Assembly (NCBI RefSeq): GCF_018502385.1
Contig: NZ_CP075523.1
Location: 930,001 to 994,000 of the forward strand
Direction of reading: 5' to 3'
Origin: Synechococcus sp. LA31
GTDB lineage: Bacteria; Cyanobacteriota; Cyanobacteriia; PCC-6307; Cyanobiaceae
DNA: 64,000 nucleotides
Part shown: positions 1 through 64,000 of the stretch, one piece after another
How the letters are laid out: each line of letters begins with the position of its first letter
Position numbering within the stretch: position 1 is the stretch's first letter
Notes under the pieces: model-generated
The model's input: the letters and a program-made list of their open reading frames with translations, nothing else
Told to the model about the DNA's origin: nothing
The model's database searches: none
Program-made: the position numbers and the translations under genes

Positions 1-1
1 C

Positions 2-256
2 GGCATAAGCTTCAGCTGCGCCGATGACGCCTACATCCTCGATGCAGCGGATGAACAGGGAATCGACCTTCCATATTCTTGCCGCGCTGGAGCCTGCAGC
101 AGCTGCGCAGGCAAATTGATCAGCGGCAAGGTGGATCAGCGCGACCAGTCTTACCTCGACGACGATCAGATCAGCCAGGGCTACGCGCTGTTGTGTGTGA
201 GCTACCCACTGGGCGACTGCACCATTCGCCCCAATGCCGAAGAAGAGCTGATCTGA
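2..256 (+). CDS. petF: Plant-type [2Fe-2S] ferredoxin (5' end outside window)
   Basis: Only the last 84 residues are inside the window; the start lies to the left. The cluster-binding pattern C-x4-C-x2-C is visible ([11 protein letters not shown]), with the fourth cysteine in LLCVSYP and an acidic C-terminus ending EEELI, as in photosynthetic-type ferredoxins. Such proteins carry electrons from photosystem I to FNR and other soluble reductases. A specialised ferredoxin paralog cannot be excluded without the N-terminus. Confidence 0.95.
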
Positions 257-321
257 ACAACACACGCTTCTGTAACGGTTGCTACGAGCGTTGGGATTAG
301 TCGCTCCATAGGGTCAGTTTC

Positions 322-486
322 ATGCAGACACCCAAGGAACGCTCCCCGGCAGCCTTACCGCGGAGCATCGCCGTCGAAGTGGCACAGTTCATGCAGGCAA
401 CGGCCGAGGGGGAGGCCGCGATACGGCTACCGCAGCGGCGAACACACGACCCAAGCTTCGTGGGCTACCGCACAACCAGCTGGTAA
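322..486 (+). CDS. Possible small protein, 54 aa, unknown
   Basis: A short ATG frame lies 65 bases after the ferredoxin stop. The product starts MQTPKERSPAALPRS, has a helical middle (VAQFMQATAEGEAA) and ends TTSW. No good Shine-Dalgarno is seen. Its last 60 bases overlap the tail of the tautomerase gene on the other strand. I do not recognise a family, and the frame may be chance. Confidence 0.25.
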   Translation: MQTPKERSPAALPRSIAVEVAQFMQATAEGEAAIRLPQRRTHDPSFVGYRTTSW

Positions 487-735
487 GAGGCTGATCAGAT
501 TGCAAAGGGCAGCGCTCATCGCAGCAGGATTTAGCGCTCCAATCGACTTCAGTTGCACAAACACGCTGAGCTCGGTGCTAAAGCCAAAGGTCATCAGCAC
601 AGCGGTATCGAGCATGGTCATCACTGACGGCTCAGGCTTGACCGTTTGCTGAGCCAGTGCGGAGGAAATCTCCTTGAGCAAACCTTGAGCGTTGTCCACT
701 GATGGACGTGACATGCATACGGTGATCAGAGGCAT
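427..735 (-). CDS. MIF/phenylpyruvate tautomerase-like protein, altered C-terminus
   Basis: The 102-aa product begins MPLI, so the catalytic Pro1 of the tautomerase superfamily would be exposed after Met removal. The middle (FVQLKSIGALNPAAMSAAL, near residues 59-77) matches the MIF fold core. Family members are usually about 113-117 aa and end in a conserved NGSTF-like segment. Here the last 20 residues (from about LLPAGCAVAHEAW) do not match that end, so the gene looks truncated or frameshifted at its 3' end. Activity is therefore uncertain. It converges on the small plus-strand frame 322-486. Confidence 0.7.
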   Translation of the reverse strand: MPLITVCMSRPSVDNAQGLLKEISSALAQQTVKPEPSVMTMLDTAVLMTFGFSTELSVFVQLKSIGALNPAAMSAALCNLISLLPAGCAVAHEAWVVCSPLR

Positions 736-764
736 CGGAGCGAGGTTCTCTTGCTAAAGCTGCT

Positions 765-1286
765 ATGAATCAACCGTTGCAGACGCTATTGGGTGTGATG
801 TTGTTGGGCTGGGCACTCCCTCTACGGGCCGACAGCACGCAGGCCTACTGCCAGCTCAGCCGCCACGACCACACGCTCACGGTAGAAGCCGGCCCATGCA
901 ATTTCAGCCAGCGGCAAGGCAACGCATCGGTGATGTTGAACGGGATCACCTATCACTTTGCCTCCGATGTGCAAGGCAAAACCTACCAGCGGAGTGCAAG
1001 CACAGAAGGCATCCGCTTTAACCGCGAAGGGGAGTACACCCTGACTGTTCTGTGGCGGATCGGCTATGCCTGTGGTGAAGCGATCCAGAAACCTGTATCC
1101 GCGGTCTTTTTGAACAACACCCAACCCCCGCGCGTTGATCTAGCCGTGGGCGATCAGCATGTGTTGCTGTTGCGGGCGCTCTCTGGCAGCGGCGCCCGCT
1201 ATACCGGCCAAGGGGTTGAACTCTGGGAGCACCAGGGCAGCACCCAGATTAACTGGTTTGGAACCAAACTCACCTGCACCAACTAG
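765..1286 (+). CDS. Exported protein with MliC-like C-terminal part
   Basis: A 173-aa protein with an N-terminal signal peptide (hydrophobic TLLGVMLLGWALPL, likely cleavage after RA-D). Cysteines occur in the mature part (C29, C45, C104 and C171 region). The segment SGSGARYTGQGVELWEHQG near residues 139-157 resembles the core of the MliC/PliC family of C-type lysozyme inhibitors, with a late cysteine in KLTC. The first half is not recognised. Periplasmic location is inferred from the signal peptide; inhibition of lysozyme is only a family-based suggestion. Confidence 0.8.
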   Translation: MNQPLQTLLGVMLLGWALPLRADSTQAYCQLSRHDHTLTVEAGPCNFSQRQGNASVMLNGITYHFASDVQGKTYQRSASTEGIRFNREGEYTLTVLWRIGYACGEAIQKPVSAVFLNNTQPPRVDLAVGDQHVLLLRALSGSGARYTGQGVELWEHQGSTQINWFGTKLTCTN

Positions 1287-1314
1287 CAAGCTGGATTGGT
1301 GGTTCCTAGACGAT

Positions 1315-2493
1315 TTACAAGGTGAATTCACCTCCCATGGCGAGGATGCTATCAACTGATCGGTCGCCGATGAACTCGAGGTGAGCCATGAACAACGATC
1401 CGGTTACCACGGAGTCAACGCCTTCCAGGTAAAGGAGATCTTCAGTGCCATAGAACTGCTGCAACCCCTTTGATGGTCTCGAAAGTTTGTAGTTAGCATC
1501 TGGCAGTAGCTCCAGTCGATCGCGTTGACCTGATCCAAAGTCAATCAGGCCATCGCCAGCAAAACTGCCCTGAATGGTGCACACATCAGCGCCCGCACCC
1601 AGGTCAATCCGGCCATCGTTACGCACTGCCAGAGCACCTGCAGGTGCCGCTGCTAATAGTTGATCACCCCCACCATTGAGATCGATACGACCGTTTTTCC
1701 GATTGATCAGACCGACGACATCAGCATCCGCTTGGTGCATGGAAGCCAACCCATCGCGCATCGCATCGATAAAGCTGCCATACCCAGGAAGGAATGAGAG
1801 GCCAGTGAGCTGAAGCTCCGTTGCTTCTGCGTTCGCCTGCAAGGCAGAGGCGATCAGTTGATCAGCGCTGTTGTTCCTGCTGATCAGCCTGCCGCGTTGA
1901 TCCACTCCAACACGTCCGCCGGCTCCCCACACCAGCAAGCCATCACCAGCACTGCCATTGGAGTGAATCAAGCCTGTATTGAGCAGGCCGGTGACACCCG
2001 CAAAAGCCACCACTCGATCATCGACACCAGATCCCATGCTTATCCGACCACCGTTCTGAATGCCGACGCCACCAGCCAGGCCATACTGGCCGTCCGATCC
2101 GCCGTTATGACGAACAGAACCAGAAGCCGCTTGCACAAGGCCTGCGACATCGCCAAGGTCGATATAAATCTGGTTGCCATCACCTTCGCTAACCGAGCCA
2201 CGGTTGAAAGCACCGACCAAAGGCGACTGTTGGGCAAGGGTGGTGCCAATCAAGTTGCCTTCTCCACCATTCAGTCGAAAAGACCTTGGATTGCGAACAC
2301 CGAACTGAGGATGCTGGCTGTAAAGCTCAGTGGCATAGAGCACACCCAGACGATCAACGCTGCGGGGACTATTTGGATCTGCGTAATACTGGCGAAACTC
2401 CTCTGCACCTGCTGAAGCTGGTTGAAATGGCAGCTTGGCTGTCTTCAATCGACCGCCTGCAACTTTGAGTAACGGCATGACGGCAGGAGGCAT
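1315..2493 (-). CDS. Glycine-rich repeat protein, probably beta-helical, secreted type
   Basis: 392 aa built from irregular repeats of the kind N-x-G-x-I-x-x-G-x-G-x-D (for example NNGRISMGSGVDDRV, RKNGRIDLNGGGDQL, RNDGRIDLGAGADV). This suggests stacked turns of a beta-helix or a degenerate calcium-binding repeat surface protein. No classical signal peptide is seen, so export, if any, would be through a type I-like C-terminal signal. It ends in a hydrophobic/acidic segment (FIGDRSVDSILAMGGEFTL). The ATG follows GGAGG-like purine sequence poorly. Function unknown. Confidence 0.8.
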   Translation of the reverse strand: MPPAVMPLLKVAGGRLKTAKLPFQPASAGAEEFRQYYADPNSPRSVDRLGVLYATELYSQHPQFGVRNPRSFRLNGGEGNLIGTTLAQQSPLVGAFNRGSVSEGDGNQIYIDLGDVAGLVQAASGSVRHNGGSDGQYGLAGGVGIQNGGRISMGSGVDDRVVAFAGVTGLLNTGLIHSNGSAGDGLLVWGAGGRVGVDQRGRLISRNNSADQLIASALQANAEATELQLTGLSFLPGYGSFIDAMRDGLASMHQADADVVGLINRKNGRIDLNGGGDQLLAAAPAGALAVRNDGRIDLGAGADVCTIQGSFAGDGLIDFGSGQRDRLELLPDANYKLSRPSKGLQQFYGTEDLLYLEGVDSVVTGSLFMAHLEFIGDRSVDSILAMGGEFTL

Positions 2494-2844
2494 GAGGTCA
2501 TCTCAGTTAAGCAGCCGCAGACCGGTCCGGCACACCGGTGAATCTCACCTGGCTCTCCGCTCTGGCACAGGCTGAGTGGCTGAAGCTCAGTTAATCAAGC
2601 CGCGAAGCGCGAAATCTGACCAACCACCACCGCAGCGGCTAGCCAAGCCTGAAGCTGTTCAAGGCAATGCACAGCAATGGCTCAGATCCTTGTGGAGTGA
2701 TGCACCGGTACGCCCCGCTTTTGGATGGATTCATGAGCGATCGCTTCAATCCAGAAGTGGCGTGTTGGCGGGGATGTGAACAGCGGCGGCCAGACTTGGG
2801 ACAACTGGCCGCGTTCATCCGCGCAGCGAAACGGGTTCTTCAAG
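2494..2844. other. Gene-poor stretch between divergent genes
   Basis: About 350 bases separate the glycine-rich repeat gene (minus) from selO (plus). A HIP1 octamer GCGATCGC lies at 2737-2744. Open frames here are short and unlike known proteins; the divergent promoters of the two flanking genes are expected to lie here but no clear -35/-10 pair was identified. Confidence 0.5.
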
Positions 2845-4548
2845 ATGATGGGAGCAGCACCAGGGCCGAGCCCAATGCCAGCGCAAGCCACCACCAGCTT
2901 TGAAGCCTTCACGCAGCGGGTGGATTACTCGTTGCTGGAGTCACTTCGGCAAGATCCCCAAGCCACCACCGACGGCAACGATCACCAGCCTCGCCAGGTG
3001 TTCTCGGGCCACTACGTGCCGGTCACTCCCACCCCGCTGCCCGAGCCTGAATATGTCGCCCACAGCAGCAGTCTGTTCGCCGAGCTCGGCCTGAGCGACG
3101 ACCTGGCCCATGACGAGGCCTTCCAACGCCTGTTTTCAGGTGACAGCACGGCTGCGTCTGGACCCATGCGGCCCTACGGCTGGGCTACCGGTTACGCCCT
3201 CTCGATTTATGGCACGGAATACATCCAACAGTGCCCGTTCCGCACCGGCAACGGCTATGGCGATGGACGCGCCATCTCGATCTTCGAGGGGGTGCTCAAC
3301 GAGCAGCGGTGGGAAATGCAGCTCAAGGGCGGAGGGCCAACGCCCTATTGCCGAGGCGCCGATGGCCGTGCTGTGTTGCGCTCCAGCGTGCGTGAGTTCC
3401 TGGCGCAGGAGCTGATGCAGGCCCTGGGAGTGCCGACCTCCCGCTCACTCACGCTCTATATGTCGCGGGCCGAGGGAGTGATGCGGCCTTGGTACAGCGA
3501 AGGATCCCGCTCCTTTGATCCCGATGTGATGGTGAGCAACCCCGCGGCGATCACCACACGGGTGGCGCCGTCGTTTCTGCGGGTAGGCCAGCTGGAGCTG
3601 TTTGCGCGCCGGACCAGAAGCAACGCCCATGCCGGTGCGAAGCGCGAACTGCAGATGATCGTTGAGCATCTGATCGAGCGAAACTACCGATCCGAGATCA
3701 GTGCCGCACTGCCCTTCACTGACCAGGTGCTGGAGCTGGCACGCCTCTTTCGCGGCCGGCTCACATCGTTGGTGGCCCACTGGATGCGCGTGGGCTACTG
3801 CCAGGGCAACTTCAACAGCGATAACTGCGCCGCTGGCGGCTACACGCTCGACTATGGCCCCTTCGGCTTCTGCGAGCTGTTTGATCCACGCTTCCAGCCG
3901 TGGACCGGTGGTGGCGAACACTTCTGCTTCTTCAACCAGCCAGCGGCAGCAGAAGTGAATTACGGGATGTTCTGGCGATCGCTGCAAACGCTGCTGGAAA
4001 GCAACAGCGATGCCCTCGAGCAACTCAATGCCATCAAGGATCACTTTGCTGGGGCGATGGCTGAGGAGCTGGAAACGATGTGGAGCAGCAAGCTCGGGCT
4101 TCGCAGTTACGACGCGGAGCTGATGCAGGAGCTGCTGCAACTGCTGGTGAGTTCCAGAGCTGATTACACGATCTTTTTCCGGCGGCTCTCAACCATTCCC
4201 CAGAGCGTGGATGATCTTAAAACCAGCTTTTATCTACCGAGCTCCGAAGAGCTGGATCAGCGGTGGCAGGCCTGGCTGCAACGCTGGCGCCAGCAAATCA
4301 CCAACCCAGCGGAAACAGCGGCGGCCATGCAGCGTGTCAATCCAGCGGTCACCTGGCGTGAATGGATGATTGCTCCGGCATACGAACAAGCAGCCGAAGG
4401 TAACTTCAGCCTGATCCGCGAATTGCAGACACTATTCCGCGATCCCTACAACACCCCAGCAGCTGACCTAGCAACCAAATACGACCGTTTGAAGCCGAGG
4501 GAATTTTTTAACGCCGGTGGGGTGTCACATTACAGCTGTTCCTCATGA
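2845..4548 (+). CDS. selO: Protein adenylyltransferase SelO (YdiU) family
   Basis: About 567 aa. SelO is a kinase-fold pseudokinase that transfers AMP to Ser/Thr/Tyr of target proteins and is linked to redox stress. Visible family motifs are QLKGGGPTPY with the nucleotide-contacting Lys, RAVLRSSVREFLAQE, and the metal/catalytic segments NSDN and DYGPFGF. The usual HGVxNTDN block appears as YCQGNFNSDNC, a variant that keeps the Asp and Asn. I chose the ATG at 2845; an in-frame GTG at 2776 would add 23 non-conserved residues and an ATG at 2878 is also possible. Confidence 0.9.
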   Translation: MMGAAPGPSPMPAQATTSFEAFTQRVDYSLLESLRQDPQATTDGNDHQPRQVFSGHYVPVTPTPLPEPEYVAHSSSLFAELGLSDDLAHDEAFQRLFSGDSTAASGPMRPYGWATGYALSIYGTEYIQQCPFRTGNGYGDGRAISIFEGVLNEQRWEMQLKGGGPTPYCRGADGRAVLRSSVREFLAQELMQALGVPTSRSLTLYMSRAEGVMRPWYSEGSRSFDPDVMVSNPAAITTRVAPSFLRVGQLELFARRTRSNAHAGAKRELQMIVEHLIERNYRSEISAALPFTDQVLELARLFRGRLTSLVAHWMRVGYCQGNFNSDNCAAGGYTLDYGPFGFCELFDPRFQPWTGGGEHFCFFNQPAAAEVNYGMFWRSLQTLLESNSDALEQLNAIKDHFAGAMAEELETMWSSKLGLRSYDAELMQELLQLLVSSRADYTIFFRRLSTIPQSVDDLKTSFYLPSSEELDQRWQAWLQRWRQQITNPAETAAAMQRVNPAVTWREWMIAPAYEQAAEGNFSLIRELQTLFRDPYNTPAADLATKYDRLKPREFFNAGGVSHYSCSS

Positions 4549-4662
4549 GCAGATTTAGCCTGTGATGGCAGAACTGCTGCTCCGCGGACTTTTCTCATTG
4601 CGACTGACCCAATCGGGGACGTTCGAGTTAACGTCTTGGGTCCTGAGGTTAAGGCGAGCGCA

Positions 4663-4682
4663 TAAGATCATCATTGATCTTA
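4663..4682. repeat. 8-bp inverted repeat between convergent genes
   Basis: TAAGATCA and TGATCTTA form a perfect 8-bp stem with a 4-base loop between the 3' ends of selO (plus) and the GlsB-type gene (minus). A second small inverted repeat, GACGTT/AACGTC, lies at 4618-4635. Neither is followed by a clear T-run. They may be weak bidirectional terminators. Confidence 0.4.
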
Positions 4683-4769
4683 GAATCGGCTGTGGTTTTT
4701 AATCGCTCTCAAACCAGTTGAGCTGCCCTTGCACGAGCTTTGCGGGCTTCTCTAAACGCGTTGGCCAGA

Positions 4770-5009
4770 TCAGGCTCTTTTCAAGACACGCAAAACCACC
4801 AGCAGAAGAACAGCACCAATCGTGGCCACAAGGATGCTGCCAATCAGCCCGCCGCCAAACAGGCTTCCGCCTATCAGCATGCCTCCGATCAAGGCTCCCA
4901 GGATGCCCACCACAAGATCACCGATCAGCCCGAAGCCAGCACCTTTAACCAGAAGGCCAGCTAACCATCCGGCGATCACACCAACAACGAGAAACCAGAT
5001 CACATTCAT
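4770..5009 (-). CDS. GlsB/YeaQ/YmgE family small membrane protein
   Basis: 79 aa with three hydrophobic glycine-rich segments (starting MNVIWFLVVGVIAGWLAG), the standard length and start of this transglycosylase-associated protein family of stress-linked inner-membrane proteins. The start at 5009 is fixed by an AGAGGTG Shine-Dalgarno 5 bases upstream. The frame stays open further upstream, but that part does not match the family. Biochemical role is not established. Confidence 0.9.
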   Translation of the reverse strand: MNVIWFLVVGVIAGWLAGLLVKGAGFGLIGDLVVGILGALIGGMLIGGSLFGGGLIGSILVATIGAVLLLVVLRVLKRA

Positions 5010-5407
5010 TGGTGCACCTCTTGATCTTGAAACCATAGGAAGCTCGGGACACCTTGGCAACGAGAACAGCGCGGCTGTGCCAGTCACGATCGCAGCCGAT
5101 CCGATCAAATAACTGACGCAACCAACAGCACACAAAGCAGCGAGGGTTGGCAATGGCTTCATCGCGCGAACTGACGTTGGCAAGGAGGCTCGAGAGATTC
5201 GACGCATCACCGGTTGCCATCACCAGACTCCCGCAGCAGCTGGACGAGAGGGATGGCGACGCAGCTGACCAAGCAGGGCTGAGGATCGCGTGCACCACAA
5301 GACGAGCGCGCACTCCTCTGGCTAGGCCGATCAAGACCCTGGAAACCAGGAGCCACAGGCCTCCACCCGACAGGCCCATAATGTTACGAATCCGTTACAC
5401 AGCTCTC
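5010..5407. other. Stretch without a supported gene
   Basis: About 400 bases between the start of the GlsB-type gene and the next plus-strand gene. Minus-strand frames continue through it, one with a hydrophobic run after ATG at 5162, but they lack family likeness and would fuse onto GlsB. A directly repeated GTTACGAAT/CCGTTAC motif lies near 5383-5398, just before the next gene, and may be promoter sequence. Confidence 0.4.
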
Positions 5408-5626
5408 ATGACACTGGGTGAGGTCTTTCTGGAATCCCTGACCACAGGGGTGATCACTGAACGGGAAATCGCCTGGATCGCGTCCCGGCAGGATGCCTTT
5501 GCACGCCATGAAGAAGCCGTGGCGATCCGGCTTGGGCGCCTCGTGGATGAGGGTGCGATCAACCTCGGCTGCCGACTCCCCACCCGTTTGAGTCGCCAGG
5601 GCCAGCAGTTGGCCGTGTGCATTTGA
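5408..5626 (+). CDS. Conserved small picocyanobacterial protein, 72 aa
   Basis: The product MTLGEVFLESLTTGVITERE continues with a helical, charged segment and LGRLVDEGAINLGCRLP. It resembles small proteins of unknown function seen in Synechococcus-type genomes. An ATG at 5381 in the same frame would add nine residues; the ATG at 5408 starts the part that looks conserved. It runs in the same direction as the two following genes. No catalytic motif is visible. Confidence 0.7.
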   Translation: MTLGEVFLESLTTGVITEREIAWIASRQDAFARHEEAVAIRLGRLVDEGAINLGCRLPTRLSRQGQQLAVCI

Positions 5627-5641
5627 GCGAAACCCTGGAGA

Positions 5642-6340
5642 ATGGAACGGCCTCACACGCCGGCTATGGATCATTCCCTGGTGTTTGTGGTGGCACCAGC
5701 CGCATGCCTTCCGGAAGCCAAGGCCACGTGGGAGGAACTCGCTGTAGCCCAGCGCCAGGGACCCGCCGGAGCCTTCGGCTTGCGCATTTACACGGCAGCC
5801 ACCACAGCAGCGGGCGATCTGGCCAATCTCCCCTGGATCGGCCAGTTAGAGCCCGCAGCTGGTGTTCCAACGCGACGCTGCATTTGCGATGCAGTGATTC
5901 CGCAATTTGATCCCCGCAGCAACGCCATTGGCGTGTATCAAAGCGGGGCTGATCCCAACCTGTTCCATTGCCTGGATCGCTTCGAGCTCAGCGAGGCCAG
6001 CAACGAAACCTGCTGGTTTTACCCCACCCACGACGGCACCTTTCTGAGCTGGGAGCGTGCCCTCGCCATCGCGCTTGAGCCAGGCATGGTGCCGACAGAC
6101 GCGCAAAGCCTGCTGCCCGGCTCCTATGAGCGCAACCAGCTCACGCTGCTCTGGAGTCTTCTAGCTGACGACGTAAGCCTCACCTGCGTTGGCCTCACCT
6201 ACGGCGGACAACGCATCGAATGGCCCCAAGCCCAGAGCGAACCCGAACCCGTGGCCACTTGGAGCCTCTTTACGGTGGATACACAGGCTGATGTGAGCCT
6301 GACGGTGGAGGCAGCCCAATCGGTGTTTCCAAACGCATGA
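5642..6340 (+). CDS. Hypothetical protein, 232 aa
   Basis: A soluble protein with no signal peptide or membrane segment and no family I recognise. It is rich in Trp and Cys in the middle (TRRCICDAVIPQFDP, ETCWFYPTHDG). Its stop overlaps the start of the fibrillin-family gene by four bases (ATGA), so the two are translationally coupled and may act together in membrane or plastoglobule-like lipid biology. The start could also be the ATG at 5666. Confidence 0.75.
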   Translation: MERPHTPAMDHSLVFVVAPAACLPEAKATWEELAVAQRQGPAGAFGLRIYTAATTAAGDLANLPWIGQLEPAAGVPTRRCICDAVIPQFDPRSNAIGVYQSGADPNLFHCLDRFELSEASNETCWFYPTHDGTFLSWERALAIALEPGMVPTDAQSLLPGSYERNQLTLLWSLLADDVSLTCVGLTYGGQRIEWPQAQSEPEPVATWSLFTVDTQADVSLTVEAAQSVFPNA

Positions 6341-6921
6341 GCCAAGCTCCTGAGCATCAGCGTCTTGAGCTCCTGGAGCTGCTGCAACAGGAGCCGCGCG
6401 GCAGTGCCAATCGCCATCAAGAGCGGATCAAGACATTGATCTCCGCCCTCGAGCAGGCACAACCGGCGAATCTCTCCTCCACGGAGGACCTGATACGGCT
6501 GGAGGGAGTATGGGAGCTGCGCTGGAGCAGTAGCTCCCAGCCTTATCTGGCCGTGGCGCCTTGGCTGGAAAACCTGCAGTGCCTGGCTCCCTCCCAGGGG
6601 AGGGGCATGAATCTGTTGCGCCTGAGTGGCCCGATGGCCTCCCTGGCCGGGATCGCGGTAGAGGCGTCGATTGAGGTGATAGCAGCTGAGCAGACACCAA
6701 CCCAACGGGTGCAAGTGTGCTTTAAACGCGGAGGCTGGCTGGGGCCGCCCTTGGGGGCCGGCCGTTTGCAATGGCTGCGCAGCGTGAACCAGAGCTTTCC
6801 TGCCTGGCTCGATATCACCGTGCTCGATCAGCACCTGCGCGTGTGCCGCGGCAATGCCGGCACGCTGTTTGCACTAACCCGCCGCAGCGACCTCAAGCTC
6901 GAGGAGCTCCTACTGCCCTGA
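6337..6921 (+). CDS. PAP/fibrillin-family lipid-associated protein
   Basis: 194 aa. The elements LEGVWELRWSSS near residue 55 and SFPAWLDITVLD with LRVCRGNAGTLF near the C-terminus match the plastid-lipid-associated protein/fibrillin family, lipocalin-like proteins bound to thylakoids and lipid droplets that affect photoprotection. The N-terminal 45 residues are helical and Glu/Gln rich. It overlaps the upstream hypothetical gene by 4 bases, and its last 12 bases overlap the convergent P-type ATPase gene. Confidence 0.85.
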   Translation: MSQAPEHQRLELLELLQQEPRGSANRHQERIKTLISALEQAQPANLSSTEDLIRLEGVWELRWSSSSQPYLAVAPWLENLQCLAPSQGRGMNLLRLSGPMASLAGIAVEASIEVIAAEQTPTQRVQVCFKRGGWLGPPLGAGRLQWLRSVNQSFPAWLDITVLDQHLRVCRGNAGTLFALTRRSDLKLEELLLP

Positions 6922-9558
6922 AGCCGTGGGATCGAGCCGCTCAGCCACAGCAGCCACGGGAATCATCAACAGCATCGGCAGCGCACAAATGGCCAGGTGA
7001 TGCAGGTCAAGTGGGCTCGTGCCAAAGAAGCTGTTCATCCAACCGCTCTGGCTGAACAGTGTTTGCACCAGCACGGTGGTGGCGATGCCAAGCGGTACCG
7101 CCGGGGCGGCCCGAAGGGCAGGCCAGTGCAGGCGGGTCTGGCGCCAGTGGCTGATTCGGCTGAGATACACAAGATGGGCGAGCACGAGCCCCTGCACCGC
7201 CATGGTGCGCGCCAGGGCCAGGTTGCCGTCGTGTTGGTTGCTCCAAAGGAATAGCCCAAAAATCACCGCCCAGTTGAACAGCGACACCACGGCCACACGA
7301 CGGATCAAACCGGGGGTGAGCAAGGGCTGCTCCGGCGGCCGGGGCGGCTGGCGCATCAGGCTTGGATTCGGTGGCTCGAACGCCAACGCGATCGACATCG
7401 TGAGCGAGCAAATCATGTTGAGCCAAAGCACCTGCAGCGCCGTGACCGGCAGTGCGGTACCCAAGACGGCGCCGAGCAGGATCGTCATCGAAGCGCCGCC
7501 ATTCACCGGCAGCACGAAGGCGAGCGTCTTGCGCAGATTCAGATACACAGTGCGGCCCTCTTCAACCGCCGCCTCGATCGTGGCGAAGTTGTCGTCGGTG
7601 AGGAGCATGTCGGCCGCTTGGCGTGCAACCTCCGTGCCGCCCTCACCCATCGCAATGCCGATATCGGCCTGCTTCAACGCTGGGGCATCGTTGACGCCAT
7701 CCCCCGTCATCGCGACCACCTCGCCATTGGCCTGAAGCGCCTGCACCAGTTGCAACTTCTGAGCCGGTGCCACCCGAGCGAACACATCCACTTGGCCCAC
7801 CAACGCAGCCACCGCGTCAGGGTTCAGCGCCGCCAGCTGCCGACCATCCACCCCCTGCGGCTCCGCTGAACCGATGCCCATCTGGCGAGCAATCGCCAGG
7901 GCCGTTTCCAGATGGTCGCCGGTAATCACCTTCACCTGAATCCCGGCAGCCCTACAGGCCGCCACGGCACGAATCGCCTCGGGTCTTGGTGGGTCCTGCA
8001 TGCCTTGCAGGCCGATGAAACTGAGCGTTCCGGCGAGATGCTGAGGATCGAGCCGCTGTTGGTCTTCAGCGGCCTGGCCGATGGCAAACGCAAGCACCCG
8101 CTCTCCCTGCTCCGCCATCGCAGACACCGCGTGCTCAATGGCCTCACGATCCAAAGGCTGGGGCTGCCCTTGGGCATCCAAGGCGCTGCTGCAGCGCTGC
8201 AGCACTGCTTCCACCGATCCCTTCAGCAGAATCCGCTGGCTGCCATGCAAGGTGGCCATGAACTGCTGCTCGGACTCAAACGGAATCGCATCCCGGCGGG
8301 GATGTTGTTCATGCAAAGAGCGGTGATCTAGGCCCACCGAATGGGCTGCAGCAAGCAAAGCCGTTTCCGTGGGATCACCCACCAAGCCTTCCTGATCGCT
8401 GTGGCTGGCGTCATTGCAAAGCAGGCCCGCCAGGAGGGTTTCCTCCAGAGCAAGCGTCCAGCTAGCGCCAGCGCCGTTAGCAGGCCAGAGATCCTCCAGA
8501 GCGAGCATCGAGCCCGCGGCATAGAGGTGCTTCACCGTCATCCGGTTCTGGGTGAGGGTGCCGGTTTTGTCTGAACAGATCACCGTGGTACTACCAAGGG
8601 CTTCCACCGCTGGCAGCCGGCGGATGATGGCCCGCCGCCGTGCCATGCGATGCACTCCGATGGCAAGCGTGATGGTCACGATGGCGGGCAACTCTTCAGG
8701 AATCGCTCCCACCGCCAGTGCCACGGCTCCATCGAACATCTCTTCCACACCGCGGCCGCGGACCAGACCAACCGCAAAGGTGAGGCCCGCCAGTGCCACC
8801 ACCACCTGCAGCAGCGTGCGGCTGAAGCGCGAAAACTTGCGCGTCAGCGGCGTGGAGAGTGTGGTCTGCTCCTGCAGCGAACTGGAGATCTGGCCGATTT
8901 CCGTGGCGTCAGCCGTGGCCACCACCACACCAAAGCCCTGACCCGCCGTCACGAACGTGCCCGCGTAGGCCATCCCGATGCGCTCAGCAAGCGGAGCATC
9001 GGCCTCAACCGCCGTGGTGCCCTTCGCCACCGGCAGAGATTCCCCGGTGAGGGCCGCCTCATCGATATGCAAGTTGCGCCCGCTGATCAAACGCAAATCA
9101 GCCGGAACCTTGGCGCCAGCCTCCAAGCGCACCAGATCACCGGGCACCAACGCCGTTGACGACAGGCGGTGCAGCACACCACCACGGATCACATCCACCT
9201 CGGTGCGCACGCTTTGAGCCAAGGCCGCAATCGCCTGCTCTGCCTTGCTCTCCTGCAGCGTGCCGATCACGGCATTGATCACGGTGACGCTGATGATCAC
9301 CAGTGCGTCGCGGGGATACCCCAGCCCCGCTTTCACCGCACCCACCACCAACAGAGTGATGAGCAGCGGATTATTGAACTGCTGCAAAAAACGCAACGCC
9401 AACGGCAAACCCGGCTGCTCCTGAAGGCGGTTAAGGCCGTAGAGCTCCAACCGTTGGCGCGTCTGCAGCTCTGTGAGGCCAGAGGTCGCATCGCTCTCCA
9501 GCGCGCTCAACACCTGGGTAACGCCCTGGGTGTGAGCGGGGATGCGCAAAGGCTGCAT
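6910..9558 (-). CDS. P-type cation-transporting ATPase (P2-like)
   Basis: 882 aa with the full set of P-type elements: actuator TGES at 171-174, phosphorylation site DKTGTLTQN with Asp330, hinge TGDGVNDAPALK, and about ten membrane spans. The overall layout is PacL/MgtA-like. Ion-site residues differ from calcium pumps: the M4 motif is PEELP (287-291) instead of PEGLP, and M6 reads LNMICSLT where SERCA-type pumps have N-x-x-T-D. The transported ion is therefore open. It is 41 bases downstream of the L,D-transpeptidase gene in the same direction. Confidence 0.94.
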   Translation of the reverse strand: MQPLRIPAHTQGVTQVLSALESDATSGLTELQTRQRLELYGLNRLQEQPGLPLALRFLQQFNNPLLITLLVVGAVKAGLGYPRDALVIISVTVINAVIGTLQESKAEQAIAALAQSVRTEVDVIRGGVLHRLSSTALVPGDLVRLEAGAKVPADLRLISGRNLHIDEAALTGESLPVAKGTTAVEADAPLAERIGMAYAGTFVTAGQGFGVVVATADATEIGQISSSLQEQTTLSTPLTRKFSRFSRTLLQVVVALAGLTFAVGLVRGRGVEEMFDGAVALAVGAIPEELPAIVTITLAIGVHRMARRRAIIRRLPAVEALGSTTVICSDKTGTLTQNRMTVKHLYAAGSMLALEDLWPANGAGASWTLALEETLLAGLLCNDASHSDQEGLVGDPTETALLAAAHSVGLDHRSLHEQHPRRDAIPFESEQQFMATLHGSQRILLKGSVEAVLQRCSSALDAQGQPQPLDREAIEHAVSAMAEQGERVLAFAIGQAAEDQQRLDPQHLAGTLSFIGLQGMQDPPRPEAIRAVAACRAAGIQVKVITGDHLETALAIARQMGIGSAEPQGVDGRQLAALNPDAVAALVGQVDVFARVAPAQKLQLVQALQANGEVVAMTGDGVNDAPALKQADIGIAMGEGGTEVARQAADMLLTDDNFATIEAAVEEGRTVYLNLRKTLAFVLPVNGGASMTILLGAVLGTALPVTALQVLWLNMICSLTMSIALAFEPPNPSLMRQPPRPPEQPLLTPGLIRRVAVVSLFNWAVIFGLFLWSNQHDGNLALARTMAVQGLVLAHLVYLSRISHWRQTRLHWPALRAAPAVPLGIATTVLVQTLFSQSGWMNSFFGTSPLDLHHLAICALPMLLMIPVAAVAERLDPTASGQ

Positions 9559-9599
9559 GGCCTCAGATCTGGCGGGATCTGTTGATGGTGACGCAGGAA

Positions 9600-10256
9600 T
9601 CAGGGCGTGCAGGGCCCATTGGCGGTGATCACCACTTCATCGCCCATTTTGACGGAGCTGAGCAGTGTTTTCAGCACCGGCTCCACCACATTCACGCAGC
9701 CACCCGTTACTTTCTTCCCAACACGCGCATCATTATTACTGCCGTGGATAGCAAAGCTATACCAACGGAATTTGCCGTCGTAAGTGTTAAACGCAAAGGG
9801 CTGCTTCACGCTGTTGAGCGGTGCCAGGCTCACATAGCCGATGCCATATTCACCAACTTCACCATCACCACTGAAGTCAATTGCGTTCATGTTGCTAAAG
9901 AGCATTGCCTTGAGCTCGGCTTCGCTCTTGCCGGATTGCTTAACCAGAGCCGGATCCATCTCGAAGCGATTCTTGCTGAGAATGGCATTCACCTTGAACG
10001 TGCCCAATGGCGTGTAGCCCTCTTCAAAGCGGCTGCCGGCGCAAGTGACGCCATAGCGGCCGAAGCCCACCTTGAAGATGGTGCGATCGTTGCCGCGGGG
10101 CAACACACCGAAGCTCCTGGATGGATCGTTCAGATCCAGCTCAATCTTGATCGGCCCGGTGATCCTGGAGGGGTCTTGACCCACAGGCTTTTTCGCCGTG
10201 CAACTGCTCAACAGCAGGCCAACACTCACCAGGGCAAGCAACGGCAGGCGGCGCAT
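9600..10256 (-). CDS. L,D-transpeptidase (YkuD-type) lipoprotein
   Basis: About 218 aa from the ATG at 10256. The start gives a lipoprotein signal ending LLLSSC, so a lipid-anchored periplasmic protein is expected. YkuD features are YTPLGTFKV, the HG dipeptide in FAIHGSNND, and GGCVNV with the presumed nucleophile Cys. The usual S/T-H-G-C-x-R core is altered (T-G-G-C-V-N), so substrate or activity may differ. The family forms 3-3 cross-links or anchors proteins in peptidoglycan. Its 5' end touches the P450 remnant. Confidence 0.88.
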   Translation of the reverse strand: MRRLPLLALVSVGLLLSSCTAKKPVGQDPSRITGPIKIELDLNDPSRSFGVLPRGNDRTIFKVGFGRYGVTCAGSRFEEGYTPLGTFKVNAILSKNRFEMDPALVKQSGKSEAELKAMLFSNMNAIDFSGDGEVGEYGIGYVSLAPLNSVKQPFAFNTYDGKFRWYSFAIHGSNNDARVGKKVTGGCVNVVEPVLKTLLSSVKMGDEVVITANGPCTP

Positions 10257-11029
10257 TGAGGCTGAGCAGAGTTGTACCCATGATGCCGAGATCTTCAGCG
10301 GTGGCCAGGTCAAGCACCACCTGCTGGAAAAGACCCACAGCCATGAGCCGGATTTTCAGCTCAGCGAGCGCCTGGCCGAGGCACACCCGCTCACCACCGC
10401 CAAAGGGCAACAGCGTGAGCCCCTCTCCGCCCTCGAGATGGCGTTCAGGACGCAGGCATCCAAATCAGTGGCTCCGCTACCGCAGCACCACAGCATCCAG
10501 TCGTGGGGTGGCTGGAGAGCCAGACGGAGGCCAGGCGAGCCTCAAAATCTCCACCCTCAAGGCCGAGCACTACGGAGGCAATCACGGCAAAGGCGAAACG
10601 GCGCATGCGATCCACCAACCGCACAGGATCTCGGGCCGCAAGCAACTCCGCGGCCAGCTGATGCACAATTTCAGGGCTGTAGCGACGCAGGGCCGCCGCG
10701 GACAAGAGCTACCCCGCCACCCAGCGCCGAGCCCGGTGATCGGCACCATTGCGATTGGCCAGCGAACGACTGCCCAACAACTGACGCACACTCCGAGGCC
10801 ACGAGCCCTCGGTGGCATCGCTGCTACCGAGAAGATCGGTCATCGCCCGCTCACCGCGGATGAACACCAGTTGCTGCCTTAGCAGCTTGGTTTCGAACAC
10901 ATCGCCCAGCCGCTCGAACCGCCGCCGCGCACACTCGGGATCAAAAAAATGCCAGGGCCTCCGGCACCCCGCTTAAGGCTCCGCTGCTCGGCAACGGAGG
11001 CCCAACAGCAACGGTGAATCTGCCGCCAT
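10257..11029 (-). pseudogene. Cytochrome P450 remnant (several frameshifts, internal deletion)
   Basis: Minus-strand translation gives P450 pieces in order but in different frames: an N-terminal piece from ATG 11029 (MAADSPLLLGL), a shift near 10995, another at the poly-T run near 10946, then FETKLLRQQLVFIRGE and LLGSRSLANRNGADHRARR, a shift to PVRLVDRMRRFAF, and finally the heme-ligand motif FGGGERVCLG. About 250 codons remain against roughly 450 in the family, so the central part is missing. It cannot make a working enzyme. Confidence 0.85.
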
Positions 11030-11108
11030 GGCACTGACCCTAAATGGGGGTAGTGGTAGCGAATGGCTTCAAGGGAGAGTGCACCCACAAGGAAAGGAGG
11101 GCCAGGCG

Positions 11109-11324
11109 ATGACCTGCCTCAAACCGGAACATGCCAGAGCCAAATATCGCCAAACATGCCTGGGCTCCACCTGCATGAAGTGGGCGCCAAGCGGCGAACT
11201 CTCCGACGTGGACCTCAACATGATCCTCGAGAAGCTCGCCCGCGTGGATCCCAACCTTTCCGGCTCAAAAGATGCCGAGGGTCTTTTTCTTGCAGTAGCC
11301 AGCGCCGATATTCATCCAGCCTGA
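11109..11324 (+). CDS. Small Cys-containing protein, 71 aa, unknown
   Basis: ATG at 11109 is preceded by a near-perfect Shine-Dalgarno AAAGGAGG eight bases upstream, one of the best ribosome sites in the window. The product has TCLKPEHARAKYRQTCLGSTCMKW, a C-x2-type cysteine arrangement seen in small phage or mobile-element-like proteins, followed by a helical acidic segment. The last 60 bases overlap the tail of the minus-strand exported-protein gene. Family unknown; presence rests mainly on the ribosome site. Confidence 0.5.
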   Translation: MTCLKPEHARAKYRQTCLGSTCMKWAPSGELSDVDLNMILEKLARVDPNLSGSKDAEGLFLAVASADIHPA

Positions 11325-11525
11325 TGGGCAAGCCTCACCATCCGTGGGCTGCACCTGGTAGTAGATCGGCGAGTAGCAGCTCTGCTTAAGATCGTTGACG
11401 TATCCAAGTGGACACTGGTCATAACCAGGCAGTTTGGGGATCCGGTTCTGCGCCATTGCCGACCCCATCGCGAGGAAAGGCATCGCCAGCCCAGCGGACA
11501 CCGCAGCAAAAGAGAGTGCGTTCAC
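11265..11525 (-). CDS. Small exported Cys-rich protein, 86 aa
   Basis: A signal peptide (MNALSFAAVSAGLAMPFLAMG, cleavage likely after AMA) precedes a mature part of about 60 residues with four cysteines in QCPLGYV, SCYSPIYY, ACPSGWM and GYCKKK. This pattern (C-P-x-G-Y/W ... G-x-G-Y-C) resembles small exported proteins of marine Synechococcus. The protein at 23440 carries a similar CPAGHAYSGAGYC block. Function unknown. Confidence 0.8.
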   Translation of the reverse strand: MNALSFAAVSAGLAMPFLAMGSAMAQNRIPKLPGYDQCPLGYVNDLKQSCYSPIYYQVQPTDGEACPSGWMNIGAGYCKKKTLGIF

Positions 11526-11586
11526 AAGCGATCATGCAACTGAGTGAACCTTAAGCAGACATGCCGCACAGACCACCATTGCTGAC

Positions 11587-11796
11587 ATGAGTTTCAGCGT
11601 TTACAGCCATGACGCCTGGGGGACTGCCCATGTCGGTGAGTTCGCCACGCTGGAGCAGGCGCGAGAGGTGTTTACCGCGCTGTGCAGCGATCGGTGGTTT
11701 CTCGCCGATGGCACGGTGAAGGGCCTCTCCATCGTGGACAGCAGCAGCAGCGGAGAAGGCCGCACCGTTGAGCGGTTCAGCTTCGGCTCAAGTTAA
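11587..11796 (+). CDS. Small conserved-type protein, 69 aa
   Basis: A soluble protein (MSFSVYSHDAWGTAHVGEF...) with a compact alpha/beta look, no signal peptide and no cysteine-rich motif apart from one Cys. I recognise no functional family. It stands alone between the exported-protein gene (divergent) and the 11896 gene in the same direction, with a 99-base gap. Confidence 0.7.
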   Translation: MSFSVYSHDAWGTAHVGEFATLEQAREVFTALCSDRWFLADGTVKGLSIVDSSSSGEGRTVERFSFGSS

Positions 11797-11895
11797 AGAA
11801 GTCTGAAGCAATCCTTAAAACAGTTGGATCGAACACGGCCTTGGTCCAGTTGCTCAGCTGAACATGGCCATCTAGACGATGTTGAGGAGATGGCG

Positions 11896-12153
11896 ATGCA
11901 ACGGGCCTACAGACTGATCGACGCCTGTTTTGAACCGCATCGCCAGCTCGACGACTGCTACGCCAGCTTGGATGATGCAATCGGAGACGCGGTCGCCTGG
12001 TTGGAGCACACCGGCTCCGAGCCACAGCAGCAGTTGATCGGTGTGGAAGTTTGTGCAGCGAATGGAGACTGGCGCACCTACCGCCTGCCAATGCCGCTGC
12101 TTTGCCCTCTGCCCCACGAATCGAATCAGGCGGCATCGCTCTTGGTCCAGTAG
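11896..12153 (+). CDS. Small hypothetical protein, about 85 aa
   Basis: The start MQRAYRLIDACFEPHRQ is chosen because GAGGAG lies just upstream with proper spacing to ATG 11896. The product includes two acidic helices (ASLDDAIGDAVAWLEHTG) and a beta-rich end (LIGVEVCAANGDWRTYRL). No known family. Its last 28 bases overlap the end of the minus-strand membrane-protein gene. Confidence 0.65.
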   Translation: MQRAYRLIDACFEPHRQLDDCYASLDDAIGDAVAWLEHTGSEPQQQLIGVEVCAANGDWRTYRLPMPLLCPLPHESNQAASLLVQ

Positions 12154-12344
12154 CGGTAGAGCCACACACCGCCACCACCCCAAATCACTGTCCACACCAC
12201 AAAAGTGGTTGCGGTGCCCAGCTGGCCTGTTTCTAATGAGTAGAGGCCTGCGTTGATCAGGCCGGCATCGATCAGGGAGCCACCGATGCCCCAACCCAGC
12301 ACCCAGGTGAGCAGAAAACCGATCGCTTGTACGTTGCCGGTCAT
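12126..12344 (-). CDS. Small membrane protein, 72 aa
   Basis: Two hydrophobic helices are seen ([17 protein letters not shown] and [19 protein letters not shown]), ending [10 protein letters not shown]. The ATG at 12342-12344 overlaps the superoxide dismutase stop codon by four bases, so it is translationally coupled to that gene. A role near the membrane with the exported SOD is possible but unproven. Confidence 0.8.
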
Positions 12345-13027
12345 GCTGCAGCGTCGTAGCGACGGTTCACTTCGTTCCAGTTCACGAGATCCCACCAGGC
12401 CGTGATGTAGTCGGGCCGACGGTTCTGGTACTTGAGGTAGTAGGCGTGCTCCCAGACGTCAAGCCCAAGCAAGGGGGCGCCCCGCTCAACACCAGGCAGA
12501 TCCATCAGAGGGTTGTCTTGATTCGCCGTGCTGGTGATGGCCAGAGCACCGTCATCGGTGCGGATCAGCCAGGCCCAACCTGAGCCAAAGCGAGCGGCAG
12601 CCGCCTGGCCGAACTGGGTCTGCATCGCCTGCAGCGAGCCGAAGCTGGCCTCGATCGCTGCCAACAGTGCAGCCGATGGCTCGCCGCCCTCGCCTGCCGG
12701 TGCCATCACTGCCCAGAACTGGGTGTGATTCCAGTGGCCGCCACCGTTGTTGCGCACCGCCACGGGAAAGCGTGAAATCTGCCCCTGAAGCGCGTCAAGG
12801 CTGAGCTTGGCTAGCGGCGGATTGCCCTTGATCTGGCCGTTGAGATTGGCCACGTAGGCGCCGTGGTGCTTGTCGTGGTGGATCGTCATCGTGGTGGCAT
12901 CAATGACCGGCTCGAGCGCATCAGGGGCGTAGGGCAGCGGCGGCAACACGAATTCAGCCCAAGCCGGCACGGCAGAACCGAAGAGAAGCAACACGGTCGC
13001 CAGGACGCTGCACAGCAGACGCAGCAT
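12341..13027 (-). CDS. sodA: Exported superoxide dismutase, Mn-type signature
   Basis: 228 aa starting [17 protein letters not shown], a signal peptide or membrane anchor with likely cleavage after AWA. The catalytic core shows metal ligands in [16 protein letters not shown], and [13 protein letters not shown]. The NGGGHxNHxxFW block is typical of Mn rather than Fe enzymes. It would remove superoxide outside the cytoplasm (periplasm or thylakoid lumen). An upstream frame extension to 13081 lacks signal-peptide logic. It is coupled to the 12126 membrane gene. Confidence 0.95.
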
Positions 13028-13114
13028 GGATGATCCAATCAAGTGGTCCCAGCCTGGCAGCCATCCGCAACCCGCCGCCAACTTCGACAGAGTGAAGAGG
13101 CAGACTCTGCGGCC

Positions 13115-13351
13115 ATGCTTCTTCTGAATCCGTTTTGTCCGATCAGCGCAGCGAAGATCGCTGGCCTCAAAGCCACCGTGATGCTTCTGCTGGTGATGTT
13201 GATCAAATCCAAGCTGTTGCGCGTGAAGATGTCGCTGCTGGGCTCGTTGATCGGGCTGCTGCTGCTCACTGGCTTCCTGCTCAGCACCGGCATCCTCACG
13301 GTGGTGGCCGGAGGGGCCGTGCTCTACGCCGCCAACCAGAAACGCGCATGA
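13115..13351 (+). CDS. Small hydrophobic membrane protein
   Basis: Up to 78 aa with two strongly hydrophobic stretches, the second [20 protein letters not shown] followed by [19 protein letters not shown]. Start choice is uncertain: ATGs at 13115, 13181 and 13229 are all in frame and none has a good ribosome site. The stop overlaps the next ATG (ATGA), indicating coupling with the 13348 membrane protein. Confidence 0.6.
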
Positions 13352-13653
13352 GCAACCCCTCTCCCACTCCCCAGCAGATCCTGGCCTCCTCCGCCGGCTG
13401 GGTGGCAGCGCTGCTGAATGTGGTGCCCGGGCTGGGTGCCGGCTACCTCTATCAACGCCGCTGGAAGGCTTACTGGATCACATCGGCCCTCGCGACGGCC
13501 TGGTTTGTGGCCGGCGCCGCCCTAGGCCAGAACGCCGATGCCGAAACCGCAGTGCAAAACCAGCTGGTGGGCCTGATAGGGCTACTGGTGCTGTCCGCCG
13601 TGACCGCAACTGAAGCGGGACTGGCGGTGAAGCGGGTGCGCGAGGAGCGCTGA
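13348..13653 (+). CDS. Two-helix membrane protein (TM2-like)
   Basis: 101 aa. The segment [21 protein letters not shown] is a glycine-rich turn typical of TM2-like small membrane proteins, and it is followed by two transmembrane helices and a basic tail (KRVREER). It starts within the stop of the preceding hydrophobic gene. Function unknown; related proteins occur across cyanobacteria. Confidence 0.78.
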
Positions 13654-13659
13654 GCCCAG

Positions 13660-13929
13660 TCAGGGCTCATGCGCGCGCAGCGCTTCAGCTGGGAGTGTCT
13701 CCAACAGCTCAACCCCGCTGATGCCATGGGCCCACACATCAATGCGGCTGCCTGTGGGGCAATCGAAACACCAGCTCTCAAACGGAAAGATTACTTTTTC
13801 CTGGAAATGCTGATCAGCTCCCACGCAACGCAGCACCACAAGGCTTTCGCGGCAGTTGCGGTACTGACAGGTGGTCATGAAAACGGAGCCTGCGAAAGGT
13901 CCACACTCAACCTGCGGGCGACGCGGCAT
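13660..13929 (-). CDS. DUF1830 family protein, 89 aa
   Basis: The sequence CQYRNCRESLVVLRCVG with EKVIFPFESWCFDCP and RIDVWAHG matches DUF1830, a small family largely restricted to cyanobacteria. Cysteines are conserved-looking. I place the start at ATG 13929 (MPRRPQVE). Role unknown. It converges on the 13348 gene with a 6-base gap. Confidence 0.82.
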   Translation of the reverse strand: MPRRPQVECGPFAGSVFMTTCQYRNCRESLVVLRCVGADQHFQEKVIFPFESWCFDCPTGSRIDVWAHGISGVELLETLPAEALRAHEP

Positions 13930-14012
13930 GGTCTCCGTTGCAACAGGTGAGCGCATTTCCGCCAAAGGGGATGCACAACAGCGCGCTAGGACAGTGACTC
14001 CTGCAAATCGCC

Positions 14013-15434
14013 GTGCTTCCCCCGATTTCCGGCCGGGAGGCCGAGCTGCTGGCCGTGATGCAACGCCCTCCAGTCACCGCAGGCCCGGAGCCTGGCTGGA
14101 GGCTCGAGGAGATCAACTCCTGCTTCTGCTGTGCGCTGCATATGCATCAGCCCACCATCCCTGCAGGCGGGGACGGTGGGTTGATCTCCCATCTGCAATA
14201 CATGGTTGAACATCCCGGTGAGGGGGATAACCACAACGCTGAACCATTCGCCCACTGCTACAAACGCATGGCGGCGTTGATTCCGCAACTGATTCAAGAT
14301 GGCTGTAGGCCGCGCATCATGCTGGATTACTCCGGCACTCTGCTCTGGGGATTCGAGCAGATGGGCCGGCGCGACATCCTTGATGCCCTGCGCTATCTGA
14401 CCTGCGATGCAGTGATGCAGCGCCATGTGGAGTGGCTCGGGAGCTTCTGGGGTCATGCCGTGGCGCCCTCCACCCCCATTCCTGATCTCAAGCTACAGAT
14501 CCAGGCCTGGCAACACCAATTTTCCGCCTTATTCGGCAGCGAAGCCCTCAGCCGCGTGCGGGGATTTTCCCCACCGGAAATGCATCTGCCCAACCACCCC
14601 GACACCCTTTATGCCTTCGTGAAGGCCCTGAAGGAGTGCGGTTACCAGTGGCTGCTCGTGCAGGAGCACAGCGTGGAAAACCTCGATGGTTCAGCCCTAA
14701 GCCACCAGCAGCGCTACCTCCCCAATCAGCTCGTGGCTCGCAACAGCGATGGGGAGCAGGTGAGCATCACCGCCTTGATCAAAACCCAGGGATCCGACAC
14801 CAAATTGGTTGGTCAGATGCAACCCTGCTACGAAGCTTTGGGCATGGCCCCTCTGCCCTTGGCCGATCAGATGGTGCCGCCGCTGGTGGCACAGATTGCC
14901 GATGGAGAAAACGGAGGCGTGATGATGAATGAATTCCCATCAGCCTTCATCCAGGCCCATCACACGCTGCGCGATCAGCCGCTCACCGTTGCGATGAACG
15001 GCAGCGAGTATCTGGAGCTGTTGAACAATTCAGAAAGACACTGGCCTTCGATTCAGGCGGTGCGTCAGCATCAGCTCTGGCAGCAGTTGGAAGGGCGCCA
15101 AGGGGCGGCGGCAGTCGAAGCAGCAATCAAAACCTGTACCGCCGCCGACGCAGGCTTTTCCATGGAAGGTGCCTCCTGGACCAACAACCTCAGCTGGGTG
15201 GAGGGTTATGACAATGTGCTTGGGCCGATGCAGCAGCTCAGCGCTGCTTTTCATCAAAAATTTGATTCACTGGTCGCCGAGGACGCATCGATAACCCAAA
15301 CACCCGCATACCAAGAAGCACTGCTACATCTCATGTTGCTAGAAACCAGCTGTTTCCGCTACTGGGGGCAGGGGGTTTGGACCGAGTACGCCCACGAACT
15401 TGATCAACGTGGCAGGCTCGCGTTAAGGCAATAG
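14013..15434 (+). CDS. Glycoside hydrolase family 57 protein
   Basis: 473 aa from a GTG start. The N-terminal HMHQPTIPAG and NAEPFAHCYKRM elements, and FSPPEMHLPNHPDTL with the likely catalytic Glu, fit the GH57 (beta/alpha)7 barrel of alpha-amylase, branching and transferase enzymes acting on alpha-glucans. The exact reaction cannot be read from sequence; a role in glycogen or glucosylglycerol-type metabolism is possible given the osmolyte genes next door. It is shorter than GH57 amylopullulanases and lacks extra domains. Confidence 0.9.
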   Translation: MLPPISGREAELLAVMQRPPVTAGPEPGWRLEEINSCFCCALHMHQPTIPAGGDGGLISHLQYMVEHPGEGDNHNAEPFAHCYKRMAALIPQLIQDGCRPRIMLDYSGTLLWGFEQMGRRDILDALRYLTCDAVMQRHVEWLGSFWGHAVAPSTPIPDLKLQIQAWQHQFSALFGSEALSRVRGFSPPEMHLPNHPDTLYAFVKALKECGYQWLLVQEHSVENLDGSALSHQQRYLPNQLVARNSDGEQVSITALIKTQGSDTKLVGQMQPCYEALGMAPLPLADQMVPPLVAQIADGENGGVMMNEFPSAFIQAHHTLRDQPLTVAMNGSEYLELLNNSERHWPSIQAVRQHQLWQQLEGRQGAAAVEAAIKTCTAADAGFSMEGASWTNNLSWVEGYDNVLGPMQQLSAAFHQKFDSLVAEDASITQTPAYQEALLHLMLLETSCFRYWGQGVWTEYAHELDQRGRLALRQ

Positions 15435-15435
15435 A

Positions 15436-16311
15436 TTATTCACCACCGCCCAGAACCAAGCAATCGAGAGGACGTTTGCGGAAGCGCATTAAGCCCCAGC
15501 TGAGCCGGCCCGATTCCCCACCATCAATCCAATGCTGCAGACCAGCGGCCATGCGCTGCATGTAGTCGATGCTGATCACAACCTTCAGCTCAGACGTTCT
15601 GCGCAGAAGCTCTTCATGCACCCGTGTGTAATGACGAACCAGCATGGCGGTTTGTTCATCCCACACCTCCCTCTCCAATCCCACCGAAGCACCCCAGCTG
15701 CAGTAGCGATCCGGTGATCCCAGATCAGCCAGATGAATCCGCTGCAGAATGGCGGATAAATCCGTTGTGGTCACGCCATCGGCAGCCATCGGATCGGTGA
15801 AGACGAGCACCCCCCCCGGCTTGAGTAAGCGTGCAGCTTCACGGAGTACTTGCTGGCGATCCCCAGCATGAAGAATCGCATCCTGACTCCACACCACATC
15901 AGCGCAGCCATTCGGCAAAGGAACCGCTTCAAAGGAGGCGTCATGAACTCTAATGAGGCCTTGTAAGCCACTCCTGTGATTAAGCGTTCGGTGGCGATCA
16001 TTTTCTACCGAGGAGATATTCACAGCTTCCACACGAAGCTGGTGTGTAGATGCCAAATAACGGGCTGCACCGCCATAACCAGATCCCAGATCCACGACCA
16101 CACTGCCTGGCTCTAGCGGACCGATCAGCCTCGCAAGGGCCTCAACCGTGCGACGACTGGCCGCTGCAATGCACTCATGATCTCCCTCGTAGAGACCGAT
16201 ATGGATGTCCTCACCACCCCAAACGTGGGCATAGAACTGATCAGCATCATCGCTGTTGTAATAGGTGGCAGCTGTTTGCTCAGCCGCCGTGAGATCTGCT
16301 GCATCCAACAT
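15436..16311 (-). CDS. bsmB: Sarcosine/dimethylglycine N-methyltransferase
   Basis: 291 aa class I SAM-dependent methyltransferase with motif I VVDLGSGYGGAARYL near residue 72, SQDAILHAGDR and LLKPGGVLVFTDP. The N-terminal YYNSDDADQFYAHVWGG and IHIGLYEG are characteristic of the enzyme that completes glycine betaine from sarcosine and dimethylglycine. Its ATG directly abuts the stop of the upstream glycine/sarcosine methyltransferase gene, so both are co-translated. Betaine is a salt-protective solute, consistent with the divergent betaine importer. Confidence 0.93.
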   Translation of the reverse strand: MLDAADLTAAEQTAATYYNSDDADQFYAHVWGGEDIHIGLYEGDHECIAAASRRTVEALARLIGPLEPGSVVVDLGSGYGGAARYLASTHQLRVEAVNISSVENDRHRTLNHRSGLQGLIRVHDASFEAVPLPNGCADVVWSQDAILHAGDRQQVLREAARLLKPGGVLVFTDPMAADGVTTTDLSAILQRIHLADLGSPDRYCSWGASVGLEREVWDEQTAMLVRHYTRVHEELLRRTSELKVVISIDYMQRMAAGLQHWIDGGESGRLSWGLMRFRKRPLDCLVLGGGE

Positions 16312-17148
16312 TCAAATCACCGTTGTGTCACCATCAAAGCGGTACTCCTTCTCAGCCACATGCACGTAGAAGTCTGGATCATCGTTTCCCAGCTGATAGT
16401 CTCCATAGCTCGTGATGCGCTGAAAACCAACTTCTCGCATCAGCCTTCTCACATAGCCGTAGCGCAAAGGGAACATATTTAAGTGATAGATACTTCCATC
16501 ACTGAAGGAATAACGGAAACGCGCCAAACCTTCATCAACACAATCTGGGACAACGCACACATCTTCCCCACAGTAGACATTCCCTTTACCCTGGCGAACC
16601 GCAACGCCATTCTCAAGTAAGCGGTCATAATTACGGTGATCGATGATCAGCAAACCATTGTGCTTGAGCACTGCGTAGTACTCAGCAAGCGCCTTGCGCC
16701 GATCCCGCTCTCGAAATAAGTGGGTAAACGAATTACCCAAACAGATCACCGCATCAAAGGTGCCATGAATGTCCCTATTGAGAAATCGCCAGTCCGCCTG
16801 GGCTGTTCGCAGTAACTGATCACGCTGTCGTGCATTACGAAAGGCACGGGCCAACATGTTGGGGCTGCCGTCAGCACTCACCACATCAAAGCCTTCACTC
16901 AGCAAACGAACCGAGTGAAAACCGGTTCCCGTAGCCACATCAAGCACCGATTGAGCCCCATGCTCATGGAGCAGCCGAATAAAAAAGTCGCCTTCCGCCT
17001 CAGCCCTGGCTTCCCAATCGATTAATCGATCCCAGCGCTCAGCGAATTGCTCGACATACTCCTGTTGATAGTGGTCGGTCTCCCGCACACTCTCCGGAGC
17101 ATCACCGAACTTCTGAATATCGCGCTGAGATGGCTGAGTGGATGTCAT
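16312..17148 (-). CDS. bsmA: Glycine/sarcosine N-methyltransferase
   Basis: 278 aa. SAM site VLDVATGTGFHSVRLLSEGF, then AVICLGNSFTHLF and LIIDHRNYD, typical of the GSMT enzymes that methylate glycine to sarcosine and on to dimethylglycine. The N-terminal ERWDRLIDWEARAEAEGDFF is also family-like. Start ATG 17148 (MTSTQPSQRDIQKFG) is preferred over the upstream in-frame ATG at 17169. It is the first gene of the two-gene betaine synthesis operon. Confidence 0.93.
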   Translation of the reverse strand: MTSTQPSQRDIQKFGDAPESVRETDHYQQEYVEQFAERWDRLIDWEARAEAEGDFFIRLLHEHGAQSVLDVATGTGFHSVRLLSEGFDVVSADGSPNMLARAFRNARQRDQLLRTAQADWRFLNRDIHGTFDAVICLGNSFTHLFRERDRRKALAEYYAVLKHNGLLIIDHRNYDRLLENGVAVRQGKGNVYCGEDVCVVPDCVDEGLARFRYSFSDGSIYHLNMFPLRYGYVRRLMREVGFQRITSYGDYQLGNDDPDFYVHVAEKEYRFDGDTTVI

Positions 17149-17360
17149 ACATGAGCCCATTGATGCCAACCCTAGTCAGCAGAGCCAAAACGTCATCTCA
17201 GCGCCAACCACTATGGCTGCAAGCACATTTACCCAAGCAGCCACATCCAAATGAGAGCAACGGATCGAAGCAGATATATCAAAAACATAAAGCTTCTGAT
17301 GTGCAACCAACTGCGCATGGCCAGTTCTCACCAACAGAAAGAGCGCTAGCTTGAGCTCAG
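17149..17360. promoter_or_regulatory. Divergent promoter region of betaine synthesis and uptake genes
   Basis: 212 bases separate the two oppositely oriented betaine operons. The region is locally AT-rich around 17274-17295. No operator was recognised. Joint salt-responsive control of both operons from here is an inference from the arrangement. Confidence 0.5.
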
Positions 17361-18452
17361 ATGAGACGCTTGCAGGTGAGTGCTGAGATCACACTCCAGG
17401 CGGTCTCCAAGGTGTTCCCGGGGGGCAACGCGGCTGTTCGCGAGGTTTCTCTCCAGATCGAAGCCGGTGAGGTCTTCGTGGTGATGGGGCTTTCCGGATC
17501 TGGCAAGTCCACGCTTTTGCGGATGATCAATGGTCTGATCCGTCCCAGCTCGGGTGCGGTGGTGGTGCGCGAGCAACCTCTAGATCAACTCTCATCACGC
17601 AACCTGCAGAAGCTGCGCCGTTCTGCGATGGCCATGGTGTTCCAGTCGTTTGCCCTATTCCCAAACCGCAACGTGCTCGACAACGCAGCCTTTGGACTGG
17701 AAGTGGCCGGCGTACCTCGGCAGGAACGGCAGGCCAAGGCGAAACAGGCGCTCGAGCGAGTGGGACTGGGCGATCAGCACGAGCGCTGGCCCCAACAACT
17801 TTCCGGTGGGATGCAACAGCGGGTAGGGCTAGCGAGAGCTCTTGCTTTAGACCCTCCGATCCTGCTGATGGATGAGGCTTTTTCAGCGCTCGATCCACTG
17901 ATCCGCCGCGACATGCAGACCCTGCTACTCGAGCTGCAAAGCGAGCAACAGCGCACGATTGTCTTCATCTCCCACGACCTTGATGAGGCCATTCGCATCG
18001 GCGATCGCATCGCCCTGATGAAAGACGGACAGCTGCTGCAGTGCGGCACTGCCCAAGATCTGCTGCAACAGCCGGCCAATCCTCAGGTGCGTCACTTTTT
18101 TCAAGATGTTGATGCAGCCTCCGTGCTGCCAGTGGAACTGATCGTTGATCCAACTCCGCCGACACTGGCACTGCCAGAGGGGGCCAGTAGACCCGATGTG
18201 CAAGCCATCCCCAAGCTCAGCTATGTAGTGGATGGTCAGCGCAGATTCCACGGAGTGATCGCAGCTGAAGGTGGATGGATCCCAGCTTCACAGGCGGTCC
18301 ATCTCCTGGAGGGAACATTGATTCGAGAGGCGATGGATCAGGTTGCCCAGACTCCCTACCCCACCCCTGTGCTGGACAGGGATCAGCGATTGCTTGGCGT
18401 GATCACTCCCAGACGATTACTCCAAGCACTCCAACAAGGTTGCCCATGTTGA
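17361..18452 (+). CDS. proV: Glycine betaine/proline ABC importer, ATPase subunit
   Basis: 363 aa with Walker A GLSGSGKST, signature LSGGMQQRVGLARAL, Walker B ILLMDEAF and switch His in FISHDLDEA. The LSGGMQQRVGLARALA and MDEAFSALDPLIRR forms are typical of ProV/OpuAA. The C-terminal 100 residues replace full CBS domains with a partial regulatory region (LLGVITPRRLLQAL), which in the family senses ionic strength. The stop overlaps the permease start by seven bases. Confidence 0.92.
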   Translation: MRRLQVSAEITLQAVSKVFPGGNAAVREVSLQIEAGEVFVVMGLSGSGKSTLLRMINGLIRPSSGAVVVREQPLDQLSSRNLQKLRRSAMAMVFQSFALFPNRNVLDNAAFGLEVAGVPRQERQAKAKQALERVGLGDQHERWPQQLSGGMQQRVGLARALALDPPILLMDEAFSALDPLIRRDMQTLLLELQSEQQRTIVFISHDLDEAIRIGDRIALMKDGQLLQCGTAQDLLQQPANPQVRHFFQDVDAASVLPVELIVDPTPPTLALPEGASRPDVQAIPKLSYVVDGQRRFHGVIAAEGGWIPASQAVHLLEGTLIREAMDQVAQTPYPTPVLDRDQRLLGVITPRRLLQALQQGCPC

Positions 18453-19302
18453 GCACCCTTGCGGCTGTAAATCAGGCAGGCCCTCTGGGCTTGGCCGTAG
18501 ATGCGATTGTTGCGTGGCTACTGGAACATGGACAGTGGTTCTTTGGTCTAGTTCAACTCACGGTTGAGCTGCTGGCATCGCTGTTCGAATCCGTACTGAG
18601 CCTGCCGCCCGCATGGGTGTTGGCTCCTGTGATCGCGCTGATCGGTTGGCGACTCGTGGGAGGCGGCTTCAGTTTGTTTGCTCTGCTGGGTCTCAACCTG
18701 GTTCTAGCCCTAGGGCTCTGGCAGCCCATGATCGCCACTCTGGCACTGGTACTCGCCTCAGCCCTGCTCGCCTTGTTGATCGGCTTACCGCTGGGAATTC
18801 TCTCGGCCCGCTTTCCAATGGTGTGGAGCGTGGTGAGGCCCGGCCTTGATCTGATGCAGACGATGCCGGCCTTTGTGTATCTCATTCCGGCGGTGATGCT
18901 GTTCAGCACAGGCGCCGTGCCCTCGATCATCGCGACGCTGATCTTCTCCATGCCCCCTGTGGTGCGCCTAACGCATCTCGGCATCACCCAGGTACCAGCA
19001 GATCTGATCGAAGCAGGACGCTCCTTTGGCTGCAGTGAACACCAGATGCTGTGGCTAGTGCAAATGCCGAATGCTCTGCCAACGGTGATGACCGGCGTGA
19101 ATCAAACAATCATGCTGGCCCTTTCCATGGTGGTGATCGCCTCAATGATCGGTGGTGGCGGACTTGGCGATGTGGTGTTAAGAGGCATTCAGCAGCTGGA
19201 TGTAGGCCTGGGATTTGAAGGTGGGATTGCGGTAGTGATCCTCGCAGTGATCCTCGATCGACTCACCCAAGGCCTCTCGAAAACCCCGCAAAGGAGAACT
19301 CG

Positions 19303-19306
<4 letters not shown>
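18446..19306 (+). CDS. proW: Glycine betaine/proline ABC importer, permease subunit
   Basis: 286 aa from ATG 18446 with several membrane helices and the binding-protein-dependent permease EAA-like loop (EAGRSFGCSEHQMLWLVQMPNALPTVMTG). LDLMQTMPAFVYLIP is a ProW/OpuAB hallmark. It overlaps both neighbours (7 bases with the ATPase, 4 bases with the binding protein), giving a tightly coupled three-gene operon. Confidence 0.92.
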
Positions 19307-22517
<3,211 letters not shown>

Positions 22518-22521
22518 AGGC

Positions 22522-22782
22522 ATGAACACACCGTTCGGGGTGTGGCTGCCGCAGGTCACGATCGTGCGCTGCCTCACCCTGGCCGATGCCCAACAAGCCG
22601 TGGAGGCCGTGCGTGCGCGGCATTGCGTGGTGCTGCAGCTGGAGCAAGTGGACCCAGCGGAAGCTCAGCGGGTGATTGACTTTCTGGCCGGTGCCACCAG
22701 CGCCCTTGATGGATCGATCGATCGCATCGGTGACCAGACCTACCTCTGCGCGCCCATGGGCGTGAGCGTGAGCCAGGGTTAA
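22522..22782 (+). CDS. Minimal SepF-like protein, 86 aa
   Basis: The segment [29 protein letters not shown], cited here only as positions 34-62, plus [11 protein letters not shown] corresponds to the C-terminal FtsZ-binding core of SepF (DUF552). SepF proteins are usually near 150-190 aa with a membrane-binding N-terminal helix and a linker; both are absent here. The ATG is 4 bases after the katG stop. It may bind FtsZ or the full SepF without membrane attachment, or be a reduced paralog with another role. Confidence 0.8.
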
Positions 22783-22861
22783 GTCCCAACCCAGCGCACA
22801 ACACGTTCCTTAACGAGTGCGCAATCTTTCGTTACACTGCGGAAGTTGCTGCCGGGGATGC

Positions 22862-22993
22862 GTGGTCGCCTTCGTTGTGATCGATGTCGCCAGCCTCCTG
22901 TTTGGTTTGCCGCTGCGTCAGCTAGCCACAGGGATGAGGCTGATCACGTCGCTGGTGAGCGCTCCAAGCTTGGACCAGCTCATCCCTGGCTGA
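22862..22993 (+). CDS. Possible 43-aa hydrophobic peptide
   Basis: A GTG-started frame (VVAFVVIDVASLLFGLPLRQ...) sits between two convergent genes; a TTACACT -10-like element with spacing to a GCGCAA -35-like element lies near 22820-22837. It overlaps the last 14 bases of the MAPEG gene on the other strand. No family is recognised; it may be a decayed gene end or a chance frame. Confidence 0.25.
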   Translation: MVAFVVIDVASLLFGLPLRQLATGMRLITSLVSAPSLDQLIPG

Positions 22994-23369
22994 AGGCCCC
23001 TACGAGTGCCATCACCAGCAGAGCGATCGAACAGAGAAAACTGATCCCAAAACCAGGGCCGCGCTTGTTGGGCGCCAGCCGATAGCCCACGCCGTAGGCC
23101 ACTCGGCCGCCTACCCAGATAAATCCCAACAACGCTGCCCATGTTTCGCTGCTCATCAGAGCCGCCAACCAGAACACCGGCAAGAAGAACACCAACTGTT
23201 CCAGCGTGTTCTGCTGAACCCGCAGTGCGCATTCAAACGGCTCCGGGCCCGTCATCGCCGGGGGCAACACCTTGTGCTTCACCCGCGCCTGACCCACTGC
23301 CATCGCTGTGCCCTGGTAGGTGATCAGCGCCACGAGGCTCACCACAGCTGGCAGTGCAGGAACGCTCAT
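22980..23369 (-). CDS. MAPEG-family membrane protein
   Basis: 129 aa with four membrane helices. FECALRVQQNTLEQLVFFLP and GRVAYGVGY are signature elements of the MAPEG superfamily (membrane-associated eicosanoid/glutathione metabolism enzymes). In bacteria these may act as microsomal-type glutathione transferases. ATG 23369 chosen; an upstream TTG is also in frame. Divergent from the 23440 exported protein. Confidence 0.85.
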   Translation of the reverse strand: MSVPALPAVVSLVALITYQGTAMAVGQARVKHKVLPPAMTGPEPFECALRVQQNTLEQLVFFLPVFWLAALMSSETWAALLGFIWVGGRVAYGVGYRLAPNKRGPGFGISFLCSIALLVMALVGAFSQG

Positions 23370-23439
23370 CAAGCTTCAGGTTGCAATCCCCCACGTCATA
23401 GCGCAGGTGCGATAGGGCTACGGTTTCTGGATCGATCCA

Positions 23440-23919
23440 TTGGTTGTGTTGCTTAGAGCATCCGGCTTTGCCTTGTTGCTGCTGCTGGCTGGGGTGCTTC
23501 CGGCAGAAGCTGATATCGATCCTGAACTGCACAAACGGTGCATGGACGCCCGCGACTACGCCGGGTGCATTGAGATCCAACAGCGCCAGGGTTCAGCGCT
23601 GCTCAACGCATGTCCCGCAGGTCATGCCTACTCAGGGGCGGGCTACTGCACACGCGTGATCTGCCAATCCCCAAGCGGCGGTGTGCTCACCCGGATGATC
23701 CTCAGCTCCGACGGCCATGAACGAGATCTGGCTGGCAAAGGCAACAAGTGCCCCCGCACTGGTCTGTTCTCACGCACAGGATCGCTGCGCTGGGGAACAG
23801 ATACCGTGCCTGCCTCTCATGATCCGGCTTGCCCCAACGAAAGCCTGGAGGTGGGGTGGCAGAACACCTGCCTGATGAGCTCAAACAACGTCACACCAGC
23901 AGCAACGAGCAATCAATAG
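23440..23919 (+). CDS. Exported Cys-rich protein, 159 aa
   Basis: TTG start gives a signal peptide (ASGFALLLLLAGVLPAEA). The mature part has about eight cysteines, including HKRCMDARDYAGCIE, a short helical pair resembling a SEL1/TPR-like half-repeat, and CPAGHAYSGAGYCTRVIC, similar to the block in the exported protein at 11265. Disulfide-stabilised periplasmic protein of unknown role. Confidence 0.78.
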   Translation: MVVLLRASGFALLLLLAGVLPAEADIDPELHKRCMDARDYAGCIEIQQRQGSALLNACPAGHAYSGAGYCTRVICQSPSGGVLTRMILSSDGHERDLAGKGNKCPRTGLFSRTGSLRWGTDTVPASHDPACPNESLEVGWQNTCLMSSNNVTPAATSNQ

Positions 23920-23934
23920 GTCAAGTGGGATCCA

Positions 23935-24231
23935 TCAGCGAGCGCAGGTCATGCGCATCTCTTGCCAGGCCTCTGTGGCCGTCTGTGGCTGGCGTGAAGT
24001 GGAACTGGCCGCGATCATCTCGGCCTCGGCCCCAAGCACGGCGGTGTAGCAACGCCACAGCTTGCGGGCCTCCGCCCAGTTTTTGAGCCGATGGGATTGA
24101 TCGAGAGCGGCACGGCACGCCGCCGCGCCGCCCGTGTCACGGCATCGTTGCGCCTGCTGGGCAAAGCCAGAGAGGTCTTGTGCCGAGGCCGCAGAGCCAA
24201 GCAACAGCACACCCAACACAAGCAGCCGCAT
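23935..24231 (-). CDS. Small exported protein, 98 aa
   Basis: Signal peptide MRLLVLGVLLLGSAASAQ, then a helical mature part with cysteines in RCRDTGGAAACRAAL, LWRCYTA and MTCAR. The C-x7-C helix resembles the one in the convergent exported protein (HKRCMDARDYAGC at 23440). The two genes end 15 bases apart and may be related. ATG 24231 chosen over an upstream start at 24240. Function unknown. Confidence 0.78.
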   Translation of the reverse strand: MRLLVLGVLLLGSAASAQDLSGFAQQAQRCRDTGGAAACRAALDQSHRLKNWAEARKLWRCYTAVLGAEAEMIAASSTSRQPQTATEAWQEMRMTCAR

Positions 24232-24280
24232 CGGCAACACACACGTGGCTAACCCCTAGGACAGAGCTCGAGGAAACACA

Positions 24281-24312
24281 ACAAAGCCCGGAGCGTGCGC
24301 CCCGGGCTTTGT
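24281..24312. terminator. Strong hairpin in a gene-free stretch
   Basis: ACAAAGCCCGG and CCGGGCTTTGT form a perfect 11-bp stem around a 10-base loop. The lack of a following T-run on either strand argues against a simple Rho-independent terminator. It lies 50 bases upstream of the 23935 gene (minus) and could end a minus-strand transcript starting in 24313-24716. Confidence 0.4.
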
Positions 24313-24716
24313 CTGCTCAGCTGATGGGCCCGCAGATGTGGGGCCAGCGTTGCGTGAATGATGCGATGAGAACAACCGTGATCCTTGGATCCGGTCTTCA
24401 CTCTTCAGTTGTAGGGCGGAGCTGCCGGCGCTGGCACCTGGGGCCAGGTGTCGATGGGGACGTCCCACTGAATCCGGGGCACCTGAAACGGCGCGGTGGA
24501 TGGCGCGAATCAATCGCGCACGGGGGGCGTCAGAGATCCGTTGAGAGTGTTGGAGCAGGGGCCGGATCGTCAGCGCGCTCCTAATTGGTGCTCAGGGGGG
24601 GTGTCGTCCATCAATGGCGCCTCCGAATCCCGTTGCCATCACGATGGATCGGCAAAAGGCCAGCGGCAAGGGGCAGCCGCGGATCGACATCGCTCTTCAC
24701 CCAGCGCAATCGCTGT
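24313..24716. other. About 400 bases without a supported gene
   Basis: No frame here resembles a known protein. A minus-strand frame without start codon reads QVPRIQWDVPIDTWPQVP near 24410-24500 and looks coding-like, so this may be a gene remnant or hold a small RNA. No tRNA, tmRNA, SRP RNA or RNase P RNA pattern was recognised. Confidence 0.4.
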
Positions 24717-25631
24717 TCATGAAGTGAGCTTCATCTCGCTCAACCGATACACATCGCCTCGGCGCTGGAGGCTGGTGGGAATGGCCCGGCGCGCCAGGCC
24801 CACCTGGCTGAGATCCAGCTCGGCATCGAGCAGCTGCTCTCCCTCTCCAGCTTCAGCAATCACCGTTCCCCATGGATCCACCACCAGGGAATGGCCATAG
24901 CTGGGATAGCCATCACCAGCTGGCCTTGCACTGGAGCAGGCCATCACAAAGCACTGGGTATCCACTGCGCGGGCACGCATCACCAGATGCCAGTGGCGGG
25001 GGCCCGTGGTGGTGTTAAACGCAGCTGGAACAGCCAAAAGCGAGCAACCATGCCTCTGCTGCATCAGCAGAGCCAGCTCAGGGAAGCGGATGTCGTAACA
25101 GATCAGCAGCCCGAGAGCGGGCGGCTCCTCCACGCCGGTGCCAAGCGGATCGCCGCTGCCGCTGAGCACCGTGAGGGCATGCCCTGCCGTAAGGCTGTCG
25201 GATTCACGGAAGCAGATCCCGCCCGGCACATCCACATCAAAGAGGTGCAGCTTGCGGTGTTTGGCCAGCAACACACCCTGGGGGTTGATCAGCGTGGCCG
25301 TGTTGTAGATCCGCCCGTGCGATCCCTGCTCAGGAATCGAGCCGGCAATCACCGCCACCCCGTGACGCCGGGCGATGCGCGCTACCAGTGCGAGGGAGGG
25401 CGACGGGCTCTCCACCAGGTTGGCACCGGGCTGTGGAATCGGCTCGGCATAGGCCTCGAAGCGATCGGCCGCATAGGGCGCGTTCCACACCTCAGGCAGC
25501 ATCACCAATCGTGGCTTCACGCGGCCTGGGGCGGGCTGCATGGCCCGCTCCAGCCACACTTCGGCTTGGCGGCGATTCAGCTCCGCATCCTCGGTGGCAC
25601 AGAGCTGCACCAATGCCACCGGCAGGCCCAT
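24717..25631 (-). CDS. Carbon-nitrogen hydrolase, Nit2/omega-amidase-like
   Basis: 304 aa from ATG 25631. The Glu-Lys-Cys triad of the nitrilase superfamily is visible in LPEVWNAPY, KHRKLHLFD and LLICYDIRFPEL. The CYDIRFPEL form and HLVMRARAVDTQ match the Nit2/omega-amidase branch, which hydrolyses alpha-ketoglutaramate or deaminated glutathione. It follows the 25643 gene by 11 bases and is likely co-transcribed with it. Confidence 0.92.
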   Translation of the reverse strand: MGLPVALVQLCATEDAELNRRQAEVWLERAMQPAPGRVKPRLVMLPEVWNAPYAADRFEAYAEPIPQPGANLVESPSPSLALVARIARRHGVAVIAGSIPEQGSHGRIYNTATLINPQGVLLAKHRKLHLFDVDVPGGICFRESDSLTAGHALTVLSGSGDPLGTGVEEPPALGLLICYDIRFPELALLMQQRHGCSLLAVPAAFNTTTGPRHWHLVMRARAVDTQCFVMACSSARPAGDGYPSYGHSLVVDPWGTVIAEAGEGEQLLDAELDLSQVGLARRAIPTSLQRRGDVYRLSEMKLTS

Positions 25632-25642
25632 GTCAGCAACGC

Positions 25643-26188
25643 TCACGACTGATCCTCCAGCAGCGTCCGTAGGTAGGTGGTCAGGCGAAACGATGGTGCA
25701 TTGGGGTAGATGATGTCGGCGATACGCCAACCAGCGCTGGGCGATTGGCGAAACACGTAGTGCAGCTGCATCGGCCGCTCAGCCCTGCGACCTACCAGCC
25801 CCGCCTGCACAGCCACGCGCGCAGAAAGCAGGTCTACCTGCTCTTGGCGGCACCCCTGCAAGGTGGCGCTGAAGGTGGTCACCTGGGAGCCGCTGAAAAG
25901 GTCGAAATCAACAAACCGACCATCGGCGGGCGTGAGGTCATAGGCACGCTGTAGCAGTCGGTAGAGCTGCGGCGTGAAGCGCTGGCGCTGGCTGAAGATC
26001 TGGATCGGGCCCGACTGCTGCTGGCGCTCAAGCTGCCAGCGATACAGCGCATCAATCTGGAAGCGAACCTGCTCTGGACATTCAGCGCCTTGTGCAGCCT
26101 CTGCCGTCGGCATCGGAAGGGCAACGCTGAACAGCGCCAGGCCTAAAAGCACGGTTGCCGATCCCTTGATCGCGGCGGAACCATTCAT
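25643..26188 (-). CDS. Exported protein, DUF3828-like
   Basis: 181 aa from ATG 26188 with a signal peptide (ATVLLGLALFSVALPMPTAEA). The mature part contains QIFSQRQRFTPQLYRLLQRAY and ARVAVQAGLVGRR, reminiscent of small exported DUF3828-type proteins with a SnoaL/NTF2-like fold. A frame extension to 26347 is rejected because it would bury the signal peptide. First gene of a pair with the nitrilase. Confidence 0.78.
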   Translation of the reverse strand: MNGSAAIKGSATVLLGLALFSVALPMPTAEAAQGAECPEQVRFQIDALYRWQLERQQQSGPIQIFSQRQRFTPQLYRLLQRAYDLTPADGRFVDFDLFSGSQVTTFSATLQGCRQEQVDLLSARVAVQAGLVGRRAERPMQLHYVFRQSPSAGWRIADIIYPNAPSFRLTTYLRTLLEDQS

Positions 26189-26213
26189 AGTGGAGATCTG
26201 AACGCTGCCGCCC

Positions 26214-26360
26214 GTGAAAGAGATCAGCCTGATGGAACTGGTGCTGCGCATGGCAGGTCGGGTGGCGGCCGTGTCCGGCGTGATCGCCCTGCTGGTGTGG
26301 CTCACCTGGGTGATGCTCGATTTCAAGAGCATGCAGTCGGGTTTCACCCTGCCCTACTGA
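26214..26360 (+). CDS. Short single-span membrane protein, 48 aa
   Basis: GTG start at 26214 (or ATG at 26232). The product is a charged/amphipathic start (KEISLMELVLRMAG), one transmembrane helix (AAVSGVIALLVWLTWVML) and a polar end (QSGFTLPY). The coding-like pattern and position divergent to the 25643 gene, 25 bases apart, support it. Function unknown; similar tiny membrane proteins are common in cyanobacteria. Confidence 0.55.
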   Translation: MKEISLMELVLRMAGRVAAVSGVIALLVWLTWVMLDFKSMQSGFTLPY

Positions 26361-26527
26361 GCCTCCTGCTCCAGCTGCTGGTGCTCTTGCCAGGCACGCT
26401 GAAGATCAGTGCGGGTGATCTGATAACCAAGGCGCCTAGCCGCCAGGATCAATTGCTTGCGCGACCGGCAGTGCCTAAGGGCCCGCCTACGCCTCTAACA
26501 CCAGTCGTCCAGCTCAGACCAGCTCAT
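26354..26527 (-). pseudogene. Nif11-like small protein with an in-frame TAG
   Basis: From ATG 26527 the frame reads MSWSELDDWC, then TAG at codon 11, then continues in the same frame with ALRHCRSRKQLILAARRLGY and ITRTDLQRAWQEHQQ to a stop at 26354. The joined sequence looks like the short Nif11-domain proteins of picocyanobacteria. A single substitution seems to have broken it. No strong ribosome site is seen upstream. It converges with the 26214 gene, overlapping by 7 bases. Confidence 0.55.
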
Positions 26528-26710
26528 GGGAACCAACGCCAGGGCCTCCCACCATGCCAAGAGCAAACGCCCTGCACCAAGTTCTGCAGAGCACATTCGC
26601 CCTGATCCAGCGCCACGCTGCAGGCATGAAGAAGGGGGCACTGGGTTCGCCCCCGTGCCCCTGACGACAGCTGGGATCGAACGCATCAGGCGCTAGATCC
26701 GTTGAATGGT

Positions 26711-27274
26711 TCAGCCCTCGAATGGCAACGAGGAGTGATGCAACACGATCCTGATCGAGCCATCAGGCTCCTTCATGAAGGCCCAGGTTTTATCCACTGT
26801 GGTGGTTTTGCCAGCGACATCCTTGAAGCTCACATTGCCCATGGTGTTGGCATAGCTCCCATTCAGTTGGATCACCTGATTGGTGACCTCGCAGGAGCGC
26901 CAGGGCTTGATTGCGAAACCCTTGTCGCCAGGGAAATCCGGATTGCCCCCTACGAAATAGGCCAGGGCGCCAGCGCGGGTCGCGCGGAAGGTGTGCGCTC
27001 CTGAAGCAAGGGTGGGCTTGAACGCCACAGGACCGAATTGGTAGGCATAGGCCTGATCGATTACAGCCTCTGCAGTGGCTTTAGCCTGGCTGAATCCACC
27101 GCTGGCATAGGCAGCACTAATCTTCAATAGGGCCTGGCACCAGCCCTTCTGGGCAGCCACCACTTCGGCCTGCGTGATGTTGCCATTGAGCACTTGAACC
27201 GTGGGGGCAGCCTGACCTTGAAGGCTCAGACCAAGCACCAAAGCGGGCGCAGCCTGAAGGAATCTGGAACGCAA
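26711..27274 (-). CDS. Exported SnoaL/NTF2-like protein
   Basis: About 187 aa from a TTG at 27274 (LRSRFLQAAPALVLGLSLQG, signal peptide, cleavage likely after GQA). The end, FMKEPDGSIRIVLHHSSLP, is typical of the SnoaL/CaMKII-association-like (SgcJ) fold, as are the preceding strands (VSFKDVAGKTTTVDKTW). GTG at 27301 and TTG at 27328 are alternative starts, but 27328 lies within a hairpin. Periplasmic; substrate unknown. Divergent from the DUF3104 operon. Confidence 0.8.
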   Translation of the reverse strand: MRSRFLQAAPALVLGLSLQGQAAPTVQVLNGNITQAEVVAAQKGWCQALLKISAAYASGGFSQAKATAEAVIDQAYAYQFGPVAFKPTLASGAHTFRATRAGALAYFVGGNPDFPGDKGFAIKPWRSCEVTNQVIQLNGSYANTMGNVSFKDVAGKTTTVDKTWAFMKEPDGSIRIVLHHSSLPFEG

Positions 27275-27306
27275 AACGGTAACGCAGTTAACCCACCACA
27301 CACTGA

Positions 27307-27326
27307 GCCCGCCTGGGTAGGCGGGC
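27307..27326. repeat. 7-bp GC hairpin upstream of the 26711 gene
   Basis: GCCCGCC and GGCGGGC form a perfect 7-bp stem with a 6-base loop. On the minus strand it would lie in the leader of the exported SnoaL-like gene; no T-run follows on either strand. It could be a leader structure. Confidence 0.45.
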
Positions 27327-27353
27327 AACCAAGCCGCAAAACACCGTCATACC

Positions 27354-27367
27354 AGTACACTTGTACT
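27354..27367. promoter_or_regulatory. Candidate LexA (SOS) box
   Basis: AGTACACTTGTACT is an exact match to the cyanobacterial LexA consensus as I know it (AGTAC-WNW-TGTACT, also RGTACNNNDGTWCB). It ends 16 bases before the ATG of the DUF3104 gene and about 80 bases from the divergent 26711 start, where a repressor could block both promoters. Not proven; a check against the lexA promoter of the same genome would settle it. Confidence 0.7.
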
Positions 27368-27383
27368 TCGGCGCGAATGGCGA

Positions 27384-27704
27384 ATGGATGACCCGCGATT
27401 TCTAGCGGTCCGTGTGGGCGATCTGGTTGCCGTGCGCAACACAGGCGACTGGTGGGCGGGCCAGGTGATCCACGCCGAGGGAGGCGCGCGCTGCAGCGCC
27501 AACTCGCTGTTTCAGATCGCCTGCGTCGATAGCGGAGCGATCCGCACCGTGAATGCCGACGCCGTGATCGACATCCTTTGTCCGCGCGAACAGCAGAGCT
27601 CAGGACCGCTCAAGACGGCGCACAATCACGGCCATCAAGCCGAGCGAACCGGCCAACGCGATCAGAAGAGCAATCGTCATGGAGCGAGCCGGAAACAGCG
27701 CTGA
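27384..27704 (+). CDS. DUF3104 family protein
   Basis: 106 aa. FLAVRVGDLVAVRNTGDWW, GQVIHAEGGAR, NSLFQIACVDSG and IRTVNADAVIDIL match DUF3104, a small beta-barrel-like family found in cyanobacteria, often in several copies. The last 40 residues (after PREQQSSGP) are low-complexity and poorly conserved. It sits directly after a LexA-box-like palindrome and overlaps the next gene by 26 bases, so it heads the accessory operon. Confidence 0.82.
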   Translation: MDDPRFLAVRVGDLVAVRNTGDWWAGQVIHAEGGARCSANSLFQIACVDSGAIRTVNADAVIDILCPREQQSSGPLKTAHNHGHQAERTGQRDQKSNRHGASRKQR

Positions 27705-28116
27705 TTCTGACGCCTTGGTGTTCGTGTACGGCAGCCTCAAACGCCACATGGCCAACCACCGTGAACTACAGGGTGCTGCCTGGCTCTGCGAGGCCCGCAT
27801 AGAGGGCTTAACGCTGCACGACCTGGGCCCCTTCCCCATGGCGATCCGCAGCAGCGAAGCAGGCTGCACGATTACTGGTGAGGTCTACCGGGTGGGCCCG
27901 AAGCTCCTCGCGCACTTGGACCGCTTCGAAGGCGTGCCGAGGCTCTACGAGCGGCAGCTTCACCATCTGACCGATGGCATCGAGGCGTGGGTGTACGTGG
28001 GCCACGCGCGGCAGGTGCGTCACAGCCGCCGAATCGCATCAGGGGTGTGGAACGGTCCCGGAAACCGCTTCAAACGTACAACAACACAATCTGTGAAGTC
28101 GTCAGAGGATGATTGA
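27679..28116 (+). CDS. Gamma-glutamylcyclotransferase (AIG2-like) family protein
   Basis: 145 aa. VFVYGSLKRHMANHREL is the family start with the YGSL turn, and LDRFEGVPRLYERQLHHL carries the following conserved part; the presumed catalytic Glu lies in FEGV. Such enzymes release 5-oxoproline from gamma-glutamyl peptides or amines. The basic C-terminal tail (NRFKRTTTQSVKSSEDD) is extra. It overlaps the DUF3104 gene. Confidence 0.88.
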   Translation: MERAGNSADSDALVFVYGSLKRHMANHRELQGAAWLCEARIEGLTLHDLGPFPMAIRSSEAGCTITGEVYRVGPKLLAHLDRFEGVPRLYERQLHHLTDGIEAWVYVGHARQVRHSRRIASGVWNGPGNRFKRTTTQSVKSSEDD

Positions 28117-28130
28117 CAAAGCCCTGGGAC

Positions 28131-30416
28131 ATGAGAAAGCTATGGAGAGAAGCTGTCAGCCCCATGCCCAACACCCAATTGCGCGGGAACATCGGCGATG
28201 CAGGCATGCAGATCAAACCTTCCAAGGACGTGAAATCGGTCTATAAGCTGCTCCAACAAAAGCAGAGCAAGCTTAACGATCAGGATCTACTCCTAACAAA
28301 GGATTATATCAGTGTCGCCAAAGATATCGGCATTAAAACGCTTGATAGCAAAAAGGATATTCGCAGAGCTGCCCGCTCCATTCATCAATCCGAGGAGGCA
28401 ACAGACCAGCCACAAAACCTTGTGATTTTCATCAGAGATCAGGTCAAACCAGAAGACCTATGGCTGCCGCGCAATTGGGCCAAGGAGAACCTGCCCACAC
28501 GGCAATGGCTACTCGACAATGGCCTCTCATTCGAAAACTCCTTCACCAATACGGCGATGTGCTCGTCGGCGAGGGCGACTTTCTTTACAGGCAAATATCC
28601 AGCTCAGCACGAGCTTGACCTGCTGTTGAGCGATATAGAGAATCCAATTCTAGATTCTGAGGTTCAGCTGAATCCAGACCTACCAACACTCGGCACGGTT
28701 CTGGGTGACCTCGGTTATGACGTGTCATTCTTTGGCAAGACACATCTCAGCAAAACATTCACGACGGTTGACGACGAAGTCGTCTACCAGGACATGACTG
28801 AGTACGACTTTGAGGGCTGGCAAGGCCCCGATGCCGGGCAAGACATGGATCCGAAGAACGCTGGCGGCGGCTATGCCGATAACGACACGCGTTTCATCAG
28901 CGAAGCAACAAGCTGGCTCGATAACCGAATCAACTCTGGCAACACGAAACCGTTTGCCATGGTGGTGTCTCTTGTCAACCCGCACGACGTGCTCTCATAC
29001 CCACTCAGCTGGGGTGAAGGAGATCCAGAGACCTATTTTGGCTACTCGGAAGACATCATCGAAGGAGATATCAACATCCTACCGCCAACAGTGGATGAAC
29101 CGATCAGAGGATCAATGAGTGCTAACGGGTACGACTTTTCAGGCAACTACAAACCACAGATTCAGCGAGAGTGGCTGCTTGCTCAAGCGGGAGGGCAACC
29201 ACTTCCTACCGACGAGCTGAAGCTCAACTATCTAAATTTCTACGGTAATCTGATGAAGATTGCCGACAGTCAGATGGGAGAAGTAATCAATACACTTGCC
29301 AAGCAAGGCGAAGTCAACAATACGATGTTTGTAAGCACTGCCGACCATGGCGAGATGGGGATGTCTCACGGCGGCATGGTGCAGAAGATGTTCAACGCCT
29401 ATGAGGAGTCGATCCGGGTGCCCATGATCTGGTCCAATCCTCGTTATTTCAAAGGTGGGCAGAAATCGAAAGCACTAGTCTCGCTGGTCGATTTTCTGCC
29501 AACCGTAGCCAACTTCTACGGATCCAGCGAGGATCAGATCAACAATTATCAGCTGAGTGGCGTCGACTACTCATCCATTCTGAAGCGAGCATCCAGACGA
29601 TCAAAACTCGATCATGAAGCCAAGGATGTTCAGTCGTCTGTTCTCTACACATACGACGATATTTATGCAGGGCAAGACCCTCGCAACTCCATCCCCCAAG
29701 GAGCCTGGGACCACGGACTCCTACCAGGCCCCAACAGACTGCAGGCCGTGCGCACCAAAGACTTTAAGTACGCTAGATATTACTCAGAAGACAAGACTTA
29801 CGAACCCAAGAACTGGCAAGGGGAGCTTTATGACTTGCGCCCTGGTGGCGGCGACTACTACCCAAACATCGATCCGATTACAGGACAACTGAACCCCTTC
29901 AAAGCAGCTCCACTAGAGCTGAAGAATCTGGATCCAAAGGCAGAAGCCTTACGGGTGCTGCAAGGCGAAGAACCCATTGCAACGAGGCGACAGAAAAGGG
30001 CGTACAAACAGATGTCCAACCTGCTGGACAGCGAGATCAACGAGAAACTCCAACCGCTGTTGCCGCAAGAATCCAAGGAGCCAACCTTCTTCCGCTATCG
30101 CGGCGGTTCATCCCAGAATTCAGCCTACGACTTGGGAGATCCGATCATCAGGCTGATTCCAGCTACCAACGGCAGCCAGAATCTTGAAGTGGCGTTCAAC
30201 ACAAGGGCAGGACAGAGCTACAACATCGTGTCGATCGAACAAGCACTCAACAACGGCGCCGTGACGATTCAGGACACAGGCACGCTTCTCTCGAACATTG
30301 TTGGAACCAATGGCCCCACATACCACTACCTAACAGGACTCTCGGGCGATCTCAGCCTCGCGAATTTTGCCATTGAATGGATTGGCGGCTATGTGCCACT
30401 GGAGACGATCGGATGA
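28131..30416 (+). CDS. Sulfatase-like hydrolase with non-canonical FGly motif
   Basis: 761 aa from ATG 28131 (a TTG at 28113 is also open). The alkaline-phosphatase-fold metal motifs are present: FIRDQVKPEDLWLP, STADHGEMGMSHGG. The formylglycine site reads MCSSARATFFTG with Cys144, where sulfatases have C-x-P/A-x-R; Ser replaces the Pro. Extra parts are an N-terminal helical region (residues 25-90) and a C-terminal beta-rich domain of about 90 residues. Base composition is visibly less GC-rich than the neighbours, suggesting transfer. Substrate unknown. Confidence 0.88.
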   Translation: MRKLWREAVSPMPNTQLRGNIGDAGMQIKPSKDVKSVYKLLQQKQSKLNDQDLLLTKDYISVAKDIGIKTLDSKKDIRRAARSIHQSEEATDQPQNLVIFIRDQVKPEDLWLPRNWAKENLPTRQWLLDNGLSFENSFTNTAMCSSARATFFTGKYPAQHELDLLLSDIENPILDSEVQLNPDLPTLGTVLGDLGYDVSFFGKTHLSKTFTTVDDEVVYQDMTEYDFEGWQGPDAGQDMDPKNAGGGYADNDTRFISEATSWLDNRINSGNTKPFAMVVSLVNPHDVLSYPLSWGEGDPETYFGYSEDIIEGDINILPPTVDEPIRGSMSANGYDFSGNYKPQIQREWLLAQAGGQPLPTDELKLNYLNFYGNLMKIADSQMGEVINTLAKQGEVNNTMFVSTADHGEMGMSHGGMVQKMFNAYEESIRVPMIWSNPRYFKGGQKSKALVSLVDFLPTVANFYGSSEDQINNYQLSGVDYSSILKRASRRSKLDHEAKDVQSSVLYTYDDIYAGQDPRNSIPQGAWDHGLLPGPNRLQAVRTKDFKYARYYSEDKTYEPKNWQGELYDLRPGGGDYYPNIDPITGQLNPFKAAPLELKNLDPKAEALRVLQGEEPIATRRQKRAYKQMSNLLDSEINEKLQPLLPQESKEPTFFRYRGGSSQNSAYDLGDPIIRLIPATNGSQNLEVAFNTRAGQSYNIVSIEQALNNGAVTIQDTGTLLSNIVGTNGPTYHYLTGLSGDLSLANFAIEWIGGYVPLETIG

Positions 30417-30745
30417 GCGGAGAGGAACAACTCAGGCAGTTCATCACACGATCCAAACAAGATCCTGTGATCAGCCAAGAATTAGCCGATTGCGCCGTTG
30501 AGAAATGGGGAGATGCCCATTTACCCCTGGACATTGATCTCAACAAGGTGATTCAGCTAGCCGACCGGTATGGCTATCGCTTCGATCGCTCAGATGTGAT
30601 CCGCAGTCAATGCCAGCACCTACAGGAGTTTTCCCTGTTCGAAATGAACAATGCATTTGTCGCGAGGCGCTACCTGGCAAGAATTCAATGCACAGTTGAA
30701 CCAGCCAGCACACGCTGGGCTGCGATCGACTACTACCGGAGCTAG
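30413..30745 (+). CDS. Nif11-domain protein paired with the sulfatase
   Basis: 110 aa from ATG 30413, overlapping the sulfatase stop by four bases. EEQLRQFITRSKQDPVISQELADC and VIQLADRYGYRFDRSDVI have the helical layout of the Nif11 domain. No GG leader-cleavage motif and no core peptide is seen; instead a conserved-looking C-terminal part (FEMNNAFVARRYLARIQC, TRWAAIDYYRS) follows. This argues against a peptide natural-product precursor and for a partner or modifier of the sulfatase. Confidence 0.75.
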   Translation: MSGEEQLRQFITRSKQDPVISQELADCAVEKWGDAHLPLDIDLNKVIQLADRYGYRFDRSDVIRSQCQHLQEFSLFEMNNAFVARRYLARIQCTVEPASTRWAAIDYYRS

Positions 30746-30792
30746 GCGAAGCGGGTCGATACTGGGCCGTTGCGCTGTCTTTCCTCGGATCC

Positions 30793-31371
30793 ATGGCCCT
30801 CACCCTGTACGGCGGTGCCCGCAGCCGCGCCTCGATGCCGCGCTGGTACATGGAGGAAAAAGGGATTGCCTACAACTGGCAGCTGCTCGACATGGAAGCC
30901 GGAGAGCACCGCCAGGAAGCCTTCACAGCCATCAATCCCTTCGGCAAGGTGCCGGCCCTGGTCGACGACGACCCCGCCCTTCCCGGCGGCCGCCTGCAGC
31001 TGTTTGAAAGCGGAGCGATCCTGCTGTATCTGGCCGAGCGCTATGGCGGCGAATGCCAGAACGCGGCTGAGCGGGGGCTAGCGCAGCAGTGGGTGCTGTT
31101 TGCCAATGCCACCTTGGCCACGGCGCTGTTCGTGCCCTCCAACCGCGAGCGCGAATTTCCGCGGCTGATGGAGGTGCTGGATCGCAAGCTCGGCGAGGGG
31201 CCGCTGATGGGCAACAGCTGGAGCGTGGCCGACTGTGCCGTGAACGCCTACCTCGCCTACCTGCCGATCTTCTTCCCCCAGATCGACCTCAGCCCCTTCC
31301 CCCAGGTGCAGGCCACGATCGCGGCCACCCAGCAGCGCCCCGCGTACCAACACGTGATGGGTCAGCGCTGA
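30793..31371 (+). CDS. Glutathione S-transferase
   Basis: 192 aa with the thioredoxin-fold N-terminal domain (LYGGARSRASMPRWYMEEKG; active Ser/Cys position occupied by Ser), the cis-Pro in GKVPALVD, ESGAILLYLAERYGG, and an all-helical C-terminal domain with SVADCAVNAYL. It conjugates or reduces substrates with glutathione in the cytosol. The stop overlaps the ATG of the phosphoesterase gene (TGATG). Confidence 0.92.
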   Translation: MALTLYGGARSRASMPRWYMEEKGIAYNWQLLDMEAGEHRQEAFTAINPFGKVPALVDDDPALPGGRLQLFESGAILLYLAERYGGECQNAAERGLAQQWVLFANATLATALFVPSNREREFPRLMEVLDRKLGEGPLMGNSWSVADCAVNAYLAYLPIFFPQIDLSPFPQVQATIAATQQRPAYQHVMGQR

Positions 31372-32009
31372 TGCAGCCCACAAGGCTGCACTGGCAAACC
31401 TCTGAGCTCGAGCTGTTGCCCCAGCGGGCGCTGTGGCAGGCCGCCACCGGCCTGCTGCTGGTGGCGGATCTGCATCTGGGCAAAGCCGAGAGCTTTCAGG
31501 CCAGCGGTATCCCGCTGCCCAGCGACGGAGACCTGAGCAATCTCAACCAACTGCTCGATCTGGCGGCGCAGCTGCAACCGCAGCGGGTGGTGGTGCTAGG
31601 GGATCTGATCCACAGCCGGCTGGGGCTCACCGCGGAATTGCGCAGCAAGATCCGGGCCCTACCGGAGTTGCTGGGCTGCCCGCTGGAGCTGATCGGCGGC
31701 AACCACGATCAGGGCAGCTGGCTGGAAGGGCTTGCGGCAGGGCCGCCGCGGCGCTGCGGCGATCTCTGGCTGAGCCACGAACCCTGCACCCCGCCGGAGG
31801 CCGACCTGCTGAATGTGGCGGGCCATGTGCATCCGGTGGCCGTGCTCGGCCAAGGGAGTGATCGCCTGCGCTTGCCCTGTTTCGCGTTGGAGCGCCAGCA
31901 GCGCCAGCTGTTGCTTCCCGCCTTCGGAAGCCTCACCGGCGGCTATGCCGTGTCGCCGGCTTACCAACGCTGGGTGATCGCCGATGCCCAGGTGCTGGCG
32001 GTGCCCTGA
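31371..32009 (+). CDS. pdeM: Metallophosphoesterase, PdeM-like
   Basis: 212 aa. Calcineurin-type motifs in order: LLVADLHLGKAESF, VVVLGDLIHSR, LIGGNHDQG and VAGHVHPV. The HLGKAESF variant is typical of PdeM, the ligase-associated DNA-damage-response phosphoesterase of bacteria, which acts with LigD/Lhr-type partners; none of those is seen nearby. ATG 31371 overlaps the GST stop. Confidence 0.88.
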   Translation: MQPTRLHWQTSELELLPQRALWQAATGLLLVADLHLGKAESFQASGIPLPSDGDLSNLNQLLDLAAQLQPQRVVVLGDLIHSRLGLTAELRSKIRALPELLGCPLELIGGNHDQGSWLEGLAAGPPRRCGDLWLSHEPCTPPEADLLNVAGHVHPVAVLGQGSDRLRLPCFALERQQRQLLLPAFGSLTGGYAVSPAYQRWVIADAQVLAVP

Positions 32010-32145
32010 GGCCTGATCCGGCAACGGCCCGTAGATTTGCAGCAACGGGCCGCAAAACCTGGACACTGCTTCCACGCCACCTTCAGCCGCCCGTCGCAAG
32101 GACCCGCGGCCGCAGTGGCAGCGCAAGCGTTGGCTCACGATCGGC

Positions 32146-33495
32146 GTGCCACTGGCCGGGCTGGCGTTTCTGGTGGCCATTGCGCCGCCGCTGCCCGAAC
32201 CCCAGCAAGGCTCCGAGATCAGCGTGCCCGCCTCTAGTGGCGAGGCCTTCCGCTACCTACCCAACGACGAGGTTTACGCCCTCGATGTCGATCCCCGCCA
32301 GGTGCAGCTCGACCTGCTGGAAGGCTGGGACCGCGAGCAGGACGCCTTTGAAGACAGCGCCGCCCTGGCCTACGTGTCGGGCCCGATGTACGAGCGGCAC
32401 GTCAACGACAACGGCCAGGAGATCACCGTTCCACTGGGTGACATCAAGCTCGGCGCCCGTGTGTGGCGCGGGCGCAACCGCACCGCTGCCCGCCAGCGGG
32501 CGTTCATCGGCATCCGCCGCAACGGCCAGGTGGACTTCGGCTACGGCGAGCTGACCCCTGAACGCGCAGCTGAGTACGACAGCTTCATCGGCGGCCTGCA
32601 CAGCATCTACAACGACCTCGAAGCCCCCCCCGCCAGCTACCGCGGTGCCTACAGCATCTCGATGGGGCAACAGATTCGCTACTACCTCCCCCGCATCCGC
32701 ATGGTGATGGGGCTGCGGCGCGATGGACGGCTGGAGGTGTTGATGAGCCGCGATGGGCTCACCCTCGAACAAACCAAAGCGCTGGCGCGGCGGCGTGGCC
32801 TGCAGGCCGCCTACCTGCCCGATCATGCCTCTAAGAGCCGCCTGATCATCCCCGGGGTGAAGGGCTTCACCGAGGACGACGCCAACTGGATCAGCGGCGG
32901 CGCCACCAGTTTTGTGCACGTGCCCTACCTGCTGCGCATCAGCAAGCGCGCCATGCCGCTGCAGGGCAACCTGATGGAAGCGATCGCCAGCCGCAGCGCC
33001 AAACGCAGCTGCGGGAATCCGCTGGAGTGCGGCCAATCGCTGGGTACCCAAATCTTCGATCGCGCCCTGGCGGGCTTCAACCGCCTGATGGAACAGGGCG
33101 TCGAGCCCCTGGCGCGTTTGATCTGGGAACCGAAGGGCCAGCGCTCACCCAAACGCGACGGCCTGCAATCGCCGCTGCGGGAACCACCGATCACCGCCGA
33201 TCCGATGGCACTGCGGCTTCAGGAGAACAACCCCGAAACCATCGCCCCCGACGACAGCGCTCCACTGGCACCCGATCTACCGCCGCCCCTGCTGCTGCAA
33301 GACGGCCAGGAACTCCCTGCCGATCCCGATGCCACCACCGCCGACCCCGCGCTGGTCCCCGCCCAGCCGCAGGCCGACGCACTCAACCCAGGGGTGAATC
33401 AACCGCCAGGTGCGATGCCCCAGGGGGCACCACCGCCCCCACCGTTACTGCCACCGCTGATGCCGCCGCCAGCGGCACCACCTCCGCTGCCTTAA
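32146..33495 (+). CDS. Conserved-type cyanobacterial protein with membrane anchor and Pro-rich tail
   Basis: 449 aa from GTG 32146. After a short hydrophobic start (LAGLAFLVAIAPPL) comes a folded domain (FRYLPNDEVYALDVDP, RAFIGIRRNGQVDFGYGEL, SYRGAYSISMGQQIRYYLPRI) and a Pro/Ala-rich C-terminal tail with runs of prolines. The frame remains open upstream to 32035 and encodes a very basic, coding-like segment (ARRKDPRPQWQRKRW), so the true start may be a rare CTG at 32059 or ATT. Function unknown; probably anchored and exposed outside the cytoplasm. Confidence 0.85.
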   Translation: MPLAGLAFLVAIAPPLPEPQQGSEISVPASSGEAFRYLPNDEVYALDVDPRQVQLDLLEGWDREQDAFEDSAALAYVSGPMYERHVNDNGQEITVPLGDIKLGARVWRGRNRTAARQRAFIGIRRNGQVDFGYGELTPERAAEYDSFIGGLHSIYNDLEAPPASYRGAYSISMGQQIRYYLPRIRMVMGLRRDGRLEVLMSRDGLTLEQTKALARRRGLQAAYLPDHASKSRLIIPGVKGFTEDDANWISGGATSFVHVPYLLRISKRAMPLQGNLMEAIASRSAKRSCGNPLECGQSLGTQIFDRALAGFNRLMEQGVEPLARLIWEPKGQRSPKRDGLQSPLREPPITADPMALRLQENNPETIAPDDSAPLAPDLPPPLLLQDGQELPADPDATTADPALVPAQPQADALNPGVNQPPGAMPQGAPPPPPLLPPLMPPPAAPPPLP

Positions 33496-33956
33496 GCGGC
33501 CGCGAGGGCACGCACCACATCCCCGCGGGTGAGCACGCCCACGGGCTTGTTCGCGGCATCGAGAACAAACAGCCGTTGGGTGCTGCGGTCGTGCAGCTGG
33601 CGCGCAGCTGCCGGCAGCTGCGTGTCGGGGCTGCAGTGGTGCGGGTGCTTGCTCATCAGCTCGCCCACGGTGCTGCCAAGCACCTGATGCACTTCCTTAT
33701 CCCAGTTGAGGGGGTTGCGCAGGTAGATCACCGCATCAAGCAGCATCACGTAGGGGCCGGCATCAAAGCCGCTCTCGCGAACCATCAGGTCCTGCTCGGT
33801 GAGCTCGCCCACCAGGGCTCCGCTCTCATCCACCACGGGCAAACCACTGATGTGGTGCTCACTCATCAGTTGCACCGCCTCCTGAAGCGGTGTGGTGGTG
33901 GAGACACTGCGCACCGGCGTGGTCATCACTTCGGAGACGCGGCGTTCAACGACCAT
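33492..33956 (-). CDS. CBS-domain pair protein, 154 aa
   Basis: Two CBS domains: VSEVMTTPVRSVSTTTPLQE with HISGLPVVDESGALVGELTE, then VGELMSKHPHHCSPDTQL with QRLFVLDAANKPVGVLTRGD. A central loop (FDAGPYVMLLDAVIYLRNPL) is typical of cyanobacterial stand-alone CBS proteins (CBSX-like), which bind adenosine nucleotides and can regulate redox partners such as thioredoxin. Its stop codon shares TTAA with the stop of the convergent 32146 gene. Confidence 0.92.
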   Translation of the reverse strand: MVVERRVSEVMTTPVRSVSTTTPLQEAVQLMSEHHISGLPVVDESGALVGELTEQDLMVRESGFDAGPYVMLLDAVIYLRNPLNWDKEVHQVLGSTVGELMSKHPHHCSPDTQLPAAARQLHDRSTQRLFVLDAANKPVGVLTRGDVVRALAAA

Positions 33957-33990
33957 GGCAGGCTCGGGACTGGCGCCATTGTGACCCGCC

Positions 33991-34521
33991 ATGAACGCAG
34001 CACAGAGCCGTCGCCTGGCGGATGGCCTCACCGTGGGTCGCGCCGCGATCGGCCTGCCGCTCATCGTGGCCCTCAGCCTTGGCCAGCCGGCCCTGGCCTG
34101 GTGGCTGCTGCTTGTGGGTGGCCTGAGCGACGCCGCCGATGGCTGGCTGGCCCGCCGCGCCGGTGGCGGCTCGGTGTGGGGCGCCCGGCTCGATCCCCTC
34201 ACTGACAAGATCCTGATCCTGGCGCCGCTGCTCTGGCTGGGGGCGGCCGAAAGCCTGCCGCTGTGGGCCATCTGGTTGCTGCTGGCCCGCGAGCTGCTGA
34301 TCTCCGGCTGGCGGGCAGGCCAGGGCAGCGGCGGGCCTGCCTCCTGGAGCGGCAAAGCGAAAACGATCCTGCAGTTCGCCTCGCTGCTGCTGTTGCTCTG
34401 GCCCGATGGCTGGGGTCCCGCCGGCGCAGTGGCTGCACTGCACCTGGCGGGGTTCGGGCTGTTCTGGCCCTCGCTGCTGCTGGCCCTGAGCTCCGCCTGG
34501 GGCTATTTGCGCAAGGCCTGA
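33991..34521 (+). CDS. CDP-alcohol phosphatidyltransferase (PgsA-like)
   Basis: 176 aa integral membrane enzyme. The CDP-alcohol motif D-G-x2-A-R-x8-G-x3-D-x3-D is seen as DGWLARRAGGGSVWGARLDP followed by LTD near residues 50-72. About five membrane helices. It likely makes phosphatidylglycerophosphate or a related lipid from CDP-diacylglycerol, a requirement for photosynthetic membranes. A gene of this type separate from the main pgsA is possible. Divergent from the CBS gene by 34 bases. Confidence 0.88.
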   Translation: MNAAQSRRLADGLTVGRAAIGLPLIVALSLGQPALAWWLLLVGGLSDAADGWLARRAGGGSVWGARLDPLTDKILILAPLLWLGAAESLPLWAIWLLLARELLISGWRAGQGSGGPASWSGKAKTILQFASLLLLLWPDGWGPAGAVAALHLAGFGLFWPSLLLALSSAWGYLRKA

Positions 34522-34527
34522 AGAGGC

Positions 34528-35472
34528 TCAGCCGATCAGGGCCTCATCGCCTGAGAAATCAGGGCTGGTGGGCATCTGCTTGGCGTAATCGTTGCTGTAG
34601 CTATCTACCAGGGCCTGCTCCACGCTGTAAGTGGGTGTCCAGGCCAGTTCGCGCTGCACACGGGTCACATCGGTGAGGAAGTGGGCTTGGCGCAGGGGGA
34701 AGGCTTTGCGGGCCTTCTTATCGAGCCCGGCGGGATCGAAGCTGCGAATCTCCACCGAGCCGGGATCTTTACCGCAGGCGCGAGCGGCGGCAGCCACCAG
34801 CCCTTTAAAGGTGATGCCCTGCACGCTGCTGCAGTTGTAGATGCGGTTGGCGGCGGCATCCACGCCCAGGCTCAAGGCCATGGCCGTGGCCAGGTCGTTC
34901 ACATGGCCGAGCTGGGTGATCGTGCTGCCATCGCCGGGCAGGGGCACCGGCCGGCCGTGCACGATCCGATCGAAGAACCAGCTCTCCACAGGGTTGTAGT
35001 TGCCGGCGCCCACGATGTAGGTGGGGCGGAAACTGGTGAAGGGGATCTTCTCGGCCGTGAGCCAGGCCTCGGTGTCGAGCTTGCCGCTGTGGCGGCTCTG
35101 GGGATCGGTGGGGGAGTCTTCGTTGAGGGGCCAGAGCTCGCTATCGGCGTAAACGCCGGCGGAGCTCACATACAGAAAGCGGTGGCTGGGGGCACCGGTG
35201 CGCTCGATCACAGCGCGGGTGTCGTCGAGCGTGCGGCCCGAGCTATCCACGATCACATCGAAGCTGCGGCCCTGTAGGGCGGCCAGGCCTTCGGCGGTGC
35301 TGCGGTCACCGCAGAGGTGTTCCACACCAGCGGGCACGGGCTTGTTGCCGCGGGTGAACAGGGTGAGCGCATGACCCTCGCTCAGCAGCTGAGCCACCAG
35401 GGGCTTACCCACAAAGCGGGTGCCGCCCATCACGAGGATCTTCACGCGCGAACCGTTGAAACTGGCGGCCAT
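34528..35472 (-). CDS. NAD-dependent epimerase/dehydratase, CSP41-like
   Basis: 314 aa atypical SDR fold. ILVMGGTRFVGKPLV is the nucleotide-binding start; HRFLYVSSAGVYADSE and FRPTYIVGAGNYNP are the later conserved parts. The sequence pattern is that of chloroplast CSP41b and its cyanobacterial homologs, linked to RNA stability and ribosome/polymerase function. The usual YxxxK of active SDRs is not evident, in line with CSP41. Converges with the CDP-alcohol transferase gene. Confidence 0.88.
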   Translation of the reverse strand: MAASFNGSRVKILVMGGTRFVGKPLVAQLLSEGHALTLFTRGNKPVPAGVEHLCGDRSTAEGLAALQGRSFDVIVDSSGRTLDDTRAVIERTGAPSHRFLYVSSAGVYADSELWPLNEDSPTDPQSRHSGKLDTEAWLTAEKIPFTSFRPTYIVGAGNYNPVESWFFDRIVHGRPVPLPGDGSTITQLGHVNDLATAMALSLGVDAAANRIYNCSSVQGITFKGLVAAAARACGKDPGSVEIRSFDPAGLDKKARKAFPLRQAHFLTDVTRVQRELAWTPTYSVEQALVDSYSNDYAKQMPTSPDFSGDEALIG

Positions 35473-35518
35473 TCAAAGCCTTGCCAGCCCACACTGGGGG
35501 CCTGGGATAGGGGCGGCC

Positions 35519-36208
35519 ATGGGACGGTTCAACGAGGTGCTGCGGGCGCTCAACAACCTCAAACTGCTGGCCGCCATCGGCCGCAGCGGCGGCGACCTGG
35601 CCAGCATCGCTGACCTGGTGGACAGCTTCATCGACAGCCCCCAGATGGCCGATTGCATCCGCCGCTTCCGCGCCACCCCCGGCGGTGCTGAGTTGATGGA
35701 TCAGCGCTATCCGCCCCTGCAGCCCGACATCGCGCGGCTCAGCCAACTACCCAGCGGCAGCCTCGGGGAGCGCTACGCACGCCTGATCACCAGCCTCGGC
35801 TACGACCCGGAGTTCTTCCGCCCGCGGCCCACCGACAGCGAAGCCCAATGGCTCACCCAGCGCATCGCCACCACCCACGACATCCATCACGTGGTGTGCG
35901 GGTTCGGCACGGAGCGCCAGGGTGAAAACGGCGTGCTGGCTGTGACCGCCGCCCAGATCGGCTTCCCGGCCTACGTGTTGCTCACCAGCGCTGGGCAACT
36001 GGCCAGCTTTCGGTTCCAAATCGAGCGCTTCGAGGCCATCAGTGATGCCGTCTGCCACGGCCAAGCCATCGCCCGCCAGGCCGCCTGCCTGGCGGCCGCC
36101 CGTTGGGAAGAGGGCTGGGAGAAACCCGTGAGCCAGTGGCGCAGCGAGCTGGGCATTCGCGATCCAGCCGATGCGAAGGCCTATGGCCTTGCCGCCCAGC
36201 TGCCATGA
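35519..36208 (+). CDS. Coq4-like protein
   Basis: 229 aa from ATG 35519. THDIHHVVCGFGTERQGE carries the HDxxH...E zinc motif of the Coq4 family (ubiquinone biosynthesis scaffold/decarboxylase). Other helical parts (YDPEFFRPRPTDSEAQWL) also fit. Cyanobacteria make plastoquinone, not ubiquinone, so its substrate here is open. Its stop overlaps the ATG of the next gene (ATGA). Confidence 0.85.
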   Translation: MGRFNEVLRALNNLKLLAAIGRSGGDLASIADLVDSFIDSPQMADCIRRFRATPGGAELMDQRYPPLQPDIARLSQLPSGSLGERYARLITSLGYDPEFFRPRPTDSEAQWLTQRIATTHDIHHVVCGFGTERQGENGVLAVTAAQIGFPAYVLLTSAGQLASFRFQIERFEAISDAVCHGQAIARQAACLAAARWEEGWEKPVSQWRSELGIRDPADAKAYGLAAQLP

Positions 36209-37200
36209 AGCTGCCCCAACGCTGGACCGCCCAACCCGCCAGCCTCGGCCTCACCCAGGGCTACCGCCATTTCCAGCTGCTGGGGGAGCAGGGCAAAGGG
36301 GTTGAGCGTGCCGCCCGGCTGGAGGCGGTGCTCGAGCGCAGCTGCCGCCTGCTGATCCCCCTGCGCCAGCTGCGCGATCGGGGCCTCTGGCAGCCTGGCT
36401 GGCAATCGTTGAGCCGCCCGGCCGCCATGCAGATCATCCCCGCCATCGACCTGCTCGACGGCCACTGCGTGCGCCTGCACCAGGGCGACTACGACCAGGT
36501 GACCCGCTTCAACAATGACCCCGTGGCCCAGGCGCTCGACTGGCAACGCCAGGGGGCCCAGCGGCTGCACCTGGTGGATCTCGATGGAGCCAAAACCGGC
36601 CAACCGGTGAACGATCAGGCGGTGAAGGCGATCACCGCAGCGCTCTCCATCCCGGTGCAACTCGGTGGAGGTGTGCGCAGCGCCGAGCGAGCCGAAGAGC
36701 TGTTGGCCTGCGGCCTCGACCGGGTGATCCTCGGCACCGTGGCGATCGAGAAGCCCGAGCTGGTGAAGGAGCTGGCAGCGCGGCACCTCGGCAAGGTGGT
36801 GGTGGGCATCGACGCCAAGGACGGCCTGGTGGCCACCCGCGGCTGGATTGAAACCAGCACGGTGAAGGCCACCGAGCTGGCCAAAAGCTTCGAGGGCTGC
36901 GGCGTGGCGGCGATCATCAGCACCGACATCGCCACCGATGGAACCCTGGCTGGTCCGAACCTGGAAGCCCTGCGGGCCATGGCGGAAGCCAGCTCGATTC
37001 CGGTGATTGCCTCAGGAGGCATCGGCAGGCTCGAAGACATCCTGTCGCTGCTCTCGATTGCACCCCTCGGCGTGGAAGGGGTGATCGTGGGCCGAGCCCT
37101 CTATGACGGCGCGGTGGATCTGGCCGAAGCGCTTGAAGCAATTGGTCCGGAACGCTTACAAGACGCACCCACTTCGCCTACGGGTTCTATAACGGTTTAA
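36205..37200 (+). CDS. hisA: TIGR02450-type Trp-rich domain fused in frame to HisA
   Basis: 331 aa. Residues 1-73 (MKLPQRWTAQPASLGLTQGY ... RDRGLWQPGWQSL) are a full TIGR02450 small Trp-rich protein; residues 75-331 are complete HisA (MQIIPAIDLLDGHCVRLHQG with catalytic Asp8 and second Asp in GIDAKDGLVATRGW), the ProFAR isomerase of histidine synthesis. No stop separates them and the internal ATG at 36427 has no ribosome site. The first ATG overlaps the Coq4 stop. Whether cells make one or two proteins is open. Confidence 0.92.
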   Translation: MKLPQRWTAQPASLGLTQGYRHFQLLGEQGKGVERAARLEAVLERSCRLLIPLRQLRDRGLWQPGWQSLSRPAAMQIIPAIDLLDGHCVRLHQGDYDQVTRFNNDPVAQALDWQRQGAQRLHLVDLDGAKTGQPVNDQAVKAITAALSIPVQLGGGVRSAERAEELLACGLDRVILGTVAIEKPELVKELAARHLGKVVVGIDAKDGLVATRGWIETSTVKATELAKSFEGCGVAAIISTDIATDGTLAGPNLEALRAMAEASSIPVIASGGIGRLEDILSLLSIAPLGVEGVIVGRALYDGAVDLAEALEAIGPERLQDAPTSPTGSITV

Positions 37201-37216
37201 GCAACACACGCCTGTC

Positions 37217-37642
37217 TTGGCGGCGACAACCACGATTGAGTTAGGCCTTGACGGTGCGATCGCGCGCTGCCGCGATCTCGGCATGCGCTTGTCGCGCCAG
37301 CGTCGCATGGTGCTTGAGCTGCTCTGGGACGTGAAAGATCACCTCAGCGCCCGCGACATTTTCGAGAAGCTCAATGCCCGTGGCCGCAACATCGGCCACA
37401 CCTCGGTGTATCAGAACCTCGAGGCCCTGCAGAGCGCCGGGGTAATCGAATGCCTCGATCGAGCCAGTGGCCGGCTCTACGGCTATCGCAGCGATCCCCA
37501 CAGCCACATCACCTGCCTCAAAACCGGCGCAATTCAGGATCTGGATGTGGAGCTTCCCCCTGAGCTACTCCAGCGCATCGAGGAGCACACCGGCTACGCA
37601 ATCGAGAGCTACACCCTCCATCTGAGCGGGCGCCCGCGCTGA
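37217..37642 (+). CDS. Fur-family transcriptional regulator, atypical metal site
   Basis: 141 aa from TTG 37217. Winged-helix part (MRLSRQRRMVLELLWDVKDH, NIGHTSVYQNLEALQSAGVI) is clearly Fur/PerR/Zur. In the dimerisation domain the usual HHDH/CxxC reads DPHSHITCLKTG, so the first CxxC is C-x-x-T and there is no C-terminal CxxC pair. The structural zinc site is therefore missing, which separates it from classical Fur. Targets unknown; peroxide or metal sensing is a family-based guess. Confidence 0.88.
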   Translation: MAATTTIELGLDGAIARCRDLGMRLSRQRRMVLELLWDVKDHLSARDIFEKLNARGRNIGHTSVYQNLEALQSAGVIECLDRASGRLYGYRSDPHSHITCLKTGAIQDLDVELPPELLQRIEEHTGYAIESYTLHLSGRPR

Positions 37643-37699
37643 GCTGGAGAAGCCTGGCCAGGCCCGTTAACGTGCGCCAAATTGCATCACCTGGCGCAC

Positions 37700-39301
37700 G
37701 TGCCTGAGGCCAAGGCCGCACCCCAACTGCTGATCCTGGCCGAGCCATTGCTTCGCGAAGGTCTGATCCGCCTGCTCGAGCCCCAGCACCGCATCGCCAC
37801 CCAGCCTGAGCAGTTCCAAGGCCGCCTTGGTTTGGTGATCTGGAGCTGCAGCGCAGACCTGCCGCTGGCCAACCTGCAAGGCGAACTCGAGCAACTGCAG
37901 GAGCGTTGGCAACCGGCACCGATCCTGCTGCTGCTCCCGGGACAAACTCCATACACCAGCGAAGATCTGCTGCGCTTGCCCTGCGACGGCGTGCTGCAGC
38001 AAGCCGAACCCGAAGAGATTCCAGCGGCGGTGGCCACGCTGCTCAGCGGCGGCCGGGTGTTTGAGCTCCGTCCGCTCAGCGCCTCGCTGCCCGCACCAGA
38101 GCCCATCGGATTCGGCCAGTGGCTCTTGCGCAGTGGCCTCAGCCAGATCCAGGCCGAACAGAAGCGCTGCCGCTTCTGGCTGGAGCAAAACCCCGGCGGC
38201 CTCAGCAGGCTGTTCCTGCTGGGACGGCTCAACGAACTCGCAGCGGCCCGCCGGTTGTTGCTCTGGTTGTGGGGCCCCATCTGCATGGCCCTCGTTGAAG
38301 CCAGCCCGCCGGCTGCACCACCACAAAGCACCCATCTCGCCATCACCCTGCGTCAGCGCACGGCCGAAGGGGTATGGCACGCGATCCAGGCGCGACTCAC
38401 CGCTGCCATCGATTCTGGTGTCACCAACCAGAGCGGCCAGCTGCTGGCCCTTGAGGGCCTCACAGCAGTGCATCGCCGCGATCTGCTTCTGGCGCTGATC
38501 AGCCAGCTCGATCTCCTGGTGATCCGCCTCCGCCATGAACAGCTGCGGGGTGAGGCCCTGGAAGAGCGCTGGCTGCAACAGCAGCCCGAACTGCGACGAT
38601 TGTCTTTGTGCGCCATGGCTGGCGATTACGTGCAATTGCCGCAGCAGGGAGGCTTGCTGCCGGTGGCTGAAAGCTTGAGCAGCGCCTGCCAGCTCAGCGG
38701 CTTCGACCCCGACTTACCAGCGGCGCTGCCGATGTTGGCAGCCCTGGTGCAGGCGCAACCTCTGTTGGTGGATGGCCGGCTGCTTGCGCCGGATGAACCC
38801 CAAGCTCTGCTCCATCTCGAGAGGCTGATCAGCAACTGGCTGATTCGCAGCGCCGAGCTGATCAGCGCCGAGGTTCTCAGCTGCTGCAGCAGCTGGCCAG
38901 AGCTACGCCGCTACCTGCTCAGACCTGATCTCCTAGCCACCCGCAATCTCGAGCGACTTCGCAATCAGCTCAATTCCCAGCAACGCTGGGGCAGCCTGTT
39001 TGAACGGCCAGTTCAGCTCTATGAAAGCCGCCGGCTGCTCTACAGCTTCACCGATGGTGCGATCACACCACTGCTGCTCACCGAGCCCCGTGATCAGGAG
39101 CTCCGCCAGCTGAGCTGGAGCCAGCAGCTGATCACCCTCAGCCTCGAAGCCCGCGATGCCCTGGCACCTCAAGTGCAGAGCTTTGTGAGCCGACTCGGGG
39201 ATCTGGTGGTGGTCGTACTCACGCAGGTGATCGGCCGTGCCATCGGTCTGATTGGGCGGGGCATCCTGCAGGGCTTGGGCCGTTCGGTGAGTCGCGGCTG
39301 A
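37700..39301 (+). CDS. DUF3685 (Ycf55-like) protein
   Basis: 533 aa from GTG 37700 (TTG 37682 also possible). The first 120 residues resemble a degenerate response-regulator receiver fold (LLILAEPLLREGLIRLLE, PILLLLPGQTPYTSEDLL) lacking the phospho-acceptor pattern. The long C-terminal part is Leu-rich and helical (WLEQNPGGLSRLFLLGRLNELAAARRLL), as in DUF3685/Ycf55 of cyanobacteria and red-algal plastids. Function unknown. Confidence 0.85.
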   Translation: MPEAKAAPQLLILAEPLLREGLIRLLEPQHRIATQPEQFQGRLGLVIWSCSADLPLANLQGELEQLQERWQPAPILLLLPGQTPYTSEDLLRLPCDGVLQQAEPEEIPAAVATLLSGGRVFELRPLSASLPAPEPIGFGQWLLRSGLSQIQAEQKRCRFWLEQNPGGLSRLFLLGRLNELAAARRLLLWLWGPICMALVEASPPAAPPQSTHLAITLRQRTAEGVWHAIQARLTAAIDSGVTNQSGQLLALEGLTAVHRRDLLLALISQLDLLVIRLRHEQLRGEALEERWLQQQPELRRLSLCAMAGDYVQLPQQGGLLPVAESLSSACQLSGFDPDLPAALPMLAALVQAQPLLVDGRLLAPDEPQALLHLERLISNWLIRSAELISAEVLSCCSSWPELRRYLLRPDLLATRNLERLRNQLNSQQRWGSLFERPVQLYESRRLLYSFTDGAITPLLLTEPRDQELRQLSWSQQLITLSLEARDALAPQVQSFVSRLGDLVVVVLTQVIGRAIGLIGRGILQGLGRSVSRG

Positions 39302-39360
39302 GCTGGGCCTGAACGGCCGGGGCCGCGGGCCACAATGGCTTCAACCAATTCCCCTTCTGA

Positions 39361-39930
39361 ATGCCCGGCCCCCTGGCCCGGTTGCTGAAACCCTTGGCAG
39401 CCCTGGTTCTCATCGCATGGCTGGCGCTCGGCCTGGCACCCGGTGCGGCCTTTGCGGCCCGCGACACCAACAGCTACGACGGCAACATCTATGCCCTTTA
39501 CGCCGGCAACGGCTCCCTGGTGCCGCCGCGCAGCACCCTTGCCGATGCGATGGCCAACCATCGGCCGATCGTGCTGGGTTATTTCCTCGACGACAGCGCC
39601 GCCAGCAAGCAGTACGCCGTTGTGTTCAACGAATTGCAGCGCCTCTGGGGCCGCAGCGTGGAACTGATCCTGCTGTCCACCGATCCGCTCCAGAATCGAG
39701 AGACCCACGGCCCCAGCGATCCCGCCAGCTACTGGAAAGGCGTGGTTCCTCAAGTGGTGGTGTTCAACACCGAGGGCCAACCTGTGCTGGATGAGGGCGG
39801 CCCCGTGAGCATCGATGCGATCAATGCTGCGCTCACAGAGGTGACGGGCCTCAAGCCCCAGGGCGACGTGACCTTGAGCCTCAGCCGCGATGTGAACGAG
39901 CTGAACAGCGAAATCGTGGCCTCACGCTGA
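39361..39930 (+). CDS. Thylakoid photosystem I accumulation factor
   Basis: 189 aa with a signal/anchor ([21 protein letters not shown]) and a thioredoxin-like domain starting [19 protein letters not shown] and including [12 protein letters not shown] and [20 protein letters not shown]. This is the conserved cyanobacterial thylakoid protein linked to photosystem I accumulation. No CxxC redox pair is present. Expected in the lumen or on the thylakoid membrane. Confidence 0.85.
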
Positions 39931-39952
39931 TCCATCCCACACCGCGCCGCCG

Positions 39953-41329
39953 ATGAGCACCCGCCAGGAAACCGACAGCATGGGCGCCATTGCGGTGCCC
40001 GCCGAGCGCTACTGGGGTGCCCAGACCCAGCGCTCGATCAGCAACTTCCCCTTCGGCCAGCGCATGCCTCTGGCGATCGTGCACGCCTTCGGGCAACTGA
40101 AGGCGGCCTGCGCGGAAGCGAACCGCGATCTGGGCAAGCTCGATCCACATCTCTGTGGCGCCATCGTGGCGGCGGCGGAGCAGGTGGCTGGCGGTGAGCT
40201 GGATGCGGAGTTCCCACTGAAGGTGTGGCAGACGGGCTCGGGCACCCAGAGCAACATGAACGCCAATGAGGTGATCGCTAATCGCGCGGTGGAAGCCCTA
40301 GGCGGTGAGCTCGGCAGCAAGAGCCCGGTTCACCCCAACGATCATGTGAACCTCAGCCAGTCGAGCAACGACACCTTCCCGGCGTCGATGCATGTGGCGG
40401 TGGTGCTCGAGGTGGAGCAACAGCTCCTGCCGGCGGTGGAGCAGCTCACCGCCGCACTGCAGGCCAAGGCCACCAGCTACGCCGGCCTGGTGAAGATCGG
40501 CCGCACCCATTTGCAGGATGCGGTGCCGTTGAGCCTGGGGCAGGAATTCGGCGGCTACGTGGCGCAGCTGCAGCTGGCGCTGGAGGCGATCCGCCAGAGC
40601 TTGCCGCGGGTGCGCGAACTCGCCATCGGCGGCACCGCGGTGGGCACCGGCCTCAATGCCCCGAAGGGCTTTGGAGAGGCGGTGGCCACACGGTTGAGCG
40701 AACGGCTGGGCACAGCCTTCAGCAGCGCCCCCAACAAATTCCAGGCCCTGGCCGGCCACGAAGCGCTGGCTTCAGCCCATGGCGCGCTCACGGTGCTGGC
40801 CGGCAGCCTGATGAAGATCGCCAATGACATCCGCTGGCTGGGCAGCGGCCCCCGCTGCGGCCTGGGCGAACTGGTGCTACCGGAAAACGAACCCGGCAGC
40901 TCGATCATGCCGGGCAAGGTGAACCCCACCCAGTGCGAAAGCCTCACGATGGTGGCCGTTCAGGTGATGGGCAACAACACCGCCGTGCAGATAGCGGCCA
41001 GCCAAGGCAATTTTGAACTCAACGTGTTCAAACCGCTGATCGCCCACAACGTGCTCGAGAGCATCGAACTGCTGGCCGGCGCCTGCAGGAGCTTCCGTGA
41101 GCACTGCATCGAAGGCCTCCGGGCCAACGAACAGCGCATCGAGCGCCTGCTCAACCAGAGCCTGATGCTGGTCACAGCGCTCACCCCCGCCATCGGCTAT
41201 GACCGCGCCAGCGGCATCGCCAAACACGCCCACAAGCACGGCCTCAGCCTGCGGGAAGCCGCACTGGTGCTGGGCGAAATCAGCGGCGAAGAGTTCGACC
41301 AGTGGGTGCGGCCTGAGCGGATGGTGTGA
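39953..41329 (+). CDS. fumC: Fumarate hydratase, class II
   Basis: 458 aa. The fumarase/aspartase signature [11 protein letters not shown] is present near residue 316, with [14 protein letters not shown] and [17 protein letters not shown] carrying substrate and catalytic residues (His in THLQDA). Interconverts fumarate and malate; in cyanobacteria it recycles fumarate from purine and arginine synthesis. Full length, no anomalies. Confidence 0.97.
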
Positions 41330-41334
41330 GCCGC

Positions 41335-42741
41335 TCAAAGCAAGTTCGCCGCCAGCTCCGCCAGCTCGCTTCGCTCACCGCGGATCAAGGTCACGTGGCC
41401 GGCAAGGCGTTGCCCTTTAAAGCGCTCCACCAGCCAAGTGAGGCCGTTGCTCTCGGCATCCACATAGGGATTGTCGATCTGATAAGGGTCACCGGTGAAC
41501 ACGATCTTGGTGCCTTCGCCCACCCGGGTCACGATTGTTTTCACCTCATGGGGGGTGAGGTTCTGGGCCTCATCCACCACCATGAACTGCCGCGGAATCG
41601 ATCGGCCGCGGATGTAGCTGATCGCTTCCACTTCCAGTAAGCCCATGCCCTTGAGGTCGGTCCAGTTGCTGCGGTTGCCACGCTGCGCCCCGGGGCGATT
41701 GCTGCCCCCGCTGGGTCGTGGCGAGCGTCCCTCATCGGCATCAGCACCACCAAGCAGGAAATCGAGGTTGTCGATGATCGGCTGCATCCAGGGGCCCATC
41801 TTTTCCTCGAGGCTTCCGGGCAGGAAGCCGATCTCTTTGCCCAGGGAAATCACCGGGCGTGTCACCAGCAGGCGCTCGTAGAGATGCTCATCGGCCACCT
41901 GGTGCAATCCGGCCGCCAGGGCGAGCAAGGTTTTGCCGGTGCCGGCCTTGCCCACCAGCGTGAGCAACTGCACCGAAGGATCCAGCAGTAAATCGAGGGC
42001 GAAGGTTTGCTCGCGGTTGCGGGCGCTCACCTTGCCGAGCCGCACTTTGCCGGCGCGCTGCAGGGGCAATAGGCGAGCACTTCCAGCGTCGAAACGGGCG
42101 AGCAGAGTGTGATTGGGCTGGGCTTGATCCACGAGGGTGACCCCCTCATTCGCCTGGAGAGCTGCCCCTTGCGCAGAGGGCAGCTCAACAAGCGCCAGCC
42201 CCCCCTCCCCCTTGAGCTGCTCCATCGCCGCAGCGCTGGCCATCAACTCGCACACCCCGGGGTAGAGGTCGGCGATATCGACCTTGTCGGTGGTGTAGTC
42301 CTGCGCCGTGAGGCCCACCGCATCGGCCTTGATGCGCAGGTTGGTGTCCTTCGTCACCAGCACCACCGGCGGCTGGTCGCTGATCAGGCCGGAGCGGAGC
42401 TGCTCGAGCGCCACCGCCAGGATGTTGTTGTCGCCATTGCCGCCCTTCAGTTCAGGCGGCAACTGAGCCAGGGTTTCACTGCGGCAGAACACCACCTGCA
42501 GGGTGCCGCCGCTGGCGTCGTCGATTGGCACGCCATCGGCCAGGTTCCCCTTCTCCCGCAGCGCATCCAGCAGCCGGGAGATCTGGCGGGCATTACGGCC
42601 CTTCTCGGAGGGGTCACGCTTGAAGCGGTCGATCTCCTCCACCACCTCGATGGGGATCACCACCGCATTGTCTTCAAAGCGGGTGAGCGCCTGCGGGTCG
42701 TGGAGCAACACATTCGTATCGAGAACGAAGGTCTTGCGCAT
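41335..42741 (-). CDS. PIN domain-PhoH ATPase fusion (PhoH-like)
   Basis: 468 aa from ATG 42741. The N-terminal PIN domain has MRKTFVLDTNVLLHDP with acidic residues of a nuclease; the C-terminal PhoH ATPase has Walker A GKAGTGKT and Walker B MVVDEAQNLTPHE, then VFTGDPYQIDNPY. This is the PhoH2-type RNA helicase/RNase layout, implicated in RNA processing. Converges on fumC with a 5-base gap. Confidence 0.94.
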   Translation of the reverse strand: MRKTFVLDTNVLLHDPQALTRFEDNAVVIPIEVVEEIDRFKRDPSEKGRNARQISRLLDALREKGNLADGVPIDDASGGTLQVVFCRSETLAQLPPELKGGNGDNNILAVALEQLRSGLISDQPPVVLVTKDTNLRIKADAVGLTAQDYTTDKVDIADLYPGVCELMASAAAMEQLKGEGGLALVELPSAQGAALQANEGVTLVDQAQPNHTLLARFDAGSARLLPLQRAGKVRLGKVSARNREQTFALDLLLDPSVQLLTLVGKAGTGKTLLALAAGLHQVADEHLYERLLVTRPVISLGKEIGFLPGSLEEKMGPWMQPIIDNLDFLLGGADADEGRSPRPSGGSNRPGAQRGNRSNWTDLKGMGLLEVEAISYIRGRSIPRQFMVVDEAQNLTPHEVKTIVTRVGEGTKIVFTGDPYQIDNPYVDAESNGLTWLVERFKGQRLAGHVTLIRGERSELAELAANLL

Positions 42742-42827
42742 CACGGCCCTCCCATGGAGATGCGCGCACGCTAAGCGGCTTTTTCAGCTGCAAGCTCTAC
42801 GCTCCCGCAGAACTCAAAGCACTGGCG

Positions 42828-44006
42828 TTGTCTGCACTGTTGGCTGTCTTGTTGATCGCCGCCCTGGTTTTCGGGCTGGCACTGCTGTGGCTTGAGGCAC
42901 GCCATCGGCTGCGGCCGGCCTCTCCACTGCGGCTGAGCAGCGCCAATTGGAGCGTGAAGCGCAAGGGCGACGAGCGCCTGGAGGTGAAAGGCACGATCGC
43001 GATCCGCAATCCCCATGCCCGCATGGAGGTGTTCGTGCCGGAGATCGAGCTCAAACCCACCCTGCTGGGGCGCGCCGATCTGGCCGATGTGCAGGTGACA
43101 ACCAGCCTCAAGCCGCAGCACCCGGATGAAGAGGCCAGGGCCGATGGCTACTGGTTCGCCTACATCGTGAAAGGGCACAAAACCACCCAGGCCGAGGTGC
43201 GCATCAGCATCAGCGGCCCGGCTGGCTGTGATCTGCGCATGCTGGTTGACACCCTCTGGCTGGAGATCCTCTGGACCAACTACGGCCCCTTCGGCCGGCT
43301 CCAGAAGCGTGATGGCGTGCTGATCCCGCTGCGCCGCCCCGCAGCCGCCCAGCCAGATACCGCCAACTGGCGCCAGGGTGATCGCTGCTCGGTGTTGCCG
43401 ATCCGCACCCATCTGCTCGGCACCCTCGACGATCCCGCCGAGGTGCTGCGCCACTACGCCGGCGCCGTGCTCCAACCGGGTGATGTGCTCACCATCGGCG
43501 AAACCCCTCTGGCGGTGATGCAGGGCCGCTACAACCACCCGGCGAATCTGCAGCCTTCGAGCCTGGCGCGGCTGCTCTGCCGGGTGTTCCACCCCACCAG
43601 CTCCCTGGCCACCGCCTGCGGCCTGCAAACCCTGATCGACAACGTGGGGCCCGCCCGCGTGCTCTGCGCCTGGCTGCTGGGTACGGCCCTGAAGCTCGTG
43701 GGCTCGAAGGGCTGGTTCTACCGCCTGGCGGGCGAACAGGCTCGCCTGATCGACGATGTGACCGGTACCACCCCGCCCTACGACCAGACCATCGTGCTCG
43801 GCCCTGCCGACAGTGCTGCCGTATGCAGCCAACTGGCAGCCGAGCTGGGAGTGGCCGTTGCCGTGGTGGATGTCAACGACCTTGGCCGCGTGAAGGTGCT
43901 GGCCTCCAGCCCCGGCTGCGATGAAGAGCTGCTGATGCGCGCCCTCAAGCCCAACCCCGCCGGCAATGCCAACGAGCGCACACCGCTGGTGCTGGTACGC
44001 CCATAA
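42828..44006 (+). CDS. CofE-like (F420-0:gamma-glutamyl ligase-like) membrane-anchored protein
   Basis: 392 aa from TTG 42828. One N-terminal membrane helix (LLAVLLIAALVFGLALLWL), a beta-rich domain (VKRKGDERLEVKGTIAIRNP), then GDVLTIGETPLAVMQGRYNH and VGPARVLCAWLLGTALKLVG, the CofE-like fold. Cyanobacteria of this type are not known for F420 synthesis, so the reaction is open. Confidence 0.82.
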   Translation: MSALLAVLLIAALVFGLALLWLEARHRLRPASPLRLSSANWSVKRKGDERLEVKGTIAIRNPHARMEVFVPEIELKPTLLGRADLADVQVTTSLKPQHPDEEARADGYWFAYIVKGHKTTQAEVRISISGPAGCDLRMLVDTLWLEILWTNYGPFGRLQKRDGVLIPLRRPAAAQPDTANWRQGDRCSVLPIRTHLLGTLDDPAEVLRHYAGAVLQPGDVLTIGETPLAVMQGRYNHPANLQPSSLARLLCRVFHPTSSLATACGLQTLIDNVGPARVLCAWLLGTALKLVGSKGWFYRLAGEQARLIDDVTGTTPPYDQTIVLGPADSAAVCSQLAAELGVAVAVVDVNDLGRVKVLASSPGCDEELLMRALKPNPAGNANERTPLVLVRP

Positions 44007-44008
44007 CA

Positions 44009-45091
44009 TTGAGACAGGCCCTGCTCAGGCCGAGCGCCGTGTCTCCAGCCGCCCCAGCCCAGCGATCCGCCCAGGCCAACTCCCTGCACGTACTTCCCCT
44101 GCGCGGCTGGCACCTACCGCTGCTGCAAGACCCTTGCTTCAGCGACTTGCTGCCCCTGTTGCAGCGGGCTGTGCTGTTGCAGGGGCCTGAACTGCTGCTC
44201 AGCACGCTTACGGCCCGACCGCCCCTCGCTCCTGATGTGCTGCTTGCCTATCGGGAACCCCATCTACCGCTGGGTCTGCTGATCAGCCAGCGGCTCAATC
44301 GCAGTGGCACGTGCTGGCAGCTGCTCCAGCTACGCAGCAGCGCGGCGTGTCTGGCCTCAGGAGAAGCAGGGCGGATGGCCATCGAAGCCGCCCTGGTGCG
44401 CGAGGCCATCCAACGCAGTCGTGGTGCCGCCAGCTGGATGGCCACCGCCTCCACGAACGACAGCGACCGGCTGGCCTTGCTACGCCAGCAGGGATTCCAG
44501 CCACTACGCCGGGAAACCATCTGGCACTGGGAACCCAGCCACGTCACCGCCAACAGAGAGCTCCCGGCCGATCTGCAGCTGCGCCCACTCAACCGGCGCA
44601 CCGCAGCAGCGATGTGGCAGCTAGAGCAGGCGACCTTGCCGGCCCAGCTGCGCCAACTGCTCGATCGGCGCGTCGACGATCTGCTTGACCAAAGTGAGCA
44701 GCCCAGCCTGATGTTGTTTGACAGCAATCGACAGCAGGCGGTGGCCGGTGCGCGACGCCTCAGGCCGAGCAGCCGTGATCTGCCTGAGATCGAATTGAGT
44801 GTTCACCCTGGCTGGACGCATCTGCTCGGCGAACCGCTCCAGCTACTGCTCGAGCGCAGCGCCGCTAACTCCAGCGAACTGCTGGTACGCAGTGATGTGC
44901 TCGATGGTGAGCGCAGCGCCTGGCTGCAGAGCCTTGGCATGGCTCCCGAGGGCGAGGAGGTGGTGATGGCAAGAAGTGTGTGGCGGCGTCATGCCACCCA
45001 GCAAACGGCCCAAGTGGCGCAGCGCATCGAGGCAGTGCTTGGGCGCCTACAACCCGGCCAGCGGCCGATGCCCACCCCGCTTGGCCGCTGA
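44009..45091 (+). CDS. Conserved-type cyanobacterial protein upstream of ruvX, GNAT-like
   Basis: 360 aa from TTG 44009. The overall pattern (EAALVREAIQRSRGAASWMATASTN, LALLRQQGFQPLRRETIWHW) is that of degenerate GNAT acetyltransferase repeats, with a basic C-terminus. It starts 3 bases after the CofE-like stop and its stop is directly followed by the ruvX GTG, so the three genes form an operon. Function unknown. Confidence 0.78.
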   Translation: MRQALLRPSAVSPAAPAQRSAQANSLHVLPLRGWHLPLLQDPCFSDLLPLLQRAVLLQGPELLLSTLTARPPLAPDVLLAYREPHLPLGLLISQRLNRSGTCWQLLQLRSSAACLASGEAGRMAIEAALVREAIQRSRGAASWMATASTNDSDRLALLRQQGFQPLRRETIWHWEPSHVTANRELPADLQLRPLNRRTAAAMWQLEQATLPAQLRQLLDRRVDDLLDQSEQPSLMLFDSNRQQAVAGARRLRPSSRDLPEIELSVHPGWTHLLGEPLQLLLERSAANSSELLVRSDVLDGERSAWLQSLGMAPEGEEVVMARSVWRRHATQQTAQVAQRIEAVLGRLQPGQRPMPTPLGR

Positions 45092-45571
45092 GTGAGAGGT
45101 CCAACACCTCGCTCAGTGCTGGCCTTGGACGTCGGCCGCAAGCGCATCGGCCTGGCAGGCTGTGATGCCCTCGGGCTCACGGTGACCCCGCTCACGGCCC
45201 TGCGGCGCGGTCGCTATGCGGCGGATCTGGAGCAGCTGCGCACGGTGGTGGTTCAGCGGCGCATCACCGCGCTGGTGGTGGGGCTACCCCTCGATGCTCA
45301 GCAGCAGCCCACAGAGCAGGCTGAGCACTGCCGCCGCTACGGCGAACGACTGGCCAGGCACCTCAACCTGCCGCTCGCTCTGGTCAACGAATACGCCAGC
45401 AGCTGGGCGGCGGCCGAACGCCATGGCCTGCAAGGCGACCGCAGCGGTGCTCTCGACAGTGCCGCTGCAGCACTGCTGCTGGAGCAATGGTTACAGGAGG
45501 GGCCGGAACCGGCGCCGGTGAGCGCGCAGGACCCTGGTCTTGGCTCAGGGTCCGGTTCCCAGGCATCCTGA
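45092..45571 (+). CDS. ruvX: Holliday junction resolvase-like RuvX/YqgF
   Basis: 159 aa from GTG 45092. LALDVGRKRIGLAGCD with the catalytic Asp, VVGLPLDAQQQPTEQA, LVNEYASSWAAAE (acidic site) and LDSAAAALLLEQWLQ (last Asp) are the RNase H-fold motifs. Family role is 16S rRNA 5'-end processing or Holliday junction cleavage. The last 20 residues are an unstructured Gly/Ser/Pro tail. Confidence 0.93.
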   Translation: MRGPTPRSVLALDVGRKRIGLAGCDALGLTVTPLTALRRGRYAADLEQLRTVVVQRRITALVVGLPLDAQQQPTEQAEHCRRYGERLARHLNLPLALVNEYASSWAAAERHGLQGDRSGALDSAAAALLLEQWLQEGPEPAPVSAQDPGLGSGSGSQAS

Positions 45572-45590
45572 AAGCAACCAGGATTCACCC

Positions 45591-46172
45591 ATGAGCTCAG
45601 ACGGTCCCAGCGTGAACGGCGCCGGAGAAGTTCCCACCGTGCTGGTGCGCGACGGAGAGGGTCGTCAGCTGCTTTGTTTCCTCGAGCAGCTCATCCCGCT
45701 CGATGGCAACGACTACGCCCTGCTCACCCCTGTCGACACCCCGGTGTGCCTGGTGAAGATCGCCGCCGATGACGACAGCGACGATGAGGTGATCGATGAG
45801 CTCGATGGGGCTGAGCCGATCCTCTCGGTCGCGGAGGTGGTGCTGCAGGAGCACGACCTCACCCTGGTGCGCTCCGCCGTGACCCTCACCGTGAGCGGTG
45901 AACTGGAAGAGCCCGATCCTGAGGAGCTCGAAGAAGAGATCGCCGAAGAGATCGCCGAGGAGGCAGAAGACGACGAAAGCGACCTCTACGAAATGCTGAT
46001 CCAGTTCCGCGCAGAAGGACAGGAATACGGCTTGTTCATCCCTCTGGATCCCTTCTTCGTGGTGGCACGCATGCAAAACGGCGAGGGAATCCTGGTGGAA
46101 GGTGAGGAATTCGAACGGGTGCAGCCCCGCATCGAAGCGGAACTCGACGAGCGCGAGCTCGGCGAAAGCTGA
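45591..46172 (+). CDS. DUF3727 protein
   Basis: 193 aa from ATG 45591. LLCFLEQLIPLDGNDYALLTPVDTP is a DUF1292-like first domain, an acidic Glu-rich linker (EEEIAEEIAEEAEDDES) follows, then EMLIQFRAEGQEYGLFIPLDPFFVVAR, the DUF3727 part. Conserved in cyanobacteria and plastids, often near ruvX and YqeG as here. Function unknown; soluble. Confidence 0.9.
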   Translation: MSSDGPSVNGAGEVPTVLVRDGEGRQLLCFLEQLIPLDGNDYALLTPVDTPVCLVKIAADDDSDDEVIDELDGAEPILSVAEVVLQEHDLTLVRSAVTLTVSGELEEPDPEELEEEIAEEIAEEAEDDESDLYEMLIQFRAEGQEYGLFIPLDPFFVVARMQNGEGILVEGEEFERVQPRIEAELDERELGES

Positions 46173-46190
46173 GCAGCTCCCCTGACCCCT

Positions 46191-46712
46191 GTGAGCAATC
46201 TCTCCTTCCCGAAACTGCTGCAGCCCGATCTGGTCGCTAACGGCACCCTGGCTGATCTGCCCTTGCACCAACTACTGGCCCAGGGCATTCGCGCCCTGGT
46301 GCTGGATGTGGATCGCACACTGCTGCCCCGACGCGGCAGCGAGTTGCCGCCCGCCGTGGAGACCTGGCTGCGTCGGGCTCAGCAGACCCTGCCGCTCCAC
46401 CTGTTCAGCAACAACCCCTCCCGCAGCCGGATCGGGGGGGTAGCGGCTCAGCTCGGGGTTGACTTCACCACCAGCGCCGGCAAACCGCGCCGCGGGCCCC
46501 TGCGCAAGGTGGTGGAGCAGCTCGATTTGCCCCACAGCCAGGTGGCGATCGTGGGCGACCGGGTGTTTACCGATGTACTGGCCGGCAACCGCCTTGGCCT
46601 CTACACCGTGCTGGTGAAACCCGTGAATCCCCAGGGTGAGCCTTGCAGCCACGACCATTGGCAGCGACTAGAGGTGCACCTGGCCCGTTTAGCGGGAGCA
46701 ACGCTGCGCTGA
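46191..46712 (+). CDS. YqeG-family HAD phosphatase (class IIIA)
   Basis: 173 aa from GTG 46191. HAD motif I is VLDVDRTLLPR, motif II in LHLFSNN, motif III Lys in GKPRRGPL, and motif IV VAIVGDRVFTDVLAGNRLG. In the family this acts as phosphatidylglycerophosphate phosphatase in some lineages. Ends 1 base before proB; part of the ruvX-DUF3727-yqeG-proB run. Confidence 0.92.
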   Translation: MSNLSFPKLLQPDLVANGTLADLPLHQLLAQGIRALVLDVDRTLLPRRGSELPPAVETWLRRAQQTLPLHLFSNNPSRSRIGGVAAQLGVDFTTSAGKPRRGPLRKVVEQLDLPHSQVAIVGDRVFTDVLAGNRLGLYTVLVKPVNPQGEPCSHDHWQRLEVHLARLAGATLR

Positions 46713-46713
46713 G

Positions 46714-47796
46714 ATGACGATGCGGCGCGTGATCAAGGTGGGCACCAGCGTGCTGCGGGGCGATGGTGCCCGCTGCACCGAGCAGGTGATCGGAGATCTG
46801 GCCGCCAGCCTTTGCAACCTCTGGGCACGCCAAGAGCCAGTGGCACTGGTCACCAGTGGAGCCGTCGGTCTGGGGTGCACCGCCCTTGGGCAGCACCAGC
46901 GCCCAACTGAACTGGAGGGGCTGCAGGCAGCAGCAGCCGTAGGTCAGGGGCGGCTGATGACGCTCTACGACCAAGCTTTTGCCCGTGATGAGCGTTGCGT
47001 GGCCCAGGTCCTGCTCACCCGCGGTGATCTGGCGTCCCGCCGCCGCTATCAGAACGCCTGCCGCACCCTCGAGCAGCTGCTGGCTTGGGGTGTGACACCG
47101 ATCATCAACGAAAACGACACCCTCGCCACCGACGAACTGCGCTTCGGCGACAACGACACCCTCTCCGCACTGGTGGCGGTAGCAGTGCAGGCCGATGAGC
47201 TGGTGCTCCTCACCGACATCGACAGCCTCTATTCCGGTGATCCACGCAGCGACGCTGACGCCCAGCCCATTTCCGAGGTGAACAACCTGGCGGAACTGGA
47301 AGCCCTCAGCGGCGTGGCCAAAGGCGGCGGCCGCTGGGGCACCGGCGGCATGACCACCAAGCTCTCGGCCGCGCGGATCGCCACCGCCAGCGGCATTCAG
47401 GTACGCCTGGCTGATGGCCGCGATCCTGCGGTGCTCAACGCCGTGCTCGCTGGCGAGCCCCGCGGAACCCTGTTCCGCCCCAGCACCACCCCCCTGAGCG
47501 ATCGCAAGGGTTGGCTGGCCCACGCTCTGCTGCCCCAAGGCAGCATCACGGTGGATGCCGGGGCGGAGCGGGCTCTGCTGGTGCAGGGAGCATCGCTGTT
47601 AGCCGTGGGGGTGAAGTCTGTGGACGGCACCTTCTCGCGGCGGGATGCTGTGCGGCTGCTCAGCCTCGATGGACGAGAACTGGCCCGCGGCCTAACGGCC
47701 ATGGACAGCCAAGAGCTACAGCAATGCAAAGGCCAGCGCGGTTTAGTGGTGCACCGCGACCACCTGGTGATCACCCCTGGAGCCGCCTCCAGCTGA
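46714..47796 (+). CDS. proB: Glutamate 5-kinase (with PUA domain)
   Basis: 360 aa. [49 protein letters not shown] and [15 protein letters not shown] are kinase motifs; the C-terminal ~90 residues ([34 protein letters not shown]) are a PUA domain. Catalyses the first step of proline synthesis, feedback-inhibited by proline in the family. Confidence 0.96.
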
Positions 47797-47836
47797 TCCA
47801 CCTACGATCCGCGCGTTCCCGGTGTGTGCGGCTCCC

Positions 47837-48904
47837 ATGCGCTTCAGCCAACTGCTCAGCAACCTGAGCGAAGTGCAAGCCGCAGGCGGCCTCCAGGGCC
47901 TCAGCCACCACCTGGCCGCAGATCCTGAACTCCTCGGCGCGGCGGCCCTTGATCAATCCGGCAGCGGCCAACTGAGCTTCTTAGAGCCTGGCAATGCCTT
48001 GGCAGCAGCCCTAGATGCCAGCGGTGCCAGCGCTGTGTTGCTGCCCGCCAAAGGAGATGAAGCCGAAGCCCTGCAGCAGCAGGCCAGCCAACGGGGCCAG
48101 GCCTGGATTGCCCTGAAGGATCCGCGCCTCGCCTTCGCGGAGTCGCTCGATGCCCTGCATCCGCGCCAGCCCAAACCCCCGGGAATCCATGCCAGTGCCG
48201 TGGTGGATCCGGAGGCCGTGGTGGGCATGGGCAGCCATGTGGGCGCCCATGTGGTGATCGGTGCCCAGGTGCAAATCGGCGCCAGCTGCACGATCCACCC
48301 CAACGTGGTGATCTACGACGACGTGCAGATTGGCGATGGCTGCGAACTGCATGCCGGAGCGGTGCTGCATCCCGGCTCTCGCCTCGGCCGCGCCTGCGTG
48401 GTGCACTCCAACGCCGTGGTTGGCAGCGAGGGCTTCGGCTTCGTGCCGACAGCCAGCGGCTGGCGCAAGATGCCCCAAACCGGCCTGGTGGTGCTCGAAG
48501 ACGCCGTGGAAGTGGGCTGCGGCAGCACGATCGACCGCCCGTCGGTGGGCGAAACCCGTATCGGTGCCGGCACCAAGATCGACAACCTGGTGCATATCGG
48601 CCATGGCGTAACCACCGGCAAAGGTTGCGCCCTGGCGGCCCAGGTGGGCATCGCCGGCGGCGCCCGCCTCGGCAACGGCGTGATCCTGGCGGGCCAGGTG
48701 GGCCTGGCCAATAAAGCTGTGATGGGAGATCGCTCGATCGCCTCGTCCAAATCCGGCATCCATGGCGAGGTGGCTGCCGGCGAGGTAGTAAGCGGCTACC
48801 CGGCCATCCCCAACCGCCTCTGGCTGCGCTGCTCCGCCGCCTTTAACAAGCTGCCCGAGCTCACTAAGGCGATTCGCAGCCTTGAGAGACAAGCCAAGCC
48901 GTAG
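47837..48904 (+). CDS. lpxD: UDP-3-O-acylglucosamine N-acyltransferase LpxD
   Basis: 355 aa from ATG 47837 (GTG 47822 also in frame). The first 100 residues are the uridine-binding domain; then left-handed beta-helix hexapeptide repeats ([13 protein letters not shown] onward) and [13 protein letters not shown] with the catalytic His. Adds the N-linked hydroxyacyl chain of lipid A. Overlaps nothing; leuB starts 25 bases later. Confidence 0.95.
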
Positions 48905-48929
48905 CCTCGCGCCCAGCACCAGCGCGGCC

Positions 48930-50015
48930 ATGACCTCCAGCTACCGGATCACCCTGCTCCCCGGCGACGGCATCGGCCCGGAGATCACGGCCGTGGCCCG
49001 CCAGATGCTGGATGCCGTGAGCCGCAAGCACGGCTTTGAGCTCGTGTACAACGAGCAGCCGATGGGCGGAGCCGCCATCGATGCCACCGGTGAGCCCCTA
49101 CCTGCCAGCACGCTCGAGGCCTGTAAGGCAGCCGATGCCGTGCTGCTGGCCGCCATCGGTTCCCCCCAATACGACACGCTGCCTCGCGAGAAGCGTCCCG
49201 AAACCGGGCTGCTGGGGCTGCGGGCCGGCATGGGCCTCTTCGCCAATCTGCGCCCGGTGAAGATCATCCCGGCCCTGATCGATGCCTCCACTCTCAAGCG
49301 CGAGGTCATCGAAGGGGTGGATCTGATGGTGGTGCGCGAGCTCACCGGCGGCGTGTACTTCGGCACACCCAAGGGCCGAGTGGAAGCTGAGGGCCGCGTG
49401 CGCGGCTTCAACACCATGGCCTACTTCGACGATGAGATCGATCGCATCGCCAAGGTGGGCTTCGATCTGGCCCAACAGCGCAACGGCCGCCTCTGCAGCG
49501 TTGACAAAGCCAACGTGCTCGATGTGAGCCAGCTCTGGCGCGACCAGGTGGAAGCTCTGCACGCCGCCAGCTATCCAGGCATTGAGCTCAGCCACATGTA
49601 TGTGGATAACGCCGCGATGCAGCTGGTGCGCAACCCCCGCCAATTCGACGTGCTGCTCACCAGCAACCTCTTCGGCGACATCCTCAGCGACGAAGCCGCC
49701 ATGCTCAGCGGTTCAATCGGGATGCTGCCATCGGCATCCTTGGGTGAAAGCGGCCCTGGCCTGTTTGAGCCCATCCATGGGTCTGCTCCCGACATCGCCC
49801 GCCAGGACAAAGCCAACCCAATGGCGATGGTGCTCAGCGCCGCGATGATGCTGCGGGTGGGCCTCGAGCAGGACGCCGCCGCCACAGACCTGGAGCAGGC
49901 GGTGGACCAGGTGCTCGCCGGCGGCTACCGCACCGGTGATCTGATGGCCGAAGGCTGCACCCAGCTGGGCTGCAAGGCCATGGGCGATCAGCTGATGGCC
50001 GCCCTTGAAGGCTGA
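48930..50015 (+). CDS. leuB: 3-isopropylmalate dehydrogenase
   Basis: 361 aa from ATG 48930. ITLLPGDGIGPEI is the family start, VRELTGGVYFGTPKGR, metal Asp residues in SNLFGDILSDEAA and NAD-binding GSAPDIARQDKANP are present. Leucine synthesis. Full length. Confidence 0.97.
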   Translation: MTSSYRITLLPGDGIGPEITAVARQMLDAVSRKHGFELVYNEQPMGGAAIDATGEPLPASTLEACKAADAVLLAAIGSPQYDTLPREKRPETGLLGLRAGMGLFANLRPVKIIPALIDASTLKREVIEGVDLMVVRELTGGVYFGTPKGRVEAEGRVRGFNTMAYFDDEIDRIAKVGFDLAQQRNGRLCSVDKANVLDVSQLWRDQVEALHAASYPGIELSHMYVDNAAMQLVRNPRQFDVLLTSNLFGDILSDEAAMLSGSIGMLPSASLGESGPGLFEPIHGSAPDIARQDKANPMAMVLSAAMMLRVGLEQDAAATDLEQAVDQVLAGGYRTGDLMAEGCTQLGCKAMGDQLMAALEG

Positions 50016-50095
50016 ACCAAACAAGCGCTGATCACGATTCCGGGGAGTTGGCACCACGACCTGCCAAACTCCCCCCAGTTCTGCTGTTCTCGCGC

Positions 50096-50998
50096 ATGTC
50101 GAAGCGTCACCCGGTCGTGTCGGTCACCGGTTCCTCCGGCGCGGGAACCAGCACCGTGAAGCGCGCCTTCGAGCACATCTTTAAGCGCGAAGGCATTACC
50201 CCGGCCGTGGTGGAGGGCGACAGCTACCACCGCTACGAGCGTGGCCCCATGAAGGTGGCCATGGCCGATGCCATGGCGAAGGGCGAGAACTTCAGCCATT
50301 TCGGCCCTGAAGCCAACCTGTTCGACAAACTCGCCGCACTGTTCAAGAGCTACGGCGAAACCGGCAGCGGCGAGAAGCGCTACTACCTGCATTCCGTCGA
50401 GGAAGCCGCCGAGCACAACGCCCGCCTGGGCACCAACCTTGAGCCTGGTCAGTTCACCCCCTGGGAGCCCATCCCTGCCGGCACCGACCTGCTCTTCTAC
50501 GAAGGCCTGCACGGCGGTGTGAAGGGTGACGGCTACGACGTGGCCGGCCTGGCCGACCTACTGGTGGGTGTGGTGCCGATCGTGAACCTGGAGTGGATCC
50601 AGAAGATCGCCCGCGACAACAAAGAACGCGGCTATTCGGCTGAGGCCACCGTGGACACAATCCTGCGCCGCATGCCGGATTACATCAACCACATCTGCCC
50701 GCAGTTCAGCCAGACGGACATCAACTTCCAGCGTATCCCCACTGTGGATACCTCGAACCCATTCATGATCCGCGACATCCCCACCCCGGATGAATCGTTC
50801 GTGATCATCCACTTCCGCAAGGGCGCCCGCGAGAAGTGGGGGATCGACTTCACCTACCTGCTGGACATGATCCACGACTCCTTCATGTCGAGCCCGACAT
50901 CGATCGTGGTGGACGGCGGCAAGATGGGCTTCGCCATGGAGCTGATCCTCACGCCGATCATTCACCGGATGATCGAAGAGAAGAAACGACTGGCCTGA
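50096..50998 (+). CDS. prk: Phosphoribulokinase, class I (proteobacterial-type)
   Basis: 300 aa from ATG 50096. P-loop GSSGAGTST at 12-20, then VVEGDSYHRYER, HFGPEANLFDKL, GTDLLFYEGLHGG and CPQFSQTDINFQRIP. These are the class I hallmarks of proteobacterial octameric enzymes. The redox cysteine pair of CP12-controlled cyanobacterial/plastid class II enzymes (near positions 16 and 55) is absent. It makes ribulose-1,5-bisphosphate for RuBisCO. A leader gap of 80 bases follows leuB; a hairpin follows the stop. Confidence 0.95.
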   Translation: MSKRHPVVSVTGSSGAGTSTVKRAFEHIFKREGITPAVVEGDSYHRYERGPMKVAMADAMAKGENFSHFGPEANLFDKLAALFKSYGETGSGEKRYYLHSVEEAAEHNARLGTNLEPGQFTPWEPIPAGTDLLFYEGLHGGVKGDGYDVAGLADLLVGVVPIVNLEWIQKIARDNKERGYSAEATVDTILRRMPDYINHICPQFSQTDINFQRIPTVDTSNPFMIRDIPTPDESFVIIHFRKGAREKWGIDFTYLLDMIHDSFMSSPTSIVVDGGKMGFAMELILTPIIHRMIEEKKRLA

Positions 50999-51074
50999 GC
51001 TTCTGCTCCACCTAGGCTGGATCGCAATTGGCGGACAAGGTCCTCCCATTTCGGTTGCTTCTCAGCCCAGCAAC

Positions 51075-51120
51075 AACCCACCGGGCTCCCCATCCTTTGT
51101 GATCAAGGGGGCGGTGGGTT
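51075..51120 (+). terminator. Hairpin after prk
   Basis: AACCCACCG (51075-51083) pairs with CGGTGGGTT (51112-51120) over 9 bp, with a smaller CCTT/AAGG inner stem, and CTTCT follows. This fits an imperfect terminator for prk. A GTG at 51099 lies inside it, so it is an unlikely start for the next gene. Confidence 0.5.
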
Positions 51121-51125
51121 CTTCT

Positions 51126-51395
51126 GTGCCAGCGTCTAGCCAGCAACCGCGTTGGGACCGCATCAACAGCGCAGTGGTGATTGCCCAGGCCCGGCAGATC
51201 TACTTCCACTTCCTCGCACGATGCGCTAGCCAGAACGATCCTCTGGGCGTGGTGATCACCGAGCCGCGCAGCGGTCAAGGCCGGGTGGTGTTCGAACTGC
51301 CAGTGCTGCTACCTGAGGAACAGTTCATCCCCTTGGAGCTGGTGCGGGGCCGCTCCGGCCGCAGCCGCTCCGCACGCTCGCCCTACCGCGGCTGA
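51126..51395 (+). CDS. Small conserved-type protein, 89 aa
   Basis: From GTG 51126. WDRINSAVVIAQARQIYFHF and VVFELPVLLPEEQFIPLELVRG form a compact alpha/beta domain; the C-terminus is basic (GRSGRSRSARSPYRG), suggesting nucleic-acid or membrane contact. No known family. The stop TGA shares its A with the ATG of pilD. Confidence 0.7.
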   Translation: MPASSQQPRWDRINSAVVIAQARQIYFHFLARCASQNDPLGVVITEPRSGQGRVVFELPVLLPEEQFIPLELVRGRSGRSRSARSPYRG

Positions 51396-52237
51396 TGCTC
51401 ACACCTCTCCAACCCCACCTGGCGCTACTGGCAGCCCTGCTCGGTGCCTGTGTGGGCAGTTTTCTCAACGTGGTGGCCTGGCGTCTACCGCGCCAGGAAT
51501 CCATCGTGCGGCCCCGCAGCCACTGCCCCCGCTGCGGCACCACCCTGGCCTGGTTTGACAACCTGCCCGTGCTCAGCTGGCTCGTGCTGCGCGGCCGTTG
51601 TCGCCATTGCGGCGCAGCCATCAGCGGCCGCTATCCCGCTGTGGAACTGCTCTGCTCAGGGCTGTTCGTGGCAGCCCTCGCAGCACCGGGGTCCAGCCTG
51701 CCCGGTGCGCCGACCCTGCTGGTGGTCGTGGGCGGTTGGCTGTTGATCAGCCTGTTGCTGCCCATGGTGCTCATTGATCTCGATCAGCTCTGGCTGCCCG
51801 AACCCCTCTGCCGCTGGGGTGTGGTGTGCGGCATCGCGATCACTGTTGCCTCGGGATTCAGCCAGGGCGAAGGCATTGGCCGAGAGCTGCTGCTTTGGCA
51901 CCTGCTGGCGGCCAGCGCCGGCCTGCTTGGCTTTGAAGCCACCAGCGCCATCGGCCAGAAAGCACTTGGCAAGCCCGCCCTGGGTCTGGGTGACGCGAAG
52001 CTGGCGGCCCTGCTGGGCGCCTGGCTGGGCCTCACAGGTCTGGGGCTCAGCGTGATGCTTGCGGTGTTTGGCGGTGCCCTGTTTGGGTTGATCGGCTTGC
52101 TGAGCGGCCGTCTCAAACGCGGCCAACCGTTCCCGTTTGGCCCTTACCTGGCCGGCGGTGGGCTGGCCGTGTGGTGCGCCGGCAATGGCTTCTGGCTGCA
52201 ACGCTTCAGCGACTGGCTGGGCTGGGGCGCCCTTTAA
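51395..52237 (+). CDS. pilD: Prepilin peptidase (A24 family)
   Basis: 280 aa, eight hydrophobic helices. Zinc cysteines C44, C47, C69 and C72 in CPRCG ... CRHCG, and the two catalytic Asp residues in LIDLDQLWLP and LGLGDAKLAALLG. Cleaves and N-methylates type IV pilins at the cytoplasmic membrane. Coupled to the small gene before it by a one-base overlap. Confidence 0.95.
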   Translation: MLTPLQPHLALLAALLGACVGSFLNVVAWRLPRQESIVRPRSHCPRCGTTLAWFDNLPVLSWLVLRGRCRHCGAAISGRYPAVELLCSGLFVAALAAPGSSLPGAPTLLVVVGGWLLISLLLPMVLIDLDQLWLPEPLCRWGVVCGIAITVASGFSQGEGIGRELLLWHLLAASAGLLGFEATSAIGQKALGKPALGLGDAKLAALLGAWLGLTGLGLSVMLAVFGGALFGLIGLLSGRLKRGQPFPFGPYLAGGGLAVWCAGNGFWLQRFSDWLGWGAL

Positions 52238-52272
52238 TGGATTGATGTGTAGTTGCGGACACCGCTGACTCG

Positions 52273-53148
52273 ATGTCGCTGTTCGACTGGTTCGCCGACC
52301 GCCGCAAAACCGCACCGACGGTGCGGGTGGCCCAGGAGGTCAGCGAAGACGACGGCCTCTGGAGTAAGTGCCCAGAGTGCGGCTTGGTGGTGTATCGCAA
52401 GGATCTGGCCGCCAACGCCAGCGTGTGCAGCGGCTGTGGCTATCACCACCGCATCTTCAGTGAGGAGCGCATCCGACTGATCGCTGATGAAGGCAGCTTC
52501 GAAGCCCTCGACAGCGACCTCAGCCCCACCGACCCGTTGGCGTTCAAAGACCGCCGCAGCTACGCCGATCGCATCCGCGATACACAGCGGAGCACAGGCC
52601 TCAAAGATGGTGTGATCACTGGGCTCTGCCGGGTGGAGGGCCTGCCCCTCGCGCTGGGGGTCATGGATTTCCGCTTCATGGGCGGCTCCATGGGCTCGGT
52701 GGTGGGCGAGAAGCTGGCCCGTCTGATCGAGGAGGCCACCGCGCGTCGCTACCCGGTGATGGTCGTGTGTGCCTCGGGAGGTGCCCGCATGCAGGAAGGC
52801 ATGCTCTCGCTGATGCAAATGGCCAAGATCTCCGGCGCCTTGGAGCGCCACCGCGAGGCAGAGTTGCTCTACCTACCGCTGCTTACCCACCCCACCACCG
52901 GTGGGGTCACGGCCAGCTTCGCGATGCTGGGCGATCTGATCCTGGCTGAGCCCAAGGCACTCATAGGCTTCGCCGGCCGTCGCGTGATTGAGCAGACCCT
53001 GCGCGAGAAGCTGCCCGACGATTTCCAGACCGCCGAATACCTGCGCGACCACGGGTTTGTGGATCACATCGTGCCCCGCACCAGGCTGCGCAGCACCCTG
53101 GTGAGCCTGCTCAAGATGCATGGCTGCACCAAAGCGGTGGCGGCTTGA
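52273..53148 (+). CDS. accD: Acetyl-CoA carboxylase carboxyltransferase subunit beta
   Basis: 291 aa. N-terminal zinc finger C33-x2-C36 ... C52-x2-C55, then the crotonase-fold domain with [19 protein letters not shown] and [19 protein letters not shown]. Transfers the carboxyl group to acetyl-CoA with AccA for fatty acid synthesis. Full length. Confidence 0.97.
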
Positions 53149-53161
53149 ACACCTCAACGCG

Positions 53162-53596
53162 ATGACACGCTTCCTTCAAACAGCTCTCAGCGCCGCCATC
53201 GGCTTGTTGATCCTGCTCGGAGGAGCTGCCCCTCCCGCAGCCTGGGCTGGTCCCGTGGACTGGCATGAAGTGCAGGCCAGCAGCGATGGCCGCCAGTGGT
53301 GGGATTCGGGCAGCCTGCGGGTGAACCGCAACGGCAACCTCACCGTGCTCAGCCGCTTCCAGCCTGCGCCGCCGGCCGATCAGCAGCTGAACGCCGATGG
53401 CAGCGAGCCGCGCCCACCCGCCAGCGACCTTTACGTGATGGAGATCGACTGCGGGCAAAACCTTTACCGCGACACCTCGATTAACGGAATCCCGCAGTGG
53501 GGCAGTAGCTGGCAAGCGGCCAGCGGCGACGATCTGATCAGCTCCACCATCACGGAAGCCTGCTCAGCCGGGGAGGCTCTGCTGGCAGGCTTCTGA
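53162..53596 (+). CDS. Exported protein, 144 aa
   Basis: ATG 53162 gives a signal peptide (FLQTALSAAIGLLILLGGAA, cleavage likely after AWA). The mature domain has DWHEVQASSDGRQWWDSGSL and two cysteines (EIDCGQNL, TEACSAG), probably disulfide linked. Reads like the small exported proteins found downstream of accD in picocyanobacteria. Function unknown. Confidence 0.82.
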   Translation: MTRFLQTALSAAIGLLILLGGAAPPAAWAGPVDWHEVQASSDGRQWWDSGSLRVNRNGNLTVLSRFQPAPPADQQLNADGSEPRPPASDLYVMEIDCGQNLYRDTSINGIPQWGSSWQAASGDDLISSTITEACSAGEALLAGF

Positions 53597-53613
53597 GGCA
53601 TCACCAACCGCCC

Positions 53614-54723
53614 GTGACGGCAGCCCCCGCATCGCAACGTCCCCTTGGCGTGGCCCTGGTGGGCCTCGGCTTTGGCGAAAAGGTTCATTTGCCGGCCCTG
53701 CGCGACTGCCCCCTCACCGAACCGGTGGCCCTGTGGCACCACCGGCAGGAGCGGCTTGAGCAAGCCTGCGCCGCTACGGGGTTACCGGGCTTCAACAGCT
53801 TTGAAACGCTGCTGGCCGATCCCCGCATTGAGGCCCTGGTGATCGCCACACCGCCCGAACCACGCTTCGCACTGGCCCAGGCCGCGATTGCTGCTGGCAA
53901 GCACCTACTGCTGGAGAAACCAGTCGCCCTCGAGGCCCCGCAGATTGAGGAGCTGCAACGGCAGGCGCTCAGCGCTGGGGTGTGCGTTGGCGTGGATTTT
54001 GAATACCGCGCAGTGCCGGCCTTCATGCAGCTGGCGGCACTGCTTCAGCACGGTGCCATCGGCACGCCGTGGCTGGTGAAGCTTGATTGGCTAATGGGGA
54101 GCCGCGCCGATTCCAGCCGCCCATGGAACTGGTATTCCCAACGGGCTGCCGGCGGCGGCGTGCTCGGCTCCCTCGGCACCCACGCCTTCGACACCCTGCA
54201 CTGGCTCTTGGGCCCCGCCCGCCAGGTGAGCTGCCTACGCAGCATGGCCATCCCCCATCGCCCGCTGGCCGACGGCAGGGGGCGGTTGGCCGCGGTAGAC
54301 GCTGAAGACATCGCCCTGCTGCAGCTGGAGCTGGAAACCGCCCAGGGCCAGAGCGTTCCAGCCCAAGTGAGCCTGGCCTCGGTGACCCGGCAAGGGCGGG
54401 GCTATTGGATTGAGGTCTACGGCAGTGAAGGAACTCTGGTGCTGGGCTCGAGCAACCAGAGCGACTATGTGCATGGCTTCCAGCTGTGGCGCTCTAGCCA
54501 GGGGGGGCCGCTCGAAGAGATCGCACCCGATCCGCAGCTGGCCTTCAGTCACACGTGGCCCGATGGCCGGCTCGCACCGGTGAAGCGCCTGATCGGGTGG
54601 TGGGCACAGGCAGCGCGCGAAGGCCGGCCGATGCATCCGGGGCTCTTCGAAGCCATGCACAGCCAGCTGATCTGCGACCGGGCTCTGCAGGCTGCCGACA
54701 GCGGGATCCGCCAGTCGATTTAG
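53614..54723 (+). CDS. Gfo/Idh/MocA family oxidoreductase
   Basis: 369 aa from GTG 53614. Rossmann start VALVGLGFGEKVHLPAL, KHLLLEKPVALEAPQ with the conserved Lys-Pro, and GVLGSLGTHAFDTLHWLLG typical of the substrate domain. NAD(P)-dependent reductase; substrate is unknown (sugar or similar). In the same direction as fba, 51 bases apart. Confidence 0.9.
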   Translation: MTAAPASQRPLGVALVGLGFGEKVHLPALRDCPLTEPVALWHHRQERLEQACAATGLPGFNSFETLLADPRIEALVIATPPEPRFALAQAAIAAGKHLLLEKPVALEAPQIEELQRQALSAGVCVGVDFEYRAVPAFMQLAALLQHGAIGTPWLVKLDWLMGSRADSSRPWNWYSQRAAGGGVLGSLGTHAFDTLHWLLGPARQVSCLRSMAIPHRPLADGRGRLAAVDAEDIALLQLELETAQGQSVPAQVSLASVTRQGRGYWIEVYGSEGTLVLGSSNQSDYVHGFQLWRSSQGGPLEEIAPDPQLAFSHTWPDGRLAPVKRLIGWWAQAAREGRPMHPGLFEAMHSQLICDRALQAADSGIRQSI

Positions 54724-54774
54724 GCGAAAAAGGGGCCAGTTAGGATCGCCGGCATTCACTCTCCCGGTGTCCCC

Positions 54775-55848
54775 ATGGCGCTCGTCCCGCTTCGGCTGCT
54801 GCTCGACCATGCCGCTGAAAACGGCTACGGCATCCCTGCTTTCAACGTGAACAACCTGGAGCAGGTGCAGTCGATCATGGAGGCGGCTCACGAGACCGAC
54901 TCCCCGGTGATCCTGCAGGCCTCCCGCGGCGCCCGTCAGTACGCCGGTGAGAACTTCCTGCGCCACCTGATCCTGGCCGCTGTCGAGACCTACCCCGACA
55001 TCCCGGTGGTGATGCACCAGGACCACGGCAACAGCCCCGCCACCTGCTTCGGTGCTGCCGCTAACGGTTTCACCTCGGTGATGATGGACGGCTCGCTGAT
55101 GGCCGACGCCAAGAGCCCCGCCAGCTACGAGTACAACGTGGCTGTCACCAAAGAAGTGGTGGACGTGGCCCACGCCATCGGCGTGAGCGTGGAAGGCGAG
55201 CTCGGTTGCCTGGGCTCCCTGGAGACCGGCATGGGTGAGGCTGAGGACGGCCACGGTTTCGAGGGCAAGCTCGACCACAGCCAGCTGCTCACCGATCCCG
55301 CTGAGGCTGCCGACTTCGTCGCCAAGACCAAAGTTGACGCCCTGGCCATCGCCATCGGCACCAGCCACGGCGCTTACAAGTTCACCCGCAAGCCCACCGG
55401 CGAAGTGCTGGCCATCAGCCGTATCGCTGAGATCCACAAGGCCATCCCCAACACCCACCTGGTGATGCACGGCTCCTCCTCCGTGCCCCAGGAGTGGCTG
55501 GACATGATCAACAAGTACGGCGGTGCCATCCCTGAGACCTACGGCGTGCCCGTGGAAGAAATCCAGGAAGGCATCCGCAATGGCGTGCGCAAGGTGAACA
55601 TCGACACCGACAACCGCCTCGCCTTCACCGCCGCTGTGCGTGAAGCCGCCGCCAAGGATCCCGCCAACTTTGATCCCCGCCACTTCAACAAGCCCGCCCG
55701 GGCCTACATGAAGCAGGTGTGCCTGGATCGTTACCAGCAGTTCTGGTGCGCCGGCAACGCCAGCAAGATCAAGCAGCGCGACATCAACTACTACGCCGGT
55801 CTCTACGCCAAGGGCGAGCTCGACCCCAAGACCGCTGTGGCCGCCTGA
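54775..55848 (+). CDS. fba: Fructose-bisphosphate aldolase, class II
   Basis: 357 aa. [27 protein letters not shown] with the catalytic Asp and zinc His, [23 protein letters not shown] and [14 protein letters not shown] are class II signatures. Acts in the Calvin cycle and gluconeogenesis (also on sedoheptulose-1,7-bisphosphate). Followed by a clear terminator. Confidence 0.97.
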
Positions 55849-55872
55849 TTAGCACCAAACGCTCACAATCCC

Positions 55873-55895
55873 AGGGGCCATTCGGCCCCTTTTTT
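55873..55895 (+). terminator. Rho-independent terminator of fba
   Basis: AGGGGCC-ATTC-GGCCCCT: a 7-bp GC-rich stem with a 4-base loop, followed directly by a run of T (55890-55895). It lies 24 bases after the fba stop and also faces the end of the convergent UPF0182 gene. Confidence 0.92.
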
Positions 55896-55922
55896 ATTGG
55901 CCGCACGCCGCTGCTGCTCCGA

Positions 55923-58859
55923 TCAGGGCAATGGAACTGCTGCTGCAGGATCAGGCAGGGTGAGGGCCTGAGGCAAAGGCCGGGGCCGAGCCGCTACCAG
56001 CTGCTCTAGCGCTGCATCAAGGTTGCGCTCCATCACGAAGCGGCGCCCATCAGTAACCACCACTCGCACCAGCGTGGGCAGTCCGTTGTTGTTGCTCTGG
56101 AGGTAGATAGGCTCCACATAGAGCAATCCCTTGCCCACCGGCATCACGAGCAAATTGCCGCGGATCAGCTTGGAACCATCGCGGTTCCAGAGGCCAAACT
56201 GATAGCTAATCGCCGGATCCTGCTCAATCAGGGCCGACACCTGTTGCGGACCCAACAGCAGGCGCTGCTGCGGGAAGCGTGCCAGCAGCAGCTCGCCGTA
56301 ATTCGGCGTGTCGTTGCGGGCTGCCAGCCAGCCCACCATGTTGGCGCGGCGCAGCGGCGTGAACGGCAGCAGCAGCACGAACTCCGGTCGTGCTTCCCCG
56401 GGCAGCTGCATCGTCACGTGATAGGGCCGCACCGGCGCGGTGCTGTCGCCGTAAATCTCCTGAGGGATAGCCCACACGTCGTCACCGTTGTAGAAGGTGC
56501 GCACATCGGTGACGTGGTAGCGGAGCAAGCGCTCCGCCTGCACCTGAAACTGGCTCTGGGGCACCTGAATGTGAGCAAGCAGCTCCGGGGGCATCGCCGA
56601 CAGCGGCTTGAACAGGTCCGGGAAGGCCCGCTTCCAAGTACGCAGCACCGGGTCGCTTGGATCGCTTACGTAGAGCCACACATGGCCGTTGTACGCATCC
56701 ACGACCGCCTTCACCGGGTTACGGAAATAGCGGATACCACTGGGATTGGGGTCGGAGTAGGGATAACTGCGGCTCACTGTGAAACCATCCAGCAGCCAGT
56801 ACTGGTGATGGTCGTTTTGAAAGCCCGGCACGTTGTTCACCCTGGCGGTGACCAGGTAGGGCTTGCTCTCGAAGCGCAGGAACGGAGCCAGAGCTGTAAG
56901 CCGTTCGTTCACCTGCCGGCGCATCAGCAGCCGTGAGGAGGTGGTGAGGGAGCCGGTGAACAGCAGCCTCGGTTCCCACAGATAGATCGCCGCCATCACC
57001 CGATCGATGGGGCCATGGATCGGCACACCGGCCAGGCCGTCGTAGTGGGAGTACACGTTCAGATCACCCTCCGGGTAATCGAATTCGCGCACCTGGGTGG
57101 GCGCGATCGCATAAGGCGCCCGGTCGGAAGCGAAGTAGAGCTTGGGGCGACCCACCGGCAAAGCCCGTTGGGCCTGCTCATTGCTGATGCCCAGTTGCGG
57201 AATGCCCTGCACCCTGCCGCTGCGGCCTAGGTCCTTCACGAAATACAGCGGCAAACCATCCGGCCCGGAGGCATTCACCGTCGACACGGTGAAGCCGTAG
57301 CCGTGGGTGAACACCAGGTGGCGGTTCAACCAGGTGCGGGAATTCTTGGCCAGAGCCGAGGTATCAAGCTCTCGGGCGGCGATCAACACCTGCTGCTTTC
57401 CCTGGCGCTCGGGGTCGTCATTGAGCGGGTAGCGATCCACTGCCGCCGAGGGAAAGCGGTAGTAGAGGCGCAGCTGCTGCAACTGACGATTCGCCTCCAG
57501 TAGCGGGCCGCTGTCCCAGAGACGCACATTGGCCAGGGTGCCGGGCGCCGCTTTGAGATCGTTGGGCGTGAGCTCCTGCCGCGGCTCCAGATCCACCTCA
57601 CGCACAGCCTCCAGACCGAAGGCACGGCGGGTCGCCGCAATGGTTCGGCGCAGATAGGGGGTTTCAAGGGCAAGCTCGCGCGGTTGCACCCAAATGCGCT
57701 GCACCACCGGTGCCACCACCCATTCGGTGAACGGCACCAGCAAGGTGGTGGACAGCAGCGGCAGCAGAGCACCGCGGTGAAGCCAACGGCGGGGGATCGG
57801 CACCAGCAGGCCGATGCCCGTGAGCAAGAGCAACAGAGCCAGCAGCAGGCGCAGAGGAAGCCGCACATGCAGATCGACAAAGCCCGCACCGGCCGCCACC
57901 CCGCTGCCGTGCAGCATCAGGTTGAAGGGGGCAAGAGCATTGCTGAGGGATCCCGTCAGAGCCAGCACCGCCAACTGGGGCTGCAGCACCCGCTGCTGCT
58001 CACGGTTGAGCCCCGGGAAGCGAAGCTCCGAAAGGCTGTTGCCCTCACTAAAGGTGAGCCAGAGGCAGCCGGCCAAACCCACCAGGCCTTGCACCAACAC
58101 CACACTCACCAGCAGGTGCAACGCCGGAAGCCGCAGTACCGTAAAACTCAAATCGAAGCCGGTGAGGGGATCGCGCTCACCGAATGGCACCGCCAGCAGA
58201 GCGGGCAACCAGAGGCTCCAACCACGAGCCACAGCGGTGGCCGACCCTGCCAAGGCTGCCGCCAAGGCCACCTGGAGGCTGGTGTAAGGCCAAATCAACA
58301 GCAGGGGCAGCAGCGCCACCGCCAACCCCAGAAACAACCAAGGCGGCAGATCCGCCAGCACCGGAATCCCTGTGATCACATCACCGCTGAACGGCTCAGC
58401 GATCAGATCACTGGCCTGAACCATCAAATAGGTGAGGCCACCGGCCAGCAAAATCAGCAGCGCCGCCAGCAATGCCAATAACAAGGGCGGGCCAAGCGGC
58501 ACCAGCGGGTCAGCCGGCAGGGTTTTACGCGCGGCCCGCTGGCGCAGGCGCCAGCAGCGCTGGAGCTGATGCAACTGCAGGGGCACACCAAGGCCAAACA
58601 CGAGGGCAAAGGCCACCAACTGCAAAGCCCAACGGCGCAACACCACCGATTGGCTGTTGAACTGCCCAAACCACTGGGCCTCGATCACCAGGCGGGGCAC
58701 CAGCACCAGCACCCCCATGCCGATGGCCAGCCAACCCAGCCAGCGCAAAGCCCGCTTCAGGGCAGGAACGGAAAGCCGCAAGGAGTGAACCGAGCACTGG
58801 CCGAGGCTAAGCAGCCGCAACCCCCGGTCAAGCCGCAGAGGGCGCCCGCAACGCGACAA
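55923..58859 (-). CDS. UPF0182 family membrane protein
   Basis: 978 aa (TTG 58859; a TTG at 58781 is an alternative start nearer the first helix). About seven N-terminal membrane helices (for example LGWLAIGMGVLVLVPRLVI), then a large soluble domain with YPLNDDPERQGKQQVLIA, RTWLNRHLVFTHGYGF and YFASDRAPYAI, as in UPF0182. Found in many bacteria; function unknown. Divergent from thrC by 77 bases. Confidence 0.92.
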   Translation of the reverse strand: MSRCGRPLRLDRGLRLLSLGQCSVHSLRLSVPALKRALRWLGWLAIGMGVLVLVPRLVIEAQWFGQFNSQSVVLRRWALQLVAFALVFGLGVPLQLHQLQRCWRLRQRAARKTLPADPLVPLGPPLLLALLAALLILLAGGLTYLMVQASDLIAEPFSGDVITGIPVLADLPPWLFLGLAVALLPLLLIWPYTSLQVALAAALAGSATAVARGWSLWLPALLAVPFGERDPLTGFDLSFTVLRLPALHLLVSVVLVQGLVGLAGCLWLTFSEGNSLSELRFPGLNREQQRVLQPQLAVLALTGSLSNALAPFNLMLHGSGVAAGAGFVDLHVRLPLRLLLALLLLLTGIGLLVPIPRRWLHRGALLPLLSTTLLVPFTEWVVAPVVQRIWVQPRELALETPYLRRTIAATRRAFGLEAVREVDLEPRQELTPNDLKAAPGTLANVRLWDSGPLLEANRQLQQLRLYYRFPSAAVDRYPLNDDPERQGKQQVLIAARELDTSALAKNSRTWLNRHLVFTHGYGFTVSTVNASGPDGLPLYFVKDLGRSGRVQGIPQLGISNEQAQRALPVGRPKLYFASDRAPYAIAPTQVREFDYPEGDLNVYSHYDGLAGVPIHGPIDRVMAAIYLWEPRLLFTGSLTTSSRLLMRRQVNERLTALAPFLRFESKPYLVTARVNNVPGFQNDHHQYWLLDGFTVSRSYPYSDPNPSGIRYFRNPVKAVVDAYNGHVWLYVSDPSDPVLRTWKRAFPDLFKPLSAMPPELLAHIQVPQSQFQVQAERLLRYHVTDVRTFYNGDDVWAIPQEIYGDSTAPVRPYHVTMQLPGEARPEFVLLLPFTPLRRANMVGWLAARNDTPNYGELLLARFPQQRLLLGPQQVSALIEQDPAISYQFGLWNRDGSKLIRGNLLVMPVGKGLLYVEPIYLQSNNNGLPTLVRVVVTDGRRFVMERNLDAALEQLVAARPRPLPQALTLPDPAAAVPLP

Positions 58860-58936
58860 GCCAATACCCGAGCCAATAGATCGGCTTTTATCAAGCGATC
58901 TGAATTGCGCTGCTAGCGTCAGTCCACCTTGACGGT

Positions 58937-60214
58937 GTGAACGTGACAGCCACCCTCTCCCGCTCCACCCTGGGCCCCACCTTCACGGGCTTGAAGTGCA
59001 AGGAATGCGGCCATCCCTATGAAGCGGGCGCCCGCCACGTGTGCGAAGACGTCTGCTTCGGTCCGCTTGAGGTGGTCTACGACTATGAAGCGATCAAGAG
59101 CCGTGTCAGCCGCGCCACGATCGAAGCCGGCCCCGCCTCCATCTGGCGTTACCGCGAATTTCTGCCCATTGCGGGCGACCCCATCGATGTGGGTACTGGC
59201 TTTACCCCGTTGCTGAAGGCCAACAACCTGGCCAAGCGCCTGGGGCTGAAGAGCCTCTACATCAAGAACGACGGCGTGAACATGCCGACGCTCTCCTTCA
59301 AAGACCGGGTGGTGAGCGTGGCCCTCACCCGCGCCCGCGAGCTGGGCTTCACCACGGTGAGCTGCGCTTCCACTGGCAACCTGGCGAACTCCACAGCCGC
59401 CATTGCTGCCCACGCCGGATTGGAGTGCTGCGTCTTCATCCCCAGCGATCTGGAGCTGGGCAAGGTGCTCGGCACGCTGATTTACAACCCCACCCTGATG
59501 GCGGTGAAGGGCAACTACGACCAGGTGAACCGCCTGTGCTCGGAGGTAGCCAACACCTACGGCTGGGGCTTCGTGAACATCAACCTGCGCCCCTACTACT
59601 CCGAAGGCTCCAAGACCCTCGGCTATGAGGTGATCGAGCAGCTGGGCTGGGAGCTGCCCGATCACATCGTGGCGCCCCTGGCCTCCGGTTCCTTGTTCAC
59701 CAAGATCCGCAAAGGTTTCGATGAATTCATCAAATGCGGCCTGGTGGAAGAGAAAGCCGTGCGCTTCAGTGGCGCGCAGGCCGAGGGCTGCAACCCCATC
59801 GCCACCGCCTTCCGCGAAGGTCGTGACTTCATTACACCGGTGAAACCCAACACCGTTGCCAAGTCGATCGCGATCGGCAATCCGGCCGATGGCCCCTATG
59901 CCATCGACATCGCCAACCGCACCGGCGGCAGCATCGCCGATGTGACGGATGCCGAAATCATCGATGGCATCAAGCTCCTGGCGGAAACGGAAGGTGTATT
60001 CACCGAAACCGCTGGCGGCACCACGATTGCGGTGCTGAAGAAGCTGGTGGAGCAGGGCAAAATCAACCCTGATGAGCGCACCGTGGCTTACATCACTGGC
60101 AATGGCCTCAAAACCACCGAGGCCGTGGCGGACGCCATCGGCAAGCCCTACACGATCGAAGCGCAACTCGACAGCTTCAACGCCGCGTGGCAGCAGGCTC
60201 AAGCCCCTGCCTGA
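58937..60214 (+). CDS. thrC: Threonine synthase
   Basis: 425 aa from GTG 58937. PLP Lys122 in LSFKDRVVSVAL; phosphate loop in SCASTGNLANSTA. The N-terminus adds a zinc-finger-like set C21, C24, C36, C40 (CKECGHPY ... CEDVC), as in the cyanobacterial/plant-type long form. Converts O-phosphohomoserine to threonine. The MoaD/ThiS-type gene follows 60 bases later. Confidence 0.95.
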   Translation: MNVTATLSRSTLGPTFTGLKCKECGHPYEAGARHVCEDVCFGPLEVVYDYEAIKSRVSRATIEAGPASIWRYREFLPIAGDPIDVGTGFTPLLKANNLAKRLGLKSLYIKNDGVNMPTLSFKDRVVSVALTRARELGFTTVSCASTGNLANSTAAIAAHAGLECCVFIPSDLELGKVLGTLIYNPTLMAVKGNYDQVNRLCSEVANTYGWGFVNINLRPYYSEGSKTLGYEVIEQLGWELPDHIVAPLASGSLFTKIRKGFDEFIKCGLVEEKAVRFSGAQAEGCNPIATAFREGRDFITPVKPNTVAKSIAIGNPADGPYAIDIANRTGGSIADVTDAEIIDGIKLLAETEGVFTETAGGTTIAVLKKLVEQGKINPDERTVAYITGNGLKTTEAVADAIGKPYTIEAQLDSFNAAWQQAQAPA

Positions 60215-60274
60215 GCCTGAGCACCCCATAGGTGCCTGCTCGTTCTCTGTTCAGTTTCGATCCATCCACGACCC

Positions 60275-60550
60275 ATGCCCGTTCAGGTTCTGATCCCCAC
60301 TCCCCTTCAGAAGTTCACCAACGACGAAGCCAGCGTTGCGCTCGACGCCACCAGCGTGGACAGCCTGATCGATGCCCTCGAAGGTCGCTATCCCGGCCTC
60401 AAAGCCCGCCTTTGCGACGAGGCCGGCAAGCTGCGCCGTTTTCTCAATGTGTATGTGAACAGCGAGGACATCCGCTTCCTCGACAACCAAGCCACCGCCC
60501 TCAACGACGGTGATGAAGTGAGCATCGTTCCTGCCGTAGCCGGCGGCTGA
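60275..60550 (+). CDS. MoaD/ThiS-type ubiquitin-like sulfur carrier
   Basis: 91 aa beta-grasp protein ending [50 protein letters not shown] and [14 protein letters not shown] match MoaD/ThiS carriers. The C-terminal GG would be adenylated and thiocarboxylated. Placement directly after thrC points to sulfur transfer in amino-acid metabolism (CysO-like) rather than molybdopterin, but no MoeB/ThiF-type enzyme is nearby. Confidence 0.92.
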
Positions 60551-60611
60551 ACATCCGCGTCTGTAGCCGATCCGGCAGTCGCCGCACCCACCACCCCGCC
60601 AGAGTGGTTCC

Positions 60612-61562
60612 ATGACCCAGGCTCCTGAGCGCCAGCGCCAAGACGAGCAGTTGGCAGGCAAAGCGCTGCTGTTTGACTACCGCCAGGCAGCAAATCCCGT
60701 TCGATCTGGGCTCACCGAACCGATCCCTTACCGCTGCTGGGGACCTGAACTCCACAGCCAAGGACCAACGGCCGTTCTGCCGCTCGATCTCAGTGCTGAA
60801 CTCGGGGTGAAGGGGCCAGCCACCAGCCCTGGACTGGCCGCCCATTTCATCCGGATCGCCGCAGAAGAAGGCGTTCGGGCTGCCGCAAACGCCACCAGTT
60901 CGCTGTTCTTCGTGCTCTCCGGCTCGGGCGTCTGCCGCTCCCGCCACTCCGGTGGAAGCGACCGCGAGATCCTGTGGCAGCAAGGCGATCTGTTTGTGTT
61001 GCCAGCCGGTGGCACACCTCTGCTGGAGGCCCACACCAACAGCGCTCTGTACTGGGTGCACGATGCACCCCTGCTGGATTACCTGGGCGTTACGCCTTCG
61101 GCGCCTCGCTTCCAGGCCACCCACTACGATGCCGCCTGGCTACAGGCCGAGCTCCTGGAGCTAGCCAACCAACCCGGCAGCAGCAACAGCAACCGGATCA
61201 GCCTGCTGCTGGCCAACCGGGATCTTCCCAGCACACGCACGGTGACCCACGTGCTCTGGGCGATGTTCGGCATCGTGCCTGCCGGCAGCACCCAGGCACC
61301 CCACCGCCATCAATCGGTCGCGCTCGATTTGATCATCACGTGTCAACCAGGGGTTTACACCCTTGTGGGCACTGAGCTCAATGCGGAGGGCGATATCCGC
61401 AACCCGAAACGCATCGACTGGCAATCAGGTGGAGCCTTCATCACACCCCCCGGCCACTGGCATTCCCACGTGAATGAGAGCGGGGAACCAGCATGGTTAC
61501 TGCCCATCCAAGATGCCGGCTTGCAGACCTACCTGCGCAGCCTCGACATCCGCTTCACCTGA
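60612..61562 (+). CDS. Bicupin protein, gentisate-dioxygenase-like
   Basis: 316 aa with two cupin halves: the first around TSSLFFVLSGSGVC and QGDLFVLPAGGTPLLE, the second with APHRHQSVALDLIITC and ITPPGHWHSHVNESGEP. Only the second half keeps a clear His-rich metal site (HRHQ ... HWHSH). Resembles gentisate 1,2-dioxygenase-like proteins; the substrate cannot be read. Converges on ftsH, 3 bases apart. Confidence 0.85.
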   Translation: MTQAPERQRQDEQLAGKALLFDYRQAANPVRSGLTEPIPYRCWGPELHSQGPTAVLPLDLSAELGVKGPATSPGLAAHFIRIAAEEGVRAAANATSSLFFVLSGSGVCRSRHSGGSDREILWQQGDLFVLPAGGTPLLEAHTNSALYWVHDAPLLDYLGVTPSAPRFQATHYDAAWLQAELLELANQPGSSNSNRISLLLANRDLPSTRTVTHVLWAMFGIVPAGSTQAPHRHQSVALDLIITCQPGVYTLVGTELNAEGDIRNPKRIDWQSGGAFITPPGHWHSHVNESGEPAWLLPIQDAGLQTYLRSLDIRFT

Positions 61563-61565
61563 TGT

Positions 61566-63392
61566 TCAGGACGTCACAGCCGTAACTGAGATCTCTGTTG
61601 CTGAGCTCTCAGTCGTTGGCTCGCTGCGTTCAACCAGTGCAGCAAACTCGGCACCTTCAATGGTTTCGCGCGCGATCAGCAGGTTGACAAGCTCATCCAT
61701 CAACGCACGGCGGGGCTGGAGCAGCGCCACAGCTTGAGCGAGAGAGGCGCGAGCCAACTGCTGCACCTGGGCATCAATGCGATTACCCGTTTCCTGGGAA
61801 TAGTGCGGCTCCGAGCGCAACCAGTCGCGCCCGAGGAACACTTCATGGCCTTCACCCTCAAGTGATACAGGGCCCAGTGATGAAAAGCCGTAGCGCGTCA
61901 CCATCTCGCGGCCGATACGGCTCACCATCTCCAGATCACCAGCGGCACCCTGGGTGATCTCGCTTGGGCCGAACACCACAAGCTCAGCAGCTCGGCCCCC
62001 CATCGCCACCACCAGGCGCGCCTGCAGGTAAGCCTTGCTGATCAGCCCTGAATCAAGCACTTCCTCATCGGGCATGGTGCGCGCAAATCCACCCACACCG
62101 CCGGCTCGGGGCAGCAGGGTCACTTTGTCGAGCCGATCGGCCGCCGGCAGCAAGGTGGTGATCAAGGCGTGACCGATTTCGTGATAAGCAATCAGGCGTT
62201 TCTTGGCGCTGTCTTGCAGGGGAGCCGCCGTGAGCCCCATGGTGATGCGCTCCAGGGCGTCACCGAGGGCGGCGTCATCAATGCAGGAACGATCACGACG
62301 GGCGGTGAGAATGGCCGCCTCGTTGAGAAGATTCGAGAGATCAGCGCCAGAGAAGCCTGGGGTGCGGCTAGCCCAGTCGGCCAGGCACACCTTAGGATCC
62401 AGGGGCCGGCTGCGGGCATGCACCGCCAGGATGGCTTCGCGGCCGCGGCGATCAGGCAGATCCACGTGGATGCGCCGGTCGAAGCGGCCCGGACGCATCA
62501 GCGCCGTATCCAACACATCAGCGCGATTGGTGGCAGCGAGCAAGATCACGCCCGAATTCTCGGCAAAGCCATCCATCTCGGTGAGCAGCTGATTGAGGGT
62601 CTGCTCCCGCTCGTCGTTGCCACCACCGATGCCGGCACCGCGCTGCCGGCCCACTGCATCGATCTCGTCGATGAACACGATGCAGGGAGACTTCTCTTTG
62701 GCCTGCCGGAACAGATCACGCACACGGCTGGCACCAACACCAACAAACAGCTCCACAAACTCAGAGGCCGCCATCGAGAAAAACGGCACCCCGGCTTCTC
62801 CGGCAATCGCCTTGGCCAGCAGCGTCTTGCCGGTTCCCGGCGGGCCAACCAGCAGCACACCCTTGGGAATCCTTGCACCAACAGCGGTGAAACGCTCCGG
62901 TTCCTTCAGGAAGGCCACCACTTCCTGCAGCTCTTCCTTCGCCTCTTGAATGCCAGCCACATCCTCGAATCGCACCGACACGGCCGCTTCCGGTTGCACC
63001 ATGCGGGCCTTACTGCGCCCGAAACCCATGGCACGGTTGGCCACCTGAGCCGAGCGGCGCAGCAAGAGAACAAGACCCCCGAAGAGCAGGAGCAACAGCA
63101 GACCGTTCGAGACCAGGCTGGCGGTGGCCTGGTCTTGGCGCTCATCACGCACGGTGAGAGGAACGCGCGCCTCCTGTGCGGTGCGTAGCAGCACCTGGTC
63201 GTTGCTGAAGACCGGAACGTTGACCCGCTTGCCATCGGCGTAGGTGACCTTCACCTCCCGCTGACCGGGCGAGAGCACCAGCTCTTTCACTTTGCCGGCG
63301 CGAAGCTGTTCCAGCAGTCGGCTGTAACTGGGCTGCGGAGCTCGGGCCAGCCCCAGATTTGCCGGCAGATCAGAGGATTCGCTGCTGCTCAC
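61566..63392 (-). CDS. ftsH: FtsH-family ATP-dependent zinc metalloprotease, single-span form
   Basis: 608 aa from GTG 63392. Walker A GPPGTGKT at 183-190, Walker [12 protein letters not shown] near 238-248, SRH PGRFDRR near 301-307, zinc site HEIGH at 404-408. Only one membrane helix is seen (about 93-112); the N-terminal helix of ordinary FtsH is absent, and a stop upstream rules out a longer start. Likely the divergent picocyanobacterial FtsH paralog. Degrades membrane proteins. Divergent from rpmF. Confidence 0.95.
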
Positions 63393-63479
63393 ACGGGCCT
63401 GAAGCTTGCAATCACCTTAGCGATTTGACGAAAGGGAAGGCGGCAATGGAAACTCTTGGTTTGGCTGAAACGAAGCGGG

Positions 63480-63656
63480 ATGGCTGTTCCCAAGAAGAAA
63501 ACCTCCAAGGGCAAGCGCAACCAGCGCCATGCCACCTGGAAAGGCAAGGCTGCCGTTGCCGCTCAGAAGGCTCTGTCGATTGGTAAGGCTGTCCTCAGCG
63601 GCCGCGCACAGGGCTTTGTGTACCCCGTGGCTGAAGACGAGGCCGATCAAGGCTGA
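63480..63656 (+). CDS. rpmF: 50S ribosomal protein L32
   Basis: 58 aa from ATG 63480: [20 protein letters not shown] is the L32 start (basic, [10 protein letters not shown]), with [19 protein letters not shown] following. The C-terminus ([13 protein letters not shown]) is acidic as in cyanobacteria. No zinc-ribbon cysteines, as usual for this lineage. Last 10 bases overlap the convergent partial gene. Confidence 0.97.
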
Positions 63657-64000
63657 TCCAACCAGGCTGGGGCAGCACTGCCGCTGCCCTCCCACAGCGC
63701 GCGGCGCCTGCCGTCAAGCACCCGCACCCAGTTGGCCTTGGCCAGCACCGGGCGCTGGAACACCTCGGGTGGAAGCGAGTTCAAGCTGGCTCTCACGAGC
63801 TGTCTCACCTCAGCTGGAGCCATCCACCCGCCACCTGTGCGGCGCTGACGCGCCTCCGCTTGGATCCGCCACCGCAGCGGGTGGCTCCAACGCAGCGGCC
63901 AAAGCATCACCAAGCAATCAAGGGCCGCCCAGAGAGGCTGATAAGCCTCAAGCGCCTTGTTGCAACGCAGCATCCAGGCCTGCTCGGCGGCCTTGAGATC
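63647..64000 (-). CDS. Hypothetical protein, C-terminal part (5' end outside window)
   Basis: The frame runs out of the window at the right edge ([20 protein letters not shown] ... ), so only about 117 C-terminal residues are seen. Contains a helical region ([21 protein letters not shown]) and [25 protein letters not shown]. No family is recognised. Converges with rpmF, overlapping by 10 bases. Confidence 0.8.

Follow-up and report, generated by a model that had tools for sequence, protein, structure and literature searches.

In some picocyanobacteria, a sulfatase whose maturation site has lost its Pro is encoded next to a small Nif11-fold protein, and this pairing is conserved across genomes. 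We tentatively propose that the Nif11-fold protein serves this non-canonical sulfatase as a dedicated accessory factor in maturation or assembly and that the two genes form a mobile cassette, a reading of which we are somewhat less than confident. It is a standing question how organisms with neither FGE nor anSME activate their Cys-type sulfatases, and the pair provides a testable lead. The window (the whole 64,000-nucleotide stretch of Synechococcus sp. LA31 DNA that was analyzed) contains the following features.

28131-30416, + strand: S1-type sulfatase gene, 761 amino acids (Pfam Sulfatase, Foldseek)
28437-28442, + strand: metal-site Asp-Gln, residues 103-104; invariant in the 28-row alignment and in the clade
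28560-28574, + strand: maturation-site pentapeptide Cys-Ser-Ser-Ala-Arg, residues 144-148; Pro absent in 14 of 14 readable clade members
29343-29354, + strand: metal-site Asp-His-Gly-Glu, residues 405-408; D405, H406, and G407 invariant in the 28-row alignment
30413-30416, + strand: ATGA stop/start overlap of the sulfatase and Nif11 genes
30413-30745, + strand: Nif11-fold partner gene, 110 amino acids; inserted WGxxHxPxDxD loop and conserved C-terminal half

The sulfatase (for which a TTG start at 28113 is also possible) matches Pfam Sulfatase, PF00884, at 120 bits against a cut-off of 25, and the Foldseek matches of its model are S1 sulfatases, among them a porphyran sulfatase (E 2.6e-21), which places it in the alkaline-phosphatase-superfamily fold. 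With the formylglycine-dependent S1 sulfatases (SulfAtlas S1; choline sulfatase, porphyran, and GAG sulfatases) it shares the common fold, PF00884, the active-site Cys and Arg, and the metal residues. The catalytic residues are intact, as neither the 28-row alignment nor the readable clade members vary at C144, R148, D103, Q104, K203, H205, D405, H406, or K419. Unlike those enzymes, the window sulfatase has no Pro at the third pentapeptide position, has a Nif11 partner, and has no recognized Sec or Tat signal. Such a signal was recognized in none of the clade members; the N-terminus of the sulfatase is weakly hydrophobic, and a related enzyme, L048, has a weak Tat match. The initial annotation had correctly read the core metal motifs as intact (DQ at 103-104 and DHGE at 405-408 are present, with DQ and DH invariant in the clade) and the formylglycine site as CSSAR, with Ser at the Pro/Ala position (codons 144-148). 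Of the extra domains that it had described, the C-terminal beta domain (about residues 670-756) is well predicted and stands, whereas the N-terminal helical part (residues 1-90) is a low-confidence prediction (pLDDT about 33-52) that is not conserved across the clade. Neither the sulfatase nor the Nif11-fold protein matched a PADLOC defense-system model, and an anti-phage defense system was rejected for this reason.

With Ser at its third position, the pentapeptide of the window sulfatase does not fit the (C/S)-x-(P/A)-x-R maturation motif. In SulfAtlas, this position is Pro in 87%, Ala in 369 of 4058, and any other residue in <1% each (PMC5066984). Among the 14 readable clade members, the pentapeptide is CSSAR in 10, CSSSR in G150, CTAAR in G069, and CSVAR in two (G139 and G632), with Ser the commonest residue at the Pro position and Ala and Val also occurring. 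The sulfatase of G514 ends at a contig edge, so its pentapeptide is unreadable and lies outside these 14; a PF00884 match on G514 contig C72, in which no sulfatase motif is seen, probably does not supply the remainder. G106 has a tandem arrangement in which the additional, divergent sulfatase copy (L042:3897-6017) also ends at a contig edge, with its site unreadable. Relatives in Verrucomicrobia, Acidobacteria, Actinobacteria, Chloroflexi, and Planctomycetes have CSPSR, CTPSR, CSPAR, and similar pentapeptides, with one CSASR. The cyanobacterial clade is monophyletic (SH-aLRT 100) and adjoins a Verrucomicrobia set with CTPSR or CSPSR. By comparison of these sequences, the Pro is lost in all 14 readable cyanobacterial members, while relatives are nearly all C-x-P-x-R.

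The window genome (G000) is a single contig, 100% complete, in which the window sulfatase is the sole PF00884 protein. The initial annotation had suggested looking for an FGE or anSME; with a true FGE defined by its catalytic Cys pair (C-x4-C motif), profile and motif searches of G000 found neither an FGE with this pair nor an anSME. One FGE-family match in G000 was rejected as EgtB (482 bits against a cut-off of 360) and a second because the catalytic Cys pair is absent. A single protein matched the anSME model, at 157 bits where the cut-off is 349; it scores 611 bits as GrrM and was therefore rejected as a sulfatase maturase. This radical SAM maturase is found with GrrP in a cyclophane RiPP system outside the window (L182:1429-4031). 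G150 (99% complete) looks similar to G000, as its only sulfatase is a Pro-less clade member (CSSSR) and the searches revealed no Cys-pair FGE in it. It contains a two-domain FGE-like protein without the Cys pair, a second, partial FGE-family match of the same size as EgtB in G000, and an anSME-model match below the cut-off. A true FGE is present in nine of the 15 carriers of the sulfatase clade (G004, G069, G106, G547, G587, G600, G606, G624, and G655). Ordinary FGE processing is therefore possible in these nine, which counts against an accessory role for the Nif11-fold protein. The other sulfatases in the genomes with FGE, which mostly lie near the FGE gene, have CAPTR, CSPTR, CTAGR, or CTPSR; those near a true FGE mostly retain Pro or Ala, with an unreadable motif at two loci. 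The anSME search covered the earlier carrier genomes, with nine later genomes outside it. Known pairs of a sulfatase with FGE or anSME are alike in that a sulfatase gene has a small set of dedicated neighbors, but the partner here is neither an FGE nor a radical SAM protein.

On its own, the partner protein scores slightly below the Pfam Nif11 cut-off (22.3 versus 23.8 bits). The domain call is sound because all eight aligned orthologues match Nif11 (best E=5.5e-11), and the protein matches the solved Nif11 protein 9zn4 by sequence. The Nif11 domain occupies the N-terminal half, as it does in Nif11 leader peptides (prochlorosins and other Nif11 RiPP precursors). In contrast to these leaders, the partner has the inserted loop and the conserved C-terminal half, belongs to a conserved unit that lacks a maturase, and, as the initial annotation had noted, has no GG-type cleavage site in the translation of 30413-30745. 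Across 14 Nif11 proteins, 22 residues are invariant, and the majority lie beyond the plain Nif11 core; these 22 include W32, G33, H36, P38, D40, and D42 in the inserted loop and Q66, C67, L70, F73, E77, M78, N80, V83, R86, and Q92 in the C-terminal half. The structure model (mean pLDDT 70, from four sequences) is a helical bundle in which two long C-terminal helices join the Nif11 helices, and a structure search with this model gave no convincing match. Pairwise dN/dS values are mostly 0.06-0.2, rising to 0.43 against G069, where synonymous distances are large; by this measure, purifying selection acts on the Nif11 frame, and the sulfatase values are similar (0.08-0.2). No relative of the Nif11 protein was found in the viral contigs searched, and the neighborhoods of the other Nif11 genes in G000 have no common pattern.

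When the Nif11 alignment was searched against 400 sampled genomes of the family (threshold 1e-8), 14 carriers of the subfamily were found, each at ≥137 bits; the next Nif11 matches, from smaller samples and a looser threshold, score at most about 26 bits. The same 400 genomes contain 15 carriers of the sulfatase clade, separated by score and coverage from a next group that scores ≤110 bits. The sulfatase is present in 14 of 14 Nif11 carriers and the Nif11 gene in 14 of 15 sulfatase carriers; the hypergeometric value for this co-occurrence (6e-25) is naive, as it ignores relatedness and linkage, and is not readable as a probability. The two genes are adjacent in every pair, 12 co-directional and two convergent (G069 and G632), and therefore the link survives rearrangement. 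They are co-inherited. The distance matrices of the two proteins are correlated (Mantel r 0.89, p 1e-4), which is partly expected from shared descent. Between G000 and G587 (L277), the Nif11 proteins are only 55% identical and the sulfatases 84%. Outside the family, the Nif11 subfamily is absent from a 386-genome sample of the phylum. The overlap by ATGA, the stable pairing, and the undescribed two-gene system that had been suggested from the window alone are all upheld, with the adjacent pair conserved in 14 genomes and no description in literature naming both Nif11 and sulfatase, in a search that left subscription journals mostly uncovered. G139 is the only carrier with a sulfatase (CSVAR) and no Nif11 gene; this genome is 78% complete, and both flanks of the gene are present. 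The Nif11 gene is not strictly required, because G139 has a Pro-less sulfatase without this neighbor, and this also counts against an accessory role. The G139 sulfatase (L041:7350-10028) carries C-terminal RTX calcium-binding repeats.

In the reading that we tentatively prefer, the two genes would form a picocyanobacterial cassette, mobile by horizontal transfer, in which a sulfatase without a Sec or Tat signal and with a Pro-less maturation site, C-[ST]-[SAV]-[AS]-R, is made beside its dedicated Nif11-fold accessory protein. This protein would most likely bind the new or unfinished sulfatase and aid it in reaching its active form; we infer both the physical binding and the help in maturation. 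It may hold the active-site segment while a non-canonical route turns the Cys into formylglycine; alternatively, it may aid the folding and metal loading of the sulfatase. Two further points count against an accessory role: Nif11-fold proteins are not known to have enzymatic activity, and linked transfer of neighboring genes also yields co-occurrence.

The Nif11-fold protein could instead be a chaperone, stabilizer, or export adaptor that takes no part in Cys chemistry, with formylglycine made by FGE or, elsewhere, by a general E. coli-like system. We regard this as possible but doubtful. It is consistent with the lack of a recognized Sec or Tat signal in the clade, alongside the weak Tat match of the related L048, and with the presence in G139, the lone carrier without Nif11, of RTX repeats instead. 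Such repeats are typical of type I secretion, and their occurrence in place of Nif11 is a hint, from a single case, of export. PMC6189696 cites an unidentified E. coli machinery that converts Cys. However, the RTX/Nif11 swap is one case in a 78% complete genome, and a role of this kind leaves the clade-wide Pro loss unexplained.

It is unlikely that the active-site Cys stays unmodified and acts as a direct, slow nucleophile, perhaps on another ester, with the Nif11-fold protein as a regulator or subunit. Neither FGE nor anSME was found in G000, nor FGE in G150, the Cys is invariant despite the Pro loss, and PMC6189696 supplies a precedent in a multiple-turnover unmodified choline sulfatase; the same text describes sulfatases without the modification as slow, however, and the full set of catalytic residues of formylglycine sulfatases, Arg148 included, is retained here. 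A third activation system for Cys-type sulfatases has been proposed from E. coli (cited in PMC6189696). That the Nif11-fold protein is an essential part of a third maturation route, one that would need neither FGE nor anSME to act at C-x-[SAV]-x-R sites lacking the Pro, perhaps through the invariant His36, Asp40/42, Cys67, and Glu77, seems quite improbable.

The conserved unit consists of the two genes only, and because the flanks differ among genomes and GC content falls from 64.8% in the window flanks to 51.6% in the genes themselves, the pair looks horizontally acquired in the window. Its GC content, 13 points under that of the flanks, suggests a recent acquisition; little difference is seen in G600, G606, G624, G547, and G655. 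These values, and the patchy distribution of the pair among the 400 family genomes, would also fit two genes that travel together merely as neighbors on a transferred segment, without joint action. We consider this very unlikely, as adjacency is maintained down to about 40% sulfatase identity and through two orientation changes, no Nif11 carrier among the 400 genomes lacks the sulfatase, and both genes are under purifying selection. We know of no sulfatase that serves as a RiPP enzyme, and it is scarcely credible that the Nif11 gene encodes an ordinary RiPP precursor that neighbors the sulfatase or is modified by it. Although the literature presents Nif11 domains mainly as leaders of modified peptides (PMC2887384 and PMC10783134), this idea was rejected because a conserved C-terminal half does not fit a leader followed by a variable core; the missing GG site, the conserved unit without a maturase, and the variable flanks also oppose it.

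The pair points to the Nif11-fold protein as an enzyme accessory and not a RiPP leader. In a complete cyanobacterial genome with a Pro-less sole sulfatase, no detected maturase, and a dedicated partner, the question of activation becomes testable with two genes. An RluD-type pseudouridine synthase encoded outside the window in the same genome (L004:520-1734) carries a C-terminal Nif11 fusion (residues 328-377), a further case of this domain joined to an enzyme.

Follow-up and report, generated by a model that had tools for sequence, protein, structure and literature searches.

The question raised by this locus is whether a small tryptophan-rich protein, TIGR02450, and the histidine enzyme HisA are truly encoded by one gene and, if so, whether that gene makes one protein or two. 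Within the window (the 64,000-nt stretch of Synechococcus sp. LA31 DNA analyzed here), positions 36205-37200 translate as a single, stop-free open frame of 331 aa. In profile searches, residues 6-67 match PF09493 (DUF2389) at 50.3 bits (cut-off 25), and residues 5-67 match TIGR02450 at 40.2 bits (cut-off 36.85; the domain alone scores 44.6). Residues 76-304 match PF00977 at 279 bits, and the HisA equivalog model TIGR00007 aligns to residues 77-308 at 262.7 bits (cut-off 228.95), using positions 1-230 of its 231. The junction reads W66-QSLSRPAA-M75QIIPAID, and the HisA part is a complete enzyme, residues 75-331, beginning at Met75. The original prediction of a TIGR02450 domain in frame with HisA, and with it the attachment of a domain of unknown function to this enzyme, is borne out: both domains lie above their cut-offs in one open frame.

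The genome is complete, in one contig of 2.75 Mb. No second copy of TIGR02450/DUF2389 was found in it, and no second HisA; the next match to the latter is a HisF-like paralogue, 35% identical. In an alignment of 32 fused rows, D82 and D203, presumably the catalytic aspartates of HisA, are invariant in all 32, as are H22, W62, G65, and W66, among other residues, in the TIGR02450 domain. A PriA-like double function (HisA/TrpF) was considered and rejected: the genome has a separate TrpF family gene (92 bits; cut-off 22.7), so its HisA need not carry out the TrpF reaction, and the score to TIGR01919 is 178.9, below the cut-off of 306.45.

Features of the fusion gene and its neighbors (positions in the window)
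Feature	Position	Strand	Evidence
Coq4-like gene, upstream of the fusion	35519..36208	+	PF05019, 69.4 bits
TIGR02450/DUF2389 domain, residues 1-67; predicted small five-stranded Tudor/SH3-like barrel	36205..36405	+	both curated cut-offs exceeded; AF2
Interdomain linker, residues 68-74 (SLSRPAA), seven residues	36406..36426	+	variable length in relatives; near-neutral dN/dS
HisA Met75 ATG, probable internal translation start	36427..36429	+	ATG conservation; weak mRNA folding; Leu in two solved relatives
hisA, phosphoribosylformimino-AICAR-phosphate isomerase, complete	36427..37200	+	PF00977, TIGR00007; sole HisA of the genome
Fur-family regulator, downstream of the fusion; start codon uncertain	37217..37642	+	PF01475, 71.9 bits

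The TGA of the upstream gene overlaps the first ATG of the fusion as ATGA, an arrangement that suggests that translation of the two may be coupled. Coq4 is a name from the ubiquinone pathway; ubiquinone synthesis is not known from cyanobacteria. Two genes downstream of the fusion (37682-39301) is a DUF3685 protein (223.9 bits).

The joined form is fixed in the genus of the window and present in seven further genera. In the window's genus (g1), 23 of 25 genomes have it, in stop-free open frames of 332-536 aa including HisA; of the two that do not, one is 62% complete, with no HisA found (G002), and the other has only an end piece of HisA, at a contig edge (G004). At family level the fusion occurs in 53 of 400 genomes, spread over eight genera: 23 in g1, 12 in g68, 7 in g53, 3 each in g6 and g58, 2 each in g46 and g74, and 1 in g82. 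This count comprises 53 rows in 52 genomes plus a g68 genome (G222) split over two contigs, which was counted as fused because its N-terminal half stays in frame across the junction, up to where the contig stops. Among 80 near-relative loci, from records including Vulcanococcus limneticus, other Vulcanococcus, Cyanobium, and Synechococcus, 30 are fused (L064-L092, with L092 cut by its contig start, and L143), one has a remnant (L102), and 49 are unfused. The carriers are a group of mostly freshwater picocyanobacteria, with the culturable strains Vulcanococcus limneticus LL and Cyanobium usitatum Tous among them. Across the class, DUF2389 is found in 113 of 126 genomes and is fused in just one of the 126, the window's own; the other carriers have it in separate frames of 71-185 aa; here it is continuous with HisA. 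The description of TIGR02450 as normally a separate gene is thus accurate for most cyanobacteria.

That the fusion gene is real and maintained is close to certain, and by its distribution it is of long standing, not recent. The best explanation, with a probability of roughly 0.6, is a genuine, long-maintained fusion gene with two products. The 331-residue fusion would be started at 36205 by ribosomes finishing the overlapping Coq4-like gene, and an ordinary, 257-residue HisA would be started at the retained internal ATG at 36427. From the general structure of TIM barrels, the extra domain would be carried on the barrel's N-terminal (stability) face and lie clear of the HisA active site. Because the domain joins before the first strand, enzyme activity is expected to be intact in both products, with catalysis retained in the fusion and in free HisA alike. 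The domain itself would be a tether or a regulator on part of the HisA pool, a role that is a guess.

The evidence for an internal start consists of computed hints from related sequences, not proof. The first codon of HisA is ATG in all of 36 distinct fused genes, although the adjoining linker drifts. The internal ATG had been said to lack a ribosome site; this is true of Shine-Dalgarno pairing at or below -6 kcal/mol (0 of 36 fused genes) but uninformative, since the unfused hisA starts of relatives are equally without it (0 of 49). The mRNA around Met75 is unusually unfolded, beyond what the protein sequence demands. In 40-nt windows, folding energy averages -5.5 kcal/mol at the internal ATG, as compared with about -14 upstream, -10.1 in the less open stretch where the first domain begins, and -6.2 at the starts of unfused hisA genes. 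The internal ATG falls within the least-folded 3.8% (median) of its own gene. Folding there is weaker than in synonymous-codon shuffles in 34 of the 36 genes (mean z 0.93; negative in L021 and L080), while the corresponding controls gave mean z values of -0.11 (43 other in-frame ATGs) and -0.01 (216 random codons). Over 312 aligned columns in 18 representatives, the highest mean z values are those of columns 77, 76, 74, and 75. When two subsets are ranked separately, other columns stand higher: column 75 comes 6th of 316 among 9 Vulcanococcus rows and 16th of 311 among 10 other fused rows. The signal has to be weighed against the relatedness of these sequences, since in the pairs compared within Vulcanococcus only 24-49% of four-fold sites differ. 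Toward the 3′ end of the gene, columns 318-324 equal column 75 in rank in the Vulcanococcus rows; folding at these residues (about 37156-37176), again weaker than in synonymous shuffles, may have to do with the beginning of the Fur-family gene that comes next.

With the Met75 ATG kept in 36 of 36 genes and the mRNA around it unfolded, it seems probable that the gene makes free HisA besides the fusion. The best-surviving alternative, appreciably less likely, is that the fusion is the only product. Met75 could then be kept for its packing where the first HisA strand begins; the aligned residue is Leu in two solved PriA-type relatives, so that Met at this position is not required by the fold in general. 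The open mRNA would be incidental or a relic of the unfused start, and could also be a by-product of codon mix, explanations that have to contend with its centering on the ATG and its excess over the shuffles in so many of the genes. The missing Shine-Dalgarno pairing fits a single product, except that unfused hisA starts lack it as well, and purifying selection on both domains (below) is consistent with it.

The states found in relatives bear on where the fusion came from. In seven of the eight genera (g1, g46, g53, g58, g68, g74, and g82), all 50 carriers of DUF2389 have it fused to HisA, and the domain there is either fused or absent. Nine of nine fused control genomes have DUF2389 only as the fusion. 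Elsewhere HisA does without the domain: of 30 unfused near-relative genomes tested, 29 have no DUF2389 at all. In the exception, L109, DUF2389 lies some 0.7 kb ahead of hisA with an opposite-strand gene in between (3008-4020 of that locus for the whole arrangement), which may represent either a split fusion or a pre-fusion state; its DUF2389 frame is 91 aa and ends in a stop. In Synechococcus sp. GFB01 (L102), a remnant of the DUF2389 end, RLWQPGWQPLRRS, stands in frame before the hisA ATG (3990-4060), and DUF2389 was not found in the genome; this looks like deletion of the domain after fusion. The eighth genus, g6, is mixed: 3 genomes have the fusion, and another 18 have a separate copy, which is just upstream of hisA in one and, as far as the contigs show, away from it in 17. 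This mixture counts against a simple story of a single fusion. A HisA tree (93 rows, quick method, 44 of 90 inner branches drawn open) requires 7 changes of fusion state; it is equally compatible with several fusion events and with a single one after which the domain was lost repeatedly.

Two distant families have six genomes between them in which DUF2389 and hisA are separate but neighboring genes, with order and strand as in the fusion (G046 and G428 in f11; G045, G454, G464, and G485 in f10), with stops between the two confirmed in G046 and G045. The first of these was considered as a second fusion, both halves falling in a 353-aa frame, and rejected: two in-frame stops, TGA TAG, lie between separate frames of 85 and 266 aa. 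The simplest route to the fusion would be for two such adjacent genes to lose the stop codon between them.

DUF2389 varies in number elsewhere. Synechococcus elongatus, a named control, carries it. Many genomes of three picocyanobacterial genera with small genomes (g10, g40, and g79; 0.9-2.0 Mb) have two or three copies, and some of their larger-genome relatives have none. In family f26 it is missing from 8 of 9 sampled genomes, G473 being the one that has it.

What the domain might do can be approached through its predicted structure. AF2, given 28 aligned sequences, predicts a small five-stranded barrel (mean pLDDT 87), and the same elements appear in the prediction for the full fusion (pLDDT 85). 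Its best structural matches include CarD (Z 5.9, rmsd 3.5, 64 residues aligned), the C-terminal domain of UvrD (Z 5.7, rmsd 2.3, 51 aligned), and the N-terminal domain of RapA (Z 5.4, rmsd 2.1, 49 aligned). No match reached Z 8 among 999 chains, and those below 8 may reflect a mere shared small-barrel shape; R67 DHFR, at Z 5.2, is about as good as the Tudor-like domains. Foldseek gave no match to the predicted domain at E ≤ 0.001, and no solved relative was found by sequence (best E 0.046), nor any sequence relation to the bacterial Tudor/SH3-like domains that bind RNA polymerase. The top five rows (CarD twice, UvrD, RapA, and PcrA/UvrD) are all Tudor-like domains from bacterial proteins whose work involves RNA polymerase, which is a lead rather than a finding.

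A further reading would make TIGR02450 a functional partner of HisA. It would draw together the adjacent but separate genes in two distant families, the fusion in eight genera, and the two starts kept, which would give a set share of HisA a Tudor-like barrel as tether or regulator and might tie histidine synthesis to the machinery of transcription or translation. At present this seems unlikely.

The two domains and the linker between them differ in how they evolve. Over the 36 distinct fused genes, dN/dS is lowest in HisA (0.18), higher in the TIGR02450 domain (0.39), and highest in the linker (0.78); HisA and the domain are both under purifying selection. The linker, 6, 7, 8, 15, 25, or 31 codons long after the GW, evolves almost freely yet holds its frame. 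Its near neutrality, and the absence of TIGR02450 from many relatives that retain HisA, could be taken to mean that two functional proteins have had their frames joined by chance, a stop having been lost without effect, with HisA made mainly from the internal start and the fusion having no role of its own. Such a history predicts frequent stops and frame shifts in the linker; instead the frame is single in all 50 carriers of the seven genera, despite the six linker lengths, and chance joining is accordingly quite improbable.

The weakest alternative is that the open frame reflects faulty sequencing or assembly, or else a mutation of very recent date confined to this genome. It had in its favor only the earlier remark that the TTGAGC at the junction is one base from a TGA stop, and can be put aside: the open junction recurs in 53 of the 400 family genomes, and TTGAGC is not conserved, occurring in 12 of the 36 distinct fused genes. 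In the remaining 24, the 24 nt that precede the HisA ATG contain no stop triplet, whichever frame is read, and a small slip could not conceal one there. Nor do the relatives all have two separate genes, which had been named as grounds for rejecting the fusion: near relatives are either fused or mostly without TIGR02450.

The fusion gene can be set beside known arrangements. The domain is that of the standalone tryptophan-rich cyanobacterial protein, above both curated cut-offs. The HisA is as complete as an ordinary one (TIGR00007, PF00977) and equally single-copy; ordinary HisA lacks the 74-residue N-terminal extension with its predicted folded domain. Known his fusions (hisIE, hisNB, HIS7/hisHF, and HIS4/hisIED) and the elongation of hisA/hisF likewise join a his gene to a neighbor. 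The five his fusions listed in PMC1963479 join his functions or half-barrels together, and none there combines HisA with a non-histidine domain. A full-text search, which subscription papers mostly fall outside, found no literature on DUF2389, TIGR02450, or a cyanobacterial “Trp-rich protein”; among papers that mention hisA, fusion, and Cyanobium, judged by title and the start of the abstract, none concerned the present fusion. This is probably a new domain architecture for a histidine enzyme, a known kind of event, gene fusion onto such an enzyme, with a new partner domain and probably two products.

Its lasting covalent attachment to an enzyme that is well understood gives a concrete starting point for finding the function of TIGR02450. 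If two products are indeed made, the production of a tagged and an untagged form of an essential enzyme from one frame would be a naturally occurring example of internal initiation giving dual output. Close relatives include carriers of the fusion, genomes that lack the domain, and genomes that have it as a separate gene, which makes the effect of joining the two directly comparable among them.
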